64,000 nucleotides of DNA, from the NCBI RefSeq assembly GCF_040958095.1, contig NC_091160.1, positions 42,396,194-42,460,193 on the forward strand. Reading direction: 5' to 3'. The stretch is from Procambarus clarkii (Eukaryota; Arthropoda; Malacostraca; Decapoda; Cambaridae). Shown here piece by piece: positions 1 to 64,000 of this stretch. The first letter of the stretch is position 1; each line of letters starts with the position of its first letter. Position numbers and translations under genes: made by a program. The notes below the pieces were generated by a model. That model was not told where the DNA came from and ran no database searches. It saw only the letters and a program-made list of their open reading frames with translations.

Positions 1-985
1 CTGCGTTGGTATAATTTTGTTTGTGTCGTTATCATATTCTTCACAAAACGTTACATACATCTAATTTACTTCCTTGCCTAACAGCCGGTCGCTCCACTCA
101 AATTCCTTAAAGAAATTTCTAAGTTCCCCATAATGTCCTCTCCTGAAATCAGGTTTTTGCACTGCTTCAACTTTCTCATTTTCGTCCAGATTATAACGCG
201 TTGCAAACTTTATTCCCAAAAAGACATCGTCACTTTTACTCAAGGAAGGAAGGTACTGAATTTCAAATATCTTTTCCTCTTTCCTGGTAAATATCAAATC
301 CATCGTGGAGTGAATATCCATTTCCCTCATCCTCGTAGTCGTAGCTTGTTTAACATGATGATATAGGAATGTTTCCAGGATGATTTTTACGAATCTTCAG
401 GTCCAAAAGAATCACTAACAAAATACAACATATCACTTTGTAATGTCCTAGCATTCCTTAGTACTTATTCTGTTTAGCAGCATTCAGGGTGATCCTCAAG
501 GGTCGATCTTTCTCTTTTTCGTACCTGCCAATCCTCCTGTAGTCGCAGATATTCTTTGGTTGTAAGACCTTCCATTAGCCCAACAATTTTATCTACTACT
601 TTCGCTTCTTCTACAACTCTTTCTGACCTAGATGTTATCTTTTCTTTGCAACCAAAAATTACTAGGGACTTATTACGAGCGGTTGTGTTTTGCATCAATT
701 TCGGGTTTGATGCCACTTACTTTCTGATTTCCAGCCTAATGTTTGTTTTACCCTGATTGCTGCAGTGTTTGGCTTCCTTTACTGCTTCTTTTTTTCCTTC
801 TCCTTGGCCACTTGTGCATAGGCGAGTTGTATATCCTTCTTGCACTGTTCTATTCCCAGAGTAACTTCCTCCATCTGTGCTGACAAGAGCGGTTTTTCCT
901 GTTGGATTCCCTTACCTAACCTATTGTGGTCATTTATTTTTAAATTTGCTTTAACTTCTTCCAAAGATGTTTTCTAGAGTTTTTC
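1..985 (-). mobile_element. LINE remnant: ORF1 coiled coil plus endonuclease C-terminus
   Basis: Read on the minus strand, 964-782 encodes a Lys/Glu/Gln-rich coiled-coil stretch (for example EQCKKDIQLAYAQVAKEKEK). This continues after in-frame breaks into 716-474 (KLMQNTTARNKSLVIFGCKE), typical of the ORF1 protein of decapod non-LTR retrotransposons. 330-61 encodes MDLIFTRKEEKIFEIQYLP, then FRRGHYGELRNFF, which looks like the C-terminal part of the ORF2 endonuclease. The segment that should lie between them is missing near 335-470, so the copy is internally deleted as well as interrupted by stops. It runs off the left edge. It lies antisense upstream of the first visible exon of the TEP/Mcr-like gene and so probably sits in an intron. 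A host coiled-coil gene is the alternative; the linked endonuclease makes that unlikely. Confidence 0.7.
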
Positions 986-1000
986 CTCTTCCATGGCTTT

Positions 1001-1282
1001 GCAATTAACTTTCCACATATATTTGTCTACACGTAAGTCTTTCACTAATCCTTGAAGATCTAAGACCTTGCTACTCAAGTGGTCATTACTGTCTCTTAAT
1101 TTGCTGATTAGTGTGGTATGTAAAATGTGATGTTATGATTGTGGCTCGTTCCTCAATGCCCATCTTCAACATTATACTTTTTAAATAACATGAAATCTGC
1201 AAAATAATTATTATATATATATTATATATATTTTCCTGTGCTGCTGTGATAAAATGTCATCTTAAATTTATATAAATTTCAG
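1001..1282. other. AT-rich intron sequence, no gene seen
   Basis: This stretch is AT-rich, with a short TA-repeat tract around 1211-1232, and ends in the 3' splice site (ataaatttcag) of the exon at 1283. I see no coding or RNA feature. Confidence 0.5.
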
Positions 1283-1451
1283 GCTTACAGCCAAAGTTAT
1301 CAACATCCTCCTGGCGGCACAGCATGAAGACTGGGAAAATCTGCTTTACATTGATCCACATATCATTCATAAGTCTGTGGTATTCCTGCTGAAGTATCAG
1401 AATCCTGATGGAAGCTTCAGAGAGGAGGGAGAGGTCACCCTGGACAGCAAG
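1283..1451 (+). CDS. TEP/Mcr-like exon 1 of window (thioester-domain helices)
   Basis: Acceptor ataaatttcag precedes 1283 and donor gtaagg follows 1451. After one base completing an upstream codon the exon reads LTAKVINILLAAQ, then YIDPHIIHKSVVFLLKYQ and NPDGSFREEGEV, a pattern typical of paired helices of the thioester domain. It ends in phase 0. Confidence 0.85.
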
Positions 1452-3866
1452 GTAAGGTTCCTGCTGAAGTATCAGAAGACTGATGGTAGCTGTAATATTT
1501 CTTACTATTCTTCCCCTTCTAATAAGTAATCAGCAGGCAGGTGGTATCCCCAGGTATACTCTATTCTGCTGCTTGCTACTCAGCATGCAGGTGGTATCTT
1601 CGTGCATGGAGACTTCATCTTCAGAAAGTCATAGCTGCTTTGGGGAAAGTTCATTTCTAGGCAACAAAAATCATTCCAAAACTAAGTTGAGTGATGGTGT
1701 TATCATGGAGGCATAACCAGGAACGGTTGAGGGCCACAGGGCTACCAACACTCCAAACCAGACATAGCAGGGAGTAATGTCACTGATACTTATAAAATAC
1801 TGAACAATTTGGAGGATAGTGATCCAGATAGTCTTCAAAAGATCAGATGCAACACATGCAAGCAACGGTTTTAAACTCGGTTTGGCACTCTCACAAGTCA
1901 AGCCTGGCCTCGGGCCGGGCTTGGGGAGTAGAACTACTCCCAGAACCCCATCAACCAGGTATCGGTAAGCCACAATGTACGACAGAAAAGAGATGCTTTT
2001 GACCCATAGGGCTATAAACCCATGGAACTGCCTACCCACCGAAACTGCAAGTGCAAAAAATACTTCTGAACTTTAACCTTTATACAGCGGCTATGGAGAA
2101 AGTTATACCTGCTTATACACAAAAAATATAAAATTCCAAAAAATGTCATAATAGAATTGTTAAATTTGTATGCAAAATGTAAGAACACACAAATAAGTGA
2201 ATATTTATCATATCAGTGAGTGGAGGCACTCTGCTAGACGTCGTCTGGCGCTTGTCAGTGCCTGGTGCTTGTCAGTGCCTGGTGCTTGTCAGTGCCTGGT
2301 GCTTGTCAGTGCCTGGTGCTTGTCAGTGCCTGGTGCTTGTCAGTGCCTGGTGCTTGTCAGTGCCTGGCGCTTGTCAGTGCCTGGCGCTTGTCAGTGCCTG
2401 GCGCTTGTCAGTGCCTGGCGCTTGTCAGTGCCTGGCGCTTGTCAGTGCCTGGCGCTTGTCAGTGCCTGGCGCTTGTCAGTGCCTGGCGCTTGTCAGTGCC
2501 TGGCGCTTGTCAGTGCCTGGCGCTTGTCAGTGCCTGGCGCTTGTCAGTGCCTGGCGCTCTACTGTGCTGACTCTTCTGTTTTATCCTCAAATGTTGACCT
2601 TATTGTTCTATCACTTATTTTTTCTTTATTTACACCTACAGAGCTATTATACCCACATTGGCATCATGTATGTAAAACCTAGACAATAACTGTTTAAATT
2701 GTCAACTGATGACTACATTTCCTTAGTAACATTAATGGGTGATAACCGCATTCGTAACATGAAATGGTAGCAGGATTTTTTTCACGGGTCAAGGTACACT
2801 ATATTACATCGAAATAGATCCATTATATCCATATTTGGATCATATATATAAAACCAAGACAATAATCGTTTAAATCATCATATGACGATATCCGAATTTC
2901 ACCGTAAATCAAAGATTGATGCTGACTAAAAAATGGTTAAAATCCATCTTGAAGTCATCAGGACATATTGGAGAATTTTTTGACAAGTTGCCGGCTTCTT
3001 GTACTCATTGAAGCCACTAGAGAAAGTGGTCCTCAGGTAAATTCAGGTAAATACTCTTCTCTACTGCTTGATAGTCAAGAGGCAGGTGGTATTCTTCTTA
3101 ATATTGTAATTTACAAATTTCCATGACTTGTCATTAATTTAACAAATGAGTGTAGTCATGAGTGTTTGAAGTTTGAAATTAAATGCAAATTACTATTTAT
3201 AGTTACAATTCAAAAGTAGTCATTTCTGTCTATACAGAAACGGGTCGTATTGTAAACGGTTGTATTGTATCAGAAACAATACAACCAGAAACGGTTGTAT
3301 TGTATTGTATTGTATTGTATACATTTTTGTCATCTTATGTAAAAGACCCAAAACACTTATTTTACATACGTGTAAAAGTGATAACAAATATAACTCGGTA
3401 TATTTTGAAGATGAAGACTGGCAAGGAGACGTGTGTGGCCCTGACAGCCCTGGTGACAATTACCATGCACAACAGCCTCAGAACTCTTCAAGGGACTACA
3501 CGTACAAGTGCTGTTGAAGCTCGGGCTCGTGCTGTTGGGTAAGTTGGCACCTCACTCTACCCACTCTCTTTACATGCAAGAAAAAATTTAGTTTGATTTA
3601 AAAGATAGATCATTCCCTATACTCCTATCTTTTTAAACTTTATTTTAACTGAATCAAACAATGCTTCTTAATGATTCGGATTTGTGCATGTTTACAGGTT
3701 CCTTGAATTTCATCTAGTGTACCTTGAGGACTCCTATCATATTGCCATAAGTGCCTATGCCCTCACATTGGTTGGGAGTCCATTAGCTGAAGCAGCGGCA
3801 GCCATGCTCAATAAGAAAAAGTTGTATACAGGTATATATTATTATTATATGTACTGTATATATATA

Positions 3867-3910
<44 letters not shown>

Positions 3911-6900
3911 GTCATATATCACATAATATTATTAAGCATTGCAGTGGCAACATCTGAAATTAGTATGAATATACTGTGCTGGTAGCAAGGTGGCACTTCA
4001 CTGGACCCGCAGAGTGCTGCACACATTAAACGCTCCGCTTAATGCTTTATATAACTATACATATTGTTTATAGTGTCCATAAGTAAAGTATAAGTTGCAT
4101 GCAACATTAAAGTGGACAAAGAAAGCTTGAAAATATTGCTGGCAAAATTGTAATTCTTAAAATGCAGCCAACATAAACTGCCACCCTGCAAGCCTGTATC
4201 CAACCACTTGGGCTGGACGGTAGAGCGACGGTCTCGCTTCATGCAGATCGGCGTTCAATCCCCGACCGTCCAAGTGGTTGGGCACCATTCCTTCTCCCGT
4301 CCCATCCCAAATCCTTATCCTGACCCCTTCCCAGTGCTATATAGTCGTAATGGCTTGATGCTTTTCCTTGATAATTCCTTCCTTCCTGCAAGCCTGTGAG
4401 TTAAAATATAGATAATAATTTTACTTCTTTTCTCGGGGGAGCACCTTCGGCTCCCCGGAGCTATCCAGGCTTTTATGCATATATTATTATATTATATTAT
4501 TAGACTTTGGCATCAGTCAGTGTGAATGGAGTTCTAGGCCTACCAGGGACCACGAGCCAGAACCTGGCCCCTCACAGAGGCATGAGAGCAATGACCTATG
4601 GAAATGCACATGTGGTTATGGAGCATTCTATATGTCATCAACCGAGTCAGGCACCCAGAAAGGTAAACATCCCAAAACAAACCATTATTCTGGTTGAAAC
4701 TACTACTGAAAGTCAAAGGAGTGGACAAAACTCCCCAAATGGGAATGAGCAGACGAGCATGACGTCACCACGTCGCTTGTCTTCAACTCCCCCCTCCCCT
4801 GGAGGGGGGAGGGGGGAGCCCCAGACCCTCACGCTGGTGATCCACCCTCCAGTTCTGACGCTGGACATCAAAACACGTGAAAAACCGCCGACAGGCGGGA
4901 GGAAGGGTTGCCGGGAGGCTCCGGGTTTCGCCCAGAAAATGGCGTTTCACTTCATTCAACACTGGATTTCTGGGAGGAGCCCCTTCGGCTCCCTTGAGCT
5001 ACTTCACCAAAGAGACGGAAAAGACGGACTCACCTGGAAGGTGTACGCCACGCACAACTCAAGTCGAAAGCAAGACAACCAACGGCACCGAAGGACCCGG
5101 CATACGACCCAGGAAACCGGAACCCAGGCACAGGGAAGAAGGGAAACCGGGGTAACCGGTTTGGATACTATGGAGATAAACGTCCTTGTTGACATGGACC
5201 TGAAAGCTGATAGCTACTATAGGTATGTTGAAGTCATATTCTTGCAGGTCCCTGACATTGAGCTCTTGCTACATCTTAAGGATGCATTGGAGTGAAGTTC
5301 CATAAAGAATGGGGGATTTTAGAAAACAGTCTACAACAAGGGAAAAAATATAAGAATGTGTCCTAATGCTGGTAATGAATGTCCAGTCAGGGACATGTAA
5401 AGTGTTTTGACGTCTATAGGCCAACAATGCTCTTAACACACAACTCCAGGAACAGGAACGTCTTTTCACTGGCTCACAAAATGGAGAAGAGAGATCTGAA
5501 AGACATTATAGGTAGAAACGTGACCCCTACCAACACCATCCAGAAGACAGAGTTGATAATTTACTACAAGAGCAAGAAGACCACCAACTTGCTCGTGAAG
5601 TATATAAGATTACGCTGATAAAAATCTAGGGGTTCTTCTAGATAGAAAACTATCACCTGAGGACCACCTAAAGAACATTGTGTGAGGAACCAATGCTATG
5701 CTTTCCAATTTCAGAATTGCTTGTAATTACATGGATGGTGAAATACTAATGAAATTGTTCATGACCTTTGTGAGACCAAAGTTGGAATGTGGCGTGGTTG
5801 AATGGTGCCCATATCTTAAACACATCAAACCGGAAAAGGTGAAAAGGTGCTTTTTGACCTTTCAAAAGGAAGAGGAAAAAAAAGGACATGCAACTAAATG
5901 GATCACAGAACTGAAAGGCAAGAGTTACGAAGAGAGGTTAGAGGCATTAAATATGCCAAAACTAGAAGACAGAAGAAAAAGAAGCGATATGATCACTACG
6001 TACAAAATAGTAACAAGAATTTACAAATTTGACAAGGGGGGAATTCCCGAGACCTGGAACAACGAGAGGTCAGTGATTTAAGCTAACTGAACAGTGCTGC
6101 AGCAGAAACTATAAGAAAATTCACTTATTCAAACAGGGTTGGAACAAATTAAGTAAGAAGGTGATGGAGGCCAAAACCATCAGTAGTTTAAAAGCGTTAT
6201 AACGGGAAGACGGGACACAACGAGCACAGCTCTCATCCTGTCACTACTGTACTTAATTACTAATTGTATAATTAGTTATCTACATTAGTATTATCAATGC
6301 TAGCATAACTAACATATAGACACAGTCACTTTCACTATCACAAGTTAGGTGAGGTGGTGGTGGAGGCCAAGACCGTCAGTAGTTTCAAAGCGTTATATGA
6401 CAAAGAGTGCTGGGAAGACGGGACACCACGAGCGTAGCTCTCATCCTGTAACTACACTTAGGTAATTACATTTGTGAAATGTGACACTAATGTACTTCTC
6501 TGACAAATATTTCCACAATGAAAGGTGACATGACGTACTGGGCTCGCTCTCCCATAACAACTCACCTGAGGCGCCAGGAGAACAACCAGAGAGCCTTCCT
6601 CCTGCCCCGAGAGCCAGAGCTGTGGGACTCCCATGCAGTCGAGACAACAAGCTATGCCCTCCTCGTCTTCTTGGTCAGGGAAGGTGTAACAACCATCACA
6701 TCAGAGAAGATTATGAGGTGGCTCAATGCTGTCAGGGACTGGGACTGTGCTTTCATATCCACAGTGGCAAGTATTTAACTATTTTCTTTCAATATGGGTA
6801 TATTTGATGTTTGCAGAAGTAGGGAACTTAACAGCTAATTTACTCCCCTCATAAACATAACTATTATTACTTTTTTACTTATGGGTATTGTATATGGCCC

Positions 6901-9900
6901 CCCATGGGTGATCGCTGGTCCTGGGTGACCCCCGTGGACCCCGTGGGGGCCAGGGTGACCCCCTGGTCCCCACGGGTGATCCTAATTGCTCCTCGTGCCT
7001 GTCTGAGGGGGCCAGGTTCGGCCTCGTGGACCCCAGTAGGCAAGAACTCAGACTGATGCCGGGGTGTAATATGCACACATCAGCCCTGTAAGTCCCGGGG
7101 AGCCTCTGGGGTTCACCCAGATAATGACCTTTCATTACATTGAACGCTGTTTTATTAAGTATAATGTCATTATTAGTAATGCTGTACTTAATTTGGCTCT
7201 GTTTATTACATGTACATAAATTACACCTAATAACATATGCAGTATTTATATACACATTTAGTAATGACCCTGGCTCCAGTAAAGTCATGTACTGTACTAA
7301 CATTTCTTCAGGATACACTTGTAGCCATGCAAGCTTTAGCAGAGTACGCATTCCGTGCTCGACTACGAGACGTGACAGACATGGAGTGCACTCTAGACGT
7401 CACGGTCCAACCTGCTGAGCATTACTACGTGTCTATCAGTAACACCTCTACATCAACCCTTCACAGCTTTGAGGTACAAAAATAAGCTTTTGTAGCAGCT
7501 TTGTCAGCTCATAAATATTGTAGATTTAGAATATAATTTTTGATATTTTGATTTAAAGTAATAGTATCACACTTGCATTTGTCTGGCTTTTATGTATAAG
7601 GAAATATACACAAGTACATTATTTTGGAGGTTTATATTTTGTATAATGTTGTATGTTTATAATGTGTAATTTTCCTCAGTTGGAGAATGTGTGGGGTCAT
7701 GTGAACGTGGTGGCCCGGGGAGCAGGTCAAGCCGTAGCTCAGCTGGAGATAACTTGGGGTGTGGATGGACTCAACTTCATCGAACAACCGCACAAAAAAT
7801 ATTTTGAGCTTAGTGTCTGGGAAAAATATCATCAATTTAGAAACAAGTCGCTTGTTACCACAACTGTGTGTGCAAGGTAAAGTGTCATTAAGTATATATT
7901 ACTTTACTTAACTAACATTAATATACGTATGATAATTTAGTACTGAATGAACACTATAATAATAATAATAATAATAATTAGAATAACAATAATATTAATC
8001 CAAATTATAATCTTGAGTAATAATACAATTTTCTGTGGGGAGCCCCGGAGGCTGCCTAAAGCTATCCGACCTGATATATAGTGCTATATATTAGGTGGAG
8101 TCATCAGTCAGAGTTCTTATGCCTAACGGGGACCACCAGCCAGAACCTGGCTCCCTGAGAGAGGCGCAGGGAACAATGGCTTACCAACACTTTACATTTA
8201 AAGTACGTCATACATGCCACTGACCAGGGAAGAACCCAAGAAAGATAGGCAAAACACAAAAGACGAGTCGTGTTAAAAATACGATCTACGTCCTCAAAGT
8301 AAAAACAACTCTCCCAGAACTCAAACCAACACTTCGTTCAACTAGCCCCCAACTCGTTAGCATCACCCCCCCCCCACCCTGGGGGAGAGGGGAAGCCGAC
8401 TCTAATGAGCCCGGCTACCCACCACCCAGTTCTTGAACTGATGTGCTGGCGGTCGGATGACACCTCTGGCCTCTTCCTGTTTCAGGATTTTAACTTGTGT
8501 GGCTGTTCCTGCCACAAAGAACATCTCAATCCGCGTTTTGAACAAATGCTTTACAAACACAGTCTCAGAATGTAACTTGTTCGTAATTAGGGAACTACAT
8601 GTATATAGTCAAAGATAAAGTGAACAGAGGGCCTCTCCTCATTCCACATATTAGTGCTTCTGTAGGGTGGTAATTTCAACTAAACTGCTACCTACAGTAT
8701 GCTATTTGTCAATATGCTACCTACAGTATGTTTTTTTGTTAACTAGGACACTGTAGGCATCTTTTTAATTATCAACTATTCTGCAACCTAATGTGCACTG
8801 GTTGTCAACAAATTTGCTATCTTAAATGCCTAGATATCAACAAATTGCTCCTAAAGTGCACTAATGTCAACAAATCTGCTGCTTATATTGCACATATTAC
8901 TAAATTTTTAGTGACAGTTTATAATTTCTTGAAGTGTGTAATGTGCGTACAGGTGGGTGGCAACAGAGGATGGAGCGACAAGCAGTGCAGCCTTGGTGGA
9001 GGTGGAAGTGCCCACTGGCTATATGTTTTTCCAGCCACTAGCCGAGGATGTTGTCACAGAGGTCCAGCACAGTGGCAGCTTCCCGCAGCTGCGTAATGTT
9101 CATGCCACCGATACACACATTTTCTGGCAATTCGAATTTGTAAGTACAATACAATTTATTAACTTAGGTGATTTTATTTTAAATCATTAATAATTAAAAT
9201 GTTGAATTAACAATAATTATAATCCACGATGAAATGAGACTAACATGATGTACCAATGAGAAAATCAGTAAGATTGGTAAAGAAAATCGGTACCAATCAA
9301 AATCACAATATGTAAAATAGGTAGCATATTGAGAATGAGAAAATCAGAACTTCTCATGGCAGTAGAGCCATGAGAAGGATTTGAACCTACACACTTGTTT
9401 ATTTGTATAGAATAAGGTAAATTGGGTTTGACAGTACAGAGCAGTTGAAGTTTTACATTCTTGTAAAGCCACTAACACTCGTGGCGTCTCGGGCATCACC
9501 TGGTACTTTTATCCCACGGTCTAGACCACAGTTCAAAATTCAAATCAAATGTTTATTCGGGTAAAAGTACATACAACATGAGTTGGAACAAGTTAAGTGA
9601 GAAGGTGGTGGAAGCCAAAATCGTCAGTAGTTTCAAAGCGTCATATCTGCTATCTATAGCAAAAAGCTATATAGCTTTATATTTACATATATAGCTATGT
9701 AAATGTATAGCTATATTCACAACAGCTCCTGTAACAGTGGTGAACTATGGGAGGCAGCTCCTGGTGTTATCTGCCCAAGTCGAATGTACTTTTTAAACAT
9801 ATAAACATTTTAACATACTTAATCACATTCATGTTATTAACTTTTCACGTTGCAGATTCCATCAGAGAAGAAGCAGTGTTTTAGCTACAACATCCAGCGG

Positions 9901-11494
9901 TGGTATCCGGCCGCCAACCTCACAACCATACGCTCTGCTACAATATTAGAACTCTTTGCTCCAGGTTAGTATATAGTGTCATGCCATTAAACTATTAGTA
10001 ATAAGTTTATATGGGTAGGCATGAACACACTCATCATCAAATTTGCACTCACTCGCTCTCTTATTGTCTTTCATCAATCACTCACGCTCACATATTATTT
10101 TGTTCACTCTTTCATCTTCTGTGTGTTAGTTCTCTTGAAACAGTCTCCGTGGTGTAGTGGTAAGACACTCGCCTGGCGTTCCGCGAGCGCTATGTCATGG
10201 GTTCGTATCCTGGCCGGGGAGGATTTACTGGGCGCAATTCCTTAACTGTAGCCTCTGTTTAACGCAACAGTAAAATGTGTACTTGGATGAAAAAACGATT
10301 CTTCGCGGCAGGGGATCGTATTCCAGGGACCTGCCCGAAACGCTACGCGTACTAGTGGCTGTACAAGAATGTAACAACTCTTGTATATATCTAAAAAAAA
10401 AAAAAATAAAAAAAAAAAAAAAATAATAATCTTTTTGTGATTACCGTCTTCAAATCAAATCAAATCAAATGTTTATTTAGGTAAGGTACATAAATACAAG
10501 AGATTTTACAAAGAGTGATGGATTTATAGATAGAGCTAGTACATACAATGCCTAAAGCCACTATTACGCAAAGCGTCTTGTGTATAGTAGATCAGTCTAT
10601 TGAATTCCTCGCTGAATTCAGTCGATCATTGCTTGGGGTTCTACTACCCAAAATCATTTACGTCCTCTAATTACTCGACACAAAGCTGTTATTAGAACAA
10701 TATCTAACTGTGGTCCCAGACATCACTCGGTACCCTTACCCAAATCTTTGAATATAAGAACACTGTTTTTTCCCAAAAAAATGGTGGGTTTTCTGAGGGA
10801 AGAGAAAACGTATGTCTGGAAGCTGACTTTAACCGCCCAAGCTGCGCGCGCAGCGGCCCGAGGTTAAAAAGCTAGGTGTGCAGACTGCGTGGTCCCTCTT
10901 CCCGTCAAGCAAGCAGCTGCTCACTTACAAAACTTATTGTCTATATTAAATTATGCCACCTATTTATAACAATTTGTCTGTCTTCTTAAAGGGCTTCACG
11001 GGCATTTTGATTGTCGGTTCTCAACATATAGGATCGTGAATCTTGTAATGGAATTCTTGTAATGTATTGCACTATCTACCAAATTATTGGTATATCTCAG
11101 AAACATATTTGGGGCCAGTACTGGATCTTTATGGAACACCAGTAGTGACAGTCCCATGGGAAACACTGTCAGGGGCCAATACTGTTCCTAAGGGAATTTT
11201 ATATGTAAAAATAATAATTTTGTTTTTTAACAATTCGTATCATGATTTGTGTATTTAAATGTCTCGCTTTGATTTGTTTGTTAATTCTTTTCATTTTTTC
11301 TTTTCCCAACAGAACACTTTGAAATGATAATGATTAATGCAACACCACTGGCACTGCTTGATATATGCGAAGTATGCGGGTCTTACCAGTGCCCGTATTG
11401 TCCCATCTACAGTGCTGCTTTCCAAGCCAAGCCAGCTGGCTGCATTCTGGGTCTATGGCTTCTGGTAGTGTCCTGGGTCTATGGCTTCTGGTAG
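1283..11494 (+). CDS. Thioester-protein / macroglobulin complement-related (CD109/Mcr-like) gene, 3' part, nine exons
   Basis: Exons 1283-1451, 3411-3538, 3698-3831, 6525-6766, 7312-7473, 7680-7876, 8953-9139, 9856-9964 and 11313-11494 join in one frame. After one leftover base they give 502 codons and a TAG. The product resembles the C-terminal third of alpha-2-macroglobulin/TEP proteins. Exons 1-4 give thioester-domain helices (YIDPHIIHKSVVFLLKYQ, NPDGSF, VETTSYALLVFLV). The next exons give the CUB/MG-like part (DTLVAMQALAEYAF), and exons 7-8 the receptor-binding domain (ALVEVEVPTGYMF). The last exon has a Cys cluster (CEVCGSYQCPYCPIY) and ends in a hydrophobic tail, suggesting a membrane or GPI anchor, as known for CD109. 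The thioester motif lies upstream of the window, so I cannot tell a reactive TEP from a thioester-lacking Mcr. All introns are GT-AG except one apparent GC-AG at 6767. Family members act in opsonisation (TEPs) or septate-junction assembly (Drosophila Mcr). Confidence is high for the superfamily, moderate for the subfamily. Confidence 0.88.
1456..1491 (+). repeat. Partial duplicate of exon sequence just inside the intron
   Basis: The bases after the donor (ttcctgctgaagtatcag, then a diverged gactgatggtagct) repeat exon bases around 1383-1417. This is a short tandem duplication of coding sequence across the exon-intron border, about 73 bp apart. Confidence 0.7.
1590..2090 (+). mobile_element. 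LINE reverse-transcriptase C-terminal remnant
   Basis: Translated fragments in shifting frames resemble the conserved tail of decapod LINE ORF2. They include TYKILNNLEDSDPDSLQKIRC and, near 2010-2040, a PWNCLP-like motif. The same family recurs at 45586-45861 and 47505-47760. A GC-rich insert near 1896-1966 (ctcgggccgggcttgggg) interrupts it and is probably another dispersed repeat. Confidence 0.55.
2247..2558 (+). repeat. 17-bp minisatellite, about 18 copies
   Basis: The unit is cttgtcagtgcctggtg or its variant ending ggcg. The first seven or so units carry ggtg and the rest ggcg, a clean switch near 2365. That pattern suggests two rounds of amplification from different founder units. Because 17 is not divisible by 3, all three plus frames are open over most of the array; these are not genes. 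Confidence 0.95.
2559..3410. other. Intron with LINE 3' remnant and small hairpin
   Basis: 2930-3055 resembles the 3' region of the LINE family seen near 47800 (ccggcttcttgtactc, gtggtcctcaggta). 3258-3268 and 3276-3286 form an 11-bp perfect inverted repeat (ggttgtattgt) followed by a gtatt microsatellite. The rest is AT-rich and unassigned. Confidence 0.5.
3411..3538 (+). CDS. TEP/Mcr-like exon 2 of window
   Basis: Acceptor tattttgaag and donor gtaagt. Codons read MKTGKETCVALTALVTITM and end AVEARARAV plus two bases. The phase joins exactly to the exon at 3698. The Met codon is internal, following the phase-0 end of the previous exon. The acceptor is weak in pyrimidines, so a few bases of uncertainty remain at the left border. 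Confidence 0.78.
3698..3831 (+). CDS. TEP/Mcr-like exon 3 of window
   Basis: Acceptor tgtttacag, donor gtatat. The sequence reads YHIAISAYALTLVGSPLAE, then AMLNKK, a thioester-domain helix typical of the superfamily. It enters with one base and leaves with one base. Confidence 0.83.
3838..3910. repeat. (ATT)n / (TA)n microsatellite
   Basis: A TATA-rich stretch passes into about fourteen ATT repeats immediately after the splice donor of the exon ending at 3831. Confidence 0.95.
4200..4395 (+). mobile_element. tRNA-derived SINE
   Basis: The head contains an A-box-like segment (gggctggacggtagagcga) and a B-box-like segment (gcgttcaatcccc) at tRNA-like spacing. A non-tRNA body follows (cttctcccgtcccatcccaa), ending in a ttccttcc tract. 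It lies in the intron after 3831. An intact tRNA gene is excluded by the lack of an acceptor-stem partner. Confidence 0.65.
4425..5060. repeat. GC-rich dispersed repeat family, copy 1
   Basis: It begins with cggctccccggagctatcc and contains gggaccacgagccagaacctgg. Related segments occur at 8035-8480 (gggaccaccagccagaacctgg) and near 7090-7145 (gagcctctggggttcaccc). A long open frame crosses it (4507-5295) but has low-complexity composition and no recognisable domain, so I treat it as repeat. The class is unknown; it is possibly a non-autonomous element of this lineage. Confidence 0.55.
5300..6460 (+). mobile_element. LINE ORF2 thumb/C-terminal remnants (two tails)
   Basis: The translation contains NLGVLLDRKLSPEDHLKNI, then KLFMTFVRPKLECGVVEW and YEERLEALNMPKLEDRRKR, followed by MITTYKIVTRI: the C-terminal region of a LINE ORF2. 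The tail (gtgatggaggccaaaacc) at 6160-6240 is repeated at 6345-6460, as if a second truncated copy landed next to the first. Several frameshifts and stops mark it as dead. Confidence 0.75.
6525..6766 (+). CDS. TEP/Mcr-like exon 4 of window, GC donor
   Basis: Acceptor cacaatgaaag. Two bases complete a Gly codon, then DMTYWARSP, ELWDSHAVETTSYALLVFLV and MRWLNAVRDWDCAFISTV. The exon must end after GTG at 6766 to join the phase-0 exon at 7312, giving FISTV-DTLVA. That makes the donor gcaagt, a GC-AG intron. Confidence 0.82.
6880..7145. repeat. GC-rich internally repetitive intron segment
   Basis: Short runs such as gggtgacccc and gtggaccccgtgggggcc repeat imperfectly across 6895-7030. Past 7090 the sequence resembles part of the dispersed family at 4425. 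It has no coding signature, and its GC content contrasts sharply with the AT-rich intron. Confidence 0.5.
7312..7473 (+). CDS. TEP/Mcr-like exon 5 of window
   Basis: Acceptor catttcttcag, donor gtacaa, 54 whole codons. DTLVAMQALAEYAFRARL is the characteristic end of the thioester domain and return to the CUB domain. The rest (TLDVTVQPAEHYYVSI) is beta-strand-like. Confidence 0.88.
7680..7876 (+). CDS. TEP/Mcr-like exon 6 of window
   Basis: Acceptor ttttcctcag, donor gtaaag. GAGQAVAQLEITWGVDGLNF fits the segment ahead of the receptor-binding domain in A2M/TEP proteins. The exon leaves two bases that join to 8953. Confidence 0.85.
8035..8480. repeat. GC-rich dispersed repeat family, copy 2
   Basis: It shares ordered blocks with the copy at 4425: a ccccggaggct start, agctatcc, catcagtcag and ccagccagaacctgg. 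It lies in the intron 7877-8952. The remaining intron (8481-8952) shows only short echoes such as gctacctacagtatg, repeated at 8687-8703 and 8714-8730. Confidence 0.55.
8953..9139 (+). CDS. TEP/Mcr-like exon 7 of window (receptor-binding domain)
   Basis: Acceptor tgcgtacag, donor gtaagt. After an Arg codon completed across the junction it reads WVATEDGATSSAALVEVEVP, then TGYMFFQPLAEDVV, the start of the A2M receptor-binding domain. Confidence 0.87.
9355..9650 (-). mobile_element. SINE/LINE 3'-end fragments
   Basis: 9360-9510 on the minus strand has a B-box-like start and the tail shared with the SINEs at 10140 and 48005 (ttacattcttgtaaagcc). 9540-9580 carries a caaat repeat followed by gtttattcgggtaaaagtac, a LINE 3' end on the minus strand. 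Directly joined on the plus strand is the tail seen at 6160 and 6345 (gtggtggaagccaaaatcg). Confidence 0.5.
9856..9964 (+). CDS. TEP/Mcr-like exon 8 of window
   Basis: Acceptor cacgttgcag, donor gttagt. IPSEKKQCFSYNIQRWYPAA then SATILELFAP is typical of the C-terminal strands of the receptor-binding domain. It ends with one base that joins 11313. Confidence 0.86.
10140..10440 (+). mobile_element. tRNA-derived SINE with LINE-like tail
   Basis: The tRNA-like head has an A box (gtggtgtagtggtaagac) and B box (gggttcgtatcc). The body (ggggaggatttactgggcgc) is followed by a tail with cctgcccgaaacgct and cttgtatatatct, then poly(A). The tail matches the 3' end of the LINE at 38971-39040 closely enough to suggest that LINE machinery mobilises it. 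Other copies: 57830-58094 (plus) and 48005-48236 (minus). Confidence 0.85.
10445..10760. mobile_element. LINE fragment with inverted 5' part
   Basis: 10445-10576 is the minus-strand 3' end of the LINE found at 33477-39110 (aaat-type tail, tttatttaggtaaggtac, ctagtacatacaatgcctaa). 10636-10758 is a plus-strand piece of the ORF2 C-terminus (GSTTQNHLRPLITRHKAV). The opposite orientations with the 3' end intact fit twin-primed insertion. Confidence 0.7.
10828..10868. other. GC-rich fold-back sequence
   Basis: Outer arms tttaacc and ggttaaa enclose a 14-bp perfect palindrome (gctgcgcgcgcagc). Function is unknown; it may be a small transposon relic. Confidence 0.6.
11313..11494 (+). CDS. TEP/Mcr-like last exon with minisatellite-encoded tail
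   Basis: Acceptor ttttcccaacag. The exon reads HFEMIMINATPLALLD, then CEVCGSYQCPYCPIYSAAFQ. It then enters the first two 26-bp minisatellite units, which encode LWLLVVSWVYGFW before a TAG at 11492. The tail after AKPAGC is continuously hydrophobic for about 16 residues and ends at once, the form of a GPI-anchor signal or short membrane anchor. The frame agrees with all eight upstream exons. A splice donor before the array would give a different C-terminus, but none with a good consensus is visible. Confidence 0.7.
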
Positions 11495-14357
11495 TGTCCT
11501 GGGTCTATGGCTTCTGGTAGTGTCCCGGGTCTATGGCTTCTGGTAGTGTCCCGGGTCTCTGGCTTCTGGTAGTGTCCCGGGTCTCTGGCTTCTGGTAGTG
11601 TCCCGGGTCTCTGGCTTCTGGTAGTGTCCCGGGTCTATGGCTTCTGGTAGTGTCCCGGGTCTATGGCTTCTGGTAGTGTCCCGGGTCTATGGCTTCTGGT
11701 AGTGTCCCGGGTCTATGGCTTCTGGTAGTGTCCCGGGTCTATGGCTTCTGGTAGTGTCCCGGGTCTATGGCTTCTGGTAGTGTCCCGGGTCTCTGGCTTC
11801 TGGTAGTGTCCCGGGTCTCTGGCTTCTGGTAGTGTCCCGGGTCTATGGCTTCTGGTAGTGTCCCGGGTCTATGGCTTCTGGTAGTGTCCCGGGTCTATGG
11901 CTTCTGGTAGTGTCCCGGGTCTATGGCTTCTGGTAGTGTCCCGGGTCTATGGCTTCTGGTAGTGTCCCGGGTCTATGGCTTCTGGTAGTATCCTGGGTCT
12001 ATGGCTTCTGGTAGTGTCCTGGGTCTATGGCTTCTGGTAGTGTCCTGGGTCTATGGCTTCTGGTAGTGTCCCGGGTCTCTGGCTCTGGTAGTGTCCCGGG
12101 TCTATGGCTTCTGGTAGTGTCCCGGGTCTATGGCTTCTGGTAGTGTCCCGGGTCTATGGCTTCTGGTAGTATCCCGGGTCTATGGCTTCTGGTAGTGTCC
12201 TGGGTCTATGGCTTCTGGTAGTGTCCTGGGTCTATGGCTTCTGGTAGTGTCCTGGGTCTATGGCTTCTGGTAGTGTCCTGGGTCTATGGCTTCTGGTAGT
12301 GTCCTGGGTCTATGGCTTCTGGTAGTATCCTGGGTCTATGGCTTCTGGTAGTGTCCTGGGTCTATGGCTTCTGGTAGTGTCCCGGGTCTATGGCTTCTGG
12401 TAGTGTCCCGGGTCTATGGCTTCTGGTAGTGTCCTGGGTCTATGGCTTCTGGTAGTGTCCCGGGGCTGGAGCTTCTGGTAGTGTCCCGGGGCTGGAGCTT
12501 CTGGTAGTGTCCCGGGGCTGGAGCTTCTGGTAGTGTCCTGGGTCTATGGCTTCTGGTAGTGTCCTGGGTCTATGGCTTCTGGTAGTGTCCTGGGTCTATG
12601 GCTTCTGGTAGTGTCCTGGGTCTATGGCTTCTGGTAGTGTCCTGGGTCTATGGCTTCTGGTAGTGTCCTGGGTCTATGGCTTCTGGTAGTGTCCCGGGGC
12701 TGGAGCTTCTGGTAGTGTCCCGGGGCTGGAGCTTCTGGTAGTGTCCCGGGGCTGGAGCTTCTGGTAGTGTCCCGGGGCTGGAGCTTCTGGTAGTGTCCCG
12801 GGGCTGGAGCTTCTGGTAGTGTCCCGGGGCTGGAGCTTCTGGTAGTGTCCCGGGGCTGGAGCTTCTGGTAGTGTCCCGGGGCTGGAGCTTCTGGTAGTGT
12901 CCCGGGGCTGGAGCTTCTGGTAGTGTCCCGGGGCTGGAGCTTCTGGTAGTGTCCCGGGGCTGGAGCTTCTGGTAGTGTCCCGGGGCTGGAGCTTCTGGTA
13001 GTGTCCCGGGGCTGGAGCTTCTGGTAGTGTCCCGGGGCTGGAGCTTCTGGTAGTGTCCCGGGGCTGGAGCTTCTGGTAGTGTCCCGGGGCTGGAGCTTCT
13101 GGTAGTGTCCCGGGGCTGGAGCTTCTGGTAGTGTCCCGGGGCTGGAGCTTCTGGTAGTGTCCCGGGGCTGGAGCTTCTGGTAGTGTCCCGGGGCTGGAGC
13201 TTCTGGTAGTGTCCCGGGGCTGGAGCTTCTGGTAGTGTCCCGGGGCTGGAGCTTCTGGTAGTGTCCCGGGGCTGGAGCTTCTGGTAGTGTCCCGGGGCTG
13301 GAGCTTCTGGTAGTGTCCCGGGGCTGGAGCTTCTGGTAGTGTCCCGGGGCTGGAGCTTCTGGTAGTGTCCCGGGGCTGGAGCTTCTGGTAGTGTCCCGGG
13401 GCTGGAGCTTCTGGTAGTGTCCCGGGGCTGGAGCTTCTGGTAGTGTCCCGGGGCTGGAGCTTCTGGTAGTGTCCCGGGGCTGGAGCTTCTGGTAGTGTCC
13501 CGGGGCTGGAGCTTCTGGTAGTGTCCCGGGGCTGGAGCTTCTGGTAGTGTCCCGGGGCTGGAGCTTCTGGTAGTGTCCCGGGGCTGGAGCTTCTGGTAGT
13601 GTCCCGGGGCTGGAGCTTCTGGTAGTGTCCCGGGGCTGGAGCTTCTGGTAGTGTCCCGGGGCTGGAGCTTCTGGTAGTGTCCCGGGGCTGTAGCTTCTGG
13701 TAGTGTCCCGGGGCTGTAGCTTCTGGTAGTGTCCCGGGGCTGTTGCTTCTGGTAGTGTCCCGGGGCTGTTGCTTCTGGTAGTGTCCCGGGGCTGTTGCTA
13801 TTGGTAGTGTCCCGGGGCTGGAGCTTCTGGTAGTGTCCCGGGGCTGTAGCTTCTGGTAGTGTCCCGGGGCTGTTGCTTCTGGTAGTGTCCCGGGGCTGTT
13901 GCTTCTGGTAGTGTCCCGGGGCTGTTGCTTCTGGTAGTGTCCCGGGGCTGTTGCTATTGGTAGTGTCCCGGGGCTGTTGCTATTGGTAGTGTCCCGGGAC
14001 TGTTGCTTCTGGTAGTGTCCCGGGTCTGTGGCTTCTGGTAGTGTCCCGGGTCTGTGGCTTCTGGTAGTGTCCCGGGTCTGTGGCTTCTGGTAGTGTCCCG
14101 GGGCTGTGGCTTCTGGTAGTGTCCCGGGGCTGTGGCTTCTGGTAGTGTCCCGGGGCTGTGGCTTCTGGTAGTGTCCCGGGGCTGTGGCTTCTGGTAGTGT
14201 CCCGGGGCTGTGGCTTCTGGTAGTGTCCCGGGGCTGTTGCTTCTGGTAGTGTCCCGGGACTGTTGCTTCTGGTAGTGTCCCGGGACTGTAGCTTCTGGTA
14301 GTGTCCCGGGACTGTTGCTTCTGGTAGTGTCCCGGGGCTGCAGCTTCTGGTAGTGTC
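11447..14357 (+). repeat. 26-bp minisatellite, about 112 copies in variant blocks
   Basis: The unit is cttctggtagtgtcc plus a variable 11 bases. Blocks differ in the variable part: ggtctatgg then ggtctctgg, a long homogeneous run of ggctggag near 12465-13690, then ggctgtag, ggctgttg, ggctgtgg and gtctgtgg near the right end. Single-unit interruptions (a 25-bp unit near 12080, ctattgg variants near 13800 and 13975) can serve as phase markers. Frames open across it are artefacts. Confidence 0.97.
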
Positions 14358-14754
14358 CTGTTTTGGTTACAGGATACCTGATGTTTTGGTTAACAAAGAT
14401 TGGAAAAGTAAATAGATCCTGTAAAAGGCCTTTTGCAAATTTCATTTCTTATGTTCAATATGCGATCTTAGCTTGAAAATTAACTTTGAAAAAATGGGAA
14501 ACAGTATGGCAGTACCTCACTAAGGAAAAACGGGCTTAATGTGGGAAATTGAATGCTGATTGCTTAGGAGACGAAAACATCCCAGACAGGAGCCGGCATT
14601 TTAATCCTCTTGCGACAATTATTGAAAATGTGAATAAAGGTCATAACAGAAAACGGACTTTTTCAGGAAAGATGAAGATTGACTGACGTCATTGACCATT
14701 AGCCATGTCTGTGCAGGGTCACCGCGGTAACGAAATTTAAGTGCAAGCCGGCCT
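14358..14754. other. Unassigned sequence after the minisatellite
   Basis: There is no coding or RNA feature that I can support. It may hold the 3' UTR of the TEP/Mcr-like gene if transcription crosses the array. Confidence 0.3.
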
Positions 14755-15480
14755 TCCTCATGGCTCTTGGGTTCTTTAATCCGGTTCATCCAGTGGTTGT
14801 CGAGATCCAGCATTGGCTGTTTCTTGTTCACAGTAAATTTAAGTCGGTTGAGTTTTGTTGGGTTCCCAGCCATATTGGTCTCTTTAAATGTGTGCGGATG
14901 CTGCCGCCAGGGAAGCTGTCCACTCTTGTCCCATCTCTCGTAATGGTATTCCTTATTCCGACTTTTACCCAGTTATCCATTCCTCCATCCTTACTTGTTG
15001 GCAGGCTTCTTGGTCGTCTGTTACTGGTAACAAACTACGTTCTCTTAAAAGTTGTGTGTCCTCATGGCCGTCCTCCTACCACCGTAACTGGTGATGGGAA
15101 ATGGCTCTGGCGAGGTTGCGTATTGGCCATACTCGCTTAACTCATGGTCACTTGGAGCGCCGCCCTGCTCTCTTTATTGTCCTAATTGCATTGTCCCTCT
15201 TACGGTCGTGCATATCCTTGTTGAATGTCCTGACTTCCGGGACGAGCGTGTCTTGTTTTCCAAACGTCCCCCGCGGTCGCTTGTCTCTCGATAGTATTCT
15301 TGGTGACTCGGATACTTTTGATATCGTTCGCCTTATGCGTTTCTGTTCCCGTATTGGCATCCTTGGTGATATTTAGCGCCCTCTGGTTATCCCGCACATT
15401 TGATGGTACTACATTGCCTTCCCGGTTTGGTGCCTTCTTTTTGATAATTATTTACTTGAATAAGGAACTCGATGTAGTGT
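14755..15480 (+). mobile_element. Jockey/I-like LINE 3' part: RNase H and zinc knuckle
   Basis: In shifting frames the translation gives FCWVPSHIG, an RNase H C-terminal motif, then DAAAREAVHSCPIS. LARLRIGHTRLTHGHL and CPNC-TVVHILVECPDF follow, the latter a Cys/His knuckle typical of the C-terminus of these ORF2 proteins. Frameshifts occur about every 100-200 bp, so it is dead. Related copies lie antisense at 19500-22970. Confidence 0.85.
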
Positions 15481-17690
15481 AAATTTAACCTAATTCCAAT
15501 TTAATTAATACTTTAAGAGATAAGCTCATATATAGTACTCTCAACTAGTCTTGTCTTTGATACTGGGTCAGTTCATAACATGATTACAGTATTTGCCAGA
15601 AAGTCGGGTAAAAATATTTTGAAACCCACCAATTATATTTAAGAAGAGGTATTATGGAAAAGTTAGAACTTTTTAGCAAGTTTAATTTGAGAAAATAAAG
15701 AATACTCTACAATCAAAATATACAGTATACATGTTTGTTAATACAGTATTACAGACTTAGCACAGAAAGAACAATACCTCCCCCTCCAGTGATAAATACT
15801 ACCTAGGCACCTGCCTCTTGGTCAGAGTTGCAAAATTCCATGTTTGAGCACTACAACAATTAAACTGTCCTTATGCCATCTTGAATTATATTTAAATATA
15901 CAGTATATTGAAATGTAATTAATTTCCTCACCTTCAATCACTTTGGAAAATTACTTTATTTTGAGTGTTATGATAACATACTATGAAAGTTCTTTCATAA
16001 GTTTATAGACATGCCTAGTTTGTCACAATCTGTACCCATAATAGATGAATATCATTTTCTAATTAGTCACATTTAACATTAACTCAACAAATCCTTAAAA
16101 AAAAATGGTCATGTAATATCACGAGTTGGAGGAGTCTGAAATCAACATTCACACTCTTGGCCAATAAATTACCAGAATAGTGTTCCAAACACCGCTTGTA
16201 TTTAATGATTCAGTTTTACTATTTACTCAAGTCTTGTAAAATTTAATACTTATTAAAGTACAGTACTGGACTGGATGTTCTATATATATTTTTTATTTCC
16301 CCTAGCTAAGAATAGTTTGCCCTTTACTATGTATATAACAACCCAAATTATCCTCGTATCCTCAGGAAACACAGCTGCCATTTGCCAGAGTGGCTGGTCC
16401 CACCCAGCCTGCAGAGAATCTTTGAATTCAGCCAAGACTGCCAAGTCCTTGCCCTTCTGATGATTCTTTGGTACACTGACACCAAACATGTTCCTTACTA
16501 TTTAATAGTAATTTTAATAGCTAAAAATTTCCTTGTAGGTATCATTTGCTTATTACAGATGAATGAAAACTCATATTTCCACTAAGCTTGTTCTCTTCAA
16601 TCACTTTTAATTCATCTGCATTACACACACCGTCATCACAATATTAGTCAATTCTTCCAGTTATAAAAAATTCACACATGGCTTTAGACTTAATGTACTT
16701 TTCACACAGCAGTATTTGTCAATTCTCTCTACTCAATAGAGTTCTTCATCAACCTGTTAACAACTGGAGCTGTATGAAAGAGCAGTCTATATAGCTATCA
16801 ACAATTTACTTGTACCATTTAGAGCACTCACTTTTAGCTTTAAAGGGTCTGTACTTTCCCATGTTAAGTTTCCTTAGTGCAGACTGATGTGTGGAAGCCA
16901 CCTGTCCTTTCTGAGACTGTTATATCTAAGAAAGGTAGCTTGCCTTTTCCTTCCATCTAATAAGTACAGTAAATTTAAGCATTGTGTTCTCAACTATCAA
17001 GATTCTGGAGCTAACAGCTGAATATACCCTGCCAGTAGTAGGTGTATGCCTTGAAATTAAATTTAGTAAAGTACTACAAAAACATGGGACACTACTAGAT
17101 ATGCACCTTTACATAACTGTGAAGTTAGGTAAAACTTCAGCAGTCACCATTTCATTGCTCCAGCCAGTATGTCTGAATGGTGTGTGGGTGTCCGCACATA
17201 CATGCAGGAGCAAAGGTAATGGAAGCAAACAGGGAAATAAATTCTATAGTCATTTTGCCCATTTTTTTTAATGGATCATCTGTCATTAGGTGAGGAGTGG
17301 GCACATACATGCATTATTGTCTCTATTTCCTCTTTCATGGGATAGAAAACCACCATTCTAAGAAAGAAAAATAGGAGCATAATAAAAATATATAGATATT
17401 AAATAATAAAAAAATTAAAAATATCATGTTAGTTCATTATATAATTGACAATATACTGTATAATATTACAAATAAACGAGTACTATCACACTCGAATAAT
17501 CATCCACAGCAGCAGTCCAGCTTTTCTTAAGACCAGGTGTATAGTGCTGCTTGTGATTTTTCATCTACTGTACATTACATATAAATAAATTTAATCTCTC
17601 CTTACGAACTACTACTACCCAACATTGTTCCTTACCACACCTGTGCTGTCCACACTCCCTAATTCCTCACTCTCTCACCATGTATGACCT
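15481..17690. other. AT-rich intergenic DNA, nothing recognised
   Basis: Both strands carry only short open frames without domain signatures. Scattered copies of a tacagtat/gtactgta motif occur here, as across the window. No tRNA, rRNA or terminal repeats were seen. Confidence 0.4.
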
Positions 17691-17699
17691 TCCTCATTA

Positions 17700-18421
17700 T
17701 TCATATTTACAGTACTTGAATACACACAATTCGATCAACCATCAGTCATTTACTCGATATTCTCTAACCACCTCGGAATACACTTTCCAATATTGCAGTT
17801 TATTGACTTCCACATCACTCCATGTCATTTTGATTCTCTACCTTTTTATTATCTTACCCTTGAGGTTACCTTGAGGTGGTTCAGAGGATCAATGTCCCCT
17901 ACAGCCTGCTCTCTGACTAGGCCTTCTAACACCACATACACGCTCCTCAGATTATCTACTTCTGCTGCTCTGACCCTTGATTTTCCATTCATATAACACT
18001 AACATCTCAGGACCATAGTTAAGTGTTGATACTACAACTTAATGCAGCCATCTGATTGTATCTATTTCTATTTAATTTTTTCCTAACCAGGAATTTTGTT
18101 GTAACAGCCACTTTCCTTCCATGACTCGCCTACTCCCACCTTTGAATAAAAAAAAAGTTCTATGAGCAATCACACTGACATTTAAAGGGATCAACCGCTT
18201 CCAGCATTTTACCATTTACATTTATTTCAGACAATTTTCTTCATGATTTCTACCATTACTTTATTCCACAATCATGTCTAAGTCTATACTAACATATCTC
18301 CATAAAATGTTAAGCTAATCTAAAAAGCTCATTCACTCTCGCTGTTACTGGAGCTATATGATCTGCATATGTCGAATTTGACATGCTCCAACTACTCATT
18401 TTAGGTCTATACAGTATACTG
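17700..18421 (-). mobile_element. Degenerate LINE reverse-transcriptase, palm/thumb part
   Basis: On the minus strand, fragments read YADHIAPVTARVNELF, then LSEINVNGKMLEAVDPFK. These resemble the YADD region and the following lines of a LINE reverse transcriptase, with the catalytic DD decayed to DH. It appears to be the downstream part of the same element whose upstream part lies at 23290-23930, the two being separated by later insertions. A SINE fragment (ccttgaggttaccttgagg) sits at 17860-17935. Confidence 0.45.
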
Positions 18422-18423
18422 TA

Positions 18424-19315
18424 CGGGGGTACCTCGGTTTAAGAGTTTAATCTGTTCCTGGAGACGGCTCATAACCCGAAAACTCGTAAACCGAAGCTAA
18501 TTTTCCCATAAGAAATAATAGGAAATGAATTGATCCGTTCCTGACTACCCAAAAACCTCGCTTCAAACTAAATTTTATACCTAATTCACCCAAATCTACA
18601 CTACAAAACTATGTTCAAGTTATTACTTACTCTTGCTGATGACTGTTGTTGGTGTATGGAAGATGGTGAGGGTGGAGGAGAGGATTACTTACTTGGAAGA
18701 GGAGTCTCCTTCCATTATAACATCAGGCAGTGAGGACTCTGGTGTGCACACACTGGCACATTTTGCCTGCATACCACTAGGACCTGCTTGTGGCTCACTG
18801 CTTGCTCGTCTTGCTAAGAATCTGTCTAAAGACACTTGTTTTTCCTTACATTTTAACACTTGTCTGTAGTAAGATATCACATTGTCATTTAAAAGGTCAA
18901 TGCAACGGCCTGCTACAGCTTTATCTGGGTGTTTTTCAACAAAACTTTGCAGTTCTTCCCATACTTCACACATTTTCTTAATGAGGAAGGGACATCCTCT
19001 ACTCAACTATTTTCTTAGGTTGAACCTTACCACTGACTTTCTTGGTACCCATTGCGAGATATATAACAACTTTTTATGTTGAAATGGCCAAATACTGTAT
19101 CCAACAAAACACTAAATCCTGGTGAAGAATCGAGGTGGGATAGTCACTGGGCGCGAGACACTGGTAAACTGAGCAGCGATCGCCGTGCCACCATGCGCTA
19201 ATTGGCCCGTGCGCGTATCAACACCCTCATATCCAGATACAAATTTTCCAAGCAAATCCTGCTCGTAACCCGAAAAACTCTTAACCAGGGGCACTCATAA
19301 GCCGAGGTACCACTG
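18424..19315 (-). mobile_element. Tigger/pogo-like DNA transposon, internally deleted
   Basis: Terminal inverted repeats begin cgggggtacctcgg on the left and, read inward on the minus strand, cagtggtacctcgg on the right. TA lies at both ends (18422 and 19316). Minus-strand codons 19006-18689 give FVEKHPDKAVAGRCIDLLND, then CKEKQVSLDRFLARR, the C-terminal region of Tigger-family transposases. The DDE core is absent, so the copy is non-autonomous. It sits inside the degenerate LINE relic. Confidence 0.85.
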
Positions 19316-19499
19316 TACTAGGTTTAAACACCTCTCTAGCATTCTTACTTTCACTTCCCTCATGAACCCTCAATATACTATATATTATATATTATTATTA
19401 CAATATGTATATTGAATAATTAGGACTACATCACACAATCCTGAAGAATTACTACACTGATATAAAATAATGGATTTTGTAATTATTGTAAGGAAGTAA

Positions 19500-20870
19500 T
19501 TTTCAAAAAATTATCAAAAGGCACCAAGCCAAGAAGACTGTTGCACCATCAGTGTTGATGGATATTCAAAAGGCACTAAATATCACTGATAATGGAAACA
19601 CAAGACGAGTGATATCAAAGGTATCAGATTCACCAAGGATTTTGTCAAGGGACATAAGGAAAGCAAGACATACGATCATCCTGAAAACTGGGACATGCCA
19701 CAATGAGGTGCACGACAGTAAGTGGGACAATATAGTTCGGACAGTGAGGGGGTGGGCGGCGATCCACTAAATGTTCATGAATTAAGTGTGTATGGCCAAT
19801 ACCTAACCTAGCCAAAGTCGTTTCCCCAGTGTCTATTACGGTGGTAGGAGGAAGCCAAGGAGCTGTGTTACCTTTGAGAGTGCACAGTTTGTTACCTGTA
19901 ACCTCAGACCAGTGACCCTGCCAGTGGCCTTGGATTGAAGAATGAATGACAGGGTAGAATTTTGAGCAATGAATGCATTTTCTATATTTACAAGGAAATA
20001 GGGCAAGTGTGGACAGGATGCATAAGGTTAAAAGACTCCAGGTCTATGAAGGCACTGTGGGAGTCAACCACATTGACAAAGGAACACTGACATTGGGAAA
20101 GCGGTTGACAAAGTGCATACAAGACTACATAAAGTTCAGCTGTAAAGATGCTAATGTCGGGAGGCAGGCGGCACATGCAAGTTTGGTCAGGGTAAAACAA
20201 CAGAGTAGCTTACACTGCCGGCAGACTTGGACCCATCTGTGCAGAGGGCAATGGAGCGCGAGTGTGAAGAAGCGTTTAAGGGAAAAGAGGTTTCATAACC
20301 GTAGGAGGGGTAGAAACCATTACCATGTGGGTTAAGGTCTTGCAAAACTTTGCAAATGGGACCCCTCCCTGGGGGCAAAGATGGAAAGACATGAGGATAC
20401 ATATTGCTAACATGAACTGAGAGGGAATCTTGCAAGTGAGACATTTGTACAGAAAAAGAAAGGTGATGAAAGGGAAGGGGACCCCACATGAAGAGTAACA
20501 GTCAAGGCACAATATGAGCGAGAGTGAGGATGTTGCAGAGACTGCCCAGGGTAGCAAAAACAGTAATGAGTGCAATGATCCTGTAGAGACAGGACTCTAG
20601 TGTTAAGACTCGGGGTAGAGGATGAACAAAAGGCAGCAGAGTTGAGGCATAACCCAGCATGGTGCATCAAGACGACGAAGAGTTGAAGGAGACAAGTAGG
20701 TGGGACAGCTATAATCGAGTTTAGACAGCACAAGAGTGAAGTATAGATGGAGGATTGTGCATCTGTTAGCCCCCCCCCCCCTCCCCAGGAAGTATGGGAT
20801 ACAACTTTAACTAAGGTAAGGGCCTTAAGCATTCAACTCTGAGGTAAGACATGAGGTGATCAAGACAAGC
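19500..20870 (-). mobile_element. Jockey/I-like LINE copy: connection and RNase H regions
   Basis: Minus-strand fragments include RSIALCTDGSKSAGSVSYSV (RNase H start, DGS), then FTAELYVVLYAL and VDSHSAF. These are RNase H motifs in the right order (20489 down to 19990). The upstream connection region at 20832-20410 matches its neighbour at 22016-21669. Many frameshifts. The part at 19550-19790 corresponds to the reverse of the C-terminal knuckle region. Confidence 0.7.
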
Positions 20871-20889
20871 AGGAGTCAATGATTAATCA

Positions 20890-22195
20890 CAAAAATTTAG
20901 CAAAATCTTTATAAGATTTTGCATGATATTCAAAAGGTGCTAAGTATAACTAAGGATGCCAATACGAGAATAAAAGCGCATAAGGTGAACGATATCAAAG
21001 GTATCCGATTCACCATGGATTCTATCGTGGAACAGGTGATCACAAGAAACAGTTGGGAAGCAAGACACATGCACATCCTGGAAGTCAGGACATTCAACAT
21101 GGATGCACGGCCGTAAGAGGGACAATAAGGGGCACGACGGGGCTCCATTAAGTGCCCCCGAGTTAAACGTGTATGGCCAAGACAACCTCATCAGAGTCGT
21201 TCCCACCACCAGTTATGGTGGTAGGAGGAAGGCCATGGGGACACACTACCTTTAAGAGCACGCAGTTTGTTACCAGTAACAAGACCAATGATCCTGCCAA
21301 TGGATGCAGATTGAGGAATGAATAACTGGGTAGAAGTCGAAATAAGGAAATGGGACAAGTGTGAATAGCCTCCTTAATGGCAGCATCCACATGCTCATTT
21401 AAATTAAAGAAACACCAATATGGCTGGGAACCCAGCAAAACTGGACTGTCTTAAATCTGCTGGAGATAAGAAAGTCAATGAAAAATTTTGACTACCACAG
21501 GATGAACTGTGACTCTGGTAGGAACCAGAGCCATGAGGGCATTGAGAGAATCAACTGCAACAAAAAGACTGACAGCAAGAAAGCAGTTGATGAATAGCAT
21601 ACAAAATTGCATAAAGTTCTGCCATGAAGATGCTAGTCTCCGGAGGCAGGTGATACATATAGGTATAGTCAGAAAATGCAACGGAGTAGCCTACACCTAG
21701 CTGAGGTGTAACCCAGTGTGGTGAAGAACACCAAGACGACAAAGTGTTGAGGGAGAGGCAGGCAAATAAGCAGGACAGCCATAACCGAGTTTAGATAGCA
21801 TGAGAGAGGAATGTAAAGAGAGGAGCGTGCACCTATCAGCTCCCCAGGAAGTATGGGACATGACCGTAAGTAAGTTAAGGGCCTTAGAGCATTGAACTCA
21901 GAGGTACAAGAATCAAAGATTAACCCCAAAAGTTTAGCAGAATCTTTATACAAAAGAGGACTACCATAGAGCGACAAAGGGGGACGAAGAACGACCTGCT
22001 TCCGAGTATAAGTCATAGCCCAGGTCTTGGTTGTAGAGAACTTGAAGCCATGATTGGTGGATCAAGATGAAATGGCATCAATCGCAAGTTGGAGGAAAGG
22101 CGAGTCATCACCTTGACAGCAGAGGGCAAGATTATCAGCATAGAGAGCCGAGAAAATGCCAAAGGGATGGGAGGAAAGAAGACCACTAAGGGCAA
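20890..22195 (-). mobile_element. Jockey/I-like LINE copy: RT end, RNase H, C-terminus
   Basis: Minus-strand order: LYADNLALCCQGDDSPF near 22140 (RT palm; the catalytic YADD has become YADN), then VLRPPLSLYGSPLLYKDSAK, and FMAELYAILYAI (RNase H). SQPYWCFFNLNEHVDAA follows, and CIHVECPDFQDVHV ends near 21050. It is a relic with multiple frameshifts, arranged in tandem with the copy at 19500-20870. Confidence 0.75.
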
Positions 22196-23292
22196 CCAGG
22201 AAAAAGAGTAGGGCTCAGAAAACTACCTTGGGGTACACCTTCATATTCCCAAAAAGAGGCAGAGAGAGTGGTACCAAGCCTCGCTCTAAAGAAACGACTA
22301 GAGAGGAAGAGGAGGAGATTACCACAAAGGCCAAAAGAATGGAGTTGGGACAGAATATGGTATCAGGTGGTGTCATATGCAATATACAAGACTTGGTTGT
22401 TACAAAGAGAGGAGCCATGCCAGATAACTAGGTGGTCACCACTGGAGGCTTGGGGCTCAACCCTGCCACAGAGGTGGGAGGGGAGCAGAGAGTCAGAAAA
22501 GTAGCTTGGTCTAGGCCAAATGTAGCATGGGTTACAGAGCCCGACCTTCCATCACAGTCTAACTCTGGGGCCTGGTCATCCACCACATGAGTCTGAGAAG
22601 TTGAATGAGGGTCAGATATCGACAGAGAAATGAACGGGAATAGAATTTCATCCACGAATAAGCCCCCCATACCCACCGTGGAGCCACAAGTAGAGGATAG
22701 GACACCCAACAAGACGCCCCCCCCCCCCACAGAAGTGGATTGTGGATGTACACCCTGCAACTGTCACCTCAAGAACTGTCAGTCCTTTTGCATTGGGTTC
22801 AGCAATGAAGGCAAAATTTGACAAGAAAAACGTCCCCTTCTTAACAACGTCAAGTACCACAGTTCTACGGGTGAAAGTGTGCCTCCCTCCCCAAACACCC
22901 AGGGTCAAAACAGAAGATATTGGAAAGAATATTAAAGAATGGCAAAATGTCGGCAGGAAGGAATAATCAGAAAGAGGTAGAAAGGAAAAATGAGACATAA
23001 GGAAAAGGAAAAAGCATACAGCAACATTAGAGAAGACAGCAGCAGGAGCATAAGGCTTCAAAAGGACAGAGGACAAGCTGCCCCATGGTACATCAAATTC
23101 CGGCAGCCGTCCACCAAGCACCCTCACCATGGCAAGGAGCTGAAAAGGGAGGGGGTTCCGAGTAAAAGTCACAGCACAAGTCTTAGTTGGAGAGAACTTG
23201 AATACATGATCAGTGGCCCAAGATGACATGGCATCAATCACAAGTTGAAGTTGTTGTTGGAGAAAAGGAGAGTCATCAAGCAGCACTGGCAA
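22196..23292 (-). mobile_element. LINE remnants: ORF1-like segment and truncated RT
   Basis: 23292-23120 on the minus strand reads DDSPFLQQQLQLVIDAMSSW and KFSPTKTCAVTFTRN, a second copy of the RT segment found near 22120. 22970-22430 encodes TFTRRTVVLDVVKKGTFFLS and similar, with a proline/serine/glycine-rich continuation; I take this as ORF1 or an inter-ORF region of the same family. The long minus frame across 22648-23292 joins these by chance. Confidence 0.5.
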
Positions 23293-23930
23293 CTCTGTAC
23301 ATGCTAATCACTCAAGAGTCTTCTATTAACACTCATAAGCTTGTATTCAATTCATTAAATACCATGCATACCTTCATTCTTTTTCATATGCCTTTTCTAT
23401 AAGCTGTCTTAATCCAAATATCTGATCAACACACTCTTTACTACCACAGGATCCACCCTGTTCATCACTGATCAATTTCTCCAATTTCATGTGTTTATCC
23501 AATCACTATCATATGCACCACTTAATCCACCTTTTTCATGACTGACCAATTTCTCAGTCATTTCTTGTACATCTATTACAAACCTATCTATCAAAACCCT
23601 ATCCTACCATACATCTTGCCTATTCTTAGTTAAGGAATGCCTTGAAAGATCTTACACTCACTATAACCAGCTATTTTCTAATCCTCTCAAGCATTATCAC
23701 TGTTCCATACCTTTTGGTAAATGCCTCACATTCCTTTTTTTCTAAAATACAATATTTACAAATTTTGTATATGTACCTCACTAACATCTGCTGCTTTCTT
23801 ACATTTCTGCTCCACTAATGTCCTCACATCTTCCATACAAAAGTTGTCATAAATATTGCACTCCTCCCATAATTTTTTTTCACATTAGCACTTTCTTCAT
23901 TACCTCATGAGATTTTTAAAATATTCTCTC
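23290..23930 (-). mobile_element. Degenerate LINE reverse-transcriptase, fingers/palm part
   Basis: On the minus strand, NEQGGSCGSKECVDQIFGLR then QLIEKAYEK matches the classic conserved RT block (EQ.GFR.GR...DQIF.LR) of LINEs. Upstream on the minus strand (23900-23600) are weaker traces. It is probably the 5' part of the element ending at 17700. Confidence 0.5.
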
Positions 23931-24185
23931 CATCTGAGGGGGCCTGATGGCGCTCGGGATTCGTAGTCCTAAGGTTCCGGGTTCGATCGAAAGAGGTGGA
24001 AAGAAATGGGCAGTTTCTTTCACCCTGATGCCTCCTGTTCCCCTAGCAGTAAATAGGTACCTTGGAGTTAGACAGCTGCTACGGGCTGCTTCCTGAGGAT
24101 GTGTAATGACCAAGCCGACCACGGCCTGGTCGAGGACTGGGCCGTGGGGATGCTAAGCCCCAAAATCACCTTAAGATAACCACCT
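23931..24185 (+). mobile_element. tRNA-derived SINE, second family
   Basis: The B-box-like segment ggttccgggttcgatcg lies after a tRNA-like head. The body contains cccctagcagtaaataggta and gctgctacgggctgcttcct, and the 3' end reads ccttaagataacc. An antisense copy lies at 48750-49000 and a fragment at 17860-17935. Confidence 0.8.
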
Positions 24186-25072
24186 ACTTCTCATCTACTT
24201 TTCTATTTAACATTCTCACATGTATATTGTATCTTTAACATTTTCATTTATTTGTCCAACAGACTCTCTGCTTCACTTTCTTAATTTAAAAAGAGCTTCC
24301 TGTTTTGTGAATAATTGTTTACCCCTATCTCATTCATTAAATTTTTTCTGCTTTACTAATCTTTTTTTCACAAACATTGTACAGTACTCTCCTCATATTC
24401 CCATTTCCTTGCCTATCATTTTTTCCTTATTACGAAGTTAGTTTTATAATCAGCTGGTCTTGCCACCTCTTTATCCCATTTTTCCTTATTATTCTGAGAG
24501 TTTATGCAACTGTACTCTTTACTGGCATTCTTAACCAAACATTTCTTATATACATCTCGAATCTGTTCATAGTCTCTTTCTTAAAGATTCCAATCAATTC
24601 TTATTTTGTATCCATCTACCAATTCTCTTTCATTCAACTTATAAATTTGTATTATTTTACTTCTTGGATCCATACGAGATACAGTACAATCATACTTTCA
24701 CCACTTAATCTCATCATACATAAAATCATGTGATCAGAAAACCTCCATATATTCGTCTCAATGCTCTTGCATACCACACATAATTAAGCAATCTTCTGAA
24801 CAGGCACATTGTAATTTAGATCTTAACAATTTCATAATTTACTCTGTTTCAAGTAACTCCACCATAGAAACCTTAAATTCATAAAAAATCCATTACAAAA
24901 ATAAATTATATATATTATAACACCTGCAAAATATTTTAAAACCTATAGTAAAGCAAAGAGTTCTAAACTTGTTTTTAAATAGCTTTTATATAAATATTTA
25001 GTAAACGGTGCCCAGTTATTCAAATTATATATTCAGGCCATCTTGATCCCAAGGTGTCCTGATACAAGGTAA

Positions 25073-25120
<48 letters not shown>

Positions 25121-25230
25121 ACTTTGTCCTGAGACCATATAGTCTCAGGACACAATTATCATGCTATAATTGCTGGAAAAAGATTTTCATATATATAAAT
25201 ATTTTATCAATGTATAAGAAATTATTACAT
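24186..25230. other. AT-rich intergenic DNA with poly(A)/TA tract
   Basis: There is a run of A followed by TA repeats at 25072-25118, flanked by an imperfect inverted repeat (gtcctgatacaaggta left, actttgtcctgagac right). Otherwise only short open frames. A minus-strand continuation of the LINE relic at 23290 is possible but unproven. Confidence 0.35.
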
Positions 25231-25233
25231 GTA

Positions 25234-25599
25234 CAGAGGAACCTCGAGTGACGAGCAGCCCCATCTACGAGCATTTCAAATAACAAGCGAGCCACTCGCG
25301 GACAAATTGTCTCGATTAACAAGCAAACCACGTGGTGCGGTTCTCGCAAATTCTCGGACAAATTCAATTGTGCTTTTTAAGTACAATTGAAAACAGTAAA
25401 ACACAACATTTATAATAATTAAATGTACAGTATTATAATTACATTATAAAATGTCATATTGATGTTTTTCGGGGGGGGGTGAAACGAATTAATTTTATTT
25501 CCATTACTTTAAATGGGGAAATTTGTTTTGCAAGATGAGCGTTTCACATGACGAGCTCGGTGCTGGAACGGAATAAATTCGTTAATCGAGGCTCCACAG
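25234..25599. mobile_element. Tigger-type MITE
   Basis: The ends read cagaggaacctcgagtgacg on the left and, on the minus strand from the right, ctgtggagcctcgattaacg. TA flanks both. No transposase remains. The sequence abutting the right TIR (ttccgttccagcacc on the minus strand) is the usual subterminal region of such elements. Confidence 0.8.
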
Positions 25600-25789
25600 T
25601 ACCAGGTAATGACTTTTCAGAGACTGCATGTATTGTCCCTGCTGTGGCACAGTAATATTGTATTTGTATTTACTGATAAACTAATTTAGAAGGTATAGTT
25701 GATCCATCACCTTGTTGTTCATGTGTTTACTGTAACCATGCATTGTGGCGGCTCATAAACCATATACAGTACAAGTTGTATCACTATCA

Positions 25790-26875
25790 CTAAGAACATT
25801 CAAATGCCTTTTCTTTAAAATGAATTGCCATGTGTTTTACTAGATGACTTTGTTGAGAAAAATACTTAAAGCATTTTGAACACTGATACGTTTGTTCTCT
25901 TGTATGAATTTTTGTGTGTGTTGCTAAATGAGATTTTTTGGAAAAGTCTTTGAGACATATTGAACAGTGATGTGGTTTCTCCCCTGTATGTATTCTTGTG
26001 TGTACAACTAAATGAGACTTTTGTGTAAAGGTTTTGGGACATATTGAACACTTAAATGGCTTTTCTCCAGTATGAATTCTCATGTGCCCTATTAGATGAG
26101 ATTTTTGTGTAAAGTCCTTAAGACATTCTGAACACTGATATACTTTCTCTCGTGTGTGGGTTTTCATGTGTCTTACTAGACCATTTTGTCGTGAAAAACA
26201 TTTTAAGCACTCTGAACACTGATATGGTTGCTCTCCTGTATGATTTCTCATGTGAATTATTAGATGAGATTTTTGTATAAATTCTTTTGGACATACTGAA
26301 CAATGATGCAGATTCTCACGTGTATGAGTTCTCATATGCCTTGCTAGAACACTTTGCTGTGAAAAATATTTTAAGCACTCTGAACACTGATATGGTTGCT
26401 CTCCTGTATGAATTCTTGTGTGTCTTATTAGATCATTTTTTTTTGAAAAATTTTTCAGACATATTGAACATGGATAAGGTTTCTCTCCTGTATGAATTCT
26501 CAAGTGTGTTACTAGATTGTATTGTTGTGAGAAGTATTTTTGACACACTGAACACTGATATGGTTTCTCTCCTGTGTGAGTCCTTAAATGATTTACAAGG
26601 TGATTTTTTCGTGAAAAAGCTTTCACACAAAAAGAACACTTGTATGTTTTCTCTTTTGTGGGAACTTGCATTACAACTGCAGATTTTTTTGTGTGACGAT
26701 GGATATGGTCTCCAAGTAGTGACCGAGCTGTTGTAGAGGCAGCGATTCCTTGAGCCATTGCCACGAAGATAGATTTAAGATTATTTTTATTTGTGTGGGG
26801 AGGATGGGAAGGCAGTATAATACCAACTATATAAACTTGGAGATATGTTCCTATTGCTTTGTGTTTGCTTTGCAA
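25790..26875 (-). CDS. C2H2 zinc-finger protein, ten fingers
   Basis: One uninterrupted frame of 361 codons. After an unstructured 75-residue N-terminus come ten complete C2H2 fingers (CxxC-x12-HxxxH, about residues 80-354). They are joined by TGEKP-like linkers, several altered to TREKV, TRENL or TREQT. It ends in FECS, the first half of an eleventh finger. Such proteins bind DNA in the nucleus and usually repress or activate transcription; the target cannot be read here. No KRAB, BTB or ZAD domain is seen. Helix residues are repetitive (QKSHLI, QQSHLV, KKNDLI), suggesting recent finger duplication. Met40 (MAQGIAAST, 26758) is an alternative start, or the 5' part could be a separate exon. 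Being intronless raises the possibility of a retrocopy, though the frame is intact. Confidence 0.85.
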   Translation of the reverse strand: MQSKHKAIGTYLQVYIVGIILPSHPPHTNKNNLKSIFVAMAQGIAASTTARSLLGDHIHRHTKKSAVVMQVPTKEKTYKCSFCVKAFSRKNHLVNHLRTHTGEKPYQCSVCQKYFSQQYNLVTHLRIHTGEKPYPCSICLKNFSKKNDLIRHTRIHTGEQPYQCSECLKYFSQQSVLARHMRTHTRENLHHCSVCPKEFIQKSHLIIHMRNHTGEQPYQCSECLKCFSRQNGLVRHMKTHTREKVYQCSECLKDFTQKSHLIGHMRIHTGEKPFKCSICPKTFTQKSHLVVHTRIHTGEKPHHCSICLKDFSKKSHLATHTKIHTREQTYQCSKCFKYFSQQSHLVKHMAIHFKEKAFECS

Positions 26876-28625
26876 AGAAGCATTTTTCCTTTAATAACAA
26901 GCTTGAGAAATGAAATATTGAATTGAATTTTATTTAATATACACTCAAAGTTCTATAATGGTTTTCCTCCACTACAGGATGCATTCATTCTACTAGATAA
27001 TGCTTTTGTGCAAATAAATTAAGAACATTAAACAAAGATACAGTTTTTGTTAAATGGTCTCTATAGCTTAATTAAAAAGAGCAATATCATATAAATGTGA
27101 ACACAAATTACAGCTACTATGAGCTTATATACAGCTGATTATGGTCATATACATATATATGTATATGTATATGTATATGTATATATATACATATATACAT
27201 ATACATATTATGTATCATATACAGCTATTCCTGAACTGTATGTTTTTTTAAATTGATGCATGTGGTATATATAATTGGGAGAAATAAAAAAAATCTATAT
27301 ATTTACAAATGTTATGGGGTGGATTATTATGGATTATGCAATGTTTAAAATGGCATACCAGTTATTTCTTTTACACCCTGGAAGTAGCATTCAATTCTAC
27401 CATTTAAATCCTTTTTACCTGCAGTTGGCTTCATACATCCTGGACTTCAGTTCAAGTCAGGCATTACTCTTAAAAATACCTATGTCCTCAATTATTTGTT
27501 GAAATAATTTATTACTGCAATGTACTACACTGATATGCAATTTAATTATAAAATCAGTGGAATTAATTGATTTTTCTAGTGAAAGTGCTACAATTATGAT
27601 TCATGTCATACACAGTTTGATTATTTAGAAAACACTTTGTCAAACCTGAAACTTTATAAAATGATAATATACTAAATATAATAATACAGTAATGATAAAT
27701 ACAAAATATAATAAAGTTAAAAATCAAGGAGATTTTAAAGAAAACCAATATACAGTAATTTGTTATTAAAAAATAAACTGTATCTGTAAAACATTGAAGC
27801 AGGAATGTAACTAAAGGCAAGATAAAAGAACACAGTGACCAAAATAAGAAGACAAATGAGTGATGATGCCCTAACTGCTGGCATTACAAAACATTCCTTG
27901 ATAGTGCCGAGTGCTACATTTGGTGAAATTGTGCACAAAATAGAGCAAACACAATTATTTGTTGTTATTATTTCTGTACAATTTCAAATGACAAATTTAA
28001 TAAAAAAAAAAATCAAACTAGGAATATTCATATAGATTGGACAAAGGGCAAATACAAAAGTCTCCACAGAAATTCAACAAATCTAAACAAAAGTCACATT
28101 AGTGATGATATTTGGGTGACCTTCAGTTGGCTAGATGTTAAAACTGTACATGAAATACTTTATGTATTATACACATGCATATTGCATTCATATAGTACCC
28201 CAAACTGCTCAGATTTTGTACATATAGAACTTATTTATGGCACTGTTTGTTGTCACTGCAACTGGAATTCATCTGCTGTAAGGATGCACTGCAAAGGGGA
28301 AAAAGTTAGATATTAACAGTAATTAAATTAATATGAAATATTCTCTGAGGTTCTGTAAAGTTCTGTCGCATGGATGTTCATGTTTTCTCAGGCATTTTAC
28401 TGTCAAGTCCACAGACCCTAACCCACATCTCCATATCACTTAAATATATTGTGCTTCACCCACTCTACATATCACTTCCACACTCCTGTCACTCATTCTA
28501 TATCACTCTCATATTATATTGCTATACCCATTCCAGATACACTATCAGCTTTACTAAGAAATAATTTCTATCTATTAAACTTCTGAGCACTACACCCTTT
28601 TCCATACATAAATTTCAACTCGATG
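26876..28625. other. AT-rich intergenic DNA with a TA-rich microsatellite
   Basis: 27145-27212 is a (TATATG)n/(TATACA)n tract able to fold back on itself. No coding signature was found on either strand. It could hold the promoter and 5' region of the zinc-finger gene. Confidence 0.4.
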
Positions 28626-28629
28626 TCAA

Positions 28630-28757
28630 TAATGGTATATATGTCAGGGCTGAAAGTGGTACTGTATGTGTATCAAGACTGAAAGTAGTATATATGTCAG
28701 AGCTGAGAGTAGTATATATATATATATATATGTCAGGGCTGAGAGTGGAACATATGG
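28630..28757. repeat. Degenerate 25-50-bp tandem repeat
   Basis: The phrase tatatgtcagggctgagagt recurs about four times with variation (ggctgaaagtggta, agactgaaagtagta, agctgagagtagta) and with a TA run of varying length. Confidence 0.7.
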
Positions 28758-28894
28758 TCGATACACTATAGGAATTTGACCCAACTGATAGATGGGTCAA
28801 CCCATGTGTTGTCTCCCCAAAATGGTCAACTATTTTGGAATAGACGAATACCCAAAGAATATTGTTGAAAACAACATGATAACTTATTAAATTA

Positions 28895-29440
28895 AATTTA
28901 TTTATATGTCAGAAGAAAGACAGAAACAGGATCTATATGTAAAACCTCTATCATAAAAATATTTTAAGTAAAACTGAAGATATATGTAGTTGAAAAAAGT
29001 GGCAGTATTCATCGCTAGTCAAGCTCGTAATCCACAATATTCATCTCAGAACAATGCTTATTTCACGCAGATTCATCATAAATGTAAGTTTTATATGTCA
29101 CAAGAAAGACAGAAATATAAGCTTCATTTTAAATACCTGACCATGGGCATATTTGAAATTAAAGCAAAGATAGGTATATTTTATAGTCACCGAGCTCTGC
29201 CTCCGCACAGATCGATTGTTGAAGCAACTCTTTCTCTCTCTCAGAACAATATTTATTTCATGTAAATATGTAAATATCCATAAATATTTTATATGCCTCA
29301 AGAAAGATAGGAATATAAACTTCATTTTAAACACTTTACAATAGACATACTGTAATTAGTCCTAATGAGGATACATGTGTTTTAATAATCACCGAGCTCT
29401 GATCTCTGACTGATCGACAGAGCAACTCACTATCCCCCCC
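28895..29440. repeat. Three diverged tandem copies of a 185-200-bp unit
   Basis: Landmarks recur in order: tatatgtcacaagaaagaca near 28905, 29092 and 29290; ctcagaacaat near 29045 and 29240; and tcaccgagctctg near 29189 and 29390. The copies differ at many positions, so the repeat is old. Confidence 0.7.
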
Positions 29441-29573
29441 CCCACCCACCCACTGTTATTTGTTGGTATGCATTCGCTACTTAAACTACCATGTACTGTA
29501 CTTATGTAAAATCTCCCATGTATCTTCGTACATGGAACACCAAACCCCACAAGGTCTCTGATATATTGATTAA

Positions 29574-29900
29574 GTAACCACTGCAGTACACATAGTGCCT
29601 TGAGGCGCTAGATGGGTGGAGCGCAAAGTGCCTCAGGGCACTCGTTGGTATAGCATATGAATCAAGACTGGCACTCAGTGATGTGTGTACAAAATGGATG
29701 CCTGAGGCCTCTAGCGATCATCCGCCATTTAAAAAAAAAATCAAATTTTTTTATCGAGGATACCAGCCTTGACCAGGCTGGTATCACATTTGCAAGGGAT
29801 GTGCCAATGGATGAGAAGAAACAACTAATTTTTTTTTTGCAGTGTCAGTGCCATAAAGCACTGGATAGCAGCACAAAGCTGCATTATTAAGCTTTTAAGT
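29574..29900. mobile_element. Possible piggyBac-type MITE fragment
   Basis: It starts taaccactgcagtacacata followed by gtgccttgaggcgc, which resembles the ends at 42516 and 51239. An inner fold-back (ataccagcc-ttgacca-ggctggtat) lies at 29760-29784. The right boundary is not certain. Confidence 0.35.
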
Positions 29901-30205
29901 TACCCCATTGAGCTATATTTTTCACCATTTTTGTTCTACATTATGCTCAGAACACTGCCTATTAATGGCTTAAGGCATTGTACTTGTCTTACCTAGGAAT
30001 CCTCCACTGGTCTTGTATCCTATGTATGTACTTGTGTCTAAATTAAGCATTATATGACATCATATATTAATAAACAAATTGTTTTTAAAGAATTTACCTA
30101 TGACTGCTCTTATTCTTTAAGATGTGTGCAGTTAGCGTGAAGATTATATTCAGCTGATGACTAGGGCGTGATGCCGAGGCGTGTTGAGCTTCACGGTCAT
30201 CTTAA

Positions 30206-30640
30206 ATCAGCCTGACATTTAAGTCTCATTTCTTAATGTTGTTGATTCAGGAGCGACGACGACTGGAGATTTAAAACTTTAATGTGATTTTCTTCTTTAT
30301 GATACGTGAAGGTTTTCCCCTTGATAACTGGTAACGTGCGCGTCTTCTTGATGGTTGTTGTTAGTGAGTGGTTGAGGGGCATCGAGGGATCAGATGCGCC
30401 CCTTCTTGATGGTCCGTGAATGTCTTCTTGTTGATAGTAGGTGCAGTTTGCATGAAGGGTTTGTCCTCCCGATGACTGCACCAGTACTGATGTTGGTGGA
30501 CGCCTTTATGTTGAGGATGATTACGTGAATGTGAGCTCTTGGTGATGGCAGCGGCGGGTGTTGTGTTGATGGCGTCAGCTGATCGCCTCTCACTCCCTCT
30601 TGCAACATTTACGTTTTCTATGATGGGTTGTCAGGCTGAT
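30206..30640. mobile_element. TTAA-flanked MITE
   Basis: Perfect 12-bp terminal inverted repeats (atcagcctgaca) with TTAA at 30202-30205 and 30641-30644, as expected for piggyBac-type target duplication. The inside is rich in short gatg/ttgatgg motifs and codes for nothing obvious. Confidence 0.75.
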
Positions 30641-30656
30641 TTAAACTGCTTTAGCT

Positions 30657-31155
30657 CAAATAAATAATAAATAAATAAATGTTTATTTAGGTGTTGCTTA
30701 AGTGTTGCTTATCAAGTGTTGCTTAATTGTTTTGTGAACTACAGATATCTAGTCAGTATAATCTCCTTCCTCTATTATGTATTCGATGTTGAAGGGCACT
30801 ATATACGGTGATAACTTTAGTTTGAAATTGATGCTAACATCTAAACCTGTGAAGGAAATCATGTTCGTCTCTCTCTGAAACTTAGCAATGGATGAAATGT
30901 TCATTGATGTCTAGCTGTCATGCATGAATGAGTGCATGACAGCTAGTCATGCACTCATGAATGCATGAGTGTTTTCAACTCAACTTATGCTTTGATCTCA
31001 ATTAGTATTAAGTTTTAGTCTAAGTGTTTTTTCCCCCACCTTGCCCGAAACGCTATGCATATTAGTGGCTTTAGGCATTGTATGTACTAGCTTTATCTAG
31101 AAATCTAATATTATGTTTGTAACTCATCTTGTATGTATGTACTTTTACCTGTCAC
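30657..31155. mobile_element. LINE 3'-end fragments and hairpin
   Basis: 30657-30693 is the minus-strand tip of the LINE 3' end (aaataaatgtttatttaggt). 30960-31150 is a plus-strand 3' UTR of the same family (ttgcccgaaacgctatgc, ttaggcattgtatgtactag). Between them, 30911-30946 is a perfect 14-bp inverted repeat (ctagctgtcatgca) with an 8-base loop. Confidence 0.65.
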
Positions 31156-31536
31156 GATCGTCGTCGCCCCTAAATCATCAACAACATAGTTTTACTTGAG
31201 TAAACATTTGATTTGAACCTCGCCGACACGAGGGTCGTGTTCAAGTAGTTGGATCGTCAGCGTCGATGAGTGCTCGCTACGCTCCTCACTCTACGCTGTA
31301 TTTCACCCCATAAAGTACCCCCAGATGATGAAGACCACCACCCACAGGCAGCTAAGTACATGGAGTCCGAGCATGTCATAGCACAATCAAAGTAACCAAC
31401 CCAGATAGACTCATTCCATCTGAAACACAAATCAAAACAATCGTCTCTAGCTGTGAGTACCAGTGCTGCTGCCCACACCGCGCTGCCTGACGCAAGTGTC
31501 CACCACAACATATACTCCAGTCATCCTCGACCTATC

Positions 31537-32608
31537 ATGTCTCCCAGGAGCAGGACTGTGCAGGTAAATAAGAGCAACAAAGCCCCTAACAAGGCATCCA
31601 TCACGACAAATACTGACAGTCATCGTGTTTCTCCCTCTGGAAGCTCTGGGGCCAGTGGTGGCGGTGCTGCCCTCCCCTCCACCCCATTGAGCCAGGGAGC
31701 GGTGTCCTCTCAAGCCTCTCCTATTACCACTCTTACATCCCAGTTTACGAAATTCAAGCGTGCTTCTGGTCCCTCACCGGATTTCCCTAACTGGGCCGAT
31801 AATCAGTGGGCCAAAAAGTTGTGCTCAGTCCTTGAGGCTCAAAATACGATCTTAAGTCTTCAAACTGAAAATCAAGCAAACTGTGTGAACCTCCGTCAAC
31901 AACAACAGGAAATAACCTCCTCTGCAAGGATATTAGAAACTTGAGGACAAGCCATGATCAACTTCAGCATGACTTGAATGATCTCCGTGAGGAAAACATT
32001 CGTTTGAAATCCGATGAAGCCATAAAAAAGCAAGAGGAAGCTCTCAGCAAAATGACTGCATGTATCAGTACATTATCCGCCCAACGTTCCGTCACCCAGG
32101 ATGAACAAGATCAGCAAAAGCTGCTTGACTCTGTAGTTATGTCGTCCCAAGATATTCCAGTGGAAAGCGAAGGTGAAAAGTGTATTGAAATAGTTCAAGA
32201 TCTCTTAAAAAAAAAAAATTGTAGTTCACTCTAAACAAAACAGACATTATTGCTGCCTACAGAGTAGGCAAAAAGAATCCATCAGGACAAAACCAGTGGA
32301 AAATTTGCCTGAAACTGGCTTCCCAGTCCATGAAATCGCATCTTGTCCATACAGCTGCATCCCAATGACAGGGAATCTACATCGAGTGCTTGATTAGAAA
32401 AATACAGCAACTCCTCTACCGCCTGCGTCAAATCCGTCGTCAAAACCCAGATGCGATTCATCAGTGCTTCATCAGAGATGACTTGATTAAAGTGAGAAAG
32501 ACTAAAGTAGGTAAAATGTTTACAATTGCTAATGAGGATAACCTCAACACTTTCCTCTCCCAATGTGGTTTGTCTCACTTTATTATCACTCCCAATGAGT
32601 CAACATAA
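31537..32608 (+). pseudogene. LINE ORF1, frameshifted
   Basis: The ATG at 31537 opens a Ser/Pro/Gly-rich N-terminus. A coiled coil follows (QTENQANCVNLRQQQQEIT, then LQHDLNDLREENIRL after a frameshift near 31915). A second frameshift falls in the A run near 32210. The C-terminal domain reads AAYRVGKKNPSG, then IRKIQQLLYRLRQIRRQNP and DDLIKVRKTKVGKMFTI, the pattern of L1/CR1-type ORF1 RNA-binding domains. Two frameshifts and an in-frame stop near 32369 make it non-functional. Such proteins coat LINE RNA as trimers. Confidence 0.7.
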
Positions 32609-32655
32609 TTAACCCCCTTGTCACCTAGTGCGGGCTAGGTATCCTAAGTATCTTT

Positions 32656-32805
32656 GATAACCAGACCACACACTAGAATGTGAAGGGACGACGATGATTC
32701 GGTCCGTCCTGGACCATTCTCAAGTCGATTGTCGACTTGAGAATGGTCCAGGACGGACCGAAACGTCGTCGTCCCTTCACCTTCTAGTGTGTGGTCTGGT
32801 CATCA
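32656..32805. mobile_element. Fold-back element with nearly perfect 70-bp arms
   Basis: The arms begin gataaccagaccacacacta and end gtgtgtggtctggtcatc. Pairing is almost perfect from the ends to a centre at caagtcgattgtcgacttga. It lies between ORF1 and ORF2 of LINE A. A diverged relative lies at 43048-43180 (attgataatggtcc and cgacatgtcgtcg blocks). Confidence 0.85.
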
Positions 32806-33476
32806 TACTTTAGCCACGTTATTGTGATTCATCGCCTCACTAAGTCCCTTTGTTTCACTTTTTAAATTAATTTTTATTTACTTTTTACTAGTCATTTATT
32901 GGACTTAATTAACTGAGTGCTTTAATATTTCTTTAGGTCTTATTAATTATACGTTCATAACTAAACTATTTATAAGTAATAATCTTTAGCTTAAATTTGC
33001 CTATGTTTATTAATCAACTTTTTTCTTTGATTTCATTTATTACCTAGGTTGCTTAGCCTCGCCATACTCCCTTACTCCATTGTACCCCTGGCTTTGCCTG
33101 TGCCTCAAAATGCAAATTATTACTTAGTGTACCTGAGAGTACTTGTAAGCCCCTTGTAAGCTACCTCATTTTTCTTTTTTTTTTGTTCATTTTGTGTTTG
33201 TTTTGTATAGTCTTGTTTATATATTTTTTTCTCTTTCCCCCTTTTATTTCAAATTTCTATTTTGTAATTGCCATTCTTGCCTTGTTTTCCAATAACCAGC
33301 CTTTTTATGCAGACAAGTATAGACCCAGAACTAAACCTCTTATCCACTATCTATGACAATCATCACTTTAATGATCGAAATTGCAGATATTATACAGCAC
33401 ATGATGTAAACAGTGTATTAACACATAATCACAATGTCTCTGTAATCAACTTGAACGTTAGATCCCTAGGTAAACA

Positions 33477-36025
33477 AATAAATAAATAAATAATAAATAA
33501 ATGTTTATTTAGGTAAGGTACATACATAAAGAGATTTTACAAAGTTTGTTGGATTAATAGATAGAGCTAGTACATACAATGCCTAAAGCCACCATTACGC
33601 AAAGCGTTTCGGGCAGGAAAAACATTAATGACCAAAGCTTAATACTAATGGGTAAAAAGAATAAAATGTGTTGAGAACAAATAAAAATAGAGGTAAAAGA
33701 GGGGGAACATAGCTGAAAAGCAGCACAAATACAATTACAAATTATTACAGACAATTACATTCAAACAGCGTTGTTTTGAAAAAAAAACAAAAAACATACA
33801 TGGGTTGACAACAGAGGGGTAAGGTAGGTTACAGGGAATTTATTAGGTAGTGCTTCGTTTTTATCTTAAACTGGTTGAGAGAGGTACTATCTTTAACATG
33901 GTTGGGAAGATCATTCCACATTCTGGGTCCCTTGATTTGAAGAGCATTTCTAGTTTGATTAAGTCGTACTCTAGGAATATCAAAACTGTATTTATTTCTG
34001 GTGTGGTGCTCATGGGTTCTGTTACAACCTTCAATGAATCTTTTGAGGTCAGGATTGGCATTACAGTTCAGCGTTTTATATATGTATAATACACATGAGA
34101 GAATGTGCAGTGACTTAATATCTAACATATTCAGAGTTTTGAGTAGGGGTACCGAGTGATGTCTGGGGCTAGAGTTGGATATTGTCCTAATAGCAGCTTT
34201 GTGTTGAGTAATTAGAGGACGTAAATGATTTTGGGTAGTAGAACCCCAAGCACAAATACCATAGTTGAGATATGGATAGATAAGGGAGTAATAGAGAGTC
34301 ACCAGGGCAGGGCAGGGTACATAATATCTGATCTTAGAAAGAATGCCAACAGTTTTTGAAACTTTTTTTTATATATTTAGAATGTGTTCCTGGAAATTCA
34401 GCTTGTGGTCGATGAGAACGCCAAGGAATTTGCCATCTAATTTGTTACAAATTTGGGTATTGTTTATTTTGAGATTTATTTGATTGAAGGATTTATTGCC
34501 AAACAGAATATAGAACGTTTTGTCAATGTTAAGGGTGAGTTTGTTGGCAGTTAGCCAAAGATGGACTTTCTCTACCTCAGTATTTACTGTGGCATTTAGA
34601 GCAAGGGGGTCAGGACTGGAGTAAATGAAGGTTGTGTCGTCAGCAAATAGAATTGGTTTGAGGTGTTGGGAGGCATTTGGAAGGTCATTAATGTAGATGA
34701 GAAAGAGGAGAGGACCAAGTATGCTGCCCTGAGGAACACCAATGTTGATGGGTAGGGTGGGAGAAATTGTATTATTCACAGAAACATACTGGAGCCTGTC
34801 AGTAAGATAAGATTTGAGGTATTGCAGGGAGTGTCCTCTGACTCCATAATGATGTAATTTAAGAAGAAGGTTTTGGTGGTTGACAGTGTCAAAAGCCTTA
34901 TGCAGGTCCACAAATAACCCAACAGGGAACTCCTTTTTATCAATAGCTGCGTGAATCAAGTTAATCATACTAATAAGTGCATCGTTAGTGCTTTTTTTGG
35001 GTCTGAAGCCATATTGACAAGAGCTAAGTATATTGTGTTTGGCTAGAAAAGAGTAAAGCTGCTTGTAGATTAGTTTTTCGAATATTTTTGACAAGTTAGG
35101 CAGGATTGATATAGGTCTGTAGTTGTTAACATCTGTGCGATCACCACATTTGTGGACAGGGGTTACTCTTGCTTTTTTTAGAATGTCTGGAAAGGTTTGG
35201 AGTTCAAGTGACTTGTTGAAGAGCAATGCAATAGCAGGGGCTAAAGATCTGGAGGCTTTTTTGTAAATTAAAGTTGGTATCTCCTCGAGGGCACTAGACT
35301 TGGTTTTAAGGGAAAGGATTATCTCATTGACATCAGTGGAATTAGTAGGCTTTAGGTACAGAGACTGTGAATAGTTACCTGTAAGATAGTCCTTAACATC
35401 AGTACTGGAAGATGGAATATTATTTGCAAGGGATGACCCAATGGAAGAGAAGAACCTATTGAACTCAATAGCAGAATCAGAGGCTGAAAGCTGACCAACG
35501 TTATTGGACAGGAGTGTTGGTTTGTTATTTAAAATCTTCTTTGATCCCAATATTTGTGAAATTGTGCTCCAAGTTTTTTTAATGTTGCTCTTTATTTGGG
35601 TAAATTTATCTTCATAGTACAGTATTTAGTTTTGGCTCGTCTAATTATTTTAGATAGCAATAACGAGTAATTCTTTGAGAATTCTTTGGAGACGGTTCCT
35701 AACCTATACTTCTTCTCAAGGTCGTGTTTTTTGTTAATGGATTTAAGTATTCCCTTTGTAAGCCAGGGATTGTTAAGCCTTTTGTTTGTGACTTGTTTTG
35801 TAAGCATAGGACAGTGGGTGTTATAAAGGCTAAGAGTTGTTTGTAGAAAAGATTGCACTGCTAGGTTGATGTCCCCTATGTTACCTAACTCGGACTCCCA
35901 GTTGACATTATCAGCAGCAGTTATAAAATTGTCTATAGCAGTTTCATTGTGCAGCCTAAAGCTTAACTCCCTTGACTCAAGAGGTGGTTTGATAATGTTA
36001 GTTAAGAGAAATGTGGGGTAATGGA
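33477..36025 (-). mobile_element. Nested antisense LINE (copy B), 5'-truncated
   Basis: The 3' tail (aataaataaataa) is at 33477 and the 5' truncation at 36025, inside the endonuclease. The 6-bp duplication taaaca lies at 33471-33476 and 36026-36031. It is the same family as host copy A; long protein stretches are nearly identical (KKSTNDALISMINLIHAA). The largest frame, 35550-34369 (393 codons), holds the reverse transcriptase: FVDLHKAFDTVNHQNLLL, GVPQGSILGPLLFLIYIND and ILFADDTTFIYSS with the catalytic FADD intact. Frameshifts near 35600 and 34370 separate it from the endonuclease and C-terminal parts (34302-33829). Confidence 0.93.
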
Positions 36026-36285
36026 TAAACACTTCGATGATGTTAGTGCCTTGATTGAAACTATTGACTACAAATTCTCTTATTACACTTACTGAACCAC
36101 TACTCAACTCTTTAACATGCCTAACTACTTGGCAATTCACAACTGTCGTCAAATTCAGAGAGGTGGTGGTACTACTCTTTACTACCACCAAGAACTAACA
36201 TGCTTAAAAGTAATTAGAACCAGACTGCTGTGGGGAGTATATCTTCGCCAGTTTCAGAGTCAAGGGTGCTGAGTCTGTCCTGTCT

Positions 36286-38827
36286 GTGGGTGCAGTCTCT
36301 AGAATTCCTAACACAGATGTGTCCAAATTCAACTCAAACCTTAGAAATCTAATACTAGATAACAGACTGAACAAAAACCATCTTATTATCGCAAGGGACT
36401 TTAATATTGACCTCTGTGAGCCTGAACACCCTACTGCTGTTAGCTTCCTCAACTGTATGAATTCCTGTTTCCTCATACCCTTAATCACTAGACCTACTAG
36501 AATCACTGATAGTACTGCCACGACTCTAGATCACATCTGGACCAACATAACCTCTCCGCTTACTTCAGGTATAATCACTGATAGCACTACAGACCATTAC
36601 CCCACATTTCTCTTAACTAACGTTAACAAACCACCTCTAGAGACAAAAGAGTTCAGCTTTAGACTGCACAATGAAACTGCTATAGACAATTTTATAACTG
36701 CTGCTGATAATGTCAACTGGGAGTCCGAGTTAGGTAACATAGGGGACATCTACCTAGCAGTGCAATCTTTTCTACAAACAACTCTTAGCCTTTATAACAC
36801 CCACTGTCCTATGCTTACAAAACAAGTCACAAACAAAAGGCTTAACAATCCCTGGCTTACAAAGGGAATACTTAAATCCATTAACAAAAAACACGACCTT
36901 GAGAAGAAGTATAGGTTAGGAACCGTCTCCAAAGAATTCTCAAAGAATTACTCGTTATTGCTATCTAAAATAATTAGACGAGCCAAAACTAAATACTGTA
37001 CAATGAAGATAAATTTACCCAAATAAAGAGCAACATTAAAAAAACTTGGAGCACAATTTCACAAATATTGGAATCAAAGAAGATTTTAAATAACAAACCA
37101 ACACTCCTGTCCAATAACGATGGTCAGCTTTCAGCCTCTAATTCTGCTATTGAGTTCAATAGGCTCTTCTCTTCCATTGGGTCATCCCTTGCAAATGACA
37201 TTCCATCTTCCAGTACCGATGTTAAGGACTATCTTACAGGTAACTATCCACAATCTCTGTACCTAAAGCCTACAAATTCCACTGACATTAATGAGATAAT
37301 CCTTTCCCTTAAAACAAAGTCTAGTGCCCTTGAGGAGATACCAACTTTAATTTACAAAAAAGCCTCCAGATCTTTAGCCCCTGCTATTGCATTGCTCTTC
37401 AACAAGTCACTTGAACTCCAAACCTTTCCAGATATTCTAAAAAAAACCGAGAGTAACCCCTGTCCACAAATGTGGTGATCTCACAGATGTTAACAACTAC
37501 AGACCTATATCAATCCTGCCTAACTTATCATTTGAAAAACTAATCAACAAGCAGCTTTACTCTTATCTAGCCAAACACAATATACTTAGCTCTTGTCAAT
37601 ATGGCTTCAGACCCAAAAAAGCACTAACGATGCACTTATTAGTATGATTAACTTGATTCATGCAGCTCTTGATAAAAAGGAGTTCCCTGTTGGGTTATTT
37701 GTGGACCTGCATAAGGCTTTTGACACTGTCAACCACCAAAACCTTCTTCTTAAATTATATCATTATGGAGTCAGAGGACACTCCCTACAATACCTCAAGT
37801 CTTACCTTACTGACAGGCTCCAGTATGTTTCTGTGAATAATTCAGTTTCTCCCACCCTACCCATCAACATCGGTGTTCCTCAGGGCAGCATACTTGGCCC
37901 TCTCCTCTTTCTCATCTACATTAATGACCTTCCAAATGCCTCCCAACACCTCAAGCCAATTCTATTTTCTGACGACACAACCTTCATTTACTCTAGTCCT
38001 GACCCCCTTGCTCTAAATGCCACGGTAAATACTGAGCTAAATAAAGTCCATCTTTGGCTAACCGCCAACAAACTCACCCTTAACATTGACAAAACTTTCT
38101 ATATTCTGTTTGGCAATAAATCCACAAATCAAATAAATCTCAAAATAAACAATACCCAAATTTGTAACAAAATAGATGGCAAATTCCTTGGCGTTCTCAT
38201 TGACCAGAAGCTGCATTTCCAGGGACATTCTAAATATATAAAAAAAAAAATTCAAAAACTGTTGGCATTCTTTCTAAGATCAGACATTATGTACCCCGCC
38301 CTGCCCTGGTGACGCTCTATTACTCCCTTATCTATCCATATCTCAACTATGGTATTTGTGCTTGGGGTTCTACTACCCAAAATCATTTACGTCCTCTAAT
38401 TACTCAACACAAAGCTGCTATTAGGACAATATCCAACTCTAGCCCCAGACATCACTCGGTACCCCTACTCAAATCTCCGAATATATTAGACATTAAGTCA
38501 CTGCACATTCTCTCATGTGTATTATACATATATAAAACGCTGAACTGTAATGCCAATCCTGACCTCAAACGCTTCACTGAAGGTTGTAACAGAACCCATG
38601 AGCACCACACCAGAAACAAATACAGTTTTGATATTCCAAGAGTACGACTTAATCAAACTAGAAATGCTCTACAAATCAAGGGACCCAGAATGTGGAATGA
38701 CCTTCCCAATCATGTTAAGGACTGTACCTCTCTCAACCAATTTAAGATAAAAACAAAGCACTACCTAATAAATTCCATGTACCCTACCTTACCCCTGTAT
38801 TGTCAACCCATGTCTGGTTTTTTTTAA
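36286..38827 (+). pseudogene. LINE A ORF2, endonuclease to C-terminus, frameshifted
   Basis: 36286-37026 encodes the endonuclease end (GAVSRIPNTDVSKFNSN, LIIARDFNIDLCEPEHP) and linker. 37068-37478 and 37593-38312 hold the reverse transcriptase (DLHKAFDTVNHQNLLL, GVPQGSILGPLLFLIYIND). 38309-38827 is the C-terminus (MTLYYSLIYPYLNYGICAWG). Breaks: a +2-type shift after KTKYC near 36998 that is shared with copy B, an extra base near 37440 and a lost A near 37615. Confidence 0.85.
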
Positions 38828-39167
38828 ACACCGCTGTTTGTCAACCTAATTATATTTGTGCTGCTTTTTCAGCCATGTTCCTCCCTTTCTTATTTTTATT
38901 TTTATTTGTTATCAACACATTTTATACTTTAAACTCAATTAGTATTAAGTTTTAGTCTTTAATGTTTTTCCTGCCCGAAACGCTTTGCGTAATAGTGGCT
39001 TTAGGCATTGTATGTACTAGCTCTATCTATAAACCTAGCAATTTTTGTAAAAATCTCTTGTATGTATGTACCTTACCTGAATAGACATTTATTTATTTAT
39101 TTATTTATGATATTACTTAATAAACCTTTTGTTATTTCGTTCTTGGCAGTTATGGCAGCATTCAACA

Positions 39168-41298
39168 GTTACCGAAGGACGGTGTTCGTCAGCAGACACT
39201 CCCCGAGGACGGTGTTCGTCAGCAGACACTCCCCGAGGACGGTGTTCGTCAGCAGACACTCCCCGAGGACGGTGTTCGTCAGCAGACACTCCCCGAGGAC
39301 GGTGTTCGTCAGCAGACACTCCCCGAGGACGGTGTTCGTCAGCAGACACTCCCCGAGGACGGTGTTCGTCAGCAGACACTCCCCGAGGACGGTGTTCGTC
39401 AGCAGACACTCCCCGAGGACGGTGTTCGTCAGCAGACACTCCCCGAGGACGGTGTTCGTCAGCAGACACTCCCCGAGGACGGTGTTCGTCAGCAGACACT
39501 CCCCGAGGACGGTGTTCGTCAGCAGACACTCCCCGAGGACGGTGTTCGTCAGCAGACACTCCCCGAGGACGGTGTTCGTCAGCAGACACTCCCCGAGGAC
39601 GGTGTTCGTCAGCAGACACTCCCCGAGGACGGTGTTCGTCAGCAGACACTCCCCGAGGACGGTGTTCGTCAGCAGACACTCCCCGAGGACGGTGTTCGTC
39701 AGCAGACACTCCCCGAGGACGGTGTTCGTCAGCAGACACTCCCCGAGGACGGTGTTCGTCAGCAGACACTCCCCGAGGACGGTGTTCGTCAGCAGACACT
39801 CCCCGAGGACGGTGTTCGTCAGCAGACACTCCCCGAGGACGGTGTTCGTCAGCAGACACTCCCCGAGGACGGTGTTCGTCAGCAGACACTCCCCGAGGAC
39901 GGTGTTCGTCAGCAGACACTCCCCGAGGACGGTGTTCGTCAGCAGACACTCCCCGAGGACGGTGTTCGTCAGCAGACACTCCCCGAGGACGGTGTTCGTC
40001 AGCAGACACTCCCCGAGGACGGTGTTCGTCAGCAGACACTCCCCGAGGACGGTGTTCGTCAGCAGACACTCCCCGAGGACGGTGTTCGTCAGCAGACACT
40101 CCCCGAGGACGGTGTTCGTCAGCAGACACTCCCCGAGGACGGTGTTCGTCAGCAGACACTCCCCGAGGACGGTGTTCGTCAGCAGACACTCCCCGAGGAC
40201 GGTGTTCGTCAGCAGACACTCCCCGAGGACGGTGTTCGTCAGCAGACACTCCCCGAGGACGGTGTTCGTCAGCAGACACTCCCCGAGGACGGTGTTCGTC
40301 AGCAGACACTCCCCGAGGACGGTGTTCGTCAGCAGACACTCCCCGAGGACGGTGTTCGTCAGCAGACACTCCCCGAGGACGGTGTTCGTCAGCAGACACT
40401 CCCCGAGGACGGTGTTCGTCAGCAGACACTCCCCGAGGACGGTGTTCGTCAGCAGACACTCCCCGAGGACGGTGTTCGTCAGCAGACACTCCCCGAGGAC
40501 GGTGTTCGTCAGCAGACACTCCCCGAGGACGGTGTTCGTCAGCAGACACTCCCCGAGGACGGTGTTCGTCAGCAGACACTCCCCGAGGACGGTGTTCGTC
40601 AGCAGACACTCCCCGAGGACGGTGTTCGTCAGCAGACACTCCCCGAGGACGGTGTTCGTCAGCAGACACTCCCCGAGGACGGTGTTCGTCAGCAGACACT
40701 CCCCGAGGACGGTGTTCGTCAGCAGACACTCCCCGAGGACGGTGTTCGTCAGCAGACACTCCCCGAGGACGGTGTTCGTCAGCAGACACTCCCCGAGGAC
40801 GGTGTTCGTCAGCAGACACTCCCCGAGGACGGTGTTCGTCAGCAGACACTCCCCGAGGACGGTGTTCGTCAGCAGACACTCCCCGAGGACGGTGTTCGTC
40901 AGCAGACACTCCCCGAGGACGGTGTTCGTCAGCAGACACTCCCCGAGGACGGTGTTCGTCAGCAGACACTCCCCGAGGACGGTGTTCGTCAGCAGACACT
41001 CCCCGAGGACGGTGTTCGTCAGCAGACACTCCCCGAGGACGGTGTTCGTCAGCAGACACTCCCCGAGGACGGTGTTCGTCAGCAGACACTCCCCGAGGAC
41101 GGTGTTCGTCAGCAGACACTCCCCGAGGACGGTGTTCGTCAGCAGACACTCCCCGAGGACGGTGTTCGTCAGCAGACACTCCCCGAGGACGGTGTTCGTC
41201 AGCAGACACTCCCCGAGGACGGTGTTCGTCAGCAGACACTCCCCGAGGACGGTGTTCGTCAGCAGACACTCCCCGAGGACGGTGTTCGTCAGCAGACG
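39168..41298 (+). repeat. 30-bp minisatellite, about 71 copies without visible variants
   Basis: The unit is ggtgttcgtcagcagacact plus ccccgaggac. From 39181 to 41280 every copy is identical as given. Because 30 is divisible by 3 and the unit has no stop in three of its frames, frames of about 750 codons appear on both strands (for example repeats of RTVFVSRHSP). These are by-products of periodicity, with no upstream signal of a gene. The array starts about 60 bp past the 3' end of LINE A. Confidence 0.98.
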
Positions 41299-42511
41299 CT
41301 AGCAGCCAAGTGACGTCCAGAGCAGACTTAGCTCTACCTGAACGACATAAATCAAGTTTCCTCAACTATAATAATAATTTGTGGCAATTAGTGAATCTAA
41401 ATCCAGGCAATAGATAGATAATAATAGATATTTAAATATTATTTTAGATCTGTAACATATACAATAATAATAATATTTTTTATGTAAAAATACATTGAAA
41501 AACATGATATAGTGCTTTTATTAATTTGGTAAATAAATGTGCATATTAATAAAGCTGCTATGTGTAGTACGTGAAGCATTTTGGGCATAACTTACATTTA
41601 AATTATGAATTAAATTAAAGCTAATTAAATTATCATGAATTAAAGATAATTCTGTTAAAATATTCATATACTTAACGGGGTCTAAATACCAAACAAGAAG
41701 CTAACATATATATGACTTGTTCAAGAAGCTCAGCAAGTGCTAAACAATATTTAGGCACTGTAGCAAGTGACTTAAGGCACTGTAGCAAGTGACTTAAGCC
41801 ACTGTAGACACTTGTGGCGCTGGTAAAGTGGAACAGTGTTAGCCCTCACAGATTAACACTTATCAAACGGAATTGGACTCTCTATCTTATCTTTAATCAT
41901 ATCTTATGCTGCCTTTTGCGATAAGTTTTCAGAATCTTGCTTCAGTTAAAACACTGTCAACGTATTTAATTATTTTGCTGATCAACAAGTTTAATTGCCT
42001 TAGTACAACAAATGATGACTGTAAGCCATTGAGGGATGAAGAATGAGTTATTGCACGTCCTCTGATACTACTGTACACCCACATAGCTTGGCATCGCTTA
42101 TCTCTAATGCAAGCGGATACGACAAGTGATGAGCACTCCTTATTACAATCTATTAACCAAGTAGATACGTCGCTCCCGAGACCCGTGAAGGGCGGCAGGC
42201 GTACTGGCTGGTGGTGTCCCGTCGGGTCCACAACACCCTACTGAAGAAAATTTGGATTAAACTCAGCTGTATCATAGTCGAGGTAGGTGTGGGGGGGGAG
42301 GTTAACGGTGCGTTCAGTTGTGTCTATCGGCTCAATTCAATTACTTTCTTTATTATGCACCCCATACCCATCTTGTGGGCAGTAGTGGAAAGGGTTGCCA
42401 TGCAATGTAGTATGCAATGTATGCAACTGAAGAATTATGATATAAATCATAATATAATTATCATATATTATGATTTAAATGCATTATAATTCACAGTCTA
42501 ATTATGTTTAC
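41299..42511. other. AT-rich DNA; possible 5' exon of alpha-catenin at its right
   Basis: 41747-41815 has a short tandem repeat (gtagcaagtgacttaaggcact). 42150-42281 is less AT-rich, with gtcgctcccgagacccgtg and an end cgag followed by gtaggt, a good 5' splice site. That makes it a candidate non-coding first exon for the gene whose first coding exon is preceded by a 3' splice site at 45138. This is a guess from position and composition only. Confidence 0.25.
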
Positions 42512-42515
42512 TTAA

Positions 42516-42755
42516 CCACTGCACTGCGCAAAGCGCCTTTAGGCGCTCAGAGAGTTGTGCTTTTTGTTTTTTAATTTGGCTATATTTTAATGTTTTTTAA
42601 TGTTTTCATTACTATTTGTGTTTTGAAATGGAAATAGTTGACTTTGGAAACATTTTGACATTAAATTTACCTGAACATTTGTAAAAATAACAAAAATATG
42701 TCCTTGACAATTGCACCAAGACGTTTTTGCCGAAAATAGGTGAGCAGTGCAAGGG
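42516..42755. mobile_element. TTAA-flanked MITE, piggyBac type
   Basis: TTAA at 42512-42515 and 42756-42759. The ends read ccactgcactgcgca on the left and, on the minus strand from the right, cccttgcactgctca. The interior is AT-rich and non-coding. Confidence 0.75.
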
Positions 42756-42834
42756 TTAATGAACATTAATTAATCTTATGCATACATAGTGTGGTTATTC
42801 TTTTTTATTTTGAATTTTCTCTGCTAACATAGTG

Positions 42835-43035
42835 TCACTTAACGTGGTTAAGTGTTGATGAGTGTTGGTTGTCACTTAACGTGGTTAAGTGTTGGTGAGT
42901 GATGGTTGTCACTTAACGTGGTTAAGTGTTGGTGAGTGTTAGTTGTCACTTAACGTGGTTAAGTGTTGGTGAGTGATGGTTGTCACTTAACGTGGTTAAG
43001 TGTTGGTGAGTGTTGCTTCTCACTTAACGTGGTTG
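42835..43035 (+). repeat. 37-bp repeat, five copies, each with a palindrome
   Basis: The unit is gtcacttaacgtggttaagt then gttggtgagtgttggtt. Every unit holds cacttaac-gtg-gttaagtg, an 8-bp inverted repeat. Copies alternate between gtgttggtt and gtgatggtt endings. Confidence 0.9.
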
Positions 43036-43047
43036 TGACATTAATTA

Positions 43048-43195
43048 CACACTCAACCCACACATCTGAAAATAAAGGAAGTTGCGACTTGATAAGAGTC
43101 ATAACGGACCATTAGCAATGGACCGACACTTTGTCACTTGATAATGGTCCATGACGAAGCGACATGTCGTCGCTTCCTTTATTTTCAGATCTGTG
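43048..43195. mobile_element. Fold-back/MITE whose right end seeds the 25-bp array
   Basis: Left end acccacacatctgaaaataa pairs with the right end ttattttcagatctgtgggt. The interior has ttgataatggtccatgacg, a diverged form of the element at 32656. Confidence 0.7.
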
Positions 43196-44930
43196 GGTCG
43201 GGTGTATTTTCAGACCTGTGGGTCGGGTGTATTTTCAGACCTGTGGGTCGGGTGTATTTTCAGACCTGTGGGTCGGGTGTATTTTGAGACCTGTGGGTCG
43301 GGTGTATTTTGAGACCTGTGGGTCGGGTGTATTTTCAGACCTGTGGGTCGGGTGTATTTTCAGACCTGTGGGTCGGGTGTATTTTCAGACCTGTGGGTCG
43401 GGTGTATTTTCAGACCTGTGGGTCGGGTGTATTTTCAGACCTGTGGGTCGGGTGTATTTTCAGACCTGTGGGTCGGGTGTATTTTCAGACCTGTGGGTCG
43501 GGTGTATTTTCAGACCTGTGGGTCGGGTGTATTTTCAGACCTGTGGGTCGGGTGTATTTTCAGACCTGTGGGTCGGGTGTATTTTCAGACCTGTGGGTCG
43601 GGTGTATTTTCAGACCTGTGGGTCGGGTGTATTTTCAGACCTGTGGGTCGGGTGTATTTTCAGACCTGTGGGTCGGGTGTATTTTCAGACCTGTGGGTCG
43701 GGTGTATTTTCAGACCTGTGGGTCGGGTGTATTTTCAGACCTGTGGGTCGGGTGTATTTTCAGACCTGTGGGTCGGGTGTATTTTCAGACCTGTGGGTCG
43801 GGTGTATTTTCAGACCTGTGGGTCGGGTGTATTTTCAGACCTGTGGGTCGGGTGTATTTTCAGACCTGTGGGTCGGGTGTATTTTCAGACCTGTGGGTCG
43901 GGTGTATTTTCAGACCTGTGGGTCGGGTGTATTTTCAGACCTGTGGGTCGGGTGTATTTTCAGACCTGTGGGTCGGGTGTATTTTCAGACCTGTGGGTCG
44001 GGTGTATTTTCAGACCTGTGGGTCGGGTGTATTTTCAGACCTGTGGGTCGGGTGTATTTTCAGACCTGTGGGTCGGGTGTATTTTCAGACCTGTGGATCG
44101 GGTGTATTTTCAGACCTGTGGGTCGGGTGTATTTTCAGACCTGTGGGTCGGGTGTATTTTCAGACCTGTGGGTCGGGTGTATTTTCAGACCTGTGGGTCG
44201 GGTGTATTTTCAGACCTGTGGGTCGGGTGTATTTTCAGACCTGTGGGTCGGGTGTATTTTCAGACCTGTGGGTCGGGTGTATTTTCAGACCTGTGGGTCG
44301 GGTGTATTTTCAGACCTGTGGGTCGGGTGTATTTTCAGACCTGTGGGTCGGGTGTATTTTCAGACCTGTGGGTCGGGTGTATTTTCAGACCTGTGGGTCG
44401 GGTGTATTTTCAGACCTGTGGGTCGGGTGTATTTTCAGACCTGTGGGTCGGGTGTATTTTCAGACCTGTGGGTCGGGTGTATTTTCAGACCTGTGGGTCG
44501 GGTGTATTTTCAGACCTGTGGGTCGGGTGTATTTTCAGACCTGTGGGTCGGGTGTATTTTCAGACCTGTGGGTCGGGTGTATTTTCAGACCTGTGGGTCG
44601 GGTGTATTTTCAGACCTGTGGGTCGGGTGTATTTTCAGACCTGTGGGTCGGGTGTATTTTCAGACCTGTGGGTCGGGTGTATTTTCAGACCTGTGGGTCG
44701 GGTGTATTTTCAGACCTGTGGGTCGGGTGTATTTTCAGACCTGTGGGTCGGGTGTATTTTCAGACCTGTGGGTCGGGTGTATTTTCAGACCTGTGGGTCG
44801 GGTGTATTTTCAGACCTGTGGGTCGGGTGTATTTTCAGACCTGTGGGTCGGGTGTATTTTCAGACCTGTGGGTCGGGTGTATTTTCAGACCTGTGGGTCG
44901 GGTGTATTTTCAGACTTGTGAGTTGGCTGT
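43181..44930 (+). repeat. 25-bp minisatellite, about 70 copies
   Basis: The unit is attttcagacctgtgggtcg plus ggtgt. Only a handful of variants occur (attttgagac twice near 43285-43315, ctgtggatcg near 44090, degenerate units at the right edge). The first unit is the terminal sequence of the fold-back element at 43048, so the array grew from a transposon end. No stop occurs in any plus frame, which explains the three 535-585-codon frames; they are not genes. Every unit contains tgtattttcag, a fair match to a 3' splice site. Confidence 0.97.
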
Positions 44931-45138
44931 ATTTAATAGTCTTTAGTTGATGTAGTGATTGTAGACGAATGCAGGATAAAGTTGATTACCATTTATATTA
45001 ATATTTAAACTTTTAAATAGTGGTAATTTTTTCTATGTAACAAAAAAATCCAGAAAATGTGAAAAACTGAAAGGCATCATTTAACACTCGTGGAATATAA
45101 CCTGGGAGTGACTGTGTGTATATCTTTTAAATCATCAG

Positions 45139-45337
45139 TGTGTTGAGGATCAGTGAAGCAGCTCTGTACTCTGACACAAGAGGCTCACTATACCACATCT
45201 TCAAGATGGCTGAGACAGTCTGCTCTGCCCCGGTGTACGTAAACAATGCAAGTGGTATCGGTCTTCGCTGGAATATTAAGGATCTGGAAATAAGGACCAG
45301 ATCACTTGAGAAGGCGCTGGAGCCCCTCGTTATACAG
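45139..45337 (+). CDS. Alpha-catenin exon 1 (first coding exon)
   Basis: Acceptor aaatcatcag, donor gtaatg. 45139-45205 is presumably 5' UTR, though the frame is open to GTG at 45140. The ATG at 45206 starts MAETVCSAPVYVNNASG, then LRWNIKDLEIRT and EPLVIQ. The N-terminal extension before LRW is about as long as in other alpha-catenins, supporting this start. Confidence 0.87.
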
Positions 45338-48300
45338 GTAATGATCATGTTTGGCTCTCATCAATTGTTTCAGCTTAAATAGCTTTTGACACAGAACAGG
45401 AAACTTTATTTAAGGGTACTGTACTGAGCTATATTTAAAAATCAATGATAATGGATATTAATAAAGGCTCTTGATAAATTAACATTGTAGATATTAGGGA
45501 TTTTGGATAAAACACCATCAAGTGTTCAGTGGCCCTCGATGGCAACAGGAAGCCGGTGGCTTGTCAAACGTCCCCTCATATTTTATTAACAAAATTTCAA
45601 CTGGATTTTAAACTGCAGTAATGTCTTGGCATTTATGGCTTCAGCATAAAATTTATAGCTGTATGAATGAAAAAGCATCTTGATCCTATTGTGGCTTGTT
45701 GAGCTTGAAACCTTTACTCCTCTTACTGCGTTATATCTGACCTTGAAGAAACTGTCCGGATCAACATCCGCCAAATTGTTCAGTATTTTGAACGTTTTGA
45801 TGAGACGAGCCCTATCATGTCTGGTTTGCGGTGTCGTACAATCTAGTACAGTGTTGTACAATCTAGTACAGTGTTGTACAATCTAGTACAGTGTTGTACA
45901 ATATTGTATAATCTAGTACAGTATTGTACAGTCGAGTACAGAATCTATTGTCTATTACAGTATTGTGATAATGATGTTGAAGCCTTACAAATATATCTGG
46001 AGGAACTCCATAAACGGTCAGATGACTGGCAAATGCTTTTTAATATTGACAAATGTAAGACCTTGCCTGTGGGGCATAACAACCCACACAACAACTACCA
46101 AATTAACAACATTACAGTAGATTGAGGAAGAAAGGGACCTTGGAGTAAAAATCCACTACTCAATGAAAGTCGCAAGCAGGTTGGGGCAGCTGCCAAAAAA
46201 GCCAACCAAACACGTGGAATAATCAAGCGTACCTTCGACTTCAAAGTAAAGAAGGTAGTGATTCAATTATATAAATCTCTGGTGCGCCCCCATTTGGATT
46301 ACTGTATCTAAGCATGGAGACCTCACCTTCAGAAGTATATAGCTGCTCCGGAGAAAGGGCAACACCAGGCAACAAAAATCATTTCAGAGTTAAGTCAGCT
46401 CACGTATCAGGTATGGTTGAGGTGTAACAGTGCAAGTATTTTGCACTCTTTCATGTATAATTGTGAATTATAATTGTGGGTGGGTGTGTGTATGTGTGCG
46501 TGCGTGTGTGTGTGTGTATGTTGGTGAGGAGGTGTGGAGGAGTGGGCCGGCCTGGCTTGTACTGATGGAAGTACTATTGAACAAAGAGGGCCTTGTGTAC
46601 TGCAGGACCAGCCTGGGTCCTATAAGGGTTAGTTTTGCTTCTCAGGCCTTATTTGGGCATGAGGAAGAGAGTACACAGCTTCCCCCATGTTGGGGATGGC
46701 TGGTAGAATGAGTTAGCAACCGCCTTACACAGAGAGAAGGTGACCAGCCAGTCTTCCTCACCCTGACGGGTGACACTCCAGGCACCCTCAGGGTGTATCC
46801 GTCTGAGTTGTGAGGTAAGAGTGTCAGTAATGCATTGTCTTGATTGGGTGTCTAAGTGGTGACGAGCTAGTGGAGTCTGAACCATTTAGCCATGTATGGT
46901 GTGGGCGTGTATGGAGTGGGTGATCTCCCCCCCCCCCTTTCAATTTGGTCAATATTGTATTAATTAATAGAATGTCAAAGTGTTAAATATCAATTGCTGG
47001 AAATTGTTGAAATAATTTGGTAATAAACATCTATGTGTAGAATAACAAACTTGACTTTTGTTCAGTCCTCTTTTTGCATCAATGTCCCCACAAGTAAGAG
47101 TTAAGGCTAGAGAGATATCTTGATGAACTCGTGAGAGATAACTAAATTAAGCAGTGTTCCTGTCGCATTGTTTAAGTGGAAGTGAATTTAGATTCAATGA
47201 CAGGTGGTGGCAGCAAACATCAGAACATCTTGGAACATCGGTATAGTATAACACCATAGATAGAGTTAGAATAAAGTCAGTCCACTCTCCCCTTTCTTCT
47301 TATTCCTCCTATCACTCTATTCCCGCTCGCCTCTCTCTCTACCTCAGTCCCTGCCTCAACCCCCCCCCCCCATGTTCTATCCACCCATCCCCTCTCTTCT
47401 CTTCCCTCCTCCTCTCTCCTTCTTCCTTTTACTTTGTTTTTGATTTTCTACACAATCCAACAACTCCCCCCCCCCCCCCATTACAGAGGGCTGCTGTGCT
47501 AACAACACTACAAACCAGACATGACAGGGCAGATCTTATTGAAACTTAAAATACTGAACAATTTGGAGGATGTTGATCCGGAAAATTTCTTCATAAGGTC
47601 AGATGTAACACAAACAAGGAACAACAGCTTAAGACTCAACAAGCCACAATGTAGGACTGAGAACAGGAGATGCTTTATACCCACAGCATTATTAATGCAT
47701 GGAACTGCCTACCCACCAAAACTGTGAATGCCAAAACTCTGCTCACAAAGTACAGCTGGAAAAGATTATCAGGGACCAAATGGGGGAAGCCGGCGATAGG
47801 CTGCCGGCTTCCTGTCCTCGTCGAGGCCACTAGTGTTAGTGGCTCTCAGGTAGGCATTCTTTAGTCTAGTATAGCATCGTACAATCTAGTACAATATCAT
47901 AGTCTAGTGTAATATTGTACAAACTAGGACAGTATATTATTGCATTTTATAAATGAGGAGAACCTTAATCATTCATTCTTATTAAAGTTTGTTAGTTTTT
48001 TTATATATATACAAGAGTTCTTACATTCTTGTAAAGCCATCAGCACACATAGCGTTTCGGGCAGGTCCATAATCTTAAAATTGTTTAACAACCAGGTACC
48101 CATTCACTGCTGGATGAACAGAGGCATACAGTTAAGGCCATGGCACCTAGTCAATCCTCCCCAGCCAGGATGCGAACTCAATCTAAATCGCTTGCAAAGC
48201 GTGGGGCTAGTGTGTTACCACTGTGCCACAGTCATTAAATATAATGTATATATTTAATAATGTATCAAGGAAATAGTACAGTATTGTGAGAATAGTTTCC

Positions 48301-49714
48301 TGAACATTTGTGTCAACAACAGGTAACCACACTTGTCAACACGAAGGGACCGTCAAAGAAGAAGAAAGGCAGGAGTAAGCGAGCCCATGTGTTGGTGGCG
48401 GCTGTTGAGGCAGCCACGACTAACTTTATCAAGGGAGGAGAAGAAATAGCAGAAGAGAACCCTCCTATTAGGGACGAAATGCTCGCTGCTGTCGATGAAG
48501 TTAAAAAAGCAGGTAAAAAGCATTTTTCTTTGTAATAGTTCAGTTCAAACTTGAACGAGTTCAAATGTTTGTGCTTTTCTTTTTATTAACAAGCTTAGGT
48601 ATACACAGCAATGTACTGCTACCCTATTCTATATGAAATATTACATAGTGTAGATCAAACACTAGCTATAAGTTCATCTAATATGCCCATCTCACAGGAT
48701 GGTTAGTCATACAAGGAACCAAGGGAGAATGGTGGTGGTGGTGTACCCATCTTCTTGAGGTTATCTTGTGATGGTTTTGAGGCTAAGTATCCCCGCGGCC
48801 CGGTCCTCGACCAGGCCTCCTTTTTGTTACACACCCCCAGGAAGCAGCCCGTAGCAGCTGTCTAATTCCCAGGTACCTATTTACTGCTAGGTAACAGGGG
48901 CATCAGGGTCTCCGCTTCCACCGCGGATCGAACCCGCAGAACCTCAGGACTATGAATCTGAAGCACTGTCCACCCAGCTGTATGGCTAAGGAGCTGTCAG
49001 TGTCGCGCCAACCGCCGTGAGGAGCGGTCACGTCAGTTGAGCTCCGAGGTGTCGCCAGTTAGGGAGTGTGTAGCGTCCAGTGATAGACACCAATATGTAG
49101 CCATCAGTGACATAACCTACACCACTCTACCATTAACCATAGGGGTGCCACAGGGCAGCATCTTGGGACCTCTCCTATTTCTTATATACAGTGGAACCTG
49201 GTTGAGGACTGCCCTAGAGTACAAATATACGTATGAACAGACGGCGTCTTCCAAGTAACCGTCATAAACCAATTCAAATTTTACGATGAATTTGACATCG
49301 TATACCAAAAAATTCGTACTCCAGATCAGTCGTCAACCGAAGTTCCACTGTACATTGATTAATTTATGATCCATATCATTGTAAATTATTTGCTCTGGTT
49401 TTTTTTTTTTTTTTTGAGACATCATGGCATTTACTTTCTAAAGATATTATAGGGCAAACTATGACTACTGCAATCTTATACCAGGGAGCAGCATGTCAGG
49501 CGCTGCCCGGCAGTTTGCTGAAGACCCGTGTGCCAGTGTCAAGCGGGCCAGCATGGCCCAGGCCGCCAGGACTCTCCTCTCTGCTGTTACTCGCCTTCTG
49601 ATCTTGGCTGACATGGTGGATGTTCATCTTCTTTTGAACAGTGTGCATGTGGTATGTGACTGAAAACCTTAAAAACCGATGAAGCATCTTTCCAGTTTAA
49701 TATCCTTTGTAGAT

Positions 49715-49750
<36 letters not shown>

Positions 49751-52700
49751 TTTATTTAAAAGAATATGTGTACAAGGAACTTTTTTTTCCAAAGAACATA
49801 CGTGTTTTTTTTTTTTTTTTATTAACAAGCTAAGGTATACACAGCAATGTACTGCTACCGTATTCTATATGAAAGATTATACAGTGTAGATAAAAAAACT
49901 AGCTATAAGTTCACCTACTATTGCCGTTTCACACAGGAGGGTTAGTCATACATGGAATCAGGGGAGAAAATACCTGCCTCAATACAAAAATACAATAATA
50001 ACAATACAATACAAATTCAAGTATTAACAAATTCAAATTATATATAATGTAATGGAAAGCTTTATCATTCTATAAGAGAAAAATTTAGTTTACATTAATG
50101 TATAAATTGCTTTATCAAAATAGTAACTTTTATTTGTCAAGTAGGCTATGTGAGTATGATTTAAATATGAATCACATTTCATTAAAGTGTTTACATTTGT
50201 TTTTCATAGGTAGAGGTTGATATAGAAAATATGAAGCATGCATCAAGCCAATCACAGCTTCTAGATAACTTCCATTTGTTTGATAAAAGCACAAAGGAGC
50301 TGCTGCAGCTCGCAGCCAGGCGTCAGCATGAGCTTAAGGATCCAAGACTTCGTGACGAATTGGCCTCAGCACGAGCAATATTGAAAAGAAACTCCACCAT
50401 GCTTCTCACTGCTTCCAAGGTGCAACACTTTATTATGCTCTTTCTTATGACACTGTACAAAATATTATTGGTCCATGAGAAGTAAGTGTTATTTTCTGAA
50501 GACTTATAATTTCACAGTACCTGTACAGTATAGTATAGAAAATGGCTATTATCCCCCCCCCCTCAAATTTTACTTTAACCTTTACCTCAGACAGCTTAGG
50601 GAAGACGTCTTCAAGGCACCTGAAGGCTGCCAAGACGTCTTCAAGGCACCTGAAGGCTGCCAATTAATCTAGAGCTGTCACACTTTGTTTCAAAAGTCGG
50701 CAGCCTTCATGTACCTTCAAGACATATTACGCATGGCTGGTAGATTAATAGGTTTACACAATGTTGGAACATTAATGGTTCGCACAGGACTGATGAATGA
50801 ACAGCTTCCAGTTATACTGCAATGCCAATTAAAATTGAACTTTTGTGTAGTTATTTTAAACAATTATTATGCAAATATTAAAAATTTCAATGTAATAAAC
50901 TAGTTCACTCTGGTTTTAGCTGGCTTTCACATAGAAATAATCCTCCAGGCATATGTCAGACATCCCGAGCTGGCAGCAGTCAAAGCCAATCGAGACTTTG
51001 TGTTGAAACAAATGTGTGAAGCTGTGAACACTATCAGCGATGTTGTGCAGGACAAGGCTACAGCAGCACATCAGGCACCCGGTGAACGTTCCGGAGGACT
51101 TGCCTCGGCTCTTGATGACTTTGATGTAAGTACTGTACTGTGTTCTGCATGGCTTATATTAAGATGCTAAGTTACTAGTTTAAAGCTGTCATGTCTGTGG
51201 CTAATGTTACACATTCCTCAGGATAATAATTTGTTTAACCACTGCACTGTGCAGAGTGCCTTGTGGTGCTGGATTGAGGGTGCGCAGAGTGCCATGTGGC
51301 GTTTTTAGGTATAGAGAGCGATTCAAAACTCCCACGGGTACACGGGGCTCGCAATCTGTGTCTCAGGACTCCTGTAAACATACCCCATCTTGAAACAAAA
51401 TTGTGGGTAACATTCCCGGGTGTGCGAGAGCCTCAGTACTGAGCGAGCAACCAAGGCTGGTGCACGCAGTATGGAGTAACAGCACTGCTGGTCAGCTTGT
51501 GACCACAGCATTTCCTAAAAATGTAAAAATATATATGTAACTGCTATTATTTAAAGATGATAGTATTACAGAAGAGCCTGTGATAAAAATGACCAGGATT
51601 CTCATAATAGCAAGATTGTGGAGATAATTAATGATGTGCGTAGTGTGGTGGGAAGAGTAATCTTGGTGAGGGAGGGCGGTAACGTCGTCTGCTGACTGTG
51701 TGTGGCAACCTGTTATTGTCTGGACTCACCATACCAGCTTAGTGGTTCGCTACGGTGAGTACAAATGTAGATACTTATATATAACATGTGTATATAGTGT
51801 AATAACAGCAAACAAAATTTGTTGGGAGGCGCCATTTTGGTGAGGGAGGTGGCGTCATCTGCTGGCTGGTGTGGGGGGGGCAGCCACTCTTGTTGTTTGG
51901 ACTCGCCATACCAACTTAGTGGTTCGTTATGGTGAACACATAGGTATATACAACATGTATATACAGTATAGTGTAATAACAGCAAAAACACTGATTGATC
52001 ATAGAATATAATATACATGTAACATATATGGGCCCCATAATTTTGAGCATAGCAATGTTCCATGTATTGAACTATATAAATTCCACAAATTCCACACTTC
52101 TGAATAATATTACAGCAAAAAACCTGAGAAGAAACGAATGAGAAACATCAAAATAATTGTGAAAAATCACGGCAACTGCCGTGAATGTAACTGCTCAGCT
52201 CCATCATGGATAAAGTATGTCACATACAATATTTTATTTTAGTTTTCCGTGATCAGAGACTGCAATTTAACAATACTGTATAAGAAAAGAAAATAATTTT
52301 TTGCAAAGAATTTATTTTTGGCACACCATGGGTGTCATATTTTAACCACTGTGCTACACTGGCCGAGAAAACTCGTTCACCTAAAACTGCACTGGCCGAG
52401 AAAACTCCAATTTAAGATTTCGTAACCATTCAAAACGGGAGCGCGGTTGGTTGGGTATGAAATGAACTCCTCTCTAAGGAATGCAACTGGTTGATTCTGC
52501 TGGAAGTGTTAATTTTAGGCCAAGAAAGTAAATACTGTATAGTGGAAATGTATTGTTGTAGAGAGGCATCTGCCTTTGCCTGGCACACTTCAAGGAAAAT
52601 GTGTATATTGCTCTAGGCTAAGGCAGAGACTCAACTGACAACAATATCATCAAACATTATTAGTTTTTATGGTGAACATTTACTGTTAATGTTGTCTGTT

Positions 52701-54695
52701 TTTCATGGAAGGAAACACATAAAGAGAGAGTATTAGTTCTCCCATGTAATTTATAGAGACCTTTACTATATCTTAATATATCCTTTAACTTAACCCTGTT
52801 TTCTGAAGAAAGCTGTGATGCATATTATATTCCTTCTTGGGATGGAATATTAGCATAAATTATTGTTCTACCTGGATTTGAACTGGTGACTGAATGAAAT
52901 AAAGAATGATGTTCCCTCTCATGAGGTATGTGACAGATTTTTGAGAAAGAAGTCTTGTAAGGAGTCAAGAAATTGATTCTCTTATCTTGTGATTATAAAT
53001 TAAAGACTATTAATGATAACATACAAAAGATAAATTCAGAGAGCTAGTGATGGGACCCAGCTGATATTATGGTATGAAGTAAAGGACATGGTACATGTCC
53101 AATGAGAGGATAAGAGTTGTGTGAAGCAGCTTGAAAACTGCTCTGTAGACATGGAAGAAGTTAGGAGGATACATTTAGACAGGGCTTACATGATGCATTT
53201 CATTTGGACTTATTTCCTCAGAGAAAAGTTTTTGATGGATGCAGTGTCTTAAGATTTAGGGAGATTAATAATAATAGTTTTATCTATAATCCATCCTGTA
53301 CCAACACTTCAGGAATCTGTACACCAGTTAATTGACAGATGAGAGGCGAGACCAAAGAGCTGAAGCTCAATTCCCGCAAGCACAACTAGGTGAGTATAAC
53401 TAGTTGAGTGCAGTACTAAAATGAACATATATTCAAGCAAACATGTATATCTCACATACGCCATTTGAATTAAATAAGGTAAGGTAATTATGAGGAGAAA
53501 GCGCTAAAGCAGTACAGTACAGTATGATTATCTTGCACTTAAGAACTGGGATAGAGTGGAAGGAAGGAATGGTGCCAAACGCCATGAACCATTGAGGATC
53601 AAACGCCGACCTGCAAGAAGCAAGCCCATCACTGTACCAACCAGTCCAAATGTTTCGGATATTGAATACAGTAAATTATTATCTTTTAATAGGGACTCCT
53701 GAGTGTGGACCCACTGACGTATACTGAGGTTAGCACACGACTGTCTCTGGAAGAATGTTTAGAGTCCATTATGAGTGAAGCGGCGCTGATGGCTGACTCC
53801 TGTACACGAGATGATCGCCACCACAAGATCGTGAAGGAATGTGATGCAGTGAGACAAGCACTACAAGATCTTCTTAATGAATACATGGACAATGTAAGCT
53901 TACAAAATATATCTATTATTAATACAACTATGGTTAATAGTTTATTGAGACAATGAGTTGCCAAAACAAATAAAGAGTTCTTATGGGATAGATTGTGTGT
54001 AGAAACATAAACTTTGACTACTGCATGTAATTTATGGATAAATGCAACTTTCTTAAAGGAACGTACATGGCTTAATGGGTTAACAGTAAACTCTTCATGA
54101 TCTTTATGAAAAGTAATGATTATAATGGCTGCAGTAATGATGTTATTTACAATGAGAGAGATCAGACAATGAAATATATATAATAGGAAGAAATCACTGA
54201 ATAACTGTGATGGTGATGTGGTTAATATGAGCAGTAAAGTAGAAGGAAGACCGGAGAATGACATGATGGATATGAAAGGCCTCAGGAATAAATGTCAATG
54301 GTGGTGTAGGTTAAAAATGTAATGCAAGATTCACATTCAAAATACATACTGTATTACAAATTCTGTAGTAAAATATTAATCTTCTAAGGTGGAATTATTG
54401 ATAAAATTCATATAAAAAAGCCAAAATATTCACATATATACATTGAGGTTTTCATTAATTTAAATGTGGGATTTTGTCTTGGTCTGCAATAACGACAATT
54501 GAGCTTCACTTCTAGTTAGGCAGTGAAAAACTCAGAAAATTCTGTTCATACTATCATCCACTCTTCTTCACTGTTTTAGATGGGTTGCAAGGAGCCCTCA
54601 GACGATTTGAATAAAGCTGTTGACCTGGTGGGTCGCAAGACAAAGGATTTGCGGCGTCAGCTGCGTAAAGCTGTTGTTGATCATGTGTCAGACAG
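45139..54695 (+). CDS. Alpha-catenin gene, N-terminal half (seven exons, continues beyond window)
   Basis: Coding starts at the ATG at 45206 (tcaagATGg, good context). Exons 45139-45337, 48323-48512, 49485-49651, 50210-50419, 50949-51125, 53693-53893 and 54580-54695 join in one frame for 397 codons plus two bases. The protein follows alpha-catenin of flies and vertebrates colinearly: LEIRTRSLEKALEPLV, VTTLVNTKGPSKKKKGRSKR, RTLLSAVTRLLILADMVDVH, AVNTISDVV, ECDAVRQALQDLL and KTKDLRRQLRKAVVDHVSD. It covers the beta-catenin-binding/dimerisation N domain and the start of the M domain with the vinculin-binding helix. It links cadherin-beta-catenin complexes to actin at adherens junctions; the actin-binding part is not in the window. 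Several substitutions in usually invariant stretches (LEECLESI where LEERLESI is usual; a shortened ADSCTRDD) leave open a diverged paralogue. Confidence 0.93.
45586..45945. mobile_element. LINE C-terminal remnant and 20-bp tandem repeat
   Basis: 45861-45590 on the minus strand reads RHDRARLIKTFKILNNLADV, then DPDSFFKVRY, a LINE ORF2 C-terminus. 45831-45900 holds about four copies of gtgttgtacaatctagtaca. Related tgtacaatctag sequence reappears at 47870-47940 beyond the next LINE piece. Confidence 0.65.
45955..46410 (+). mobile_element. LINE reverse-transcriptase C-terminal remnant, part 1
   Basis: It reads KRSDDWQMLFNIDKCKTLPV, then after a shift KKANQTRGIIKRTFDFK and VIQLYKSLVRPHLDYC. It is continued at 47505-47760 (LKILNNLEDVDPENFF). 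The intervening 1.1 kb looks inserted. Confidence 0.65.
46411..47504. other. Insert of unknown class between two LINE parts
   Basis: It contains a gt-rich microsatellite (46476-46520) and C homopolymers (46926-46937, 47358-47371, 47466-47479). A pyrimidine-rich stretch runs 47280-47480. No coding signature or terminal repeats that I can define. Confidence 0.4.
47505..47870 (+). mobile_element. LINE remnant, part 2 and 3' UTR
   Basis: It begins with an ATG-containing stretch reading LKILNNLEDVDPENFF, then LRLNKPQCRTENRRCF. The 3' end gccggcttcctgtcctcgtc matches the remnant at 2990. Stops after YPPKL confirm decay. Confidence 0.65.
48005..48236 (-). mobile_element. tRNA-derived SINE, antisense in intron 1
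   Basis: On the minus strand: head gtggcacagtggtaacacac, B box gagttcgcatcc, body ggctggggaggattgac and a tail with cctgcccgaaacgct. It ends in tatatata at 48005. Same family as 10140. Confidence 0.8.
48323..48512 (+). CDS. Alpha-catenin exon 2
   Basis: Acceptor tcaacaacag, donor gtaaaa. VTTLVNTKGPSKKKKGRSKR is nearly the family consensus, including the basic patch of the beta-catenin-binding region. It ends DEVKKAG in phase 1. Confidence 0.95.
48583..48745. repeat. Dispersed repeat, copy 1
   Basis: It begins tttattaacaagcttaggta, then acagcaatgtactgctacc. A close copy stands at 49820-49985 in the next intron, in the same orientation. Probably the end of an unclassified retroelement. Confidence 0.65.
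48750..49005 (-). mobile_element. tRNA-derived SINE, second family, antisense
   Basis: Minus-strand copy of the element at 23931: B box gcgggttcgatccgcgg, body cccctgttacctagcagtaa, ctacgggctgcttcctgg, and end agataacctcaag at its 3' side. Confidence 0.8.
49070..49390 (+). mobile_element. LINE RT fragment interrupted by a Tigger MITE
   Basis: 49090-49188 reads YVAISDITYTTLPLTIGVPQ, then GSILGPLLFLIY, an RT palm block. A 162-bp MITE lies at 49189-49350 (ends cagtggaacctggttgagg and cagtggaacttcggttgac, TA on both sides). The RT appears to resume at 49353. The coding part is only about 120 bp. Confidence 0.75.
49485..49651 (+). CDS. Alpha-catenin exon 3
   Basis: Acceptor cttataccag, donor gtatgt. 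AARQFAEDPCASVKRASMAQ, then AARTLLSAVTRLLILADMVD is highly characteristic of the family. Confidence 0.95.
49725..50209. other. Intron with (AAT)n, LINE-like tip and dispersed repeat copy 2
   Basis: A (taa)n microsatellite at 49721-49749 is followed by tgtttatttaaaagaatatg, a LINE-like 3' tip. 49820-49985 copies the repeat at 48583. The rest is AT-rich. Confidence 0.6.
50210..50419 (+). CDS. Alpha-catenin exon 4
   Basis: Acceptor tttttcatag, donor gtgcaa, 70 whole codons. LLQLAARRQHELKDPRLRDE, then STMLLTASK follow the fly protein closely. Confidence 0.95.
50603..50725. repeat. 30-bp direct duplication with inverted third copy
   Basis: gacgtcttcaaggcacctga plus aggctgccaa occurs at 50603-50632 and 50633-50662. 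A diverged inverted copy lies at 50698-50725 (ggcagccttcatgtaccttc). The transcript could form a hairpin here in intron 4. Confidence 0.75.
50949..51125 (+). CDS. Alpha-catenin exon 5
   Basis: Acceptor aatcctccag, donor gtaagt, 59 whole codons. YVRHPELAAVKANRDFVLKQ, then EAVNTISDVV and GGLASALDDFD fit the end of the N domain. Confidence 0.95.
51239..52345. mobile_element. Intron 5 transposon-derived DNA with a tandem dimer
   Basis: TTAA at 51235 is followed by ccactgcactgtgcagagtg, an end like that at 42516. 51700-51790 and 51880-51990 are two copies of one segment (ttgtctggactcaccatacc, ataacatgtgtatatagtgt), separated by gaggcgccattttggtgagg. The same dimer occurs inverted at 55229-55640. 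The element class is uncertain. Confidence 0.5.
52346..53692. other. Intron 5 remainder
   Basis: 52349-52410 begins ttaaccactgtgctacactg with an internal repeat (actggccgagaaaact), possibly another TTAA-type end. 53560-53645 has a degenerate SINE look (gaggatcaaacgccgacctg). Otherwise nothing is recognised. Confidence 0.35.
53693..53893 (+). CDS. Alpha-catenin exon 6 (vinculin-binding helix)
   Basis: Acceptor tcttttaatag, donor gtaagc, 67 whole codons. LLSVDPLTYTE, LSLEECLESIMSEAALMADS, then ECDAVRQALQDLLNEYM: the last corresponds to the vinculin-binding helix of the M domain. A Cys replaces the usual Arg in LEERLESI. Confidence 0.95.
54580..54695 (+). CDS. Alpha-catenin exon 7
   Basis: Acceptor tcactgttttag. 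GCKEPSDDLNKAVDLVGRKT, then KDLRRQLRKAVVDHVSD. It ends gacag followed by gttagt and leaves two bases. The next exon (expected to start FLET) was not found up to 64000, so this intron exceeds 9.3 kb. Confidence 0.94.
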
Positions 54696-55228
54696 GTTAG
54701 TATTGGTCATGCATATCATACAGGTCAGTATCAGTCATGTGTATCATACAGGTCAGTATTATTCATGTGTGTGTCATACAGGTCAGTATTAGTCTTGTGT
54801 GTGTCATACAGATCAGTATTGATCATGCTTGTGTCATACAGGTCAGTAATAGCCCTTAACCGTTGGGCTGCTCTTGCAATTACAGCCTGCAACACGCCCA
54901 AGTGCAAGAAATACAAAAAATAAAAAATAAATTTTGTCTTATAAAAGTGTTCATTTGTGTTCTGTGATCATGGGAAAAAAATGAAAAAAAAATTGTAGGT
55001 GGCATATTTTGGCTGCAAAAGATCAGGGAAGTCTGGCAAAAACAGAGTTATTGACAGATCAAGCGCTGGAGGTGGTCTGCTCCACCACCACCACCTCCAC
55101 CCCAGCTGTCAAGCGGGAGTTGCCACAGATATTATTACCTAATTATTTCAATGTCTCTGATTTTTTTTGTTTGCAGTAATATTATTCAATAGTGTGTAGT
55201 GTGATACATTTATATAATAAAATGTGCG

Positions 55229-55640
55229 AACCCACTGTACAAATAAGCTGGTATGGTAAGCAAGACAATAATTGAGGTCGCGACACAGTCAGCTGATGCT
55301 CCTCCCTCACTCATCAACATTCCTACTCCCTCTATACTGTTTGTGCTGTTATTATACTATATACACACATTATATATAAGTATCTACATGTTTTGTTAAC
55401 CATAACTGTACAACTAAGCCGGTGTAGTGTCCAAACAACATTTGTGGCCACAACAAAATTGCACGACAAGAGATGCAGCAGAAGACGCCTCCTCCCTCAC
55501 CAAAATGGCTCCTCCCAACATACTCCTTTTGCTATTATATATAACGTGTGTATATAGTGAAATATGTATCTACATTTGTGTTCACCATAGCGAACCACTA
55601 AGCTGTTATGGTGAGTGCAGACAATAACAGGTGGCCACAC
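55229..55640. repeat. Tandem dimer, inverted relative to 51700-51990
   Basis: It carries tcctccctcaccaaaatggc, tgttcaccatagcgaaccac and ttatggtgagtgcagacaat, complementary to blocks in intron 5. Each site has two unequal copies. Confidence 0.65.
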
Positions 55641-57085
55641 ACGAAAATATGACATCGCAAGCAAGGCAAAGACTCAACCTAAAATGCTGCACAGTCACAT
55701 CAGGAGAAAAACAACAGTAAAGGAACAGGTAATGAATTTGAGGATAGGGGCAGACAGATTCACTACAAACGACAAGGAAGTGTGCAAGGAACTGAATAAG
55801 AAATTCCAGAAGGTCTTCACATTAGAGCAAGGGGAAGTTCCAGAGATAAGAGAAGGAATAGTTAACCAGGAACCACTAGAAGAGTTTGAGATTACCAGTG
55901 GGGATGCAAGGAAGCTCTTGGTAGAGTTGGGTTGGACATGTATATGAGTGGGATTGGGTGGTTATAAATAGGAGCTGCCTCATATGGGCCAATAGGCCTT
56001 ATGCAGTTACAATGTTCTTATATTCTTATGTTGGATGTGACAAAGGCTATAGGCCCAGATGGAATCTACCCATGGATACTAAAGGAAGTAGCAGAAGCAC
56101 TTTGCCTGCCACTCTATAGTGTATAACAAGTCACTGGTAACAGGGGAATTGCCAAAAATTTGGAAGACTGCTAATGTAGTCCCGATATACAAGAAGAGGG
56201 AGATAGACAGGAAGCACTGAACTACAGGCCAGTGTCCCTAACTTGCATACCATGCAAGCTGATGGAGAAGATTGTGCGAAAAAAGCTTGTGGAACATCTG
56301 GAGCGAAAGAACTTTGTAACACAGCATCAACATGGGTTTAGAGATGGCAAGTCCTGCCTCACAGGATTAATTGAATTCTATGACCAGGCAATACAAATCA
56401 GACAAGAAAGAGAGGGGTGGGCAGACTGCATATTTTTGTATTGCCAGAAAGCCTTTGACACAGTACCACACAAGAGGCTAGTGAAAAAGCTGGAGATGAA
56501 GGCAGGAGTGAACGAGAAGGTACGCCATTGGATAAAGGAGTACCTAAGCAACAGAAGACAGCGAGTCACTGTGAGGGGTGACAGATTGGCGAGACGTCAC
56601 CAGTGGAGTCCCACAGGGTTCAGTCCTTGGACCTATACTGTTTCTGATACATGTAAATTATCTCCCAGAGGGTATAGAATCGTTCCTCTCATTGTTTGCT
56701 GATGATGCAAAAATTATGAGGAGGATTAAAACAGAGGATGATAGTAGGAGGTAACAAGATGACCTAGATAGACTGAATGAATGATCAAACAAATGGCTAC
56801 TAAAATTCAACCTGAGTAAATGCAAGGTCATGAAACTAGGTGGTGGAAACAAGAGGCCAGACACAGGATAGCGAATGGGAAATGAAGTACTTCATGAAAC
56901 GGACAGAGAGAAAGATCTAGTTGATATCACACCAAACCTGTCTCCTGAAGCCCACATTAAAAGAATTACATTTGCGGCATACACGAGGCTGGCTAACATC
57001 AGAACAGCCTTAAGGAACCTGTGTAAGGAATTATTCAGAACCTTGTACACAGCATATGTAGGTTGTGTCGTCAGCAAATAGAATT
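55640..57085 (+). mobile_element. LINE ORF2 remnant inside the piggyBac element
   Basis: Order: MLHSHIRRKTTVKEQVMNLR and FQKVFTLEQGEVPE (linker), then an insert at 55928-56030 (cctcatatgggccaataggc). The reverse transcriptase follows: NYRPVSLTCIPCKLMEKIV, FVTQHQHGFRDGKSCLTGL, KAFDTVPHKRLVKKLE, and [14 protein letters not shown] near 56690. The C-terminal LSPEAHIKRITFAAYTRLAN ends the coding match. Catalytic FADD is present but several frameshifts break the frame. 57058-57090 matches a 30-base piece of the other LINE (34622 region). Confidence 0.85.
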
Positions 57086-57829
57086 GGTTTGACTCTTACT
57101 CTTTCCCACCGTTTCCCAAAATTACTCTTCCCACCATACTATGCACAGCGCTAATTATCAGAACAATCCTGCTATTATTATATACAGTATTGATAATCAT
57201 TACACTATTGATATTGGAACCTGTTCCGAGTAGCTGAATCTATAACAACAACTATTGATAATGTAGCTGGGGTGAGTAACTATTGCAGGGCGGTGCACCA
57301 CAGCTATGTATGTTTGGGACTATCGCACAAGATTTAAATGGCCCGCGGATTAGAGGGGGCACCCATACATTGGTCAGAGCCGATAGTAAACAGATGCCAT
57401 CTTGGAAAAAATCCAGCTTAGGCCGCCATTGAGAGGGAGCCTTAGTTATCCAACAATCACCATGATGAGTGCATCACGTTCCAGCGGCTGACCGCACCGC
57501 ACCACCCAATCAATGACTGAGGATGAAATTCATATTAAACTATTTTCTGATGTGAGGAAACTGATATTGATGACTGACATTGATAAAGACTATACACAAG
57601 AGTCCGATGGGAATGAAACCGAGAGAGAATGATATTGTGCCTACTCCGAGGGTGAGGCCTACATGCTCACCACTGCCTCCTTGCCCACACTCTACACCAA
57701 TTTTCTACCGACTACACAGTTCATGTGTTTATGTGCAGTATGAGGATGTTCAGAGCGACGAGTCAGAGATTTTGTGAAGTTGAATCAGAAAATAGCATTA
57801 CCACGCCTGTAGCTAGTACCAGTGGGATG

Positions 57830-58094
57830 CGTGGTATTACCAAACGATGTTTTGTCGCTGGCATTCCGGAAGCGCTTTGTCATGGGTTCGTATCCTGGCC
57901 GGGGAGGATTTACTGGGCGCAAATCCTTAACTGTACCCTCTGTTTAACTCAACAGTAAAAGGAGTACTTGGTTGTAACAACGTTTCTTCGCGGCGGGGAT
58001 CGTATTCCAGGGACCTGCCCGAAACGCTACGCGTACTAGTGGCTGTACAAGAATGTAACAACCCCTTTATATATCTCAAAAAAAAAAAAAATAA
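57830..58094 (+). mobile_element. SINE inside the piggyBac transposase
   Basis: Same family as 10140: gtcatgggttcgtatcctgg, ggggaggatttactgggcgc, cctgcccgaaacgctacgcg, poly(A) at 58079. The tRNA head is diverged or truncated. Confidence 0.85.
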
Positions 58095-58874
58095 ATTGGC
58101 TGCATCTCGCCCAGCCAAATGCCGCCGCATGGCATCACATGGAGACAATGAGGAACAAAGTCCCTCATGTTCACGTCATTTTACCTCATCTTCAGTTCCC
58201 GCCCGTATTGTTAGTAGACAGACTTCAGCTTGTCCACAATGTACACTGATCCCTGGCCTTGGTGCCGCTGTTGCGCCTCGCAAGACACCAGGTGTGCTTG
58301 TGTGGAGTGATGGTGCAGATTTTGTTCCACAAATTCCTGCCTTTGACAATACAGATGTTGGAATTACGAACCTTTTCTCTAATACTGATGAGGACATGTG
58401 TGAAATGGACTTTTTTACTGCATATTTTGATGAGCCACTCATGGAACATAATGTTCAGGAAATGAACAATTACACGGCTGATCTCATTGAACGTGAGGAG
58501 TTATTATCTCAATTTTCACAATTACGGCGTTGGAAAAACACTAATGTAGGTGAAATCTATGTATTTCTTGCACTATGTATGTTGATGAAACATTGTGTAA
58601 AACATGTCATCACAGATTATTGGAGCAAAGACCAGACTGTTCCAACACCATTCTTCGGGAAATGTGTGTCTCGAGACAGCAGGTTTGTGATACTCCTCAG
58701 GTGTCTTCATTTTACAAGTAATGAAGACCAGACAGAGGATGATGGATTTTGGAGGGTGAGGCACAGTCTGAATGAACTTATTAGAAAGTTCAGAGATTTT
58801 TATGTACCAGCTCAGAAGCTGGTGACTGATGAATCCCTTGTGCTTTTCAAAGGACGTGTTGCCTTCAAGCAGTA

Positions 58875-59029
58875 CACGGGAGACATCTCCTGTCACGCAG
58901 GGTGCAGTCGCACCTCCACAGATCTCCAATGGCTCAAAATGGTAATGGCTCAAAAGGGCCACCACTTACGGGCTATTCATGCCCGTGCCACCTTTTGGGT
59001 GGCTTAATCTTCATTAATCAATCAATCTT
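58875..59029 (+). mobile_element. Short SINE with 10-bp target duplication
   Basis: The insert starts cacgggagacatctcctgtc, carries gggctattcatgcccgtgcc and ends in a tcaatcaatc tail. The duplication tcaagcagta is at 58865-58874 and 59030-59039. Removing it restores colinearity with piggyBac transposases (residues FKQY). Confidence 0.9.
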
Positions 59030-61545
59030 TCAAGCAGTATATTCCCTCTAAATGTCACAGATTTGGATTGAAATTCTTTGTACTCTGTGACTGTGAAACA
59101 GGAATTGTATTACACATGATTCTATATTCCGCTACCAATGTAGACATTCTCGGTAATGACCAACATGGTTTCTCAGGTAGTGTGGTGAAGACACTGATGG
59201 CACCATGGCTGAACAAAGTCCACCTTTTATACACCAATAGCTAGTAACAAATCCCTTGCTTACTAGGTTCTTGCTTGAAAATAGAACTGGAGTGTGTGGC
59301 ACAGTAAAGGCAAAAAGAAGGGAAGTGCTTGTGTATGACAATAATATTGCAGTTGGTGACTGCCAGGTAAGAAAAACTGATCAAATATTCTCAGTGAGAT
59401 GGAAAGACAGGTGAGAAGTGAACATGTTGACAACCGTTCACACTGGCACAAAGGTGAACAGTGGCAAGGCGAACAGAAGAACAAAACAAACAATATATAA
59501 ACCAGATTGTGTTATGGACTATAACATAAACTTGCATTTGGTTGGTAAATGTGACATGATGGTGGGTGCTTTTGAGTGTGTACGTTAAATAGTGAAGTGG
59601 ACCAAAACATGTTTTTTCACCTTGTTGACGTAACCATGCTGAAGTTTCAATATGTATCTGGTGAAAACAGGTCAAATTGTTTGTTTCCGTGTGTTTAGTT
59701 TTTCTGTTGAGACAATTACTACAAAAGTTTGGCAAAGACATTCCTGGCATACAAAGACCCATTCAGAAGCCAGTATTGCACCATGCTGCTACATCCAGGC
59801 TCACTTACAGCGAGGGCCTTCAAGTACACACACTAAAACATTTACCACCAACTGGAAAGCATCCAGTAGCCCAGCATGAGTGTATTGTTTGTAAAACCTC
59901 ACAAACAAGGCCACATACATGTAAAGTGGTGCTAATGGTGTGAAGTGTGAGCCGTCCCTTTGTGTCATGTTTCAACGACTGCTTCTGCTTCAACAACTAC
60001 CACAATCTCCAGGACTTCGAAATGTCCAATAATGGTGCAAAAACCTGTAAATATTGAGTGAGTGCATGTATATATGGATGAAAAATCTGAATACATATAT
60101 GTTGTAAAAGAAAACATTTGTGTGCGAATTATTGTGACACTAATATGTGAGAGTGTATTGAATGTATGCAAGTTGTATTATAATACAACATCAAGTAACA
60201 ATACATTGAACAATACCAGTGAAAAAAAATGTGGTAAAATACGCCTAGACACTGTAAATAATGCCGTGAAAAAAATTGTGGCAACTCTGGCTGCTTGAAT
60301 GCCGGAGGCGACGCCACCGGGACGCACGCGGCTTCAGCGACCACTTGCTGTGACCTCATCATCAAATTTCTGGCTCATTCAAGTCATTGTTAAGTATAAA
60401 AAAAATTATTTTTTCCTGTGATCAGGGAACACATTTCAACACTTTTACAAGACGAAATAAGTTTTTGAAATTTGTTTTTCTTGCGCCAGAGTGTATTGCG
60501 GGCTATAATGGCAAGTGCTGCCCAGGGGTTAGTCATGTGTGTCATACAGGTCAGTACTGGTCATGTGTGTGTCATATAGGTCAGTATTGGTCATGTGTGA
60601 CATACAGGTCAGTATTGGTCATGTGTGACATACAGGTCAGTACTGATCATGTGTGACATACAGGTCAGTACTGATCATGTGTGACATACAGGTCAGTACT
60701 GATCATGTGTGACATACAGGTCAGTACTGATCATGTGTGACATACAGGTCAGTACTGATCATGTGTGACATACAGGTCGGTACTGATCATGTGTGACATA
60801 CAGGTCGGTACTGATCATGTGTGACATACAGGTCAGTACTGATCATGTGTGACATACAGGTCAGTACTGATCATGTGTGACATACAGGTCGGTACTGATC
60901 ATGTGTGACATACAGGTCGGTACTGATCATGTGTGACATACAGGTCAGTATAGGTCATGTGTGTGACATACAGGTTAGTATAGGTCATGTTTGTGTCATA
61001 CAGGTCAGTATAGGTCATGTGTGTGACATACAGGTCAGTACTGGTCATGTGTGACATACAGGTCAGTACTGGTCATGTGTGACATACAGGTCAGTATTGG
61101 TCATGTGTGACATACAGGTCAGTATAGGTCATGTTTGTGTCATACAGGTCAGTATAGGTCATGTGTGTGACATACAGGTCAGTATAGGTCATGTTTGTGT
61201 CATACAGGTCAGTATTGATCATGTGTGTCATGCAGGTCAGTATTGGTCATGTGTGTGACATACAGGTCAGTATAGGTCATGTTTGTGTCATACAGGTCAG
61301 TATTGATCATGTGTCATACAGGTCAGTATTGGTCATGTGTGTGACATACAGGTCAGTATAGGTCATGTTTGTGTCATACAGGTCAGTATTGATCATGTGT
61401 CATACAGGTCAGTATTGGTCATGTGTGTGTCATACAGGTTAGCATTGATCATGTGTGTCATACAGGTCATTACAGGTCATGTGTGTGTCATACAGGTCAG
61501 TATTGATCATGTGTCATACAGGTCATTACTGGTCATATGCAGATC

Positions 61546-62177
61546 AATACTTATAACATGCCACACGGGTATCAGCATTTTACTTATTAAAATTTGTGGT
61601 AATAAGCTTTTACTTATTAAAATTTGTGGTATTAATTTAATTAAGCTATTTAAAAAAAATATAGTTTGAATATTTTCCTAAATTGTCTTGTGAGAAAGTA
61701 CTGCATGATTGTTACCATATATACCAAAATGCCCTACTAATTACTTTCCTTTCATATAATTTGTTCAGGGCCTATAGTCTTTTTACAGGCAGTTCCCCAA
61801 TTACGGATGAGTTACTTTCTCAGACTGTGTTTGTAAAACATTTATTAGGAATGCGGATCAAGATTTTCCATAGGTGCGATGCTACAAGTGAGAGATGTGT
61901 TCCCAGGCCATCAAAGAAAACCAATATTTTTGGGACATATAATATATATAAAACCACAACATCATTTACCTTGAATGATGGAGTTATCCTGCTTGTCAAA
62001 GTTAGCTGTTTTTGAAAAGAGTGAAGTGGTATAATTACTCAGTACATGAATAAATAAATGAAAATACATGTGCACTGTATTGCTGGTTCACCATTTTGTA
62101 ATTGGCGTCACGAGTAAATGCCTCCCCACCCTCCTCCTATCTCCACTGCAGGGGCCCCCACCCCACCAACACAGTAA
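61546..62177. other. Intron 7, AT-rich, unassigned
   Basis: A tandem echo of tttacttattaaaatttgtg at 61579 and 61609. No exon with the expected FLET start was found. Confidence 0.4.
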
Positions 62178-63904
62178 ACATTTATTTATTTATTTATATA
62201 TAAGAAGGTACATTGGGTTTGTGAGGATACACAGCATGGTGTTTACAATCTTGTAAAACCGCTAGTATGCGCAGCGTTTCGGGCAGGTCCTTAATCTAAC
62301 AGATAATTTTAAGTAGATAAATTCTAGCATAATTTATAAAAATATAACAGGTACATTGCAAGAAAAAAATGAGATGAGAGAGAGATTAGTAGGTATATTA
62401 AAGCACATCGGTAGCTCTGATTGATTGCATTGACAGCTTGATTGGTAATTTAACAAAGATTAATAGGCACAATACAGCATATTGATAGCACATATAAGAA
62501 GACAGCAATGATCAGAATGGTAAAGTTGTTCGGATTAGGTACATAAAGATAGGGAGAATGACTAGCACTAGATACAGTGCAATTTTACAGCACAAGGTAG
62601 GAAACTATAAAGATGAAATTAGGTACTTTTTAATTTTGTTTCTGAATGAGGCAAAAGTTGGACAGCTTTTCAATTCATTAGGGAGTGAGTTCCATAGACT
62701 GGGTCCCTTTATTTGCATTGGGTGTTTACAAAGATTAAGTTTGACCCTGGGAATATCAAAGAGAGATTTATTTCTGGTGTGGTGATAATGGGTCCTATTA
62801 CATCTGTCCAGGGAGAGTTTCAGAGCATGGTTTGCATTTAAGAACAGGGTTTTGTAAATGTAGTTGACACCAGAGAATGTGTGGAGTGAGTTTGTTTAGC
62901 ATGTTTAGGGAGTTAAACAAGGGGACTGAGTGTTGTCTAAAAGCAGATTGTTATGATTCTGATAGTAGATTTTTGCTGGGTGATGATGGGCTTAAGGTGG
63001 TTTGCAGTGGTTGAACCCCATGCACAGATACCATAATTAAGATAGGGATAGATTAGTGCATAATATAGTGAGAGGAGAGCAGAGTTAGGAACATAATAAC
63101 TGATTTTGGAGAGTATACCAACTGCTTTAGAGACTTTCTTAGTTATGTGTTGAATGTGGGTGCTGAAGTTGAGTCTCTTGTCTAGGAATAAGCCAAGAAA
63201 CTTTCCATCATTTTCATTATTGATGTTAACACTGTCTATCTGAAGCTAAATTGCATTTGATGATTTGCTTCCAAATAAGTTATAGTAGGTCTTTTCTATG
63301 TTTAGTGTTGGTTGGTTGACATCCACAAGTGTACTTTTTTAATTCATTATTCACAACATTATTTAGTGTGTGTGGGTTGGGGTCTGAGTAGATGAGGGTA
63401 GTATCAAAAGCAAACAGTATAGTTTAAGAATGTTAAGAGACATTAGGCAGATCATTGAAATTGAAACATTGAAACACTAGTGAAATACCATCGTTGGTAT
63501 ACAAGAGTGCCTCCCATGCTCTTGCACCACCCATAGCTTTGCTGTTCAATAAGTCTTAGTGTCATACCTTCCCTGATATCCTTAAAAAAGCAAGAGTAAT
63601 GCCACTTCATAAAGGAGGTAACACGGCAGACATAAATAATTACAGACCCATTTCAAATCTACCTATATTATCAAAAATATTTGAAAAAATTATTTACAAA
63701 CAGCTCTACTCCTATCTCATAAAATTCAATATACAGTACTAAGTCCCTGTCAGTTTGGCTTCCGCTCCCAAAAGGGTACCAGTGATGCAATTGTTGGTCT
63801 GCTTGACTTAATCTACTCAGCCCTTGACAAAAGTGAGTTTCCGATTGGACTCTTCATTGATCTGAGAAAGGCTTTCGATACTGTTACCCATAACTATCTC
63901 TTAC
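62178..63904. mobile_element. CR1/L2-like LINE with inverted 5' part
   Basis: 62178-63460 is the minus-strand 3' part: tttatttattt tail, gcagcgtttcgggcaggtcc and diverged ORF2 C-terminal sequence parallel to 33829-34700. 63470-63904 is the plus-strand RT start: NYRPISNLPILSKIFEKII, then FIDLRKAFDTVTHNYLLL. Both breakpoints meet at 63460-63470, as expected for twin priming. It is a different subfamily from 33477-36025. Confidence 0.8.
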
Positions 63905-63908
63905 TTAA

Positions 63909-64000
63909 CCCTCAAACCGCTAGGGGCCCAAATGGAATTCACACCCACAGGCGCAAAAAAAAAAAAAAATCCAAAAAATTCTTTTGTCTTATAGAAGTGT
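63909..64000 (+). mobile_element. Left end of a second piggyBac-type element
   Basis: TTAA at 63905-63908 is followed by ccctcaaaccgctaggggcc and, further in, ttttgtcttatagaagtg, matching the ends of the element at 54860. It interrupts the LINE at TTAA and runs off the window. Confidence 0.75.

Follow-up and report, generated by a model that had tools for sequence, protein, structure and literature searches.

A minisatellite of splice-donor copies at an exon border of a crayfish alpha-catenin gene, and its likely origin from that border

How an intron can come to open with a long row of copies of its own 5' splice site, and what such a row may mean for the transcript, is the question raised by an alpha-catenin locus in a crayfish genome. 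The window, meaning the whole stretch of DNA analysed here, spans 64000 bp (G000:C11:42396194-42460193) of an assembly of 4.03 Gb in 2308 contigs. Searches by tblastn with the human protein place seven alpha-catenin coding exons at 45.2-54.7 kb of the window. The gene extends past the window, with exon 8 beginning at 68091 (window numbering), 13,395 nt beyond exon 7. Coding exon 7 (54580..54695, plus strand) is identified by its match to the human protein, by the similarity of its 37 residues to alpha-catenin in the PDB (best E 7.3e-10, Catenin alpha-1, human) and by the same border in a paralog on contig C33. Its Pfam Vinculin match (E 8.9e-8, 31.4 bits) is that of a 37-aa piece and lies under the 38.1 cut-off, while exon 6 scores above it at 51.7. 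The border reads TTGATCATGTGTCAGACAG/GTTAGTAT, and the last 18-19 nt of the exon are the putative parent of the repeat unit.

The minisatellite consists of 40 in-register copies of this junction in units of 26-30 bp, the first at the exon 7 border, arranged in blocks of 5 and 35. The left block (54696..54852, plus strand) holds four copies with GT and one with AT (54812), and the right block (60529..61542, plus strand) has GT in 35/35. Spacings within the blocks (n=38) are 28 bp in 19 cases, 30 bp in 16 and 26 bp in three. The 26-bp units are the closest to the exon in sequence and lie on the plus strand near the far end of the array. Over a junction window of 18 nt before and 8 nt after the border, those at 61296..61321 and 61382-61407 match the exon border at 24/26, and that at 61496-61521 at 22/26, with an altered donor. 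The initial annotation had described an array that adjoins exon 7 and nearly repeats its end, which is confirmed by the 40 in-register copies running from the border and by a 14/15 match to the exon. The unit that it gave, tgatcatgtgtgacatacag followed by gtcagtac, is real and belongs to the right block. It does not describe the left block, whose units adjoin the exon and yet diverge from it more than the distal units do; alignment of units with the border accordingly succeeds for the right-block 26-bp units and less well for the left ones. An account that derives the array from the exon therefore needs divergence at the edge. The appeal to a GTRAGT consensus does not hold either: the array donors are mostly GTCAGT or GTCGGT and fall outside that consensus because of the pyrimidine at +3, and the real donor, GTTAGT, misfits it too.

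The likeness between unit and exon stands well above the background of the window. Ahead of CAG, 14 of the 15 exonic bases are identical to a unit; the best of 2309 control CAG sites outside arrays (both strands of the window) reach 11/15, at 2 sites, and a simple model puts the chance of the exon-unit match at 5.6e-7. For the six remaining alpha-catenin exon ends of the window, the match is 5-7 of 15. When the array is compared with the masked window, the exon 7 end ranks top with a score of 17, followed by a runner-up at 14. Counted gap-free over 18 exonic bases, three units match at 17/18 and 37 of the 40 copies at only 8-12, largely through displacement by short GT expansions. When 1041 bases around exons 6 and 7 were searched against the genome, five matches came up, namely the query itself, two exons of the C33 paralog and two places in the array, which match the 35-nt border at 94%. 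The exon 1 border (45337), GTAATGATCATGTTTG, was also considered as a relative of the unit and rejected, since its score of 13 is background and it reaches 7/15 in the border test.

Across the 4.03 Gb genome, which was searched by a method that leaves out very common words and scores the best candidates, the right-block query had 112 matches listed. Eight of these reach at least 80% identity, all at this locus, and the remainder lie at 67-75%; because very common words are skipped, the uniqueness of the array is strong but not absolute. The initial annotation had held that the same 28-bp satellite at unrelated loci would count against an exon origin. No such locus appears at 80% or more among the matches listed, so the pattern of a dispersed satellite family is not seen, and the satellites at six weaker loci have TRF units unlike the array unit. 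This comparison took in six of nine weaker regions, with three loci on contig C3 (L019-L021) and further C3 matches left aside. When aligned circularly against three types of unit, the C11 exon border scores 17-22, the C33 border 15-20 and the six weak-locus units 3-12. Five of these six units score above all 60 shuffles, a result that says little because they were preselected as the best matches out of 4 Gb. An exact-pattern scan for the unit found no match in viral or prokaryote contigs, as expected for an animal repeat.

The second alpha-catenin gene, on C33 at about 42322700-42392300 (L026-L034), allows the direction of change to be read. Its exon 7 ends TTGATCATGTATCAGACAG/GTCAGTTT (donor GTCAGT), with the intron at the same position as in C11, and no tandem array was found in the 3182 nt of that intron. 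Because the two borders are nearly the same at one intron position, the border antedates the gene duplication. Since the array is unique at 80% or more among the matches listed and the paralog has the border without it, the exon came first and the array after; as one outgroup gene, the C33 copy represents the parent without the array, which is the pattern of a locally born minisatellite. The origin by tandem amplification of the exon border that the initial annotation proposed is supported on the same grounds, and the opposite finding that it had envisaged, an array older than the exon likeness in an outgroup, is not what the C33 paralog presents. The simplest reading would be gain of the array on the C11 side, with loss on the C33 side less likely. 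The best units match the C33 border at 24/27 and the C11 border at 25/27. At position -5, all 40 copies carry T and both exons carry G; at +3, 38/40 copies carry C, as does the C33 donor, while the C11 exon has T. These positions would be most simply explained by growth of the array out of a single derived copy, followed by a change in the real C11 donor.

The two genes have also evolved at different rates. Over 769 residues aligned in C11, C33 and the human sequence (ends trimmed), 525 are identical to human in C33 and 485 in C11, with 58 changes specific to C11 and 18 to C33. Between the copies, dN is 0.098 and dS 1.07 (ratio 0.09). The gene that hosts the array is a constrained yet faster-evolving duplicate, which is suggestive, though only that, of a setting in which imperfect splicing may be borne. 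Three further features of the pair were noted. The C33 gene has two places that match the first coding exon (17721 and 21621 of the joined stretch), perhaps alternative first exons. Its interval between exons 5 and 6 carries a 22-copy 28-bp array (98% match; G000:C33:42359374-42360000, L026 9374-10000) that runs to the end of the stretch. The C11 exon 8 acceptor (68076-68090, window numbering), CTTGCTTCCTGGAAG, looks weaker than the paralog's TTCATTCTTTTCAG.

The two blocks of the array are separated by an insert of about 5.7 kb with the features of a piggyBac-type transposon. Including its target-site copies, the element occupies 54856..60532 and has long imperfect inverted ends, with TTAA on the left (54856-54859) and TTAG in place of the standard copy on the right (60529-60532). 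An open frame on the plus strand (57931..59007) encodes part of a piggyBac-type transposase domain (DDE_Tnp_1_7, PF13843, E 6.3e-24, profile positions 2-150 of 349), and a reverse transcriptase fragment (PF00078 RVT_1, E 4.9e-14) lies within the element at 56175..56702, also on the plus strand. The left end had 42 matches listed in the genome (best 40 of 1321 candidates scored), and the other family copies that were checked have TTAA at the examined end in 19/19 cases. The flanks join head to tail, giving a 28-nt unit, to which 7 nt are added if the boundary is placed at the standard TTAA. An empty site joined at 54848/60529, which would give the perfect 28-nt unit, was dropped, since other copies of the family begin at TTAA and the boundary is thus set at 54856-54859. 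The natural inference is that the array predates the transposon, which landed inside it.

Whether the copies matter for splicing depends on their strength, frame and distance. Strength was assessed with a donor frequency matrix and by pairing with the U1 5' end. The authentic 5' splice site, GTTAGTAT (54696..54703, plus strand; CAGGTTAGTAT), joins exon 7 in frame to exon 8 (...DHVSDSFLETT...), and CAG/GTTAGTAT has a U1 duplex of -10.1 kcal/mol and a matrix score of 8.60. It is a good donor, given that the donors of the other six exons in the window reach only 3.76 to 7.85 by the matrix. Copies with CAG/GTCAGTAT reach -9.9 kcal/mol and 9.11, and those with CAG/GTCAGT -9.4 to -9.9 kcal/mol. GT is kept in 39/40 copies, and 31 score at least as high as the real donor by the matrix, a level attained by 14 of 1117 GT sites on the plus strand of the gene region outside arrays. 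As most decoys are about as good by U1 pairing and by the matrix, splicing need not favour the first donor.

The consequences of using a decoy would, by contrast with the real donor, be uniformly unproductive. Reading through from exon 7 meets a stop at 54790. Eight of the 39 decoys keep the frame, all of them past this stop, and three precede it, so that none does both. When the nearest four (+28, +56, +86 and +146) are joined to the real exon 8, a stop falls in the exon 7 extension or in exon 8 in 4/4 cases. Distance limits the supply further: 35 copies are 5.8 kb or more downstream of the exon, and only four intact decoys are close, giving exons of normal size (144-262 nt). The dozens of usable donors envisaged in the initial annotation are thus reduced to four nearby, without one that yields a stop-free frame. 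Use of a decoy would give a truncated and probably unstable mRNA, and the exon-proximal donor is most likely the one used in most transcripts. An effect of the array on the mRNA level is possible.

Taken together, these observations are best explained by duplication of a border segment in one paralog, its expansion and its later splitting, leaving an array that is tolerated as a by-product while the first donor is mostly used, an account that we regard as likely. In this scenario, a segment of about 26 bp, running from the 3' end of exon 7 into the first bases of intron 7, would have been tandemly duplicated in one alpha-catenin gene. The copies would be donor-like because the parent segment contained a donor. 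Ordinary minisatellite dynamics would then have multiplied one derived copy into about 40 units of 26-30 bp, before a piggyBac-type transposon split the array. The gene would most likely function through the exon-proximal donor in most transcripts, since decoy use, through a frame shift or stop, should produce only truncated and probably decayed mRNA. The array may thus be a by-product that the faster-evolving paralog tolerates.

Other accounts differ over where the units came from and what they do. An unrelated satellite might have landed beside exon 7, with the likeness due to chance or to later conversion. The surroundings are indeed rich in minisatellites (seven arrays, both blocks included, sum to 8477/64000 bp) and other contigs carry weak matches (67-75%), but this reading is very improbable in view of the exact-register match at 14/15, the different units carried by the satellites at six weak loci and the nearly identical, array-free border of the paralog, which also speaks against conversion of the exon. 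Recursive splicing, in which AG/GT units would serve as successive steps that remove intron 7 piecewise, could draw on the AG directly before the donor in each unit and on a CTGAT, branch-point-like by the consensus, 17-18 nt upstream in many. No clear pyrimidine tract lies ahead of the AG, however, and an exon-border origin alone explains AG/GT, which makes this a highly improbable alternative. Equally little credence attaches to the proposal of the initial annotation that redundant donors buffer splicing of the exon or yield alpha-catenin isoforms of use to the animal. A row of many near-identical donors invites that idea, but redundancy and full-length isoforms are unlikely because 0/39 decoys are in frame and stop-free, the eight in-frame ones all following the stop at 54790, and only four fall within ordinary exon length.

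A regulatory role also seems unlikely. The array might tune the output of the C11 gene, with decoy use or retention by U1 yielding non-productive mRNA and copy number setting dosage. Consistent with this, 31 decoys equal or exceed the real donor by the matrix (14/1117 among other GT sites of the gene region), the four proximal decoys define exons of normal size (144-262 nt), their products are truncated with no decoy giving a full-length frame, and two of the downstream repeat units in human IFI6 reportedly act as donors (PMC4526556). Against it, the transposon has shifted most decoys 5.8 kb off, and there is no sign of selection for the array. A specific form of this idea, for which the prospects are slim, is a copy-number-tuned poison-donor switch. 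Here, one productive donor competing with a row of equal, non-productive ones would set the dosage of the second alpha-catenin gene, a copy that is diverging, and the piggyBac element would have relaxed the switch by moving 35/39 decoys out of reach.

The human IFI6 gene (6-16, G1P3) carries a minisatellite with a unit of about 12 bp, which adjoins the authentic exon border and is related to it in sequence. Its multiple splice donors were reportedly described by Turri, Cuin and Porter in 1995. The crayfish array likewise has a donor junction in its unit, with GT kept in 39/40 copies, and begins at a related authentic exon border, and thus appears, from its sequence, to be another splice-donor minisatellite of the IFI6 kind, with evidence for its origin. 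It differs in its alpha-catenin host, in its about 40 units of 26-30 bp, in being split by a transposon and in being known from genome sequence alone; in addition, no decoy here can keep the full-length frame, and a paralog gives the direction in which the array originated. In both cases tandem repeat units carry splice donors, which in IFI6 are supplied as alternatives, two downstream units reportedly serving as donors to give three mRNA species (PMC4526556), and which in the crayfish array are predicted look-alikes.

In the potato RdRp gene, an intron is reported to have been gained when a stretch spanning a splice border was duplicated in tandem (PMC4974935). As proposed here, a segment that crosses an exon-intron border was tandemly duplicated there and the splice signals were copied directly; one duplication created a new intron in potato, whereas repeated duplication in alpha-catenin would have built a satellite inside an existing intron. 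Short-unit tandem arrays are reported to be numerous in freshwater crayfish (PMC13130569). The alpha-catenin array resembles them in being such an array and differs from those reported there in having an identified parental exon border; in a word search, the main text of that paper had no use of intron, exon or splic. Our literature search, whose coverage left most subscription journals outside, found no other donor minisatellite. The locus offers a clean, polarised case in which a splice junction gave rise to a minisatellite, with parent, array and array-free paralog in one genome. It also provides a natural test of how the spliceosome chooses among a row of near-identical donors, and of whether it is chiefly diverging gene copies that tolerate arrays of this kind.

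Other arrays in the window deserve brief description. At 43180-44934, a 70-copy array of a 25-bp unit contains TATTTTCAG, a good look-alike of a 3' splice site, which is present there in 68 exact copies and is otherwise absent from the window's plus strand. Because this array carries such a motif, splice-like motifs in arrays may arise without an exon parent. An inverted single copy of its unit (23/26) at 43049-43074 is a possible parent or relative. The array at 39176-41297 repeats a 30-bp unit 70.7 times at 100% match, which marks it as very young or strongly homogenised, and five long open frames (three plus, two minus) are listed across it. Lastly, a 26-bp unit is repeated 112 times (97% match) at 11449-14358, where a minus-strand open frame of 571 aa covers more than half of the array.
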